Shown here piece by piece: positions 1 through 39,974 of a stretch of 39,974 nucleotides of DNA; positions within the stretch are counted from its first letter, which is position 1, and each line of letters starts with the position of its first letter. A model generated the notes under the pieces. The model had not been told where the DNA came from, searched no databases, and was given only the letters and a program-made list of their open reading frames with translations. The translations under genes were made by a program, and so were the position numbers. The DNA is from Planctomycetota bacterium (GTDB taxonomy: Bacteria > Planctomycetota > UBA8742 > UBA2392), in assembly GCA_020425515.1 (NCBI GenBank), contig JAGQRI010000069.1, forward strand, positions 1-39,974, written 5' to 3'.

Positions 1-66
1 ACGAATTGCGAATTGCGAATTGAGGAGGCCCCTAATTCGTAACTCGCAATTCGTAATTCGTAATTG
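1..66. repeat. AATTCG/AATTGC iteron pair in inverted orientation
   Basis: Three CGAATTG-type heptads on the left face several TAATTCG/CAATTCG heptads on the right around a short GC core (about 23-32), so the block can fold into an imperfect hairpin. It lies just beyond the stop of the minus-strand giant protein gene. It could serve as a 3' transcript structure or be a dispersed intergenic repeat. It continues past the window edge, so its full extent is unknown. Confidence 0.6.
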
Positions 67-70
67 TCGT

Positions 71-3000
71 TCAACGTTTTTCCTCATGGCGGACGACGCG
101 CGTCAACTGGTTCAGGTCCATCGACGCGCCCTGGAACTGCAGCGTCGTCTTGTAGTTCTCGTCGGCGAAGGCGCCGCGCTTGAAGTAGAAGTAGACGCGC
201 CACTCAATGCGGTCGGCTCGGATGCCGTCCGGCGAATCCGGCAGGTTCGTGAAGTCCTGGGTCTGTTCGTACAGCGTGCTGCCCAGGTCCTCGGTGTTGG
301 CGGCCCCCGGCGCGAACTCGAACGAATACAGCCCGCCGATCCGGTTGGTCGGCACGGAGCCCCAGTCGGGCATGCGCCGCCCGGGCAGCTTGAAGCGCAC
401 CACCAGCCGCGCGCCGATCGCGTTGCTGTGGCGCGACATGTCGGCCAGCGGGGCGTACTGGATGCGCCAGCGGAACTTCGAGTAGATCGAATTGCGGAAC
501 GCGGCCGAGCCCTGGAAGTACGAGATTTCCGGGCTTTCCGCGCCCGGTATCCCCTCGGCCGCGGAGTTGTGGTACGCCGACGAGGTCGTGCCGCCGCCGC
601 GCGCGTTGGTCGAGTGATAGTCCGGGAACCAGTCCGGGAAGCGGACCGGCTGGTCGAAGAACAGCGCCCGCGTGCTGTAACCCATCGCCTGCGTGCCGTA
701 GGAGCCGCGGAACAGCGCCTGCGGATCATCCGGGTTGTTGTACACGCCGCAGTTGATGTTGCCGGTACGGATGGTCGCGCCCTGGTTGGATGGGTCCGGC
801 AGCTGGACTTCCTGGTAGCGCTGGTAGCCGATGATCTCGGTCTGGCCTGACTCCTCCTCGATGCGGATGAAGCCGTACGGGCGGAAGGTCTCCTCGCCGA
901 GCGTCGTCGCGATGAAGCTGGTGCGCGGCGTGCCGGAGGCGTTGGGGCGCCCGACGCGCAGGCTGGCCATGTTCATGATCGGCGTGCCGCCGGCGTGCGC
1001 CTCAACGGGCGAGCCGAGAATCCCGCGGCTGATGTCCACCAGCCAGTAGGTGTCGATGGTGCTGGTCTGGCCCGTGACCGGGTTGGTGACCAGGATCTGC
1101 CGGACCTCGGTGCCGCGGTAGGCAATCAATTCGTTGTCCACGTGCACGACGCCCATGTTCGGCGGCAGCGGCGTGTTCACCTGCACGTCCTGCGCGTTGC
1201 CGGGGATGGCGTCCGTCATGTCGCTGACGAGGCGGAAGTTGCCCTTGGTGTACTTGCGGAATTCAAAGGCGTCGAAGTCGCCGGTGTTCACCAGCGCCGC
1301 GCCCGACGAGCCGCCGTCCTGCGTGCGCGGGTCGGGCGCCGCGAACGACCACTGCGTGGGCATCTGCACCGGCAGCTCCCCCGTGGGGAACTTGCACAGG
1401 TTGGTGTTGCGGTTCCACTGGTTGGCATTGTTGGGCGGGAAGGTCAGCCTGGTGTGGTCGTCGAGCCCGCAGATGAACTGGTTCTGGTTGCCCGCGGACG
1501 GCGAAGGCAGCACCCCGCCCGTGCTGAAGGTGGCGTTGAACGTCACCCAGTCAACCTGCATGTCGGTCAGCGGTTTGTGCCGCCTGATCTGGTGCTGTTC
1601 CTTGTTCGAGTTCTCGTCCTGCACCAGCGTGATGATGTCGGTTTCGCCGGTCTTGACAGTCGTCCCGAAGGTCGGCAGGACGCGCGCCGCGGCGATATGC
1701 CCGGCCACACCGGTGCCCATCGCGCCGCGCCACGGGCTGAACGGCACGGCGTTCTTGTTGTCGTTCAGAATGCAGTGGCGGGCAAAGATCGTGAGCCGCG
1801 AGAAGTCCAGGTAGAACAGCCCGGGGAACAGGTTGTCATCGTTGCCGGTGGCGGTGGCGCCCGGGACGCTGATGCCGTTGTCCGGGTTCCAGACGCGGTT
1901 GTAGAAGAACCACTCGTCGTCCACCTGCACGATCGAGCGGTCGTGGTAGCCGAGCACCGAATCGACGTCGATACTCAGCGGCATCACCACGCTGCCCAGC
2001 GCCAGGAAGTTGATGATGTTCGCGTCAACCTGGTTGCCCGCGGCCGGGACCATCAGGTCGGTGTAGGTGCCCAGGAAGTGCCACCAGGTGTTCGCCGGCT
2101 TGTAGTTGAAGTTCTGGTCGTAGCGCGCGATGACGTTCAGCCCGCTTGCGCTGACGCCGTCGTAGGCGACGTATTCCATCTTCAGGTTGGCCAGGCGCAG
2201 TTGCTGCGGGTTGGCGTTCAGGTTGGGCGGCTGGACGACCATCGGGTCGCGCACGTTGTGCGGCACGGGGTAGACGCCGGTCCCGGTCGGAGGCGTGTTG
2301 GAGTTCCCGTCGTCGTTCCAGTTCGGGTACTCGAAGGTGAGCGGAATACCGGGCGTCGAGCCCTTGGGCATGTAGTCGTTCCACGCCAGGCCGATGACCG
2401 CGACGATGCCGCGCTCGGGGATGCCGGTGTAGTCGTCCAGCGGCAGGTGGTTGGGGTCGCCGCCGCGGGTGTCGTCGCCGGCGCCCGCGAAGCCGGCATC
2501 CGGGCCGAGCTCGGTCGAGCGGAAGTACTTCGAGTCGTTGCTGCCCGCCTTGGAGACGCGATAGAACGAGCGCGCGCCCAGGTTGCTGTTCAGCAGCCCC
2601 TGCGTCTGCGGCAGATCGGGGAACTGCGGCACGTCCACGTTGTTGCTGTTGCTGTTGTAGGCGCGCAGACCGTCGGTGTAGCCGAACACGGTCACCTGGC
2701 TGCCCTGCGGATGGAAGGCCGGCGCCGTGCCGCGCGCGCCGCGCCGGATGTTCAGCAGCGCGTAGCCGTTGTTGCCGTTGTACTCGATGGCCTCGCTGCC
2801 GATCACCACGACGCCGCGCGGCGGATAGCCGTCCACGTCCTGCTGGTCTACCGGCAGGTCGATCGTGACCGCGCCGCCGATGGCCGGGTTCTCGAGGTCC
2901 TGCTGTAGCGTGGTGGTCCGCGTAAGCCACGCGCCGTTGGTCTGGCGGAAGGTGTGATTGACCACGGGCTGGATGCTGGTGCCGCCGGCGGTGGAGTTCG

Positions 3001-5482
3001 CGTCGCCGTCGAGCAGCAGGCTGATGTGCGAAAGTTCGTCGCCTTTCCAGTTCAGCGCCATGTGGTACCAGTCGCCGTTGCGGAAGTGCGCCGGGTCGAG
3101 CTCGTAGCGAAGCTCGGTGTACGCCTCCTGTAGGGTGCGGTCCTTCACGCGGAACACCAGCCCGCTGTTCTTGCCCGCCAGCCTGTACGCGCCCTTGCGG
3201 TCGCCCCACCACAGCAGGCTCATGCGGTTGCTGTACTCCTGCTCGGCGACGTCGAAGATGTAGTGGTTCTGCGCATGGTCCTGCCATTGCGGGCGGTACC
3301 AGAAGCTGAACATGCCCGCTTCCACGTTGCCGGCCTCATAGCTGCTGACCGAGCCTGGCGGCGTCACCTGCTGGACGTTGCTGTAGAACTTTTCCGGGCG
3401 CACCTTGTCGTCGGCGAGGTTGTTCATGTTCTGCGGCACGCGGGTGGTCCACGGTTGCGGCGGGCCGTTGAGCGTGCTGAGCCCGCGCCAGCGGCGCACC
3501 ACGCGCTCGTCGGCAAGGTAGTGCAGATACGGCAGCTCGAGCAGCCCGACCGCCCGCTGGTTTTTGGTACCCGCGAGTTGCAGTTGCATGATGTTGCCCT
3601 GCGGCAGTTCCATCTCGCGCCTGAGCTGCTCGTAGGTGAACCAGCTGTAGGTGCGCTCGTTGTCGCTGCCGATCTGCACCCATTCGCGGAACGCATCGCG
3701 CGCCATGGCGCCGCCGGCCGGCTGGTAGCGCGTGGCGAACGCGTCGACCATATAGGTGTCGAGGCTGTCGAAGCGGAACTGCGCCGTCACCGCGCCCTGG
3801 TTGCGCGTAGCGTAGGGGTAGCGCTGCTGGTTGGCGAACAGCCCGACCTGCTGTGCGTTGATCGGCGCCGGCTGCTGCTGCGAAAGTTCGGTCAGGAACT
3901 GCAGCAGGTCGTCGAGGTCCGTGAACGGCTCGTCACCGTGCGTGCGGTCGTAGATCGCGCCGGCGATCTCATACGCCTGCGCCTTTGAGATCGGCATGTT
4001 GCCGGTGCTCTGCCCGCGCGGGCCGACGCCGTGGAAGACGGCCGCCAGCGTATCCGGGTTGGCGGTGTTGATGTTGATCGAGGCGCGCTCGGCGGTCTCG
4101 ATCACCCAGGCTTCGTTCTGGTTGATGGTGCGGTCGCCAAGGCAGGCGATGGTCAGCCCGCCGTACCGCGAAGGCTGGTTGTTGTTGCCGGGGCGCCCCG
4201 GGTAGCTGCCCAGCACCATGCCCAGGAACGACTCCTTGTTGCCATCCAGGCGGCGCAGGCGCACCAGGCAGCCGCGCCCGAGCCCGGACCAGAACGCCAC
4301 GTTGTTGGCCGGGTTGGGGCGGCGCGGGTCGAGGGGCTGGTAGTAATCCTGCTGCACGCCGATCTGGTCGTCGTACTGGATCTGCAGCGCCATCTTGCCG
4401 CTTTCGCCCATCGCCACCATGTCGCCGCTGACGACGACGTGCGGGTAGCACCAGCCGCCGTCGTAGTGCTCGGTCGGGCAGATCGTCGTCGCGTTCTCGT
4501 CGAGCCACTGGTAGGTGACCGGGTCCAGTCCCTCCGGCCAGCCGTCGAGTCGCTGCCCCATGATCACCGGCGCGACCGCGAAGTCCGGCGCGAACCAGCG
4601 GCCGGGCTCGGCAATGCGGCGCACGTCACCGACGCTGTTGAAGATACCGGGGCGGAAGCCGTCCGGGCTCTGCATCCAGCTCCAGTAGGCGATCTTGTAG
4701 GCCGTCGGCGTGGTGACGTATTCGCCGGTCTGGATTTCGCGCCCGACGCTGTTCCAGACGAACAGGGCGTTGGCGCTGTTGTAGGGCGGGTTGGGGATGC
4801 AGTTGTAGAGCACGTTGCCGCGCCGCAACTGGTACTTGAAAAGCTGGTTGTCGATCACGACGTAGCCGCCGCCGTGCTGGTCGTCGCTGCCGACGTCGTC
4901 GTAGGCGTCAAGGAAGCTGGCATCCTCCAGCACGATCTGCTCGTAAATGCCGCCGGTGGACGACGCGTTGCTGGTCACGGTGCTTGAGCCGATCATGTTG
5001 CCGACCAGCGCGACGGTGCTGAAGTTCAGGTTCACCTTGCCGGTTTCGTCCTGCACGTTCATGCCGAGCACGCGGCTGTGCGGGTCCTCAACGCGGAACT
5101 TCGGGTTGCCGTTGTCGTCCACGAGCCCGGGGAACAGCGGCGGCTGATCCTGCCAGCCCTCGAAGTCGGCCAGCAGGTCGATGACGCTTTCGTCGTAGCC
5201 GTCCACCCACGGGTTGTTGTCGTTGGTGACGTCGGACGGGATGGTCTGCTCCCAGCGCGCGAATTCGTTCAGGCGGTTGCGGGTGTTCAGGCGCGCATAG
5301 GCGTGGTCGGCGCCGGTGCGGGTGATGATGCGGGTCTGCTCGCCGCCGAGGCTGGCGACGCTGGTGCCCTGCTGCTGCGACATCAGGAAGGTGAAGCTGA
5401 CGGCCAGTACCAGCAGCAGCGCCAGGATGACCATCACCATCATCAGCGCGGCGCCCCGGCGATTGTGGTCTCGGGTGTTCAT
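71..5482 (-). CDS. Giant GspK-like minor pseudopilin with LamG-like domain
   Basis: A protein of 1803 residues. The N-terminus matches a GspK/PilX-type pseudopilin: a basic stretch ending RRG, then a hydrophobic helix (about residues 11-33) with no Glu at position 5, as is usual for GspK. A helix-hairpin-helix segment typical of GspK (ININTANPDTL, then a DLDDLLQFL element) lies at about 464-530. A LamG/concanavalin-like region follows at about 715-840 (FSFWYRP, WYHMALNW, LLLDGD). Later come at least two copies of a module of the form V-I-x-x-E-x-I-x-Y followed by RG-x-x-G and H-x-x-G, at about 890-930 and 1440-1505. The ATG at 5482 was chosen because it overlaps the upstream prepilin stop as ATGA and directly precedes the signal. 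GspK is normally about 300 residues, so this is a greatly expanded relative. It probably sits at the tip of a pseudopilus or is exported by it; the partner is unknown. Confidence 0.75.
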   Translation of the reverse strand: MNTRDHNRRGAALMMVMVILALLLVLAVSFTFLMSQQQGTSVASLGGEQTRIITRTGADHAYARLNTRNRLNEFARWEQTIPSDVTNDNNPWVDGYDESVIDLLADFEGWQDQPPLFPGLVDDNGNPKFRVEDPHSRVLGMNVQDETGKVNLNFSTVALVGNMIGSSTVTSNASSTGGIYEQIVLEDASFLDAYDDVGSDDQHGGGYVVIDNQLFKYQLRRGNVLYNCIPNPPYNSANALFVWNSVGREIQTGEYVTTPTAYKIAYWSWMQSPDGFRPGIFNSVGDVRRIAEPGRWFAPDFAVAPVIMGQRLDGWPEGLDPVTYQWLDENATTICPTEHYDGGWCYPHVVVSGDMVAMGESGKMALQIQYDDQIGVQQDYYQPLDPRRPNPANNVAFWSGLGRGCLVRLRRLDGNKESFLGMVLGSYPGRPGNNNQPSRYGGLTIACLGDRTINQNEAWVIETAERASININTANPDTLAAVFHGVGPRGQSTGNMPISKAQAYEIAGAIYDRTHGDEPFTDLDDLLQFLTELSQQQPAPINAQQVGLFANQQRYPYATRNQGAVTAQFRFDSLDTYMVDAFATRYQPAGGAMARDAFREWVQIGSDNERTYSWFTYEQLRREMELPQGNIMQLQLAGTKNQRAVGLLELPYLHYLADERVVRRWRGLSTLNGPPQPWTTRVPQNMNNLADDKVRPEKFYSNVQQVTPPGSVSSYEAGNVEAGMFSFWYRPQWQDHAQNHYIFDVAEQEYSNRMSLLWWGDRKGAYRLAGKNSGLVFRVKDRTLQEAYTELRYELDPAHFRNGDWYHMALNWKGDELSHISLLLDGDANSTAGGTSIQPVVNHTFRQTNGAWLTRTTTLQQDLENPAIGGAVTIDLPVDQQDVDGYPPRGVVVIGSEAIEYNGNNGYALLNIRRGARGTAPAFHPQGSQVTVFGYTDGLRAYNSNSNNVDVPQFPDLPQTQGLLNSNLGARSFYRVSKAGSNDSKYFRSTELGPDAGFAGAGDDTRGGDPNHLPLDDYTGIPERGIVAVIGLAWNDYMPKGSTPGIPLTFEYPNWNDDGNSNTPPTGTGVYPVPHNVRDPMVVQPPNLNANPQQLRLANLKMEYVAYDGVSASGLNVIARYDQNFNYKPANTWWHFLGTYTDLMVPAAGNQVDANIINFLALGSVVMPLSIDVDSVLGYHDRSIVQVDDEWFFYNRVWNPDNGISVPGATATGNDDNLFPGLFYLDFSRLTIFARHCILNDNKNAVPFSPWRGAMGTGVAGHIAAARVLPTFGTTVKTGETDIITLVQDENSNKEQHQIRRHKPLTDMQVDWVTFNATFSTGGVLPSPSAGNQNQFICGLDDHTRLTFPPNNANQWNRNTNLCKFPTGELPVQMPTQWSFAAPDPRTQDGGSSGAALVNTGDFDAFEFRKYTKGNFRLVSDMTDAIPGNAQDVQVNTPLPPNMGVVHVDNELIAYRGTEVRQILVTNPVTGQTSTIDTYWLVDISRGILGSPVEAHAGGTPIMNMASLRVGRPNASGTPRTSFIATTLGEETFRPYGFIRIEEESGQTEIIGYQRYQEVQLPDPSNQGATIRTGNINCGVYNNPDDPQALFRGSYGTQAMGYSTRALFFDQPVRFPDWFPDYHSTNARGGGTTSSAYHNSAAEGIPGAESPEISYFQGSAAFRNSIYSKFRWRIQYAPLADMSRHSNAIGARLVVRFKLPGRRMPDWGSVPTNRIGGLYSFEFAPGAANTEDLGSTLYEQTQDFTNLPDSPDGIRADRIEWRVYFYFKRGAFADENYKTTLQFQGASMDLNQLTRVVRHEEKR

Positions 5483-6726
5483 GGCGTGTTCCCCGGTTTG
5501 GCGGGTTGGGGTTTGTTCTCGGGCTTGGGCGGGGTTTCCCACGGGAGGATGTCGACGTAGTCCCAGGTCACGGCGCCGAGCGGGTGGAACGTCACCTGCA
5601 AACGGACGACTTCGCCGTTGTCGATCGCGGCCAGGTACACGAACATGGCGCCCGGGTGACGGGCCGGGTCGAGCTTGCCGGACGCGTCGTAGTAAATGTG
5701 CTGGATGGCCGGCACGGGCTCGGTCGGCAGCCCGGGCGGCGGGGGCTCCGGTTGCGGGCCGCTGTTGCTTTGGGTGACCGGGCCGTTGGGCTTGTTGGGC
5801 TTGTTGTAGACCCCCTCGGCCTGCCCCTCGATTTCGAGTTTGGGGTCCACGCCCGGCGGCACCAGTTGCGCGCCGTCGAGAGTGAGCGTCTGGCTGCTGA
5901 TCAGGCTGTTCAGCTCGAAGTTGTCGATGCGGCAGATCACGCCGCCGATCTGCACGTCCACGCCCATCGCCGACGGCACGCTGAAGCCGTTGTCGGGGAT
6001 CACGCCCTCGGTGACGCGCCCGTCAACGTACAGGCTGACGCCGTACTGGCTGACGGCAATCTCGACCGTGCACCAGCGGTACAGCGCGATCCAGGTTTCC
6101 GAAACCGCGGACACGCCGCCGCTGTTGAGTTCCAGCTTGACGGCATTTTCGCGGCGGTCCGCCACGCTGATCGTGAACACGCTGCCCATCGTCACGATGG
6201 TCGAGCCGCCGCCGCCGAGCGGGAAATAATCGAACGAAACCGCGATGCCCTCGTAGTCGCCTTTGACGTCGTACTGCTCGGCCCACGGGATGGTGAATCT
6301 CGACTGCGTCTCCGGCAGCTCCAGCGCGCCGCCGTCGCGCAGCATGAACTCGCGCCCGACCCGGTTGGTCGCGCCGCCCGAGGCCGTGGCGACGACGTTG
6401 CCGCTGCCCAGCGACCACTGCGAGCCCTCGAAGGCGAAGGTGGCCAGACGGCGGCGGGCAAGCGCGACGACCTGGTCGTGCTTGTAGTCGATCACCAGCT
6501 CGGAGTGCACTTTGCGCACGCTGCTGTTCTGGCGGATGTTGCCCACCATGGCGCGGATGCCGCGAGCATTGCGCTCGAGTGCGGGGCCGGTGGCGCCGGG
6601 GCCGAGGAACGTCGCGAACACCAGGAAGGCGACGATCAGGATGGCGATCACCACCAGCAGCTCAAGCATGGTGAAACCACGCCTGCGGGCGCTGTGCAGA
6701 TTTGAAGTCAATGCCGGCATAGCCAT
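5479..6726 (-). CDS. Type IV prepilin-like protein with lectin-like domain
   Basis: A protein of 415 residues with a class III (type IV) prepilin signal: a basic leader, RRRG, then FTMLELLVVIAILIV. The prepilin peptidase site is predicted after Gly17, leaving Phe1 and the conserved Glu5. The rest is far longer than a pseudopilin and looks like a concanavalin/LamG-type beta-sandwich (YRWCTVEIAV, VSLYVDGRV at about 235-260), with a Pro-rich tail. It overlaps the downstream GspK-like gene by four bases (ATGA), so the two are probably translated together and act in one pseudopilus. No clear ribosome site precedes either candidate start (ATG 6726 or 6720). The mature part after the signal is not in doubt. 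A longer upstream reading frame exists but lacks signal-peptide character. Confidence 0.75.
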   Translation of the reverse strand: MAMPALTSNLHSARRRGFTMLELLVVIAILIVAFLVFATFLGPGATGPALERNARGIRAMVGNIRQNSSVRKVHSELVIDYKHDQVVALARRRLATFAFEGSQWSLGSGNVVATASGGATNRVGREFMLRDGGALELPETQSRFTIPWAEQYDVKGDYEGIAVSFDYFPLGGGGSTIVTMGSVFTISVADRRENAVKLELNSGGVSAVSETWIALYRWCTVEIAVSQYGVSLYVDGRVTEGVIPDNGFSVPSAMGVDVQIGGVICRIDNFELNSLISSQTLTLDGAQLVPPGVDPKLEIEGQAEGVYNKPNKPNGPVTQSNSGPQPEPPPPGLPTEPVPAIQHIYYDASGKLDPARHPGAMFVYLAAIDNGEVVRLQVTFHPLGAVTWDYVDILPWETPPKPENKPQPAKPGNTP

Positions 6727-6917
6727 ACAACACCAGCGATTGCAGGGGGTGGTGCGTATTAAGCATCCTCGCAAAACAGGGTGCCGATGCAAGCCGGGTG
6801 GGCCAGCGGGGTATGCCCATACGCAGTTGCGGATAAGGCTTGCGCGAGAAGGCAAACACCAAATCGGATTCCTGAACCACCACGATCCGATGTCGCATTC
6901 AAATCGCGCGGCATGCC

Positions 6918-6945
6918 TTGCCGGGACACGCGCGGCAAATAGAAT
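6918..6945 (+). promoter_or_regulatory. Sigma70-type promoter of the 6S-like RNA candidate
   Basis: TTGCCG (6918-6923), a 16-base spacer and TAGAAT (6940-6945) make a good -35/-10 pair. The predicted start at about 6952 coincides with the 5' end of the long rod-shaped fold that follows. No protein gene starts downstream before the terminator at 7165-7195. Confidence 0.6.
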
Positions 6946-6951
6946 GTCTCA

Positions 6952-7195
6952 CGCTTACTGCTGTGTTCGCCAGCCTGACGACATAGTTTGCGGCGCCGAT
7001 GAACGTGCCAGGGGAGGACCTTCTCGTCCTGTCAATAATTCAAGCCCTCCCACTTCGTTGAGGGACGGGTTGGACAGGCCGGAAACCACCCACCTTGCTT
7101 ATCAAGGGTGCACAAACTGTTCAGCGCAGCGACACGAGTGGTTTGCTGAAAAGGAAACGAGGCCGGGCCGAGAGCACGGCCCGTTTTCGTTTTTC
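6952..7195 (+). ncRNA. Rod-shaped structured RNA candidate, 6S-like
   Basis: There is no convincing reading frame. The 5' segment (about 6956-6995) is complementary, with small bulges, to about 7110-7143: GTGT/ACAC, CGC/GCG and AGTTTG/CAAACT blocks pair in order. The middle forms an apical stem in which CCTGTC (7029-7034) pairs with GACAGG (7073-7078), enclosing CCCTC/GAGGG. A small hairpin (CACCTTG...CAAGGGTG, 7091-7110) lies in the 3' side of the internal bubble. A closing stem containing TGTTCGC, an open central bubble, a 3'-bubble hairpin and an apical stem are the architecture of 6S RNA, the RNA polymerase-binding regulator. It has its own promoter and ends in an intrinsic terminator. 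The identity is inferred from shape and short motifs only; another structured RNA remains possible. Confidence 0.45.
7165..7195 (+). terminator. Intrinsic terminator after the structured RNA
   Basis: GGGCCG (7165-7170) and CGGCCC (7177-7182) form a stem with a six-base loop. It is followed by GTTTTCGTTTTT. Confidence 0.75.
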
Positions 7196-7208
7196 ACAGA
7201 GCTTCGGC

Positions 7209-7360
7209 CTCACGCCAAGGCGCAAAGACGCCAGGAACGATAGCTACAGACCTCGCGCAGAGACCGCAGAGTACGCGGAGTTGTCTTTCTCTGTGGCCTC
7301 CGCGCTCTCTGCGCGAGACCGCTTTTTGCAGTTCTTGGCGTCTCTGCGCCTTGGCGTGAG
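7209..7360. repeat. 150-bp nested palindromic repeat
   Basis: The outer arms are the CACGCCAAGGCG block at 7210-7233 and its near-exact inverse at 7336-7359. The inner arms CTCGCGCAGAGA (7252-7263) and TCTCTGCGCGAG (7306-7317) are perfect, with GCGGA/TCCGC inside them. The unit can form one long hairpin. It sits between the structured RNA terminator and an exported-protein gene and looks like a dispersed intergenic repeat. No reading frame in it is believable. Confidence 0.8.
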
Positions 7361-7429
7361 ATCGAGTAGCCGGCTTTTGCGTTCCGGTCGGCTGTGCGCG
7401 CACGTAAAAGGCGCTGACGGAGAATCGCT

Positions 7430-8887
7430 ATGACACGCCATGTTTTGACCGCCTTGTTGCTGCTGCTCGCACTGTGCGGCGTTCGCGCGCAGGACGAGCC
7501 CAAGCCGCAGCCGGCAGACTCGGTGATTGAGGCCGACGGCAACCACGCCGTGGTCGAGCCGTTCACGCACATCGACTACAAGCCGCTGGTCGAAAGCAGC
7601 GGGCTTCAGTACTGGCAGGGCGCCTGGTGGTCGCACAACGACAGCGGCGGCGCGCCTGTGCTGTACCGCGGCGAGACGCCCGACTTCAAGGGCGCGCACC
7701 CCTACAGCGTCAAGGGCGCCAAGGCCGTGGACTGGGAGGAGATCACCGTCATCGGCGACGACCTGCTGGTCTGCGACATCGGCGACAACCACCGCCGCCG
7801 CGACGACCTGATGCTGTACCGCGTTGCCTGGAACGCCGACACCGCCGAGCTGAGCCTGAAGGCCAAGTACCCGGTCGCCTACCCCGACGGCAGCCACGAC
7901 GCCGAGGCCGTGGCCGTCGTGGGCGGCAAGCTCACCATCGTCACCAAGCACCGCGGCGAAGGCTTCACGGGCGTCTACCAGTTCAATGAGCTGAAGGAAG
8001 GCGAAACCAACACGCCCGAGTTCGTCGGCAAGCTCGACATCGACGAGCACACCATGATCACCGCGGCCGACTACGACGCGGAACGCAAAAAGCTGGTATT
8101 GCTCAGCTACACGCGCATTTTCATTTATGGCGACAAGCTGGAGGGCAAGCCCGAGCGCAGCCTGCTGCTCTACGCGCAGCAGTGCGAATCGCTGTGCCTG
8201 CACGACGGCGCGGTCTACTACGGCAACGAACAGGGCGAGATCTTCAAGGTCGACAACTTCCTGGGCGGCAAATACGAAAGCCTGCTGCCGCCGCGGGTGA
8301 AGGCCGAGCTGCCGGTCGCGGCCGGGGACATTGAGCCTGACGGCAGCGGCGAAAGCTGGAAGGAGGGGGCGTTCACGCTTCCGCTGGCAAGCCTGAACGC
8401 GAAGGAATACCTGCGCTGGAAGGTGTGCGGCGCCTACCTGATGCTGGCCGGGCGCTTCGACTACGACAGCTTCAACAGCAGCAGCGAAACCGGCGACCGG
8501 CTGGGCTCGGCGCTGATGGTAATGATCGGGCGCGAGGAAACCGAGTTCCTCAAGGGCGACGAGTTGCACCTGTGGCTGGGCGACAACGGCGTGACCGGCG
8601 TCGACGCCTGGAAGCTCGACCCGGAAAAGTTCACGCTGTCCGTGCTGCCGGGCGCCAAGTGCAGCGGTGAGGTGAAGGCCAAGGTCTGGACGTTCGAGTA
8701 CGCGATCCCGCTGACGCAGGTGTTCGGAGAAGGCGAATTGCCGGCCAGGTGCGTCGCCAACGTATGGGCCTACAACGTACACGGGCGCGGCGAGCCCCAC
8801 CTCGCGGGCGACACGCTGTTCTGCTTCGGCAACCCCTACGTCTGGGCCGACGTCGGGATCAAGCAACCGGCGAAGAAGGACGACTGA
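7430..8887 (+). CDS. Exported protein of unknown function, possible beta-propeller
   Basis: A protein of 485 residues. It starts with a Sec signal peptide (MTRHVLTALLLLLALCGVRAQ, cleavage after about residue 20). The first 290 residues have repeated beta-rich segments with Asp/Gly turns (WWSHNDSGG, LLVCDIGDNHRRRDDL, DAEAVAV, ESLCLHDGAVYYGNEQGEIFKV), which suggests a propeller-like extracytoplasmic domain. The last 170 residues (LRWKVCGAYLMLAGRFDYD to the end) resemble the carbohydrate-binding CBM9/DOMON-type sandwiches often placed at the C-terminus of secreted enzymes. The start is supported by GGAG seven bases upstream of ATG. It is transcribed alone and ends before a bidirectional terminator. 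No catalytic motif could be assigned; the domain readings are tentative. Confidence 0.75.
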   Translation: MTRHVLTALLLLLALCGVRAQDEPKPQPADSVIEADGNHAVVEPFTHIDYKPLVESSGLQYWQGAWWSHNDSGGAPVLYRGETPDFKGAHPYSVKGAKAVDWEEITVIGDDLLVCDIGDNHRRRDDLMLYRVAWNADTAELSLKAKYPVAYPDGSHDAEAVAVVGGKLTIVTKHRGEGFTGVYQFNELKEGETNTPEFVGKLDIDEHTMITAADYDAERKKLVLLSYTRIFIYGDKLEGKPERSLLLYAQQCESLCLHDGAVYYGNEQGEIFKVDNFLGGKYESLLPPRVKAELPVAAGDIEPDGSGESWKEGAFTLPLASLNAKEYLRWKVCGAYLMLAGRFDYDSFNSSSETGDRLGSALMVMIGREETEFLKGDELHLWLGDNGVTGVDAWKLDPEKFTLSVLPGAKCSGEVKAKVWTFEYAIPLTQVFGEGELPARCVANVWAYNVHGRGEPHLAGDTLFCFGNPYVWADVGIKQPAKKDD

Positions 8888-8940
8888 TCCAAGCCCCGCC
8901 TGCCAGGGCTGGGGGCGAGTCCGCGAACAAAGAGCAAAGC

Positions 8941-8968
8941 AAAACCCCGGCCGCCATGACCGGGGTTT
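8941..8968. terminator. Bidirectional intrinsic terminator
   Basis: AAAACCCCGG and CCGGGGTTT surround a nine-base loop (stem arms 8945-8950 and 8960-8965). The A-run and T-run on the two sides suit both the plus-strand gene ending at 8887 and the minus-strand gene ending at 9027. Confidence 0.8.
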
Positions 8969-9026
8969 GTGTTTCGCTCGACATCCGTCGATTTGCCCCC
9001 GGCCCTTGCGGGCCGGGCTTTGATAC

Positions 9027-9575
9027 CTACTCCGCGTCGTAGCTGGGCAGGATCTGTTCCATCTCGCCCGTTTGCGGATCCATCGCGTACAGCACGTCGA
9101 TCTGGTAGTTGTTGCGCTGCTTGCGGCTGATGACGGCCACGAAAACGATGTCCTTGTTTTCGAAGCTGCTCGAGGCCTTCCACTCGACGGTCGTGCCGGC
9201 GCTGATGTTTTCGTTGGTCTTGTTCTCGCCGCTGACGAGCTCGAACGCGAGGCGGACGCGGTTGGTGCTGCTGCCTTCGGCGTCCTTCATCTTGAGCGTG
9301 CCGCGGTTGGCGCCCTGCTTGCCGTCGTAGGCCTGCTCGAAGACCTGCTCCTTGTTGGTGGGCACGCCGTCGTCGTTCAGCCAGATCTGGTGGGCGCGCA
9401 GGCGGACGTTTTCTTTGTCCCAGGAGTCATCGTAGTTGGTCGCGATCATGGCGACGCGTACCAGCGTGGCATCCGCGCGGGGCTTGACGGCCTCGATCTG
9501 CGGCTTGGGCATGCCCCCGCAGCCTGCAATCAACGCGCCGAAAACCAGCACAGCGAAAGTGGCAATGAACTTCAT
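9027..9575 (-). CDS. Lipoprotein of unknown function
   Basis: A protein of 182 residues with a lipoprotein signal: MKFIATFAVLVFGA, then the lipobox LIAGC, with the acylated Cys at residue 19. The mature domain is small and beta-rich (VRVAMIATNYDD, VRLRAHQIWLND, IVFVAVISRKQRNNYQIDVLYAMD). It looks like an immunoglobulin-like or transport-related sandwich, but no family is recognised. The start has a good ribosome site (GGAGAAGCG then ATG). It is convergent with the upstream exported protein and divergent from the anchored protein that starts at 9727. The region 9576-9726 between the two divergent genes holds their promoters. Confidence 0.75.
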   Translation of the reverse strand: MKFIATFAVLVFGALIAGCGGMPKPQIEAVKPRADATLVRVAMIATNYDDSWDKENVRLRAHQIWLNDDGVPTNKEQVFEQAYDGKQGANRGTLKMKDAEGSSTNRVRLAFELVSGENKTNENISAGTTVEWKASSSFENKDIVFVAVISRKQRNNYQIDVLYAMDPQTGEMEQILPSYDAE

Positions 9576-9714
9576 CGCTTCTCCGTATCAGGTTGTGAGC
9601 ATTGCTAGCACGAGTTTGCCCAAAGCTGCGGCAAAGTCCACTGTGCAGGATAATCAGCCCGGGTTTCCAGCGCATACCCTTCATTTCATGAACCCTTAAC
9701 CGCCGAAATCGGAC

Positions 9715-9720
9715 TACACT
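9715..9720 (+). promoter_or_regulatory. -10-like hexamer, predicted leaderless start
   Basis: TACACT lies exactly six bases upstream of the ATG at 9727, and no Shine-Dalgarno sequence is present. Transcription would start at or next to the start codon. Confidence 0.5.
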
Positions 9721-9726
9721 TGCACC

Positions 9727-11682
9727 ATGAAGCTGCCAGTCAAAATCGCCATCACCGCCGGCCTGATCGTCGCGGTTGTCGTCGGCGCGGGCGTCGCGTG
9801 GTACTTCGCGGACGGACCGAACACCTACGAAGTCGAGAAAACCCACACCGAACCGTCCAGGCCGTCCGACCTGCTGGCCGACGACAGACTTGAAGACAAA
9901 CACCCGGTATTCGACCCGGACCTGATCGAAAGCCGCCCCTTGGGCGAGCACGACAATCCGTGGCAGATCAACAGCAGCGCCGCGGTGATCAAGCTGGACG
10001 TGCGGGATATTCGCACAAGCGAAGACCCCGCTATGCAGCGCCTGTACCCGGACTACGCCAGCGCGGCAGCGGCGATCGAAAAGGCCGGCTATCACGTACT
10101 GCCGAGCGTGAACCTGCTGGGCGGCAAGGCCAAGCAGTTCGACGACGGGCTGTACGCGGCGATGGACCTGTACATGGCCCGCAACGCCGAGGTCGGCGTA
10201 CGCGACGTCGAGCTGTGCGTGCGCCAGGTGTTGACCGAACTGATGCCGACCGGCGAGGCCTACGCATGGCTATGGGCCAGTCTCGAACTGGGCGGCTACG
10301 TCGGCACGGACGAATACCAGCGCCGCCCGCCCATGGCCGACCGGTTCATTGCGGAATTCCTGGGCGACAAGGCGCAATCCCAGCCGGTCGGTTTCTACAA
10401 CTGGAACGAGAAGCTGCAGCGCGTCTTCCGCTTCCTGCGCTATCTACAACAGGGTTTCAAGCGGCGTGAAGGCACGCCCAACGTAGTCGCGCGGGCATTG
10501 CGCAAAAATGCCCAGGCGCGCGAAGCGTACGCCCGCATGCTCGACTTCTACCGCCACCTGACCAACCCGTTCATCAACCTGTCGCTGCTGCCGCTGGCCG
10601 AGCCCGCCAACGCGGACAAGAGCCTCGACGAGCTGGCGGCCGTGGGCGGGCTTCGGCACGTGGAAGTCGCGTTCCTGCCGTCGTCGGATGCGCCGGAGAC
10701 CGAGCTGTTCGAGCGCCTGTACCCGGAGGGCATGCCCGCCGGCGCGGACCTGATGATGGATTTGATCAAGGCGATCCGCGACGGCGCCGTGGATCTTGCG
10801 CCGAAACCGAACAGCGGCTGGTACGACTACCAGTTGCACGCGCTGGAAACCCTGCTGCTGCCGGGCAAAGGGCCGGAAAGCAACAAGCTGCTGCTGACCA
10901 AGAAGTACAAGCTGCGCCTGGTGGAAGCATTTAAAGCCATGGTCACCAAGACGCGCGAGACTCACGTGCGGCAAATGATGGCCGCTGGGGGAAACACGTC
11001 TGTTGCGGAGAGAGGGCCGCCCCCGGAGTCACTGTCGCCGCGCTTGCGCCTGGAGCCGAACCCGACCTACTACCTGCGCATCGCCCGCAGCTACGCGTTT
11101 CTGCAGACCTACCTGATGACCGTGGTCGAGAACCTGAACTCGATGCCCGGGCTGCGCGCCGACGGCCCGCGCGACTTCCCGCTCGGTGACGAACTCGAAA
11201 ACATGCGCCAGCTTTTCTATGGGCTCTACTTCGTCAGTTGCGACGACATCGGCCTGAAGCCGGAACTGTTGAAGGACGAAAACGCGGACCCCGTATACCA
11301 CCGCGTGCTCGCCGCCAAGTGGCTTGAGGACTGGCAGCACGACCCGGACCTTGCCGTCGACACCCGCGTGGGCGTGCCGGTCTACCGCATGCCCGGTGAG
11401 TACACGCGCTTCTGGTGCACGGTCGGCGTGCGCCCGATCAAGCTGCGCGCCAGCTACGTCACCAGCCCAAGCTGGCGCCCGACGCCGAAGCCGGACGCAA
11501 CGCCGGCCGATTGGGAAGAGATCGAAAGCTACAACCTGACGCCTGAAACGTGGGTGATTCTCGGCGACGACTTCGTTGAGGTACAACGGAAAGGCGACGC
11601 CACCCTGACCCGCAAACAACTGCGCGAAGTCTGCGACCAACACCAGACCAAACAGGAAATCGCCGCGGCGTTGGCGGATTAG
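9727..11682 (+). CDS. Membrane-anchored protein of unknown function
   Basis: A protein of 651 residues with a single N-terminal membrane segment (about residues 6-28, IAITAGLIVAVVVGAGVAWYF) and short cytoplasmic basic end, so the bulk is likely periplasmic. The rest is largely alpha-helical, with long stretches such as YAAMDLYMARNAEVGVRDVELCVRQVL and LRKNAQAREAYARMLDFYRH. It has a C-terminal beta-containing part (VYRMPGEYTRFWCTVGVRPIKL) and no recognised catalytic motif. There is no ribosome site before the ATG; a -10-like hexamer sits six bases upstream. Its stop is 12 bases from the convergent spoVG-like stop, so transcripts from both sides may overlap. I do not recognise the family. Confidence 0.75.
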   Translation: MKLPVKIAITAGLIVAVVVGAGVAWYFADGPNTYEVEKTHTEPSRPSDLLADDRLEDKHPVFDPDLIESRPLGEHDNPWQINSSAAVIKLDVRDIRTSEDPAMQRLYPDYASAAAAIEKAGYHVLPSVNLLGGKAKQFDDGLYAAMDLYMARNAEVGVRDVELCVRQVLTELMPTGEAYAWLWASLELGGYVGTDEYQRRPPMADRFIAEFLGDKAQSQPVGFYNWNEKLQRVFRFLRYLQQGFKRREGTPNVVARALRKNAQAREAYARMLDFYRHLTNPFINLSLLPLAEPANADKSLDELAAVGGLRHVEVAFLPSSDAPETELFERLYPEGMPAGADLMMDLIKAIRDGAVDLAPKPNSGWYDYQLHALETLLLPGKGPESNKLLLTKKYKLRLVEAFKAMVTKTRETHVRQMMAAGGNTSVAERGPPPESLSPRLRLEPNPTYYLRIARSYAFLQTYLMTVVENLNSMPGLRADGPRDFPLGDELENMRQLFYGLYFVSCDDIGLKPELLKDENADPVYHRVLAAKWLEDWQHDPDLAVDTRVGVPVYRMPGEYTRFWCTVGVRPIKLRASYVTSPSWRPTPKPDATPADWEEIESYNLTPETWVILGDDFVEVQRKGDATLTRKQLREVCDQHQTKQEIAAALAD

Positions 11683-11694
11683 ACCGTTGCGGAA

Positions 11695-12111
11695 CTACTC
11701 GTCGTCGGGTTCGTCCACGCCGCCGCCGGCCCTGCGGGCGGCTTCCTTGTGGTAGGCGTCGAGGATCGCCTTGTGGACGTAGTCGCGCACCTCACTGCGG
11801 ATCGGGTGCACCAGGTCGAAGTGCAGCTTCGCGCGTCCGCGGGCGTCGGTGTCGGCGCGGTTGTGCGGAAGCTTGGCTCCGCACTCGTTGCAGTACTTGG
11901 CGCGCAGGTGGTTCTTGTAGCCGCACTTGGCGCACTTGTCGGTGATTTTACGCGAGGGCATGGCGATGAAGGGGGCTTCATCGCCTTGAATGATTTTAAG
12001 GTCCTTGATGACGAACGCGTTGTTGAGAGTCACGCTGCAATAGCCGAGGAGTTTTTCGTCGTCTTCAGATGCGAGCTTTACCCGTACTTCCGTGACTTCA
12101 ATGTCACGCAT
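11695..12111 (-). CDS. spoVG: SpoVG-family protein with inserted zinc ribbon
   Basis: A protein of 138 residues. The N-terminal half matches SpoVG (IEVTEVRVKL, then GYCSVTLNNAFVIKDLKII, then PFIAMPSRK), and the C-terminal helix segment matches as well (LHFDLVHPIRSEVRDYVHKAILDAYHKE). Between them lies an extra four-Cys knuckle (Cys60, Cys63, Cys74, Cys77; CAKCGYKN and YCNECGAKL) that Bacillus SpoVG lacks and that should bind zinc. SpoVG proteins are RNA- or DNA-binding regulators, so the insertion may add a nucleic-acid or partner contact. The ATG at 12111 is preferred over a GTG at 12132: it has GGGGA seven bases upstream and lies four bases past the ispE stop. It is probably the second gene of an ispE-spoVG operon. 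The acidic tail is DEPDDE. Confidence 0.9.
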   Translation of the reverse strand: MRDIEVTEVRVKLASEDDEKLLGYCSVTLNNAFVIKDLKIIQGDEAPFIAMPSRKITDKCAKCGYKNHLRAKYCNECGAKLPHNRADTDARGRAKLHFDLVHPIRSEVRDYVHKAILDAYHKEAARRAGGGVDEPDDE

Positions 12112-12115
12112 GGGT

Positions 12116-12985
12116 TCATCCCCATACTTCACCCCGAGGCAACGATTTTACCGCGAAGGCTCGCCCCAATGCCCTTGCCGTCAGCGACTGAACCAGTCGT
12201 TGTGCGTCAGCCGTGCCCGATACGAGGAACACAATCGACGAACCCGAGCCGCTTACAAATCGCACAAGAACGTCCGGTTCATGTGCGGTTTCGGACCAGG
12301 CCTGGTTCAGTTTTCCCGACACCCTCAGAGCTGATTCCTGGAGGCGATTAAAGATCAGCGGTGCAAGCTCTGTACTTCCGGGTTGTTCGGGCAAATCATG
12401 AAATAAGTAACAGTTGCGAGGCGCGTACGTCAAGTCCCGGGAAAGCTCGGTGTAGACTTTACCGGTCGGGCAGACCTCTTCCGGGTAAAGGATCACAAGA
12501 TCAGCGTCTACAATATCTTGTATCTGCTGGACCTGCTCTCCCCGACCCGTGCAAACAGCGGTTCCGCCCTCGACAAAAAACGCACAGTCACTCCCGACTT
12601 GCGAGACTATATCCCTTAGATCATTTTTGTGCAAATTAAGGTCCCATAGACGGTTCAAGGCGTTCAGTGCGTTCGCCGCGTCGCTACTGCCGCCGCCCAG
12701 CCCGGCCCCGTGTGGAATCTGTTTGCTCAAGGCGATGTGTGCACCCCGCCCGGAGGCGTGCTGCCGTCGCATGATTTCGGCCGCGCGGTACACCAGATTC
12801 TGCGTCGGGTCGCCGAGGTCAATGTTGCACTCGAGGGTCAGTTGGTCGGCTTCGCTGACCGTGATCTCGTCGAACAGGCTGACCGTCTGCATGACGGTTT
12901 CGATCTCGTGGTAGCCGTCCGGGCGCTTGCCCCGGATCTCGAGGAACCAGTTGATCTTGGCGGGCGCCTTGATGGTGATCGTCAT
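12116..12985 (-). CDS. ispE: 4-diphosphocytidyl-2-C-methyl-D-erythritol kinase
   Basis: A protein of 289 residues, the usual IspE length. This cytoplasmic GHMP kinase phosphorylates CDP-methylerythritol in the non-mevalonate (MEP) isoprenoid pathway. Visible motifs are KAPAKINWFLEI near the N-terminus (Lys10 of the active site), the GHMP ATP loop PHGAGLGGGSSDAAN (residues 91-105), and GSDCAFF with the catalytic Asp at about residue 133 (the usual form is GSDVPFF). The third motif is GSGSSIVFLV near the C-terminus. The start at 12985 fits the family N-terminus; the frame upstream has no similarity. It is followed at once by the spoVG-like gene, and ispE-spoVG adjacency is a known bacterial arrangement. 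The gene indicates that isoprenoids are made by the MEP route. Confidence 0.95.
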   Translation of the reverse strand: MTITIKAPAKINWFLEIRGKRPDGYHEIETVMQTVSLFDEITVSEADQLTLECNIDLGDPTQNLVYRAAEIMRRQHASGRGAHIALSKQIPHGAGLGGGSSDAANALNALNRLWDLNLHKNDLRDIVSQVGSDCAFFVEGGTAVCTGRGEQVQQIQDIVDADLVILYPEEVCPTGKVYTELSRDLTYAPRNCYLFHDLPEQPGSTELAPLIFNRLQESALRVSGKLNQAWSETAHEPDVLVRFVSGSGSSIVFLVSGTADAQRLVQSLTARALGRAFAVKSLPRGEVWG

Positions 12986-13028
12986 GCCGCCAGTGTTCGC
13001 TGTCTGGCGCCCCCTGTCGAGAGGGTGC

Positions 13029-13496
13029 CTACGGCGACTGGGGCGTGAGTTCGGCGCTGCCGTTCTGTTCGCCGTGGGTGACGTGCACGCGCAGCTTCTC
13101 GAACGTGAAGCCCACGTCCTCAACAGGCTTGTAGTCCATGCCGCCGGCGCTGCCGCCCGGGTTGATGCGGCTGACACGGGCGTTCAGGATCTCGAACGCC
13201 ATGCGGTAGATTTCCTTGCCGTCTTTCTCGGCCTTCATCTCGATGACCACCGAGTTCAGAGAATCGCCGGTCTGGCACAGGCGCATCAGCACCGGCGTGG
13301 CGGCGTCGCTGTAGCGCATGACGGAAACGTCGTACAGGTGCACACGGCGAGGGGCGCCGGCCGCGGGGGGCTCGGCGGCCATGCCGTGCGAGAACGAGAG
13401 GATGTCGCACTTGTCGCTCACGTTGTCGCCGGACTTGAGGAAGCGCCCCAGGCTGTTGAAGCGTATGGTCCAGCTCTGCTTGATGTCGTCGGTCAT
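13029..13496 (-). CDS. Hcp-family (type VI secretion tube-like) protein
   Basis: A protein of 155 residues with the Hcp fold pattern: CDILSFSHGM corresponds to the IEVLSFSWG strand. RVHLYDVSVMRYSDAATPVLMRLCQTGDSLNSVVIEM matches the family segment on ordered subunit contacts, and YRMAFEILNARVSRI plus a GGS...KPVEDVGFTFEKLRV stretch match the C-terminal strands. Hcp forms hexameric rings of the type VI secretion tube or acts as a carried effector. No other T6SS gene is in this window, so it is an orphan and might instead belong to a related contractile or unrelated exported system. The ATG at 13496 was chosen over an in-frame GTG five codons upstream; a GGAAA element is nearby. It lies 43 bases downstream of... 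the ispE start side, in the same direction, so it may be the first gene before ispE-spoVG. Confidence 0.75.
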   Translation of the reverse strand: MTDDIKQSWTIRFNSLGRFLKSGDNVSDKCDILSFSHGMAAEPPAAGAPRRVHLYDVSVMRYSDAATPVLMRLCQTGDSLNSVVIEMKAEKDGKEIYRMAFEILNARVSRINPGGSAGGMDYKPVEDVGFTFEKLRVHVTHGEQNGSAELTPQSP

Positions 13497-13617
13497 GGTT
13501 GGTTTCCGCACGCTGTGAGCAAATCCAGTCTACCCCACCAAACGCGCGCGGGTTGCGAAAATGTGACGGGTCGGGGCCGGGGCGGTTTCAGCATTCGTAA
13601 CCAGCGATTGACGAAGT

Positions 13618-13713
13618 GTGGCACAGGCAATCTTGCCTGTGGGGCTGAGCGCAGCGAGGCCCGGCCCGTCGCGGCAAAGGCGCCGCGACCACAGGCAGGA
13701 TTGCCTGTGCCAC
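13618..13713. repeat. 96-bp inverted repeat with 25-bp arms
   Basis: The arm at 13618-13642 (begins GTGGCACAGGCAATC) is the inverse of 13689-13713 with one mismatch. Inside them TCGCGGC and GCCGCGA form a second stem, so the whole element can fold as a nested hairpin. It fills most of the 250-base gap between smpB and the hcp-like gene. It looks like a dispersed palindromic repeat and contains no gene. Confidence 0.85.
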
Positions 13714-13746
13714 GCGAACCAGCTGAACATGAACCATGAAACTGCT

Positions 13747-14223
13747 CTAGCGCTTCACCCTGCGGGCGATCTCGCGCTTGGCCTGCTTTTCTTTCAATGC
13801 CTGGCGCTTGTCGTAGAGTTTCTTGCCCTTGCAGACGCCCAGTTCGACCTTCGCAAAACCGTTCTTGAAGTAGATCGACAGTGGCACCAGAGTCAGCCCT
13901 TGCTCCTGCAGTTTCTGGCGCAGCTTCAGGATCTCGTTCTTGTGCAACAGCAACGCGCGCTTGCGTTTGGGTTCATGCACTTCGATCTGGTTGCCGCGGT
14001 TCCATTCCGGGATCTGCAGGTTCATCAGCCAGGCGAGGGACCGTTTCTTGTCGACGGTCGCGTGGGCGTCGGCGATCACGCAGTGCCCGGCGCGCAGGGA
14101 TTTGACCTCGCCGCCGGTTAACTTGATGCCGGCCTCGTACTTTTCCAGCACGTGGTAGTCGTGAAAAGCGCGGCGGTTGGTGGCGATCACCTTGCGCCCG
14201 GGTGCGGCATCAGTCTTGGCCAT
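13747..14223 (-). CDS. smpB: SsrA-binding protein SmpB
   Basis: A protein of 158 residues, the normal length. SmpB binds tmRNA and brings it to stalled ribosomes for trans-translation. Matching segments are VIATNRRAFHDYHVLEKYEAGIKLTGGEVKSLRAG at the N-terminus, LLLHKNEILKLRQKLQEQGLTLVPL in the middle, and the basic tail GKKLYDKRQALKEKQAKREIARRVKR, which normally becomes helical in the decoding centre. The usual IVLTGTEVKSLR is present here as IKLTGGEVKSLR. There is no ribosome site; a TAAGGT hexamer lies six bases upstream of the ATG, so the transcript may be leaderless. The smpB 5' end is partly copied at 14863-14925. The tmRNA gene is not in the window. Confidence 0.95.
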   Translation of the reverse strand: MAKTDAAPGRKVIATNRRAFHDYHVLEKYEAGIKLTGGEVKSLRAGHCVIADAHATVDKKRSLAWLMNLQIPEWNRGNQIEVHEPKRKRALLLHKNEILKLRQKLQEQGLTLVPLSIYFKNGFAKVELGVCKGKKLYDKRQALKEKQAKREIARRVKR

Positions 14224-14229
14224 GACGCA

Positions 14230-14235
14230 ACCTTA
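14230..14235 (-). promoter_or_regulatory. -10-like hexamer of smpB, predicted leaderless
   Basis: On the minus strand TAAGGT sits exactly six bases upstream of the smpB ATG. It is a weaker match to TATAAT than the others of this set. Confidence 0.35.
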
Positions 14236-14265
14236 ACGAAGCCCGGTTGCACGCGCCATCCAGGG

Positions 14266-14565
14266 CTAGCCGTCACGGCTCAACTTCCACGAGTCCGGGT
14301 GGGCCGCCGCGTGAACCACAGCAACAATCCGAATGGGTTCCTCGAGCGGCATGTAGAACACCTTGAACGGGAACTGCTTCAGCAGGATCCAGCGGACGTC
14401 CGGTTCGATCGACGGGTGGGCTTCCGGGTGCTCCAGGATTTCGACAAAGGCGTGGCGCAGTCGAGCGCTGAATTCAGCCCCCAACCCGGCCTGGGCATGA
14501 CCATAGTACGCAACGGCGGCACGAACATCCGCCTTGGCCTGCGGCTCGATGAACAGCAGATTCAT
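14266..14565 (-). CDS. RelE/ParE-family toxin
   Basis: A protein of 99 residues with the ParE/RelE core: an N-terminal FIEPQAKADVRAAVAYYGHAQAGLGAEFSARLRHAF helical hairpin, EHPEAHPSIEPDVRWILLKQFPFKVFY, then IRIVAVVHAAAHPDSW. Family members bind and inhibit DNA gyrase (ParE) or cut mRNA at the ribosome (RelE); the sequence alone does not say which. It overlaps the upstream antitoxin gene by four bases (ATGA), the usual antitoxin-first order, so production is coupled. It is one of two related modules here. Toxin identity with the second copy is low, while the antitoxin N-termini are nearly identical. Confidence 0.9.
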   Translation of the reverse strand: MNLLFIEPQAKADVRAAVAYYGHAQAGLGAEFSARLRHAFVEILEHPEAHPSIEPDVRWILLKQFPFKVFYMPLEEPIRIVAVVHAAAHPDSWKLSRDG

Positions 14566-14786
14566 TTGTCTGCGTTGAGATTGTCGAGAAACTCGAACGC
14601 GTCGGTGCCCTGGCCTGGATCGCGACGGTATTCCTCAACACGTTTCCGGACCAGTTCGCGCTGCCAGTCAGGCGTCGGGACTTCCGCGCCCGCCGACGCC
14701 AGCGATTGGCAGATCATCTCAAGCAGCTTCATACGTTCTTCGACGCTGAGCTTCTCAATCTGTTCACTTGTGAGTGTTCCGGCCAT
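14562..14786 (-). CDS. Antitoxin, addiction module component family (PF09720-like)
   Basis: A protein of 74 residues. The N-terminus MAGTLTSEQIEKLSVEERMKLLEMICQSL is typical of the short addiction-module antitoxins paired with ParE/RelE toxins; the C-terminal half (WQRELVRKRVEEYRRDPG) is the likely toxin-binding helix. The last four bases overlap the toxin start. It should neutralise the toxin encoded immediately after it and probably represses the operon. The start codon follows TAGAAT by exactly six bases and has no ribosome site, which suggests a leaderless transcript. Confidence 0.9.
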   Translation of the reverse strand: MAGTLTSEQIEKLSVEERMKLLEMICQSLASAGAEVPTPDWQRELVRKRVEEYRRDPGQGTDAFEFLDNLNADK

Positions 14787-14792
14787 ATGACC

Positions 14793-14798
14793 ATTCTA
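14793..14798 (-). promoter_or_regulatory. -10 hexamer of the first TA operon, leaderless
   Basis: TAGAAT on the minus strand lies exactly six bases before the antitoxin ATG. The same hexamer and spacing precede the second antitoxin. Confidence 0.6.
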
Positions 14799-14862
14799 GC
14801 AAGCAGTTCGCCCTGGAACCACGCAGGTTCAAACATCCGCAGCGAGAACCCATGACCTCCCT

Positions 14863-14925
14863 GAAAGCGCGGCGGTTAGTGGCGATCACCTTGCGCCCGG
14901 TTGCACGCGCCATCCGGGCTAGCCG
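14863..14925 (-). pseudogene. Remnant of the smpB 5' end between the two TA modules
   Basis: GAAAGCGCGGCGG through GCGCCCGG (14863-14900) matches smpB codons near its start (14162-14201) with very few changes. It then joins directly to a copy of the smpB upstream region (14901-14925 matches 14246-14272), skipping about 45 bases that include the smpB start codon. The junction falls in a shared GCCCGG, which suggests a deletion between short repeats. This shows that the second TA module, with the neighbouring smpB end, was copied next to the first, or the reverse. Confidence 0.8.
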
Positions 14926-15218
14926 ATGATCCGGCGAGAGACAAACTCAGGGTCGGCACCCGCATATAGGACAGCAATCACGCGAACCTCACCGGCTCCG
15001 CATCGATAGTAAATCGAATACGGGAAGGCACGCACGGTCGTACGACGTACCTGGCCTTCCCAGATCGGATATGCTTCCGGGTGCTCGGCCATAACCGAAA
15101 GTTTGTCCCGCACCTGTTGTCTTAAACGATCACCCAGTCCCTGCGAAAGCGACTCGTAGTAGCAGTAGATGGCGTCGAGTTCGTCGAGCGCTTCGGGTTC
15201 AAACCGGACCGGTGTCAT
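14919..15218 (-). CDS. RelE/ParE-family toxin, second module
   Basis: A protein of 99 residues with the same fold pattern: RFEPEALDELDAIYCYYESLSQGLGDRLRQQVRDKL, EHPEAYPIWEGQVRRTTVRAFPYSIYY, then VRVIAVLYAGADPEF. The motif EHPEA(Y/H)P and the FPxxxxY segment align with the first toxin, but the overall identity is modest, so they are old paralogues or came from different donors. The gene overlaps its antitoxin by four bases. Its stop codon lies inside the block copied from smpB upstream DNA. Gyrase or mRNA targeting cannot be told apart here. Confidence 0.9.
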   Translation of the reverse strand: MTPVRFEPEALDELDAIYCYYESLSQGLGDRLRQQVRDKLSVMAEHPEAYPIWEGQVRRTTVRAFPYSIYYRCGAGEVRVIAVLYAGADPEFVSRRIIG

Positions 15219-15442
15219 GCCTTGCGCTTGCCGAGGCTGGCCAGCGCTTCGTCAGCAGGTATGCCGGGATGCGGATCCTCTTCCATCCGATTCAAGCGCT
15301 GTTCGATGATTGCGCGGTGCCACTCAGGAGCTGGCAACTCGTCGGATTGCTCTGCGAGACTTTCACAGATGAGTTGCAGCAACTTCAAGCGTTCTTCGAC
15401 GCTGAGCTTTTCGATCTGTTCGCTTGTGAGTGTTCCGGCCAT
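15215..15442 (-). CDS. Antitoxin, addiction module component family, second module
   Basis: A protein of 75 residues. The first 17 residues (MAGTLTSEQIEKLSVEE) are identical to the first antitoxin, and the next dozen nearly so, whereas the C-terminal halves differ, as do the toxins they must bind. That pattern suggests that the DNA-binding/regulatory end was kept while the toxin-binding end diverged, or recombination at the shared N-terminal segment. Translation probably begins on a leaderless transcript (TAGAAT six bases upstream). It overlaps the toxin gene by ATGA. Confidence 0.9.
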   Translation of the reverse strand: MAGTLTSEQIEKLSVEERLKLLQLICESLAEQSDELPAPEWHRAIIEQRLNRMEEDPHPGIPADEALASLGKRKA

Positions 15443-15448
15443 TCATTC

Positions 15449-15454
15449 ATTCTA
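15449..15454 (-). promoter_or_regulatory. -10 hexamer of the second TA operon, leaderless
   Basis: TAGAAT on the minus strand, exactly six bases before the ATG at 15442. The neighbouring 50 bases are similar to those in front of the first antitoxin. Confidence 0.6.
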
Positions 15455-15484
15455 GCAGCCAGACGGCCCTGCAACCATGCCAGT

Positions 15485-17020
15485 TCAGGCGTCGGCGCGG
15501 TCGAGGGTGCGGTAGCCGATGGCCTCGCTGATGTGCTCGGCGGCGATCTCAACGCTGCCTTCGAGGTCGGCGATGGTGCGGGCGATCTTGCGGATTCGGG
15601 TGTACGCCCGCGCGCTGAGTTGCAGGCTTTCCATCGCCGTGTCGAGCAGCGCTTTCACCGGGCCGTCGAGGTCGGCGTACTGGCGCACCTCCTTGTCGGT
15701 CATCCCGGCGTTGTTGTGCAGCCCCTTGCGCGCGCCTTTGAACCGGCGGGTCTGGGCATCACGCGCGGCCTGCACCCGCTGCCGCATCTCGGCCGAGCCC
15801 AGCCCGGTCGCGCCGCCGGACAGTTCCTTGTAATCCACGCTCGGCACTTCGAGGTGAATATCAATCCGGTCCAGCAACGGCCCGCTGATGCGCCCGCGGT
15901 ACTGCGCGATCTGCCTTGGGCTGCACACACAGCGTTTGGTCGCGTGCCCCAGATACCCGCACGGGCACGGGTTCATGGCGGCCACCATCATCATGCGCGC
16001 GGGGTAGGTCTGGCTGCCGGATGCGCGGCTGATCGTGACCGTGCCGTCCTCAAGCGGCTGGCGCATGACCTCGAGCGTTTTCCGGTTGAACTCGGGAAAT
16101 TCGTCCAGGAACAGCACGCCGTTGTGCGCGAGGCTGATTTCGCCCGGGCGCGGATTCGTCCCGCCGCCGATCATGCCCGCGTCGCTGATCGTATGGTGCG
16201 GGCTGCGGAACGGGCGTTTCGTGATCAGCGGCATCTCCTTCGTGACCAGCCCGGCGACGCTGTAGACCTTCGTCGTCTCCAGCGCTTCATCGAGCGTCAT
16301 GCGCGGCAGCACCGTCGGCAGGCGCTTGCTGAGCATGCTCTTGCCGACACCCGGGTTTCCGAGCATCAGCACGTTGTGTCCGCCTGAGGCCGCGATCATC
16401 AGCGCCCGCTTGGCGGCTTCCTGCCCTTTGACGTCGCTGAAGTCGGCGCCGTAGTCCTCGGCGTGGTCGAAGTAGGCGTCGATGTCGGCGACGTACGGCT
16501 CGATCGGCTGGTTGCCGTTGATGAACCCGACGACCTCGCGCAGGTGCCCGGCCGGGATGATGTCGATGCCTTCCACGACCGCGGCCTCACCGGCGTTGTC
16601 CTCGGGCACGATCAGTGTTTTCACGTTGCGCTTCTTGAGTGCCAGCGCAATCGGCAGCACGCCCGACACTCGGCGAATGCGCCCGTCGAGGGCGAGCTCA
16701 CCGATCATGGCGTGGCGTGAAATCGCTTCCGGGTCCACCTGGTGGTTCACGCCCATGGCGCCGACGGCAATCGGCAGATCGTAGGCCGAGCCTTCCTTCT
16801 TCAGGTCCGCCGGCGCGAGGTTCACGGTCAGGCGCAGCACCGGCCAGTTGTAGCCGGCGTTCTCGATGGCGGCGCGCACGCGCTCACGCGCCTCGGTGAT
16901 CGACTTGTCGGGCAGGCCGACGACGATGAACATGGCCTCGCCGCCGGAGCCGTCGACCTCGACGTCCACAGGAACAGCCGAGATGCCGCTCACACCGGCG
17001 CTGGTAATCCGGACAATCAT
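15485..17020 (-). CDS. comM: YifB/ComM-family Mg-chelatase-like AAA+ ATPase
   Basis: A protein of 511 residues, the full family length. The N-terminal ChlI-like/Lon-protease-like domain (MIVRITSAGVSGISAVPVDVEV to about 165) is followed by the ATPase domain: Walker A GNPGVGKS (221-228), FRSPHHTISDAGMIGGG, and Walker B VLFLDEFPEF (about 302-311). Then come the Cys motif NPCPCGY...CVCS (350-367), SGPLLDRIDIHLEVP, and the C-terminal Mg-chelatase helical domain. ComM acts in branch migration of incoming DNA during natural transformation in Gammaproteobacteria; here the role is inferred from the family. The start follows TATAAC at six bases, so it may be leaderless. It lies 45 bases downstream of the two-AAA ATPase, in the same direction. 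Confidence 0.95.
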   Translation of the reverse strand: MIVRITSAGVSGISAVPVDVEVDGSGGEAMFIVVGLPDKSITEARERVRAAIENAGYNWPVLRLTVNLAPADLKKEGSAYDLPIAVGAMGVNHQVDPEAISRHAMIGELALDGRIRRVSGVLPIALALKKRNVKTLIVPEDNAGEAAVVEGIDIIPAGHLREVVGFINGNQPIEPYVADIDAYFDHAEDYGADFSDVKGQEAAKRALMIAASGGHNVLMLGNPGVGKSMLSKRLPTVLPRMTLDEALETTKVYSVAGLVTKEMPLITKRPFRSPHHTISDAGMIGGGTNPRPGEISLAHNGVLFLDEFPEFNRKTLEVMRQPLEDGTVTISRASGSQTYPARMMMVAAMNPCPCGYLGHATKRCVCSPRQIAQYRGRISGPLLDRIDIHLEVPSVDYKELSGGATGLGSAEMRQRVQAARDAQTRRFKGARKGLHNNAGMTDKEVRQYADLDGPVKALLDTAMESLQLSARAYTRIRKIARTIADLEGSVEIAAEHISEAIGYRTLDRADA

Positions 17021-17026
17021 GGCGCG

Positions 17027-17032
17027 GTTATA
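17027..17032 (-). promoter_or_regulatory. -10-like hexamer of the comM-like gene, leaderless
   Basis: TATAAC on the minus strand is exactly six bases before the ATG. It is one base from TATAAT. Confidence 0.55.
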
Positions 17033-17065
17033 GCAGTCCCGTCGGGCAATTGGGATTCCCCTGCC

Positions 17066-18559
17066 CTACATCGGCATCGCCGGGCCACGGGCGGCCTGGC
17101 TCGCGCGGCGGGCTGCTTCCTCGTAGCGCGCGCGGTTCGAGCGCACGCTTTCAATCGCACTCTGGAAGTACTCGTCGGCGCCGCGATCTTCCTTGCCCAT
17201 GGCCCGGTCCATCGCGCATGCATGGCGCACGTCCTCGGTTACACGCCGCAGATCCGCGCCTGTGAAGCCTTCGGTCGCGTCGACGAGGGCGGGCAACCCG
17301 GACGGGCGCAGGGCCTCCGGCAGGTTCTCGATGTCGCGCTCGATGATTTTCCGGCGGGCGTCCGGGTTGGGCAACGCCAGTTCCAGCCACAGTTCGATAC
17401 GCCCCGAGCGGATCAAGGCCGGAGGCAGTTGGGCTACGTCCATCGCTGTCATGACGACGCAGACGCGCCCGCTGCCGTCGCTTTCTATGCCGTCAAGCAA
17501 CGTCAGCAGGTAACGGTACAGCCCTGATTCCCGGCTATTCTCGAAGATCACGTCGGTGTCGTCGATGAAGATGACGGACGGGGCGGATTCCTTCGCAGCG
17601 TGCACGACGCGCTGGATGTTTTCATAGAAGGTGTGCGAGCCCGCGATGATGCTGCCGTCGATCAGGAAGAACTTGCTGTGCATGCGCCGGGCCAGCGCGC
17701 GCCCGATGGTAGTCTTGCCCGTGCCCGGCGGACCCAGCAACAGCACGCCGCGCTTGCGTTTGAGGTCCAGTTCGCGGGCGAGCTCGATGTTCTCGAACGG
17801 CACCACCAGGTGCGCTTGCAGCGCCTCGATCACTTCTTCCGCGCCGATCAGTTCGTCGAAATCGACCTCGCGGACCTCGGAGATATTCACGTTGCCGGTC
17901 AGGTGGTGCGATTCGAGGTACTCAATGAAGGAAGCCGAGTTGACCTCAGGTTGCTTGGCCACCCAGTGGCAGGCTGTCTCCAGGTGGTACAGGTTGAGGC
18001 GCGGCGCGAAACGGTGAACGCGGTCAAAATCGATATGGGAGGCGTGGGCGTCTCCCAGGTGGACGGTACAGAAGCTGCGGTAGTCCTCCGGGGCGAACGC
18101 ACGCAAGCCCACCACCTGGCCCATGTCCTGGAATTCTTCCGGGATATCGCTCGATGACACCATCAGCAGGCGCTTGTCAGTGCGCCGCACATAGTCGGCG
18201 ATCGCATGCAGCGGCGTCTGCAGCCAGTCCTTGCGTGGATAGAAATGCCCGCAACCCAGGAAGCGTAACAGCACGTCGAAGTCGTCCATGTAGACTTCGT
18301 CGTGCTTCTCGAGCGCCTGCATCACCACTTCGAAGAATGCTTCCTCAACGGCGGCGGGATTGCGTTCGCGCCATCCTTCAAGCAGGCCCGCACCGTCCAG
18401 GCGGGCCGGCTTGCGGGAGTGGGCAACATGGTCGAGCACCGTAGTGCGCCCGCTGCCGCGACGCCCGGCCAGGAAGACGAGATTGCGCTCAGGCAGGACT
18501 TTTCGCAGCCAGTCGGCCGCACTCTGCTGCGCGGGCAGCAGTTTATGTTTCGTCGCCAC
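17066..18559 (-). CDS. Tandem AAA ATPase with degenerate first domain
   Basis: A protein of 497 residues. The C-terminal AAA domain is intact: Walker A GPPGTGKT (276-283), Walker B VIFIDD (329-334), sensor-like VVMTAMD, and LIRSGRIELWLEL with the arginine-finger region (about 384-387), then a helical lid. The N-terminal domain has a nucleotide-loop-like GRRGSGRT (32-39), where the usual Lys is Arg, and EVYMDD as a possible second acidic motif (88-93), so it may bind but not hydrolyse ATP. The two-domain order recalls Cdc48/p97-like unfoldases, but no family is confirmed. The GTG at 18559 was chosen: GGAGG sits five bases upstream, whereas the TTG five codons earlier has no such site. It is probably transcribed with the comM-like gene. 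Confidence 0.8.
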   Translation of the reverse strand: MATKHKLLPAQQSAADWLRKVLPERNLVFLAGRRGSGRTTVLDHVAHSRKPARLDGAGLLEGWRERNPAAVEEAFFEVVMQALEKHDEVYMDDFDVLLRFLGCGHFYPRKDWLQTPLHAIADYVRRTDKRLLMVSSSDIPEEFQDMGQVVGLRAFAPEDYRSFCTVHLGDAHASHIDFDRVHRFAPRLNLYHLETACHWVAKQPEVNSASFIEYLESHHLTGNVNISEVREVDFDELIGAEEVIEALQAHLVVPFENIELARELDLKRKRGVLLLGPPGTGKTTIGRALARRMHSKFFLIDGSIIAGSHTFYENIQRVVHAAKESAPSVIFIDDTDVIFENSRESGLYRYLLTLLDGIESDGSGRVCVVMTAMDVAQLPPALIRSGRIELWLELALPNPDARRKIIERDIENLPEALRPSGLPALVDATEGFTGADLRRVTEDVRHACAMDRAMGKEDRGADEYFQSAIESVRSNRARYEEAARRASQAARGPAMPM

Positions 18560-18625
18560 AACCACCTCCGGCAAGGGGAACGTTCGGGTGCTTCAAGCAT
18601 ACCCCACGAACCCTCCCGGCGGGCG

Positions 18626-21184
18626 TCAGGCCCGATTTCGCCAGAGCGTACGCAAGCCGGCCAGCATTGCCGCGAACAGGCCGGCCAGCAGCATCCACGC
18701 GCCGGTACCGGTGCCGGTGCTGCAGTTGCTGTCGTCGCCACCGCCGCTTCCGCCGCTGGACGGTGCGGAACCGCCGAGCTCGAATGCGCCGATATCGACG
18801 CCGTTGCCGTCGTCGCGCCCGTAGCCTCGCTGGTCGGTTCCCAGCGCCAGCGGGTTGCTGCCGACGTTGCGCGCGGGGCTGGTGCTTGCGATGGCGTGGG
18901 TCATGGTCGAGCCGCCGTTGTTCGCCAGAGCGCTCAGCAACGGGTCCACGTTCAGCAGGTTGTTCGTGCCCGAGCCGGTCGATGCGCCGACAGAATCGCC
19001 CAGCAGGCTGCTGTTCATCGTGGTGATGCTGCCGTTGACGTCCGGCCCGATGTTCGCGCTGTTGTTGCTGATGATCGTGCTTTGCAGCGTCGTACCGGGG
19101 GTGTCCAGGTACATGCCGCCGCCCTGCAGGACGCCGACGCCGCTCGTTGAGCCGGTCACACCGGGGGTGTTGGCGCTGCCGCCCACACCCGGGCTTCCCG
19201 CTGACGGCGTGCCGATGGTGTTGAACGCGATGGTCGAGTTGGAGATCGTGAGCGAACCAGTGAAGCAATCGACGCCCCCGCCCGAGGAGCCGCCACCCGC
19301 GCCCGCACTGCCGCCTGCGCCGCCGATACCGGTAAATGCGTTGCCGCCCGCGCCGCCGTCGCCGCCGTCGCCCGGTGCGCAGGCGTTGCCTGAAAGCGTG
19401 CAACTGGTGATGTCGAGCGTGCCCGACCCCGTCGCCACGCCGCCTCCGTTGGCTCTCGCGCCGCTACCGCCCGCCCCGCCGGCGCCTCCGACAATGGCGG
19501 TCCCGCTGCCGGTTGCAGCACCCCCGGCGCCACCCGCCCCGCCGGCGCCGCCATCGACACTGTTGCCATTGAGCGTGGAGTTGAGCAGCGTCATTGACGT
19601 GCCCAGATACACGATCGCGCCGCCATACATACTGTTCGCGCTACCGCCGCTGCCGCCGGCACCGCCCAGCAATTTGGAAGCGCCGCCAGTTCCGCCGGCC
19701 CCGCCGTTGCCCCCGGTGGCGGCGTTCGCCGAAAGGGTGCAGGTGTCGATGCTGAGGCTGTTCCCGCCGAAGTAGACTCCAGCGCCCCTTGTCCCCCCTC
19801 CGCTGCCGCCGTTGCCGCCGGCTCCGCCGGCAGACAGGAAGGCGTTGCCGCCCGCGCCGCCGGCCTGGCCGTCACCGCCGGTCGATGTGTTGGAACTGAT
19901 GGTCGAGTACGCGATCGAGACGTCGTCGGCATCAACGTACAGCCCGCCGGCAAAGGCGCCGCCGCCGGCACCGCCAGAGCCGCCGCTTGAACCGTTTTGC
20001 CCGCCGTCGCCGCCGACTGCGCCTGCCCCGCCGGTGCAGCTGTTACCGGTCAGGCTGGCGCCATCGATGTTCAGCCCGCCTTGCTCGGAATAGGCGGCCC
20101 CACCGTACGCGCCGCCGCCGTCTCCGCCGGGGCCGCCGTCGCCACCATTCGCACTACTCGCGCCATTCCTGCCAAAGCCGGCCGTACCACCCAATGCCTG
20201 GTTGGAACTGAGGGTCGTGCCACCGATGGTGAGGCTGCCCGAAACTTCGTTGTACAGTCCGCCGCCGGCGGCACTGCCCCCGTTGCCGCCTGCGCCCCCG
20301 GCATAGCCAAACGTACTACTTGCGCCCGCATTACCGCCCGCACCGCCCACGCCGCCAGTCGCTACGTTGCCGCTGAAGGTCCCGCCGTCGATCGTAACGG
20401 TTCCGGCGCCGAACCAAGCGCCCGCGCCGAAACCCTGGCCACCGTCCCCGCCGCTGCCTCCGTTACCGCCGCTTGTGACAGACGCGTACCCTGCGCCGCC
20501 GGGCCCACCGGCGCCGCCTGTGGCGTGATTGTTGGTGATAGTACAGTTCGTGACCTGCACCGTGCCGTTGGCCGCGAACAGCCCGCCGCCGCCGCCGGAA
20601 TTGCCCGCGCCGCCGGTCCCCCCGTTCGGCGAGCCAAAGGTACCGTTCGCGCCGGCGTTGCCGGCGCCACCCTGTGCCGTGTTGTTGTTGAAGGTGACGT
20701 TTTCCAGCGTCAGGTCGCCGCCGTTCTGCAGGATGCCGCCGCCGTAGGCGGTGCCGGCCGAGCTGCCGTTGTCGGTGGCGAGCCCGTTGCGGATGGTCAG
20801 GTCGCGGATCGTGACCGTGACGCCCGACGACGGGCTGATCAGGAACGCCCGGTCTTCACTGTTGGCGTCGATGATCGTGCTGCCCTGCCCGGCGCCGATG
20901 ATTTCGAGACTGCCGCCGGTCTTGGTGATTTCCAGGTCACCCGTGCCGGCGTTCAGCCGCCCGGCGTCCAGCGTGATCGTGCCCGATGCGATGATGATGC
21001 GGTCGTCACTGGTGACCGCATTGACCGCCGTCAGCGCCGCGCGCAGCGAGGTCAGGTCATTGGCGTTGTGGTCGACAGCGTGCAGGTTCTGCGCGCAAAC
21101 GCCCGCCAGCCCGAAGGGCAGCGACACCAGCAAAGCGCGTCTGACATCGAGGTTCCGGTAGAACGAACGGCTGCGTTTCGACAT
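18626..21184 (-). CDS. Gly-rich right-handed beta-helix surface protein
   Basis: A protein of 852 residues with a signal-like basic/hydrophobic N-terminus (SFYRNLDVRRALLVSLPFGLAGVCAQ). The body is made of beta-helix turns (ITISDxTI, LTIxNSTI, SLTIDGxTLSxN) separated by long GGAGGAGG-type linkers. The repeat unit is roughly 60 residues and occurs about nine times, similar in style to PE-PGRS proteins. The segment NNGGSTMTHAIA...SPARNVGSNP...DQRGYGRDDGNGVDIGAFELG fits the choice-of-anchor Q domain. The C-terminus has a Gly-rich stretch, a Cys, a hydrophobic helix (MLLAGLFAAML) and a basic end (LRTLWRNR), which looks like a CTERM sorting signal. The second Met (21184) has AGGAG six bases upstream; Met at 21187 is an alternative. 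It is predicted to be anchored outside the cell; the ligand is unknown. Confidence 0.85.
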   Translation of the reverse strand: MSKRSRSFYRNLDVRRALLVSLPFGLAGVCAQNLHAVDHNANDLTSLRAALTAVNAVTSDDRIIIASGTITLDAGRLNAGTGDLEITKTGGSLEIIGAGQGSTIIDANSEDRAFLISPSSGVTVTIRDLTIRNGLATDNGSSAGTAYGGGILQNGGDLTLENVTFNNNTAQGGAGNAGANGTFGSPNGGTGGAGNSGGGGGLFAANGTVQVTNCTITNNHATGGAGGPGGAGYASVTSGGNGGSGGDGGQGFGAGAWFGAGTVTIDGGTFSGNVATGGVGGAGGNAGASSTFGYAGGAGGNGGSAAGGGLYNEVSGSLTIGGTTLSSNQALGGTAGFGRNGASSANGGDGGPGGDGGGAYGGAAYSEQGGLNIDGASLTGNSCTGGAGAVGGDGGQNGSSGGSGGAGGGAFAGGLYVDADDVSIAYSTISSNTSTGGDGQAGGAGGNAFLSAGGAGGNGGSGGGTRGAGVYFGGNSLSIDTCTLSANAATGGNGGAGGTGGASKLLGGAGGSGGSANSMYGGAIVYLGTSMTLLNSTLNGNSVDGGAGGAGGAGGAATGSGTAIVGGAGGAGGSGARANGGGVATGSGTLDITSCTLSGNACAPGDGGDGGAGGNAFTGIGGAGGSAGAGGGSSGGGVDCFTGSLTISNSTIAFNTIGTPSAGSPGVGGSANTPGVTGSTSGVGVLQGGGMYLDTPGTTLQSTIISNNSANIGPDVNGSITTMNSSLLGDSVGASTGSGTNNLLNVDPLLSALANNGGSTMTHAIASTSPARNVGSNPLALGTDQRGYGRDDGNGVDIGAFELGGSAPSSGGSGGGDDSNCSTGTGTGAWMLLAGLFAAMLAGLRTLWRNRA

Positions 21185-21263
21185 CATGCTCTCCTGCGGT
21201 ATGTGATGTGTTCAGGCTATCTGATTCGCCTCATCTGCTTCCAGAGGCAGCTGACTGTTCCGT

Positions 21264-23972
21264 TCACAATTCCCCGCGCCGCCACACTGAGCGCAAAGCT
21301 ATCAGCATCGCCGCGAGCAGCCCGGCCAGCAACAACCGGGACCGGGCGTTCGGGTTGGCCGTGCAGCCGCCGCCCCCACCGTCTCCTCCGCCGTTTCCGC
21401 CGCCACCGCCGCTTGGCGTCTGCTCGGTGATGGTCGGTACGTCGGTCGGGAGAGACTCGGTCATGGAGCCGTCGGTCGCCGTGACCACGAACGGGTTCAG
21501 AGCGTCCTGCGCGAGGGTGACCACGATGCTGAAATCGACCGCCCCGCCGCTCAACTGCTGCTGCGCGACCGACGCGTCCGAGCCGTTGATGAAACCGTCG
21601 TCGTTGGAATCACTGTAGATCTTCACCAGGCTGTTCGCCGGCGCGGTACCGACGATCGTGTATGTCGCCGCGTCCAGCGTCACCGCGACGGCCGGGTCGG
21701 TCACAACCGGCTGCGCCACCAGCGGGGCCGAGGTCTCGGTAATCGTCGGCACGTTCGTGGGCGTGCTCTCGAAGCCGGTGCCGTCCTTGGCGGTCACCAC
21801 GAAGTTGTTGGTCGTGCTGAGGGTCAGCGGCGTCGAGATGTTCCAGTTTGTGCCGCCGCCGCTCAATTGTTGCGAGCTCACGACCGTGTCCACCGGGTCG
21901 ATCGCGCCGTTGTTGTTGTAGTCGATGTAGACCTGCACCAGCGCGTCCGGGTCCGCCGTGCCGATGATGTTGAACGTGCCGCCTGTGGTGTTCGTCGCCG
22001 TCGAGGGCGTGGTCACAACGGGCGGGTTCGGCGGCGTCGAGGTCTCGGTGATTGTGGGGACGTCGCTCGGCTCGGACTCGATGGCTGTGTTGTCGACCGT
22101 TGCCATGAAGTTGTTGGCCGTGCCCGCGGAAAGCGAGACCGTGATGCTGAACGAATGGTTGCCCCCGGTCAGTTGCTGTGTGCCGACCACGCTTTCGCCG
22201 GTGTCGATCACCGTGTTGTTGTTCAGGTCCGCGTAGATCCGCACCAGCGTGTTCGTCGCCGCCGTGCCCTTGATGACGTAGGTGGTGCTGGCGACCGAGA
22301 CCGCCGTGGCCGGGTCCTCAATGATCGGGCGCGGGAACCCGAGCTGCACTTCGATGGCGCCGATGTCAGCCTGGCTGTGCTCGCGGTTGTACCACAGCCC
22401 GCGGGTATCATTGACGAGGTTGAGCGGGTTGCTGCCGGAGTTCAGCGCGGCGCTGTTGGTCGGGATCAGCCGGGTCAGCAGCACGCCGCCGTTGTTGGCC
22501 AACGAGCCGAGCTGCGGGTTCTGGTTCAGCTTGTTCGCAACGGCGCCGTTGCTGATCGACGTGTCCGTGGTGTTGCCGAACAGGCAGCCGCTCGCGGTCA
22601 GCGCGCCGAAGAAGTCAGGCCCCTGCGCCGCTGTGCCGCCCCAGAAGATCGTGCTGTGCGCCGTGACCGTGCCGCCGCCGCGGTAGACGTTGCCGCCCTG
22701 TGTGCTGCCGGTGCTGCCCTGGCTCGAACCCGCGCCGCCCGTACCGCCCGTGGCCGTGCCCTCCGCGACGGTGCAGTTGTAGAAGGTCGGCGTGCCGCCC
22801 GTGAACGCGAACGCGCCGCCCGTGGCGTCACCGCCCGGCGCGCCCGCGCCGCCTCCCGACGAGTCGCCGCCGGTCCTGCCAAGGGCCGTGCCGCCGCTGA
22901 AGGTGCCGTTGATGAAATCGGCCATGCCGGTGTTGGCGTACACGTCGCCGCCGGATGCGGACCCGCCTGCGCCGCCATTGAATCCGTTGTTGCCGTCGCC
23001 GCCTATAGCCTGGTTGTTGTAAAGTGTCACGCGCTGGAGCGTCAGGCTGCCGTTGGACAGGTAGATCGCCCCGCCCCTCGCCGCACCGCCTGAGCCGCCG
23101 TCGCCGACCTGTCCCACGGGACTGCCCGGCCCAGGGTTGCCGCCGGGACCACCTCTTCCGGCATGCGCCACGATGTTGTCGATTGTCGTGTCACTGATAA
23201 CCGCCGTGCCGCCGCTGATGTAGATCGCGCCGCCCTGCGCCGCACCGCCGTCGCCCCCAGTGCCGCCGTCGCCACCAGCTCCCGCGCCTGTATTGATGCC
23301 GCCCGAACCGCCCAAACCGCCCAAGCCGCCGCTCGCGTTGATGGTGCTGATCACGCAGCCGTCCAGCGTCAGCGTGCCGCCCGCATGATAGATCGCGCCG
23401 CCGCGCGCCGGTGCGCCCGTCCCGCCCGGGCCGCCGTCGGCGGGCGGGCTGCCGGGTGTACCGAGCGTGCCCACGGCGCCGGCCGCGCCGCTGGTTGAGC
23501 AGGTAAGGATCTCGACGCTTTCCAGCGTCATGTCGCTGCCGCTCTCGTTCAGGATCGCGGCGCCCCGGGCCTCGCTGCCGTTGGTGCCATTGTCGACGGC
23601 CGAGCCGCCCTGGATGGTCAAGTCGCGGAACGTGACGGTTGCCCCGCCGCTCATGTTGACGTGAAAGACGCGATCGACGTTGCCGCCGTCGATGATCGTC
23701 TGGCCGACGCCCGCGCCCTCGATGACCAGGCTTCCGCCCGTACGGATAATGTCGAGGTCGCCGCTGCCGTTGGAGTTCTCGCCCGCCGCACCCGACAGCG
23801 TGAAGGTACCGGCAACGACAGTGATCGTATCGCTGCCCGTATTCCCGTTGCTGGTCGTGATGTGCGCGCGCAACTCGGATACGTTGTTGGCGGTGAAGCT
23901 TGCGGCCGACACCCCGCCCGCGGCCAGCACGCACAACACGGCCAGCGCAAGCAATGCGGATTTGCGTTCCAT
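21264..23972 (-). CDS. Gly-rich beta-helix protein with three Ig-like Ca-loop repeats
   Basis: A protein of 902 residues. The signal peptide is MERKSALLALAVLCVLAAGGVSAA. A beta-helix with Gly-rich linkers (about 30-440) contains the choice-of-anchor Q end LANNGGVLLTRLIPTNSAAL...NDTRGLWYNREHSQADIGAIEV. Three tandem domains of about 90 residues follow, each beginning VVTxPxxAxx and carrying an Asp/Asn loop (DLNNNTVIDTGE, DYNNNGAIDPVD, DSNDDGFINGSD) that looks like a calcium-binding loop, then QQLSGG and NxFVVTATDG. The tail (GGGGGC, then LLLAGLLAAML, then ALRSVWRR) matches the tail of the neighbouring beta-helix protein. The ATG at 23972 has GAGG six bases upstream. It lies 79 bases upstream of the other beta-helix gene, so the pair probably forms an operon. 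Confidence 0.85.
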   Translation of the reverse strand: MERKSALLALAVLCVLAAGGVSAASFTANNVSELRAHITTSNGNTGSDTITVVAGTFTLSGAAGENSNGSGDLDIIRTGGSLVIEGAGVGQTIIDGGNVDRVFHVNMSGGATVTFRDLTIQGGSAVDNGTNGSEARGAAILNESGSDMTLESVEILTCSTSGAAGAVGTLGTPGSPPADGGPGGTGAPARGGAIYHAGGTLTLDGCVISTINASGGLGGLGGSGGINTGAGAGGDGGTGGDGGAAQGGAIYISGGTAVISDTTIDNIVAHAGRGGPGGNPGPGSPVGQVGDGGSGGAARGGAIYLSNGSLTLQRVTLYNNQAIGGDGNNGFNGGAGGSASGGDVYANTGMADFINGTFSGGTALGRTGGDSSGGGAGAPGGDATGGAFAFTGGTPTFYNCTVAEGTATGGTGGAGSSQGSTGSTQGGNVYRGGGTVTAHSTIFWGGTAAQGPDFFGALTASGCLFGNTTDTSISNGAVANKLNQNPQLGSLANNGGVLLTRLIPTNSAALNSGSNPLNLVNDTRGLWYNREHSQADIGAIEVQLGFPRPIIEDPATAVSVASTTYVIKGTAATNTLVRIYADLNNNTVIDTGESVVGTQQLTGGNHSFSITVSLSAGTANNFMATVDNTAIESEPSDVPTITETSTPPNPPVVTTPSTATNTTGGTFNIIGTADPDALVQVYIDYNNNGAIDPVDTVVSSQQLSGGGTNWNISTPLTLSTTNNFVVTAKDGTGFESTPTNVPTITETSAPLVAQPVVTDPAVAVTLDAATYTIVGTAPANSLVKIYSDSNDDGFINGSDASVAQQQLSGGAVDFSIVVTLAQDALNPFVVTATDGSMTESLPTDVPTITEQTPSGGGGGNGGGDGGGGGCTANPNARSRLLLAGLLAAMLIALRSVWRRGEL

Positions 23973-24055
23973 GATTGTCCTCAACCGGGGTTGTGCGGAG
24001 TATCGCGCTTTCGATCCCGTGTGTCCAATCACAGTCGCGTTTGATTTGGTTCATG

Positions 24056-24064
24056 TGGTATGCT
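24056..24064 (+). promoter_or_regulatory. Extended -10 (TGG-TATGCT), predicted leaderless
   Basis: TATGCT (24059-24064) ends six bases before the ATG at 24071 and carries TG one base upstream, as in an extended -10. No ribosome site is present. It lies in the 98-base divergent gap with the beta-helix gene. Confidence 0.55.
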
Positions 24065-24070
24065 TCCGCC

Positions 24071-24799
24071 ATGCAACCGCCACCCGGAAGACAGCCCGCG
24101 CCATGGCAGCAGGGGCCGCAGTACGGCGCGCCCCCGCCGCAATACGGCGCACCCCCGCAGTACGGCGCGCCGGGCTACGGCATGCAGCAGTACTACCCGC
24201 CGCCGCGCAAACGCAAAGTCTGGCTGATCGTGCTGCTGGTGATCGGCATCCCGATCGTGTTGGTCCTGGGCGTCGTCGGACTGGCCGTGGGCATGAACGC
24301 CATGGCCGAGGAAAAGCCCGCCAGCGCCGCCGACAAGCAACTGGTGCTGAAGGCGGAAGACATCGAGCCCTACCTTGACGGCTTCCACGCCACGCCGGGC
24401 AAGGAAAAAGCCACGCGTATCGAGCAGATCGACGACAGTTGGGAAATCGATTACGAGTACGAGGACGACACGGTCTACCTGATGTCGATCTACGTGCATG
24501 AAAACAGCGCCGAGGACGCGAAGTACACGTACTCGGGGCAGGAGATCGGCACCAGCGTCGGCTACGCGCAGGGGGGCGGCGGCATCAAGGAAATCGAGCG
24601 CAACGACCTGTTCAAATGGGGCGACCAGTCGAAGTTCTTTCTGATCCAGAAGAATGGCCAGAACCTCGGCAACCGCCTGGTCGCACGAAAGGGTGGCAAG
24701 GTGGTGTACATCATCTTCAGCGGCGTCTACTTCGACGACCCCCAATGGATCCACGAACTGCTCGACCCGCTGATGCAGCGCATCGAGACTTCCGGTTGA
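24071..24799 (+). CDS. Pro-rich single-pass membrane protein
   Basis: A protein of 242 residues. The first 47 residues are a Pro/Gln/Tyr/Gly-rich cytoplasmic tail built from PQYGAPP repeats, followed by KRK and one membrane segment (about 50-76, VWLIVLLVIGIPIVLVLGVVGLAVG). The remaining extracytoplasmic domain (about 85-242) contains KATRIEQIDDSWEIDYEYED and GNRLVARKGGKVVYIIFSGVYFDDPQWIHELLDPLMQRI; no family was recognised. The start at 24071 replaces a longer frame with no basis. It overlaps nothing and lies 24 bases before the next exported-protein gene, so both are probably one operon under the leaderless-type promoter. Confidence 0.8.
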   Translation: MQPPPGRQPAPWQQGPQYGAPPPQYGAPPQYGAPGYGMQQYYPPPRKRKVWLIVLLVIGIPIVLVLGVVGLAVGMNAMAEEKPASAADKQLVLKAEDIEPYLDGFHATPGKEKATRIEQIDDSWEIDYEYEDDTVYLMSIYVHENSAEDAKYTYSGQEIGTSVGYAQGGGGIKEIERNDLFKWGDQSKFFLIQKNGQNLGNRLVARKGGKVVYIIFSGVYFDDPQWIHELLDPLMQRIETSG

Positions 24800-24823
24800 T
24801 CAACCAACTCCGGAGGAAGTGAT

Positions 24824-26266
24824 ATGCGAACCGGGCTAGTGCTTCTGACCCTCGTCTTTGCCGTGTGTTTCAATACGCACGTGCGCGCGGACGACGAACC
24901 GGAAACCGAACAGCCGACGTGGGAGTTCACCCTCAACGGCGAATCCTTCGAGCCTCACATCGTTTCGTCGAGGGGTCCGTCGGGGCCGGCTGCACAGGGC
25001 GACCTGTTCTACTTGGAGTCGGTTCTCTGCGCCTTACCCGAACCCGGCAGGTACGAACTCGAAACGGAAGAAGTCAGAGACCGTGCGGAGGTCGTGTACT
25101 GCAAGGATGGCGACGAACGCCGCCTGGTCGCCGCCGAGATCACCTGGACCTACGAAGACAAAGCTGTCGGCCTCAACCCATTGCAGGGTATGAAGCCCAA
25201 AGAGTTGCAGGGCTTGTGGGGGCTGGACGTGGACTGGTGGGACGCCGAGATTGCCAGGCAGGTGGCCGGGCTGACGGGGACCACCGCACTGACAGTCGGC
25301 GCGAAGGCCATGGACCAGAATGGCGACGCGCTGCCCGAGTTGTCGGCGACAACCCGCTGCCTGTGCATCGAGGTGAACGACAACTTCCACGAACGCAAGC
25401 TGGACAAGCTGTCGAAGTTGAAGGCCCTGGCCTGGCTGCGGCTGAACCGAGTCGCGAAACAACCTCTCGACCTTGCCGTGCTGCGCGGGCTGTCCGAACT
25501 CAAGGTACTGGACATCCGCGGCGAATGGATCAAGAACCTGCCCGTGCTGGGCGAGCTGACGGCGCTGCGCCTGCTTCGCATGGACTGGGCCGCCGAGGGT
25601 GAGATCGTCGGCGAAGACGACGAGCGGCACTTCGAGCGCGCTGAGTCCGACATCGGTTTCGTCGCCAGGCTCACGAAACTTGAAGAGCTGTCCTGCGAAA
25701 CCGTGTTGGTACCCGACCTGGCGCCGCTTGAGGCACACCCCGCACTGCGCCGCGTCAATGCAAACTCGTGCGGCGTCACCAAGCTGCCGAAAACGCCGCC
25801 GCCCCACCTGGCCGAGTGCCTGTTGCTCGGAAACGCAGCAACCGAAGCCGACCGCGCCGCGTTCGTGAAGAGCTGCCCCAAGGCCCGGGTGGTCACCTCG
25901 TGGCGCGAGGCCGTTCGCGCGGCACTGAGCGGCATCGACCGCATCCTCTGCCGCACCGGCGGTACCTGCCATCGACGGACTAAACAAGAAAAGGACAAAT
26001 TCGAAATCAAGGACGCCGACGAGATCAAGACGTTCATCGAAACCATCGACGTCGTCGAAGACAACTCCGTCTTCCATTGCATGTGCTGCGGCAACCCGAC
26101 GTTTGAATTCTACCGCGGCGACGAACTGGTGCTGATGCTCGGCTACCACCACGGGCGCAGCATGCGCTGGTTGAACGGCGACTGGCCCGGCGACGCACTG
26201 CTCACCGAGAAGGCCGCGAAGTACATCAATGCCTTGCTCGACATGCATGGCGTCAAGTACGACTAG
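24824..26266 (+). CDS. Exported LRR-like protein with Cys-rich C-terminal domain
   Basis: A protein of 480 residues. Signal peptide MRTGLVLLTLVFAVCFNTHVRA. The middle (about 180-330) has leucine-rich-repeat-like turns (LDKLSKLKALAWLRLNRV, LAVLRGLSELKVLDIRG, LPVLGELTALRLLRMDW, LTKLEELSCETVL). The C-terminal 110 residues contain CMCCGNPTFEFYRGDELVLMLGYHHGRSMRW and GDALLTEKAAKYINALLDMHGV, a compact domain I have seen as unassigned families but cannot name; the CxCCG could bind a metal. The start has a strong site (GGAGGAAG, then ATG). It is downstream of the Pro-rich membrane protein by 24 bases. Role unknown; both proteins are predicted outside the cytoplasm. Confidence 0.75.
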   Translation: MRTGLVLLTLVFAVCFNTHVRADDEPETEQPTWEFTLNGESFEPHIVSSRGPSGPAAQGDLFYLESVLCALPEPGRYELETEEVRDRAEVVYCKDGDERRLVAAEITWTYEDKAVGLNPLQGMKPKELQGLWGLDVDWWDAEIARQVAGLTGTTALTVGAKAMDQNGDALPELSATTRCLCIEVNDNFHERKLDKLSKLKALAWLRLNRVAKQPLDLAVLRGLSELKVLDIRGEWIKNLPVLGELTALRLLRMDWAAEGEIVGEDDERHFERAESDIGFVARLTKLEELSCETVLVPDLAPLEAHPALRRVNANSCGVTKLPKTPPPHLAECLLLGNAATEADRAAFVKSCPKARVVTSWREAVRAALSGIDRILCRTGGTCHRRTKQEKDKFEIKDADEIKTFIETIDVVEDNSVFHCMCCGNPTFEFYRGDELVLMLGYHHGRSMRWLNGDWPGDALLTEKAAKYINALLDMHGVKYD

Positions 26267-26288
26267 GCCCAACTGTCGCGCAATCGGC

Positions 26289-26294
26289 TATACT
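26289..26294 (+). promoter_or_regulatory. -10 hexamer of the exonuclease gene, leaderless
   Basis: TATACT is exactly six bases before the ATG at 26301. A weak GAGGG is present but only one base from ATG, too close to act as a ribosome site. Confidence 0.6.
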
Positions 26295-26300
26295 GAGGGT

Positions 26301-26837
26301 ATGGCGAGGAGCGCCTCCAGTTTCATTGACCCGGTGCCGGGCCCTTTCGTCGCGATCGATTTCGAGACCGCCGACCACTACCCCGATTCCGCCTGCGCCG
26401 TCGGGCTGATCCGCGTCGAGGGCGGGCGCGTGGTGCGGCGCGTGCGCCAGTTCATCCGCCCGCCGCGCGACGTCATGATCTTCACCCACATCCACGGCAT
26501 CACACTGGACTACCTTGAGGACAAGCCCGACTTCGAGCAGGCCTGGCCGGTGCTGGAACCGATCCTCGAAGGCGCCGCGTTCATCGCCGCCCACAACGCC
26601 GGCTTCGACCGCAGCGTGCTCCACGCCTGCTGCGACGCCGCAGGATTGGACAGGCCGGAGCTGCCCTGGGTCTGCACAGTAAGGCAGGCCCGCAACGCGC
26701 TCGGGATCTACCCGGCCAACCTCGCCAACGTCTGCCGCGTGATGGGTTTAAAGCTCAACCACCACGAAGCGCTAAGCGACGCCGAAGCCTGCGCCAGAAT
26801 CGTAATGGCCGCCCGAGTAGCAATGCGCACGGCCTAG
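26301..26837 (+). CDS. DEDDh-family 3'-5' exonuclease (DnaQ-like)
   Basis: A protein of 178 residues, the size of a stand-alone DEDDh domain. The motifs are in order: AIDFETAD (Asp20 and Glu22), the helix THIHGITLDYL, AHNAGFDRSVL (Asp103) and HHEALSDAEACARI (His155, Asp160). These are the metal- and substrate-binding residues of DNA polymerase III epsilon-type exonucleases. The sequence FVAIDFET...DYPDSACAVGLIRVEGG resembles the short DnaQ-like proteins that also carry polymerase or nuclease roles outside replication. The ATG at 26301 was chosen because the upstream frame overlaps the LRR-like gene and has no similarity. It is separated by 34 bases from the preceding gene, yet appears to have its own promoter. 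Confidence 0.9.
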   Translation: MARSASSFIDPVPGPFVAIDFETADHYPDSACAVGLIRVEGGRVVRRVRQFIRPPRDVMIFTHIHGITLDYLEDKPDFEQAWPVLEPILEGAAFIAAHNAGFDRSVLHACCDAAGLDRPELPWVCTVRQARNALGIYPANLANVCRVMGLKLNHHEALSDAEACARIVMAARVAMRTA

Positions 26838-26889
26838 CAGCGTCACTCCCGGTGCAAACGGGGGGTTGGAAGGCGGGCATAAGGGCTGG

Positions 26890-28659
26890 CTATTCAATGG
26901 CCAGGTCAAGCTCTTTCCTTACTGCCGTGATTTTGTTTCGCAGACTTACCCTCTCAGTGCTGTCGCCATTCCGGATTTGGAACACCTTGAGGCTTTTCAA
27001 GGACTCTGCCAATTCTACGAACTTCGCTTCTTCTGCCGGTTTGTACGAAACAATTGACAGGTGTTGTATCGTCGAGTTGGCGAGTGCGCGCAACACATCA
27101 TCCCGAAGAGTTAGCACTCGCAGTTCAAGTGATACGTAGTTCCTCGCGGCCAGTAACTCCGGAATGTCCAAATTGTTTTTGTACTCACTAACAGAAACGC
27201 TCTCTAGCTGCGTCAGAGAGAGAAGAGCCGCTCCAAGGTCTCCCTTTACAACAACGCGGCCCATATTGAGCGTTCGTAGCTGTTTGGCCTTCGACAAAGC
27301 GGCTATGGAATCGGCTGCAATTCCTTCCGCGCCGCTGATGTCGATCGCCTCAACGGTTTGAGACTCGGCCAGGGAGGCTAGTGCTGCACTGGTCAGGGGT
27401 GAAGGACGGGGTATGTCACCAAGCGTGGCTGCAAGCACAATTTTCTTCAAGCTTTTATGAGTGTGTAAAAACTCCAAATGGGAAGCATCTGACAAGGCTC
27501 CGTTATTCGAAGCATTGCCGATCTTTTTACCGATCTGGCCGACACACCCGCTTATGTCCAGTGTTTCGAGACTGGGAAGCGCCATCACGACGTCGGACAG
27601 TATCTTGCTGGTGAAAGTAGAAACATTGTGCGCCGTCAAGACCTTCAGCGTCTTGATGTCTCCAAGTTGGCTGAGATACTCGGGAAACTGAAGCCGAAAG
27701 TTGCGATCATCTCCCCTCGTGCTGAGATGGTTCAGCGGGTAGGTTGGTGTTGGTGGGTACTCATATTCCCACACCTGTGCACTTATGTCCAGTTCCTCCA
27801 GATGCGGTATTGCCGCAATATGTGGTATGCCGAAGTCACCAACATTGATACAGCCGGCAACACATAATCTTCGAAGATTTTTCAGCCTGGGAAGGAATTC
27901 CATCCCATAGTCGGTCACCAGTTTGTTGCCCGCAAGATTCAACTCCTCAATCGGGCTTTCCATCTCGACGAAGCCGGCCAACGCATCATCCGTCACCTGA
28001 GTGCTAGCAAAGCTTTTTAACGTCGGCAATGTGGCAATCCTTAGCGTCGCAGGAAGTGGCAACCGCGGCATGTCCAACACGACCTTCGTAAGCTTCGAAA
28101 GATTGGCGAGGGGGCGCAGCCAGTCATCCACGGCAGGCAGGTCGATCAGCGAGTCCCACGGGGAGTGGCGTATCTCGGAGTCGGCTCTCCCGAAAGTGAT
28201 GAACGTGAAGGTGGTCAGATCCCCAAAGTAGTCAAGACGCAATTTAGACTTGACGTCAAACGCTCCCCAACAGGAGATTTCTAAAACATTCAGGTGTGGC
28301 GAGTTCTTCAGGAGAGTCATCAGCGCCGCAAACTTGATGTCTCCACAGGCGATGCGGAAGCCAACCAATGTCGACGGCAAATTCCGCAGTCTTGAGTCGC
28401 CGTTAGGGTTGATCAGGTGCGATTGAACGATCAATTGCTGAAGGTTCTTGAATCGCGAAAGGTCGTAGACTGCGTCGTCGCGGCCCTCAATGACGAGGCT
28501 GTCAGCATCATCCGGTACGGCCGAGAAGTCGTCCGCTGACGAGACCCTCCAAGAGTGACACGCAATGCTTTCCCAGCGCTTTTCATACTGGGCGTGCAAG
28601 GCGCCGCAGCAGGCCAGGGCTACGATAGTAAGAACGAGGGATTGCGTTTTTCCGAACAT
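26890..28659 (-). CDS. Exported leucine-rich-repeat (RNI-like) protein
   Basis: A protein of 589 residues. Signal peptide MFGKTQSLVLTIVALACCGALHA. The rest is a long array of LRR/ribonuclease-inhibitor-like turns: LPTLKSFASTQVTDDALAGF, IEELNLAGNKLVTDYGMEFL, LKNLRRLCVAGCINVGDFGI, LEELDISAQ, LETLDISGC, VEAIDISGAEGI, LRTLNMGR. Such arrays bind proteins or other ligands. It is predicted to be periplasmic or external. The ATG at 28659 has GAGAGGG eight bases upstream and is preferred over a GTG three codons earlier. The base composition here (28-45 percent GC in parts of the gene) is lower than in neighbours. It is convergent with the exonuclease gene. Confidence 0.8.
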   Translation of the reverse strand: MFGKTQSLVLTIVALACCGALHAQYEKRWESIACHSWRVSSADDFSAVPDDADSLVIEGRDDAVYDLSRFKNLQQLIVQSHLINPNGDSRLRNLPSTLVGFRIACGDIKFAALMTLLKNSPHLNVLEISCWGAFDVKSKLRLDYFGDLTTFTFITFGRADSEIRHSPWDSLIDLPAVDDWLRPLANLSKLTKVVLDMPRLPLPATLRIATLPTLKSFASTQVTDDALAGFVEMESPIEELNLAGNKLVTDYGMEFLPRLKNLRRLCVAGCINVGDFGIPHIAAIPHLEELDISAQVWEYEYPPTPTYPLNHLSTRGDDRNFRLQFPEYLSQLGDIKTLKVLTAHNVSTFTSKILSDVVMALPSLETLDISGCVGQIGKKIGNASNNGALSDASHLEFLHTHKSLKKIVLAATLGDIPRPSPLTSAALASLAESQTVEAIDISGAEGIAADSIAALSKAKQLRTLNMGRVVVKGDLGAALLSLTQLESVSVSEYKNNLDIPELLAARNYVSLELRVLTLRDDVLRALANSTIQHLSIVSYKPAEEAKFVELAESLKSLKVFQIRNGDSTERVSLRNKITAVRKELDLAIE

Positions 28660-28866
28660 ACTTGTCACCCTCTCGATTGAGGTAAACCCATCAAGTCAGC
28701 GTCAAAACAGCCTCGGGCTTGCTCTATTGAAAGCATACATTTCGAGCGGGGTAGAGGCTGGCCGATTTCGCCACTGTAAGGTTGAGGGCGCCGGCGGCTT
28801 TCTGTTTACCGCAACCGCTTGCCTGACCCCGTTGACACCTCTTGTGCGGCGTAACTCGCCCCGACG

Positions 28867-28903
28867 AAAACAGCGGGCCCGGCGCCGTGGGGTGCGCCGG
28901 GCC
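28867..28903 (-). terminator. Intrinsic terminator of the SPFH lipoprotein gene
   Basis: Minus-strand stem GGCCCGGCGC/GCGCCGGGCC (28894-28903 and 28876-28885) followed by GCTGTTTTCG. It sits 38 bases past the stop at 28942. Confidence 0.7.
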
Positions 28904-28941
28904 TTTGCTGGTGCGGGCGGGGCGCCCGCATCACTTGTTGG

Positions 28942-29985
28942 TTACTTGTCCAGGTCGTGGAGCAGGCCTGAACCTGCCGGCAGGATTCGCAGCTCCTTCA
29001 GATTCTTGGCGGCTTCTACCTTGGCGTCTGCTTCCGCCTTTTTGGCGTACAGCTCGGCCTCGAGGGTCAGCGCTTCCTTCTGCTCCAGCTTCAGCTTGGC
29101 CGCTTCGGCTTCCGCGCGGGCGGCGTCGATCAGCATCTGGTTGTGGATCTGATCGGCCTTGGCCTGCTCCTGCGCGGCGACGGTCAGCGCCTCCGACTCG
29201 GCCAGCTTCTTCGCCAGCAGGGTCTTGTTGCGCTCGTCCTGGGCCAGCTTTTCCTGCTTGGCGGTTTCGATGTCCGCCTCGGCCTGGACCTGCTTGTTGA
29301 TCGCCTCCTGGATTTTCGGGTCGTCGAAGCTCAGACCTTCGCTGGCGCCGAAGTAGTCGATCGTGATGCCCATCGGCTCAAACTTCTCGACGGTGGCCTT
29401 TTCGACCTCATCGAACACGCGCGCCTTCTGCAGTTTGCAATCCTCGAGCTTCAGTTGCCCGAAGCGGCTGGCGAGTTCCTTCTGGCAGTAGCCGCGGATA
29501 TTGCTGTCGATGATCTGCTCGAGTTGCTCGCCGTTGAAGTGATACAGGAAGCGCGCGGCGTCCTGCTCCGTGATGTGCGCCATGATGGTCGCGCCGGCGC
29601 TGAAGCCTATGCTGTCCAGCGATTCCACCGCTAGCTTCTGCGAGAGGTTGCTGGTGCCGGTGCTGGGGTCGTCGGTCCATTCGCGCGTCACGGGCGTGCG
29701 CTTCACGGTAATCACGCGTGCCGTCGGGATGTACTCGTAGCTCCACCACATGCGGCCGGTGTCGCGCTCGCGCAGGGGCAGAATCACGCGCGCGGCCGAG
29801 ACCTTGTTGTCTTCAAGGAACTCGATGCTCTTGAACTTGCCCTGCTGGTCGGTGTCTTCGATGTTGATCAGGAACGCGGTTTCGTCCGGCTGGACCTCGA
29901 CGGACTGCTCCAGCCTGGCGGGCCCGCAGCCCGCGAGAAGCATTGCCGGTATCAACATCAACGCCAGTATCTTGGTGGTCTTCAT
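28942..29985 (-). CDS. SPFH/prohibitin-like lipoprotein
   Basis: A protein of 347 residues. The N-terminus MKTTKILALMLIPAMLLAGC is a lipoprotein signal with the acylated Cys at residue 20. A middle region (about 85-240) has the SPFH/band-7 pattern (VKRTPVTREWTDDP, AVESLDSIGFSAGATIMAHI, FDEVEKATVEKFEPMGITIDYFG). A long charged coiled-coil follows (about 250-335, EAINKQVQAEADIETAKQEKLAQDERNK and so on, rich in Ala, Glu and Lys), as in prohibitins and flotillins. Such proteins oligomerise at membranes and are linked to membrane organisation or protease control. GGGAG six bases before the ATG at 29985 supports this start over a longer frame. It is alone, with its own terminator. Confidence 0.8.
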   Translation of the reverse strand: MKTTKILALMLIPAMLLAGCGPARLEQSVEVQPDETAFLINIEDTDQQGKFKSIEFLEDNKVSAARVILPLRERDTGRMWWSYEYIPTARVITVKRTPVTREWTDDPSTGTSNLSQKLAVESLDSIGFSAGATIMAHITEQDAARFLYHFNGEQLEQIIDSNIRGYCQKELASRFGQLKLEDCKLQKARVFDEVEKATVEKFEPMGITIDYFGASEGLSFDDPKIQEAINKQVQAEADIETAKQEKLAQDERNKTLLAKKLAESEALTVAAQEQAKADQIHNQMLIDAARAEAEAAKLKLEQKEALTLEAELYAKKAEADAKVEAAKNLKELRILPAGSGLLHDLDK

Positions 29986-30163
29986 GGCCAACTCCCTGTC
30001 AGAGCCCGCACGGAACAAAGCGCCGCACGGATTCGCTACAACTGAAGTGGACCACACGGGGAAAGCCCGGGCCGTTACAAAGGATTCGTCGCTTTGGACT
30101 GTACGAAACTGCGAGACACACGCATGCTTTCCCGCCTTGCGAGCCTCACCTCTGAGAGCATGC

Positions 30164-30571
30164 ATGAACAAAGAGATCGCTGAGTTCCAGGAGACGCTCG
30201 CACGGGCATTGATCGCCGACGCTACTGACGATTGGCGCCGGATCATCCTTGATGTCGAGGCCGGAAAGGTCGACGGGTATGACGTGGAGAACATCGTGCA
30301 TCTGGTGATTCTGCAGACTGACGATGGCGACTGGCTCTGCGAAGATCAGATTCCACCGGACGACGTCATCGAAACCACCTCCGCATTGAGAGAGGCCTAC
30401 AGCAAGCTAACCGGCGATTGCTGGTCCATCTGCATCCTGACTGTCGAGAACACCGGGAAGTACAGTTTCGATTTTTCGTACGACCAACCAAAACGGCTAC
30501 TCGGAACAGCCGATGAAGCGTGGTACGAACGCACCAACAACTACCTGAAACTTCACCGCCACGAATTGTAG
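30164..30571 (+). CDS. Immunity protein, YezG/DUF600-like
   Basis: A protein of 135 residues. The pattern W-R-x-I-x-L-x-x-E near residue 23, LREAYSKLTGDCWSICILTVENTGKYSFDFSYDQP and WYERTNNYL fits YezG/DUF600-type proteins, which are immunity partners of polymorphic toxins in Gram-positive bacteria. No toxin gene is found next to it. It is cytoplasmic by prediction and lies immediately before a REP half-copy and the RAYT gene, in the same accessory region as several orphan small genes. GAGAG lies five bases before the ATG. The family assignment rests on pattern memory rather than alignment. Confidence 0.5.
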   Translation: MNKEIAEFQETLARALIADATDDWRRIILDVEAGKVDGYDVENIVHLVILQTDDGDWLCEDQIPPDDVIETTSALREAYSKLTGDCWSICILTVENTGKYSFDFSYDQPKRLLGTADEAWYERTNNYLKLHRHEL

Positions 30572-30577
30572 GGCATT

Positions 30578-30600
30578 AAAGGGGTCAGGCTACTTTTTGG
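30578..30600. repeat. REP half-element
   Basis: AAAGGGGTCAGGCTACTTTTT, the recurring half-unit of this region, at the 3' edge of the YezG-like gene and overlapping the end of the RAYT gene. Confidence 0.75.
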
Positions 30601-31453
30601 CCCGCTTGGGTGGCCGGCCGCGGGGGCGCAGGGTTGATTCCAGGCCCAGCCGGCCCGCCGTGGTTTCGCGCCACCTTGGGTTGCCGAAGGGCGCGCCGCG
30701 GTTCACGCTTTCGCGGATCGCTTCCAACTCGGCGGCCTCTTCCTTGTGATTCACGAACTTCAACCACGGCTCCGGCCGCGTTACCGGCCCCCGCCGCAGC
30801 CAGCTTTCGATGGGACGGGCGGTGCGGGTGAAGTCGTCCGGCTCCATGGGGTCTGGCTCCATTTCGGTGCGCTGCAGTTGGCGTGCCGAATTGGTGCCTG
30901 ATCCCTTTAAGCGTGCGCGATTGGGCGAGTCAGCCCCAAGGGGGTCGGACCCCGTCGCACCCTGCCCACTGCTGGAAAAGGGGTCAGGCACCCTGCGGGA
31001 GCCAGACCCCTTTTCCAGCCACGCCGCCGCACTCGACCACGGCCAATCCTGCGCGCACTTCACCAGCCCGGCGCGCACCGGGTTGCGCTCGACGTACCTC
31101 AGCACGGCCAGCAGCGAGCCGTCGCCTTGGATCGGGAACGATTTATAGCGCCCCTGCCACACGTGGCCTGTGGTCTTGTAGTGCCGGTGATAGCGCCGCA
31201 CGTGGCAGGTGGTGGCCCATTGCATCATGCGCGGGAGGTCGCCGTCGCCGCGCGGCCAGGCCACGAAGTGGAAGTGGTTCGGCATCAGGCACCATGCCAG
31301 CAGGCGCATGTCGTGGCGCTCGCAGCCGAGTGAGAGGATACGCAGGAAGGCCTCGTAGTCGGCATCTTTGTGGAAGACAGTCGCCCGGCCGTTGCCACGA
31401 TTGATAACATGGCAGCAAAGATCAGCAGGAGAGTACCGGGCAGGCCGAGGCAT
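30590..31453 (-). CDS. REP-associated tyrosine transposase (RAYT, IS200-like Y1 HUH)
   Basis: A protein of 287 residues. The HUH pair is in LMPNHFHFVAWP (His60 and His62); RYVERNPVRAGLV holds the likely catalytic Tyr120. Other family motifs are CHVINRGNGRATVF, GHVWQGRYKSFPI and WPWSSAAAWL. These are TnpA-REP proteins that nick and join single-stranded REP DNA and usually persist as single-copy genes. Residues about 147-208 form an odd linker with repeated GSG, PDPF and DP motifs; the underlying DNA is REP-like, including a perfect 15-bp inverted repeat (30971-30985/31005-31019). So REP sequence seems to have been built in frame into the gene, and the reading frame stayed open. The C-terminal basic region is KVxxRGRPPKRAKK-like. 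Its 5' end is duplicated at 31517-31604. Confidence 0.9.
   Translation of the reverse strand: MPRPARYSPADLCCHVINRGNGRATVFHKDADYEAFLRILSLGCERHDMRLLAWCLMPNHFHFVAWPRGDGDLPRMMQWATTCHVRRYHRHYKTTGHVWQGRYKSFPIQGDGSLLAVLRYVERNPVRAGLVKCAQDWPWSSAAAWLEKGSGSRRVPDPFSSSGQGATGSDPLGADSPNRARLKGSGTNSARQLQRTEMEPDPMEPDDFTRTARPIESWLRRGPVTRPEPWLKFVNHKEEAAELEAIRESVNRGAPFGNPRWRETTAGRLGLESTLRPRGRPPKRAKK
30971..31019. repeat. REP hairpin inside the RAYT gene
   Basis: Perfect 15-bp inverted arms GCTGGAAAAGGGGTC and GACCCCTTTTCCAGC, separated by 19 bases that themselves contain GGC/GCC. Shorter REP-like pieces (GGGGTCTGG, GGTGCCTGATCCC, GGGGGTCGGACCCC) continue through about 30845-30960. Confidence 0.85.
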
Positions 31454-31667
31454 AAAAGCAGGCTACAAACCGCCAGAAACAGGGCAACAAAAAGTAGCCT
31501 GACCCCCTTTTACTGGCTTTGTGGAAGACAGTCGCCCGGCCGTTGCCGCGATTGATAACATGGCAGCAAAGATCAGCAGGAGAGTAACGAGCAGGCCGAG
31601 GCATGAAAGCAGGCTACAAACCCGTAGAAATAGGGCAACAAAAAGTAGCCTGACCCCTTTTTAGTTC
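31366..31667. repeat. Tandem duplication of 151 bp (two copies)
   Basis: Copy A (31366-31516) and copy B (31517-31667) each hold the RAYT 5' end (CTTTGTGGAAGACAG to its start codon) and then the REP unit with GGCTAC...GTAGCC arms and AAAAAGTAGCCTGACCCC. They differ at scattered single positions (for example TTGCCACG/TTGCCGCG and CCGGG/CGAGC). The offset between copies is exactly 151 bases. Confidence 0.9.
31517..31604 (-). pseudogene. Duplicated 5' fragment of the RAYT gene
   Basis: The first 29 codons of the RAYT gene are repeated (MPRPARYSPADLCCHVINRG then NGRATVFHK). Reading then enters the REP unit of copy A and soon stops. It includes the start codon, so a short peptide could still be made, but no domain is complete. 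Confidence 0.85.
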
Positions 31668-31824
31668 CAACAACCAGTCGGTCCTAGAGAAAGAAACATT
31701 TGTCTTCATGGAGATCATGGCGAACTCAAACAAGTTTAACTGGTCTGAACTGACCCACGCCGCAGAGTATATTAGTGACCTGCGAGTAGATGCAGGTGTG
31801 ATGCGAAGATGGAGGGGCCCATGA
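31663..31824 (+). pseudogene. 3' remnant of an unknown gene, cut by REP
   Basis: Directly after the REP unit the plus strand opens a coding-like frame, ending ...KFNWSELTHAAEYISDL, RVDAGVMRRWRGP and TGA. The TGA overlaps the next ATG as ATGA (31821-31824), so it once was translationally coupled to the small gene behind it. The frame is closed upstream by a TGA within the REP unit; the first ATG is at 31708. It looks like the C-terminal end of a longer protein, the position where a polymorphic toxin tip would precede its immunity gene. The family is not recognised. Confidence 0.5.
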
Positions 31825-32084
31825 GTCCTTCGGAAGGCCAGTTGCCAGAATCTGAATTGAAGAAAGTTGCGAGTGTTGTGCGAGATCATTTTGCACGGCA
31901 CTACCCAAAGAGTGACATGGAGATCCTGAGTATTACCAGGGCTGACCCCAGCGAAGGTGCGGCATTTAATGGGTGGGTAGTTTCGTTCAAACCCGCCTCG
32001 TGGCCTGCGCATTTCGATCCGTCCTCATTCTTTCTGCGAGTACTCTTGCCGGACTTTGAAGTTGTCGACAGGAAGCAGATGTAG
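31821..32084 (+). CDS. Small protein of unknown function, possible immunity protein
   Basis: A protein of 87 residues, soluble, mixed helix and strand (LKKVASVVRDHFARHY, GWVVSFKPASWPAHFDPSSFFLRVLLPDFEVV). No family is recognised. The start at 31821 is supported by GGAGG five bases upstream and by the ATGA overlap with the truncated frame in front. The coupling, the size and the position next to the remnant match an immunity gene that follows a toxin tip, but this is inference. Composition (about 52-55 percent GC) is lower than in the flanking core genes. Confidence 0.6.
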   Translation: MSPSEGQLPESELKKVASVVRDHFARHYPKSDMEILSITRADPSEGAAFNGWVVSFKPASWPAHFDPSSFFLRVLLPDFEVVDRKQM

Positions 32085-32239
32085 CTGTTTTGCGCGATGT
32101 TCAATGAGGGAAGCTGATCTGCGAGGTAGGGTGGACTCCGGGTGATTGGATTCCAAGGACAAGCTTCTCCCCCGCGAGGGACGTGACAAGCTGTCGCGCA
32201 ACAGGAAGAGAGTGAGCTGGCGATCTTCAGGAGGTAGCG

Positions 32240-32563
32240 ATGGAGTCCAGTTCAATCGTGCTTGAGTCATTGTTCGTCAAGGATGATGGACTCGTCGCGA
32301 TCGTCCGCCTGGGGCAGTCACTGTGTGTGCGGGGAGCAGTGGATGTTGCGGCGGAAGGCGGTGCGACCTCGTTGCAGATCAACAACGTATTGTTGTGGTC
32401 GGTAGTCGCCCACTTCTCTCTTGCAAAGCGTTTGTTCGCCGACATTAGGGCTGTTCGAAGCGGGGAGCCTCTTGATCTACCGAAGCTGTACCTCCCGCTC
32501 GAAACCGAAGACTTGCACGAGTTTCTCGAGCACTGGGCGGAAGTACAGGATTCAAGGAAATAG
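32240..32563 (+). CDS. Small protein of unknown function
   Basis: A protein of 107 residues, probably soluble (VAIVRLGQSLCVRGAVDVAAEGG, LLWSVVAHFSLAKRLF, LHEFLEHWAEVQ at the C-terminus). No family is recognised. It has one of the best ribosome sites in the window (AGGAGGTAGCG, then ATG) and no signal peptide. It is separated by 155 bases from the preceding gene, in which no frame longer than about 40 codons is convincing. It belongs to the run of short same-strand genes in this accessory region. Confidence 0.65.
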   Translation: MESSSIVLESLFVKDDGLVAIVRLGQSLCVRGAVDVAAEGGATSLQINNVLLWSVVAHFSLAKRLFADIRAVRSGEPLDLPKLYLPLETEDLHEFLEHWAEVQDSRK

Positions 32564-32568
32564 GAGGA

Positions 32569-32673
32569 TTGTGCGTACACTCCCTGTCCACACCGGAGGC
32601 CTATCCCGGTTTGGTCGCCAGGGGCGACGAACTTCTGGACACATTAGGGCAGTACCTTGAACAGGCTGACTGA
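32569..32673 (+). other. Short coding-like frame with unusual start
   Basis: From TTG at 32569 the frame encodes ...HSLSTPEAYPGLVARGDELL, DTLGQYLEQAD and stops at TGA 32671. The amino-acid usage looks protein-like, and the frame is the same as that of the next gene (32716) beyond the stop. The AGGAGG nearby lies only two bases from the TTG, so the start is doubtful. It may be a remnant or the broken 5' part of the following gene. Confidence 0.25.
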
Positions 32674-32715
32674 CCGGAGCGAAACAGAAAGGAAGTAGTC
32701 CTGCTGAAACCCGGC

Positions 32716-33177
32716 GTGACAATTGGAGTCCCCACTGACGAGGCGGGCCATCGCGAGGCTGTTGTACTGTTCTTGTCGAAGCGCGAGCGCGACGTGATAC
32801 TGCTCGGGTTGCCGTCTGAAAAACTAGCGTCCGTTGTTGGCCTCAATTCAGTTTTCGAGCACGTACAGGCGCTGGTGTACACGACGCGCGAGCCGATCGA
32901 TAAGGGTGTTTGGCCTGTCCTCCGAGTCCTGGATGTTGACGATAGCCTGATTGAACTCAGTCATCGGCAGGATGTGACAGGTGCGTGGAGGGGCGATGAG
33001 CGTCTTGAGCACACGGGGGCTCCTGAGTCATTGCCGTTCCCGCAACTAGCTGTAGCCGGAGAAGGAGTCGTCAGAAACGTCGCACGCCAACTCCACGAGG
33101 GAAACCCAAGCAAGTTCACGACGAAGGTGATCAAGAACACCGCTCGTCTCTACGGCTACCTCCAGGCGCGGAGCTAG
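32716..33177 (+). CDS. Protein of unknown function
   Basis: A protein of 153 residues from a GTG start. Segments such as EAVVLFLSKRERDVILLGL, EHVQALVYTTREPIDKGVWP and KFTTKVIKNTARLYGYLQ look like a soluble alpha/beta protein; no family is recognised. No ribosome site fits the GTG (GAAAGGAAG lies 17 bases upstream), and the frame is open further upstream to a TGA at 32671, so the true N-terminus may have been lost or may use a CTG at 32701/32704. It is in the accessory run; nothing indicates a role. Confidence 0.5.
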   Translation: MTIGVPTDEAGHREAVVLFLSKRERDVILLGLPSEKLASVVGLNSVFEHVQALVYTTREPIDKGVWPVLRVLDVDDSLIELSHRQDVTGAWRGDERLEHTGAPESLPFPQLAVAGEGVVRNVARQLHEGNPSKFTTKVIKNTARLYGYLQARS

Positions 33178-33178
33178 C

Positions 33179-33322
33179 ATCCGCCCCGACAGCATTGATG
33201 CGTTAGCGCCAACCTGTCCGAACCTGATACAGTTCACCTCGCGAATCCCCGGCATGGAGTACGTCATGCGTCGCAAGGTGTCGGCCGAATTTGGGACGGG
33301 AGGAGGCATATGGATGCGATAG
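33179..33322 (+). pseudogene. 3' remnant of a gene overlapping the next small gene
   Basis: A frame ends ...CPNLIQFTSRIPGMEYVM, RRKVSAEFGTGGGIWMR and TAG. Its last bases supply the ribosome site (GGAGGAGG) and overlap the ATG of the next gene by 13 bases. No start codon with a ribosome site precedes it, so the 5' part is missing. A C-terminal toxin fragment that contains the immunity gene ribosome site is what orphan tip/immunity modules look like; the toxin family is not recognised. Confidence 0.45.
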
Positions 33323-33633
33323 ACGAGAGTTGCGTCCAGGCGGTGGTCACTGAGGCTAGCCTCGTTGCCGGGGAGGGCTCCGACGCGAGGTACCACCTTG
33401 CACTTACAGTTGGCGATGCTCATGCGGACGGTGATGTGTGGATTGACGCCTACTTCTTTGAGTACAGCAGTCCTTTGCTTCGGTCGTTGGTCTCCGTCGT
33501 GCCACGATCCAAGGAGATATTCGAAAACCTCAGAAAACTGAATACCTCAGAAGCGAAGCCCCTTCCGTGGGACTTGGGAGAAGTCAGCGAAGCTCTACTC
33601 AATGTCGTCAAGAAGCAGCACAGTATTAGCTAA
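33310..33633 (+). CDS. Small protein of unknown function, possible immunity protein
   Basis: A protein of 107 residues. Segments include CVQAVVTEASLVAGEGSDARYHLALTVG, DGDVWIDAYFFEYSSPLLRSLV and KEIFENLRKLNTSEAKPLPWDLGEV; probably soluble and acidic, no family recognised. The ribosome site is strong (GGGAGGAGGCAT, then ATG). Its 5' end overlaps the truncated frame in front by 13 bases. Size, charge and position fit an immunity protein, but this is inference. Confidence 0.6.
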   Translation: MDAIDESCVQAVVTEASLVAGEGSDARYHLALTVGDAHADGDVWIDAYFFEYSSPLLRSLVSVVPRSKEIFENLRKLNTSEAKPLPWDLGEVSEALLNVVKKQHSIS

Positions 33634-33732
33634 GCGACTGCCTGCCTCTCGACAGCAGACAAAGAGTATCTGGTCCCGTCTCCAGAACGATGCAGATGGC
33701 TCGCCTGCCGGCCTACGTCGGGAGCGTAACGG

Positions 33733-33831
33733 ATGGTGCTGAATGACCAATGGGTCTCTGTGTGGGTCGGCAGCGCCTCGAATGAAGAGTCGCTGCAGAG
33801 AGTTTCAAGCCTGGCCTATACGGGGAACTAA
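33733..33831 (+). pseudogene. Immunity protein fragment, Imm22-like, cut by REP
   Basis: A frame of 32 codons starting MVLNDQWVSVWVGSASNEE, then SLQRVSSLAYTGN, ends where the REP unit begins (33833). GGGAG lies eight bases before the ATG. The start V-S-V-W-V-G with a following run of acidic residues resembles the beginning of Imm22-type immunity proteins (V-x-I-W-x-G-x-x-x-S-E-E). Only the first strand and helix remain, so the match is short. The REP element evidently replaced the rest of the gene. Confidence 0.45.
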
Positions 33832-33832
33832 A

Positions 33833-33892
33833 CAGGCGTCAGGCTACTTTTTGCTGCCCTATTTCTCGCTGCCTGTAGCCAGACCCCTTTGC
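33833..33892. repeat. Full REP element
   Basis: CAGGCTACTTTTTGCTGCC on the left and CTGTAGCCAGACCCCTTT on the right give GGCTAC/GTAGCC arms about 30 bases apart. It is the most complete isolated copy in the window. Confidence 0.8.
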
Positions 33893-33897
33893 CGGGC

Positions 33898-34036
33898 CTA
33901 CCCGAGATACACCCGCAGCCCGACCTGGAATCCGAAGTGGTTGATCGTGATGGTCGGCAGGTCGAAGGCGTAGTCGTCAACGAACAGGCTGGTGTCGACG
34001 AACAGGCTGGTGTCGACGAACAGAGCGCTGTAGGAA
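33898..34036 (-). pseudogene. 3' remnant of a beta-barrel outer-membrane-like gene
   Basis: The minus-strand frame reads YSALFVDTSLFVDTSLFVDD, then YAFDLPTITINHFGFQVGL, RVYLG and stop (33898-33900). Alternating hydrophobic strands ending in a short G-L-R-V-Y-L-G terminus look like the last strands of a beta-barrel. An 18-base unit (FVDTSL) is repeated. The frame is closed upstream by a TGA in the REP copy at 34037, and the 3' side touches the REP copy ending at 33892. No start codon remains. Confidence 0.45.
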
Positions 34037-34085
34037 CTAAAAAGGGGTCAGGCTACTTATTGGTGCCCTATTTTCAGGGGCTGCG
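34037..34085. repeat. REP half-element after the TPR gene
   Basis: AAAAGGGGTCAGGCTACTTA and a following CCCTATTTTCAGGGG. It lies nine bases past the stop of the TPR gene (minus strand), which is where such elements usually sit. Confidence 0.75.
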
Positions 34086-34094
34086 CAGGATTGC

Positions 34095-36662
34095 CTACTC
34101 GTCGGTGGGGTGTTCTCGGAACTCGAAGCGGTCGTTCAGTCTGAGCGGCTCCAGATAGAACTCTTCGAGGATCCTGGCTCTGAGGTCCGGGGCCTGCTTT
34201 AGAAGCCCGCGGATTTCTTCCAGCGCTGCGTCGTCTTCGCCCAGTTGGGCCAGTGCGCAGGCCTTGTAGTAGCGGGGCTCGATCCGGGTCGGATAATCCT
34301 CTGCCAATCTTTCCGAATTGTTCTGCGCCTCGGCGAAATCCTCGTACTGCAAGAGGCGGTGGACCTTGGCGATCTCCAGCGCGAACTTGCGCGCTTCGTT
34401 CACTTCATCACTCTGGTCCAGCTCGCCCTCCAGCATGTGGATCCAGCCCTTCATGCGGTAGGCGCGCTCGTCCAAGGGCGCAGCGGCGAGCATCGCGTCC
34501 AGCACCTTCTGGGCTTCGGCGCGGTTCTCGCGGGCGAACTCGATGCGCGCCATGTGGTAGCGCGCCTCGACGGCGTCGGCCGCGTGCGGGTCTAGCGTCT
34601 CGGTAATCTCCTGCAGGCACTCCCAGGCTTTCACCAGGTTGTCGAGCTGGATCTCCGCCCGCGCGAGTTGCAGCATGCCGAAAGTGGTGACCGTGCTGTC
34701 CTCCAGCTCCTTGATCGCTTTGCGCGCGCCCTTGGGGTTGCGGCGCGCGAGCATCAGCGCCGCGTTCAGTTCAGAAGCGCGGGAATCGACGTTCGGGTCC
34801 AGCCCGGCGTTGTCCTCGATCACTTCCTCGATCAGCTTGCCGGCCTCGGTGCGTTCGCCGACGGCCAGGTGCGCCTCGGCCAAATCAAGCCGCACGTCGA
34901 GCTGCATCACGCCCTGGCTTTCCAGCCGGCTGAAACAGGCAATGGCCTCGCCGTAGCGGCGCAGCGCGAGGTAGCAGTGGCCGATGTCGCGGTTGATCGA
35001 GACATCGCCCGGGCGGTCTTCGAGCACCTGGCGGTAGTAGCTGAGCGCGCGGTGCGGCTGCCCGTGGTCGAAGTACAGGTCGCCGAGGTTCAGCAACACG
35101 CTGGAATTGTTCGGCGTGATCTCCAGCATGCGGCGGTAGCACTCGACGGCGAGGTCCGGGCGCAGCTTGCCCTCGCTGAGCGTCACGGCCTTGATCCAGA
35201 GTGCGCCGACGTAATCCGGCGTGGTGTTCAGCGCTTCGTCGGCGTGGGTCAGCGCGAGTTCGTCGTCTTTCAATTCATAGAACGAGAACTCGGCCAGCAG
35301 CTTGTGCGCCGGCGCGGGGAAAGGGCCGGTCGCGGCCTGTTTCAGCGCCGCATGGATTTCTTTCTGCCCGGCCTCCTCGGCTTCACCGCGGCGCGAGCGC
35401 TGGATACGCAGCAGCGTAAACCCGGCCGCCGCCGCAAGCAGCGCCGCCAGCCCGGCGTCCTCGTGGTCGGCGGGTACCTGCGCCATGAGCTCGATCAGGC
35501 GCTGCAGGCGGGCCTCGGCGCCATCGTCTTCGGGGCCGGGAGATTCGACGTCGAGGAAATCCGGGTGCAGGGCCAGCGCTTCCTTGTGGGCTTTCAGGGC
35601 GCCCTGCCAGTCACCCGCGGCCTCGGCGCGGATAGCCTGCCGGTTGCGCATGCGGGCCTGGGCCTCGCGGGCTTCGTTGGTCTGGCGCTCGCCTTCTTCG
35701 AGTTCGGCAAGCAGCTCGGTCGCGTCGCCGAACAACCCCATCTGGGTCAGCAAATCCAGCTTGCGCAACTTGGCGTCGAGGTCGATCGGGTTGGAATCGA
35801 TGACCGCGTCGTAGTCCTTCAGCGCTTCGTCGAACAGTTCCAGGCGCTCCAGCGTCAGCGCGCGGTTGTAGTAGGCGACGCTGCGGTTGGCGTCGCGCTC
35901 GATGGCCGTGGTCAGGTGGTCGAGGCTGTCGCGGTAGCGCCCGAGTTCGCGCAGCAGGTTGCCGTAGTCGTTGTGCAGGCTGGGGTCTTCGGGCAGGCGC
36001 TCGAGCCCCTTCTTGTACCACTCCTCGGCGCCGCCGAGGTCGCCGCTGAAGCGGTACGAGTCGGCGATCTCGTTGTAGGGGCCGGGGTGCTCGGGCGCGA
36101 GGTCCTGCGCCTCGAACATCAGTTGCAACCCTTCGTCGCGGCGCCCCAGGCGGGTCAGCGTACGCCCCTTCCACATCAGGACCTCGGCCAGGGCTTCGAT
36201 ATCGGGGCCGTCATCGGCGCCGCTGCTTGCGATGTTGGCGCGAAGCAGGCGCTCGGAATCCTCGAAGGCTTCGAGGGCGCGATCAGGGCTGCCGATCTCA
36301 GACAGTGCCAGCCCGCGCTTGAAATGGGCCTCGGCGTGGTTGGGGTTGGCTTCCAGCACGCGGTTGAAGGCGCTGATGGCGCGGCGCGTCTTGCCGAGCT
36401 CAAGGTAGCACCAGCCCTTCCAGAGCAGGATGTCGTTCGCGTCAACGCCGGCCTGCCCGGCCTGGTTGAAGTGGTCGAGAGCATCCTGGAAGCGCCCGAC
36501 CTCGAACAACGCTTCCGCCATGGGCAGGTGGATGTCGGGGTCGAAGTAATCGCGCTGGATGGCGCCTTCGAAGTACTCGAGGGCCTCGGAGAATTTGCCG
36601 CTCTCAAGGGATTCCATGCCGCGATGGAAGAAATCCGAGGGCGTGATCAGGTTGTCATCCAT
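34095..36662 (-). CDS. Large TPR-repeat protein
   Basis: A protein of 855 residues with no signal peptide or membrane segment, so probably cytoplasmic. About 20 tetratricopeptide repeats are visible throughout (for example FHRGMESLESGKFSEALEYFEGAI, LLWKGWCYLELGKTRRAISAFNRVLEANP, HAEAHFKRGLALSEIGSPDRALEAFED, YNRALTLERLELFDEALKDYDAVI). Gaps of less regular helices lie between about 300-380 and 560-700. TPR proteins are scaffolds; the partner is unknown. It is divergent from the regulator at 36908 and the T4P ATPases, but no functional link is shown. The start at 36662 is the first ATG after the divergent promoter gap; no strong ribosome site is seen. Confidence 0.9.
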   Translation of the reverse strand: MDDNLITPSDFFHRGMESLESGKFSEALEYFEGAIQRDYFDPDIHLPMAEALFEVGRFQDALDHFNQAGQAGVDANDILLWKGWCYLELGKTRRAISAFNRVLEANPNHAEAHFKRGLALSEIGSPDRALEAFEDSERLLRANIASSGADDGPDIEALAEVLMWKGRTLTRLGRRDEGLQLMFEAQDLAPEHPGPYNEIADSYRFSGDLGGAEEWYKKGLERLPEDPSLHNDYGNLLRELGRYRDSLDHLTTAIERDANRSVAYYNRALTLERLELFDEALKDYDAVIDSNPIDLDAKLRKLDLLTQMGLFGDATELLAELEEGERQTNEAREAQARMRNRQAIRAEAAGDWQGALKAHKEALALHPDFLDVESPGPEDDGAEARLQRLIELMAQVPADHEDAGLAALLAAAAGFTLLRIQRSRRGEAEEAGQKEIHAALKQAATGPFPAPAHKLLAEFSFYELKDDELALTHADEALNTTPDYVGALWIKAVTLSEGKLRPDLAVECYRRMLEITPNNSSVLLNLGDLYFDHGQPHRALSYYRQVLEDRPGDVSINRDIGHCYLALRRYGEAIACFSRLESQGVMQLDVRLDLAEAHLAVGERTEAGKLIEEVIEDNAGLDPNVDSRASELNAALMLARRNPKGARKAIKELEDSTVTTFGMLQLARAEIQLDNLVKAWECLQEITETLDPHAADAVEARYHMARIEFARENRAEAQKVLDAMLAAAPLDERAYRMKGWIHMLEGELDQSDEVNEARKFALEIAKVHRLLQYEDFAEAQNNSERLAEDYPTRIEPRYYKACALAQLGEDDAALEEIRGLLKQAPDLRARILEEFYLEPLRLNDRFEFREHPTDE

Positions 36663-36907
36663 GGCTACCGCGGGTCTGTACTCGCCCCCAAGGTACCGCA
36701 GGGCGCGTGGTTTGGAAGACGATGGACGGGTTAGAGCATGGCGGATTCTGGACCATGCAGGGCAAACAGCGGGGCAGGTGATTCATATTTCGCAGTTTGT
36801 GGAAAAGCGGGGGTCCTGTCCCTGTTGGGTACATTTGATGAAATTGAGTGGCGCGACAGGTTTCATGTTTTACGGATTCAGTGCAGATACCGTATAAGCG
36901 CACAACC

Positions 36908-37498
36908 ATGGCCGTTCGACGCAAATCCCTATCGACAGGCGACATCGCCCGCTACTGCCAGGTCACGCCGGCGACGGTGGTGAACTGGATCAAGGCCGGC
37001 AAGCTCGACGTCTACACGACGCCCGGCGGGCAATACCGCATGGACGTCGGCGAGTTTGTCAAGTTCCTCGAAGAGAACCGCCTGCCGATCCCCGAAGAGC
37101 TGCAACCCAGCAACGAGCGCCGGGTGCTGCTGATCGACAACGACCCGGAAGTACTGGAGCGCGCGACACAGTCGATCGCCCAGGTGCTGCCCAGCGTGAT
37201 CCTTGAGGAAAGCGACAACGGCTTCGACGGGCTGATCAAGATGGGCGCCTTCAAGCCGCACGCGACCGTGCTGGACCTGAGCCTGCCGAACATCGACGTG
37301 GCCGAGATCTGCCGCCGCCTGCGCGCGAACCAGGACACGCGCAACATGTTCGTGGTGGCGATCGGCGGCGAGGACGCGGATTCCGACCTGGTCCGCCGCG
37401 TGCGCCGGGTGGGTGTGGACGCGTTCGTGAACCGCCCGCTCAGTTACGACGAACTGAACCGGACGCTGGCCCGGCTGCTCAAGCTGTCTCTCGGATAG
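36908..37498 (+). CDS. MerR-type HTH plus degenerate receiver domain regulator
   Basis: A protein of 196 residues. Residues 6-60 are a MerR/excisionase-type helix-turn-helix (STGDIARYCQVTPATVVNWI, KAGKLDVYTTPGGQYRM). Residues 72-190 are a response-regulator receiver: acidic pocket LLIDNDP (Asp77, Asp79) and VLDLSLPNID with the phosphoacceptor Asp123. The switch Ser/Thr is Gly (VVAIGGED) and the conserved Lys before Pro is Arg (NRPLS), so phosphorylation or signal output may be altered. An HTH in front of the receiver is the reverse of the usual order. The gene precedes pilT by 158 bases and could regulate it or act on its own. TATAAG nine bases upstream of the ATG is a possible -10. Confidence 0.85.
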   Translation: MAVRRKSLSTGDIARYCQVTPATVVNWIKAGKLDVYTTPGGQYRMDVGEFVKFLEENRLPIPEELQPSNERRVLLIDNDPEVLERATQSIAQVLPSVILEESDNGFDGLIKMGAFKPHATVLDLSLPNIDVAEICRRLRANQDTRNMFVVAIGGEDADSDLVRRVRRVGVDAFVNRPLSYDELNRTLARLLKLSLG

Positions 37499-37542
37499 TG
37501 ACGTAACCGACGTTCTGCCTTGTGTTTGGCCCTGCTAGCGAC

Positions 37543-37570
37543 TTGTGGGAAAGTACGGGGTTTCTATCTT
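37543..37570 (+). promoter_or_regulatory. Possible pilT promoter
   Basis: TTGTGG (37543-37548), a 16-base spacer and TATCTT (37565-37570), upstream of pilT. Only a moderate match. Confidence 0.35.
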
Positions 37571-37656
37571 GTTTGTTCCCCCGAGGCGCCTGTCCGCTTT
37601 CGACCCGCCCGGCGGGCCGATCGCCGACGCACAAACCATCTAACCGGAGAGCCTTG

Positions 37657-38835
37657 ATGGCTATCACGCTCAATCAGCTGATGGACTTCATGGTCGCGCA
37701 GGGTGCGAGCGACCTTCACCTGGCCGTGGGGCGCAAGCCCGTGATCCGCAAGTCGGGGCACCTCAAGGACGTCAACGCCCCCGAGCTGACCGCCGCCGAC
37801 ACGATCCGCCTGATGAAGGAAATCGCGCCGGAAAAGAACATCAAGGAACTGCAGGAGATGGGCAGCACGGACTGGGGCCACGCCTTCGGCGACAAGGCCC
37901 GCTTCCGTTGCGCCGCCTTCAAGCAGAAGAACAACGTCGGCATGGTCATGCGCCAGATCCCGAACCGCCTGCTTACTTTCGAGCAGATCGGGTTGCCGGA
38001 AAACACCAAGCGCCTGCTGGACCGCCCGCGAGGGCTGATCCTGGTGACCGGGCCCACCGGCTCGGGCAAAACCACCACGCTGGCGACGATGATCGACTGG
38101 ATCAACACGAACATCGACCACCACATCATCACGGTCGAAGACCCGATTGAGTACTACCACGTCCACAAGAAGTCGATCGTCACCCAGCGCGAACTCGGCA
38201 ACGACGTGCCCAGCTTCGCCGAGGGCCTGCGCCGCGCACTGCGCCAGGACCCGGACGTGATCCTCGTCGGCGAAATGCGCGACCTGGAAACCATCGGCGC
38301 GGCCATCACCGCCGCGGAAACGGGCCACCTGGTGTTCGGCACGCTGCACACCACCGGCGCGACCCGCACGGTGGACCGCATTATCGACGCGTTCCCGACC
38401 AACCAGCAGGAACAGATCCGCGCCCAGCTTGCCGTTTCGATGATCGCGTGCATCAGCCAGGCGATCATGCCGAAGGTCGGCGGCGGGCTGATTGCGGCCT
38501 TCGAGATCATGGTCAGCACCAGCGCCGTAGAGAACCTGATCCGCGAGGCCAAGACCTACCAGTTGAACTCGGTCATCCAGACCGGCAAGAAGGAAGGCAT
38601 GGTGCTGCTGGACGACTACCTGTGGGACCTGTGGAGCGCGCAGAAGATCACGCGCCTCGACATGTTCCGCAAGTCGAGCAACATCAAGGAAATGCGCGAG
38701 AAGTTCGACGCGTTCCGAAAGGGCAAGGGCAAGCTGTGGGACGACGCGCTGGTCGCCGAGGAAGAGGCGAAACTCAGCGGCGCGCCGCCCGCCGCTGCCG
38801 CAGCGGCCGCCGCTGCCGCAAAGCGCGGTGGATAG
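37657..38835 (+). CDS. pilT: Twitching motility ATPase PilT
   Basis: A protein of 392 residues. The motifs are in order: Walker A GPTGSGKT (132-139), Asp box ITVEDPIE (158-165), Walker B VILVGEMRD (201-209), His box HLVFGTLHTTGA (224-235) and the PilT-specific AVENLIREAKTYQLNSVIQTGKKEGM, which corresponds to AIRNLIRE. These are the marks of the retraction ATPase of type IV pili, a cytoplasmic hexamer under the inner membrane. The C-terminus ends in an unusual Ala tract (AAAAAAAAAAK). The start at 37657 has GGAG seven bases upstream and fits the family; a longer frame from 37522 is not needed. It is followed after 33 bases by the pilB/gspE-type gene. Confidence 0.95.
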   Translation: MAITLNQLMDFMVAQGASDLHLAVGRKPVIRKSGHLKDVNAPELTAADTIRLMKEIAPEKNIKELQEMGSTDWGHAFGDKARFRCAAFKQKNNVGMVMRQIPNRLLTFEQIGLPENTKRLLDRPRGLILVTGPTGSGKTTTLATMIDWINTNIDHHIITVEDPIEYYHVHKKSIVTQRELGNDVPSFAEGLRRALRQDPDVILVGEMRDLETIGAAITAAETGHLVFGTLHTTGATRTVDRIIDAFPTNQQEQIRAQLAVSMIACISQAIMPKVGGGLIAAFEIMVSTSAVENLIREAKTYQLNSVIQTGKKEGMVLLDDYLWDLWSAQKITRLDMFRKSSNIKEMREKFDAFRKGKGKLWDDALVAEEEAKLSGAPPAAAAAAAAAAKRGG

Positions 38836-38836
38836 C

Positions 38837-38842
38837 TATAAT
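38837..38842 (+). promoter_or_regulatory. -10 element between pilT and the pilB/gspE-like gene
   Basis: TATAAT (38837-38842) matches the consensus exactly. No strong -35 is seen (CTGCCG at 38813, spacing 18). A start at about 38849 would leave a 20-base leader containing GGGAGAAG, the ribosome site of the next gene. Confidence 0.55.
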
Positions 38843-38868
38843 CGTGGGGACACACCGGGAGAAGTACC

Positions 38869-39974
38869 ATGGCCAGACGCCGCAAGTTGCTGGGCCAGAT
38901 CCTCAAAGAGATCGAGCTCGTCACGGAAGGTGACATCCAGGAAGCGCTCGCCCGCCAGAAGAAGGAAGGCGGGTTGCTGGGCAAAATCCTGGTGACGATG
39001 GGCTGCTGTTCGGAGGGCGACATCACGATGGCGCTCGCCGCGCAGAACGACATGAATTTCGTGGACCTGGGGGACCTCGAAATTCCCATCGAGCTGCTGG
39101 ACATGATCACCGAGGCCCAGGCGCACACCTACCGCATCGTGCCGCTTGAGTACGACTCGGACACCAAGACGCTCATCATCGCGATGGACGACCCGACCAA
39201 GATCGTCGTCTTCGACGAGCTGCAGTTCGCGCTGCAAAGCAAGATCCCGGGCATCCGCATCCAGGGCGCGCTCGCCAGCGCCGAAGACATCGACGTTGCG
39301 CTCGACAAGTTCTACGGCGACGGGACCATGAAGGCCGGGCTCGGCGATGACGACCTGGCCGAGTTCGTCGAAGAAGGCCAGTACAAGAAGGACGCCGTCC
39401 AGCTCGACGGCGACGACGTCGATGCGCCGGCCGTGGTCAAGCTGCTGAACTTTCTATTGTCGACGGCGATCCGCGACCGCAGCAGCGACATTCACCTCGA
39501 GCCGTTCGAGGACCGCTTCCAGGTCCGCTACCGCGTGGACGGCGCCCTGCTGGCGATGGAAAACCCGCCGAAGGAGCTGGCCGCGGCGCTGATCAGCCGC
39601 ATCAAGGTGCTTTCCAAGCTCGACATCGCCGAGACGCGCATGCCGCAGGACGGGCGCATCGAGCTTGTGATTGAAGGGCGCAGCGTCGACCTGCGTGTTT
39701 CGACACTGCCGACCATGTTCGGCGAAAGCTGCGTGATGCGTATTCTTGACCGCAGCAACGTGAGCCTCGACCTCGACAACCTCGGCATGCGCCCCGAGGA
39801 CAACGAGATGATGAAGGCCATGATCGCGAAGCCCAACGGCATCGTGCTGGTCACCGGCCCCACCGGCTCGGGCAAGACCCCGACGCTGTACTCGTGCCTC
39901 AACTTCATGAACAGCCCGAACATCAAGATCATCACCCCCGAGGACCCGGTCGAGTACGACCTGCCGGGCGTCAT
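38869..39974 (+). CDS. PilB/GspE-type assembly ATPase, partial
   Basis: The first 368 residues; the gene runs off the window. The N-terminal MshEN-type region (LLGQILKEIELVTEGDIQEALARQKKEGG, GKILVTMGCCSEGDITMALAAQ) is followed by the N2 domain (LLNFLLSTAIRDRSSDIHLEPFEDRFQVRYRVDG) and the ATPase core with Walker A GPTGSGKT (330-337) and the start of the Asp box. The residue after Walker A is Pro (GKTPTLYS; usually GKTTTLY) and the Asp box reads ITPEDPVE instead of ITVEDPVE. This family powers pilus or type II pseudopilus assembly from the cytoplasm; PilB and GspE cannot be told apart here. The ATG at 38869 has GGGAGAAG upstream. It lies 33 bases after pilT with its own possible promoter. Confidence 0.9.
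   Translation, partial: MARRRKLLGQILKEIELVTEGDIQEALARQKKEGGLLGKILVTMGCCSEGDITMALAAQNDMNFVDLGDLEIPIELLDMITEAQAHTYRIVPLEYDSDTKTLIIAMDDPTKIVVFDELQFALQSKIPGIRIQGALASAEDIDVALDKFYGDGTMKAGLGDDDLAEFVEEGQYKKDAVQLDGDDVDAPAVVKLLNFLLSTAIRDRSSDIHLEPFEDRFQVRYRVDGALLAMENPPKELAAALISRIKVLSKLDIAETRMPQDGRIELVIEGRSVDLRVSTLPTMFGESCVMRILDRSNVSLDLDNLGMRPEDNEMMKAMIAKPNGIVLVTGPTGSGKTPTLYSCLNFMNSPNIKIITPEDPVEYDLPGV

Follow-up and report, generated by a model that had tools for sequence, protein, structure and literature searches.

Positions 6918-7195 of the window almost certainly hold the one ssrS gene that this planctomycete carries, in which a sigma-70-type promoter and an intrinsic terminator enclose a rod-shaped 6S RNA. 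The window is the whole stretch of DNA that was analysed, a complete contig of 39,974 bases that forms part of a 4.1-Mb draft genome. It belongs to the Planctomycetota, whose assemblies supply all of the closest named relatives of a protein from the window. 6S RNA is a small RNA and global regulator, which sequesters the main bacterial RNA polymerase by mimicking an open promoter. A 6S RNA with its own promoter and terminator had been proposed for this region from the letters of the DNA, and the proposal is supported by a full-length match to the Rfam 6S model (RF00013) and by covariation. The original prediction let the range open at the -35 box, which is correct for the extent of the gene; the RNA itself runs from about 6952 to 7185-7190. 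Judged by its sequence, the locus is a new sequence in the known 6S family, from an uncultured planctomycete group. Its interest lies in a gap of coverage, as 6S RNA has been reported missing from this phylum and automatic annotation drops many of the copies.

Homology, fold and covariation of the RNA

The Infernal search with RF00013 that had been recommended, run at a relaxed threshold, matched model positions 1-187 of 187 to the plus strand at 6952-7148, with 46.0 bits and an E value of 2.9e-8. This is the sole RF00013 match in the genome, and ssrS is present as a single copy. At default thresholds, Rfam returned zero matches in the entire window, because the score falls 0.4 bit short of the RF00013 gathering cut-off of 46.4 bits. 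Close relatives score on either side of that value: RF00013 gives 46.4 to 68.3 bits in G247, a genome of the same genus, and in relatives from g2, g3 and g6 of the family, and 39.8 to 44.8 bits in three further genomes of the same genus. The group as a whole thus spans the cut-off, and the window copy sits towards its lower end. With a model built from ten family members (R1) the core scores 217 bits, and with a phylum model built from 37 planctomycete sequences only (R2) it scores 167 bits. R2 also recovered ssrS of E. coli, at 1484-1667 compared with an annotated 1484-1666 (70 bits, E 1.6e-14), and in its alignment the CCGAU of E. coli 6S RNA stands opposite the CCGAU of the window.

The 246-nt stretch at 6950-7195 folds with a free energy of -102.7 kcal/mol (z = -4.5), and 0 of 200 shuffled sequences were equally stable. 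The rod, the complementary ends and the apical stem that had been read from the sequence are all present. In the RF00013 consensus, the 5' strand of the closing stem (6953-6970) pairs with its 3' strand (7129-7146), and 10 of the 15 pairs in helices 1 and 2 are two-sided, meaning that they show changes on both sides of the pair, in a phylum alignment of 37 sequences (A4). The P2, or downstream, helix pairs 6987-6997, which also carries pRNA template, with 7107-7116 (helices 5 and 6; 8/10 pairs two-sided in the 37 sequences), and the apical (internal) stem and loop occupy 7012-7091 (helices 7-11; 22/24 pairs two-sided in A4). The central bubble held up in the comparative structures and less well in the thermodynamic one: its 5' strand (6998-7011), which faces approximately 7092-7106, is unpaired in the RF00013 and RNAalifold consensus structures and is partly closed in the minimum-energy fold. 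Plain folding programs can partly close the bubble of a 6S RNA. If the fold is computed with the template strand kept open, the apical stem persists and the small 3'-bubble hairpin that had been predicted forms at about 7091-7110, as CACCUUG-CUUAU-CAAGGGUG, an alternative to P2. Relatives carry variants of this hairpin (CCUUG/CAAGG and CCUG/CAGG), and it is weak in the remotest members.

Covariation among related genomes, which had been named as a further check, is strong. An alignment of 10 family sequences (the window and nine relatives) was made with MAFFT and was not fitted to a model. In it, 17 of 54 pairs are two-sided, with 42 two-sided cells against 13.1 in shuffled alignments (0/500 shuffles reached this level), and sliding the partners by 1-3 columns lowers the paired cells from 95.7% to 37-45%. 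In A4, two-sided pairs rise to 45/54 (414 cells, where shuffling gives 131.5), and paired cells make up 90.4%, compared with 68.4% shuffled and 41-47% slid; these counts are somewhat inflated, since the model used to align A4 already contained this structure. The rod with its closing stem, central bubble and apical stem is thus supported by covariation, and the low Infernal score with no covariation that had been named as counting against a 6S RNA is not what was found.

Conservation of the primary sequence traces a transcription unit. Across the 10 family members, the -35 box (columns 6917-6922) has a mean identity of 90%, the -10 box 97%, the RNA 83% and the terminator 89%, whereas the value is 51% upstream, 54% in the promoter spacer and 39% after the terminator. 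Within the RNA, GGCGCCGAUG (6992-7001) is invariant across the 10 sequences.

Promoter, terminator and predicted mode of action

The promoter proposed originally, TTGCCG-N16-TAGAAT, is present at 6918-6945 on the plus strand, and both of its boxes are kept among relatives. A pattern scan found it as the sole promoter-like site within 6000-8000, where 0.2 would be expected from shuffles. The -35 element TTGCCG (6918-6923, with CTTGCC at 6917-6922) retains TTG in 10 of 10 family members, and the -10 element TAGAAT (6940-6945) reads TA(C/G)AAT in all ten; in four remoter members, TACACT or TACAAT occupies the -10 position. The spacer is exactly 16 bases long in each of the ten, and 6 or 7 bases separate the -10 box from the conserved start of the RNA. 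The intrinsic terminator (7164-7190, plus strand) consists of CGGGCC..GGCCCG and then TTTTCGTTTTT; its stem covers 7164-7183 and leads into TTTTCGTTTT. Taken by itself, the terminator scan was not significant (2 found, 1.8 expected), and the terminator is accepted because relatives conserve both the stem and the T-run (89% mean identity over columns 7164-7192). A GC stem lies behind the 6S RNA at every family locus read. Rfam matches to mir-128 and to Giardia U1 at the terminator (E 0.17-6.4) were rejected as chance matches to a GC hairpin. The conserved promoter spacing and the terminator together indicate that the RNA, about 180-240 nt long, is transcribed as a unit of its own.

In E. coli and B. 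subtilis, 6S RNA acts as an open-promoter mimic that binds the housekeeping holoenzyme and is freed by a pRNA copied from the 5' strand of the bubble (PMC8876501; PMC10406553). By analogy with this family, transcription in the planctomycete would begin near 6952 from the sigma-70-type promoter and stop at about 7185-7190 at the intrinsic terminator, to give a primary RNA of about 235 nt, which may afterwards be shortened to about 200 nt. Folded as a rod, with a bubble that resembles melted promoter DNA, it would be expected to bind the holoenzyme of the housekeeping RNA polymerase and to curb transcription once nutrients are exhausted. Two proteins with sigma-70 region 1.2 are encoded in the host genome.

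The pRNA template motif GCCGAU lies at 6995-7000 in the 5' strand of the bubble, adjoining P2; it is invariant in the family and aligns with the CCGAU of E. coli, where the E. coli pRNA starts at U44. When nucleotides return, the 5' bubble strand would serve the polymerase as template, with synthesis beginning opposite U7000 and continuing through P2 to yield AUCGGCGCCGCAAAC... as the product. The predicted pRNA is accordingly written 5'-AUCGGCGCCGCAAACUAUGU, with its start at U7000, and the products are predicted to begin 5'-AUCGGCGCC. The opened P2 would leave the 3' strand free to fold into the hairpin at about 7091-7110, and the polymerase would be released.

The gene resembles E. coli ssrS in its full-length alignment (RF00013), in its closing stem, central bubble, P2 and apical stem, in the GCCGAU template start and the 3'-strand hairpin alternative to P2, and in being a single copy with its own promoter and a gene downstream on the same strand. 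It differs in the template past AUCGGC and in its neighbours, which are zapA and fau in E. coli but a pilin-like gene and a gene for 485 amino acids (no Pfam match) in the window. To 6S-1 RNA of B. subtilis, for which a 3'-bubble hairpin and release by pRNA synthesis are reported (PMC8876501), it is alike in rod architecture, a likeness drawn from published descriptions.

6S RNA in the family and the phylum

The 6S gene was found in 14 of the 16 genomes of the family, and all 14 sequences preserve both the CCGAU motif and P2. It sits between the pilin-like gene (5479-6855, minus strand) and the 485-aa gene (7430-8887, plus strand), an arrangement conserved across the family; a genome of the same genus (G193), for example, has the synteny of the window. 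One of the two other genomes (G104), in which 6S was not found, is missing both flanking genes too, and the locus is therefore probably unassembled. In the second (G204), the pilin-like gene is kept and neither 6S nor the downstream gene was found, through either natural loss or misassembly. By eye, the similarity of its contig C54 to genome G022 stops short of the promoter, upstream of position 23591 (locus L096).

R1 detected 6S RNA in genus g5 (three genomes, 96-107 bits) and in g4 (72.8 bits), where RF00013 gave nothing above chance. These copies (loci L064-L067, in genomes G226, G151, G265 and G068) have the gene order of the window, a -10-like box before them and a GC hairpin behind, and thus represent orthologues missed by the Rfam model. 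Outside the family, a genome of the same order (G180) gave an RF00013 match of 25.4 bits (E 0.005) on the minus strand at 8966-9164 of contig C132 (locus L074), with a -10-like TAGACT and a 3' hairpin seen by eye; from its sequence it is probably another drifted 6S RNA, which is plausible but unproven.

A sample of 392 genomes spread evenly over the phylum was then surveyed. RF00013 at E <= 0.001 matched 168 of them, 102 over the cut-off and 66 below it, where annotation would pass them by. R2 matched 179/392, 37 of these new, and the union of the two models covers 205/392, or about half, with one match per genome listed; counts based on R2 are estimates, because its E-values are rough and its filters strict. 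A sample genome with no match may have lost the gene, be incomplete or carry a drifted form. Since RF00013 already recognises many of the copies, the occurrence of 6S in the phylum could be read from existing models, and planctomycete 6S is not a new kind of RNA.

The original prediction remarked that 6S RNA is poorly described in groups like this one, and the remark was fair. The one paper found that deals with 6S RNA in planctomycetes (PMC5673643) detected none in Thermogutta terrifontis; it reports the RNA as missing from three planctomycetes and cites the main survey (Wehner et al., 2014). It appears likely that 6S RNA is widespread in the Planctomycetota and that its reported absence is partly a failure of detection, in that drifted, clade-specific forms (such as those of g4 and g5) escape the Rfam model although their promoter, gene order, fold and pRNA start are preserved. 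The alignments obtained here could help to improve the family model and to select cultured species for direct testing.

Alternative readings and neighbouring features

The drift of the g4 and g5 sequences beyond recognition by RF00013 could also be expected of an RNA that descends from 6S and has changed its partner or its mode, for instance by binding core polymerase or by losing the pRNA. A precedent for the former is actinobacterial Ms1, whose rod-shaped structure is related to that of 6S and which binds RNA polymerase (PMC9130861). Such a change is very unlikely here, as the pRNA start and P2 are retained throughout the 14 family sequences and the planctomycete model still recognises 6S RNA of E. 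coli. Moreover, Ms1 binds the core enzyme, whereas the window RNA matches the 6S model over its full length; no Ms1-type family appeared among the Rfam results for the window up to E 10, and the pRNA template motif is present.

Two other readings would deny that the locus encodes a free small RNA of this kind. In nearly every family member the 485-aa gene lies downstream in the same orientation, with its first in-frame start as close as 27 nt past the RNA core, and the RNA might on that account be a structured leader or attenuator of this gene. We regard this as extremely improbable: a terminator separates the RNA from the gene, both structure and template motif are of the 6S type, RF00013 matches recur phylum-wide beyond the family, and ssrS of E. 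coli likewise precedes a gene, fau. That the rod is a chance fold or the remnant of a coding sequence has a negligible probability. A mechanically called ORF of 243 amino acids (6512-7243) does span the region, but relatives show alignment gaps of 1-3 bases, the boundaries are fixed by the promoter and the terminator, and the compensatory changes, the fold z score of -4.5 and the E value of 2.9e-8 speak against it; the covariation excludes such a reading.

Several features of the surroundings were also observed. The pilin-like protein encoded at 5479-6855 carries an N-methylation motif (PF07963), and its gene adjoins that for a very large protein of 1823 amino acids (71-5542, minus strand) with no Pfam match; most of the family keeps both of them next to 6S. 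At 7204-7365, immediately after the terminator of the 6S gene, lies a nested palindromic repeat about 160 bases long, with outer arms of 35 bases that are 89% complementary and inner arms of 29 bases. The distance from the 6S core to the next gene start is 27-206 nt in most relatives compared with 281 nt in the window, and the repeat thus looks like an inserted mobile element. Its arm motif recurs at about a dozen sites in the genome.
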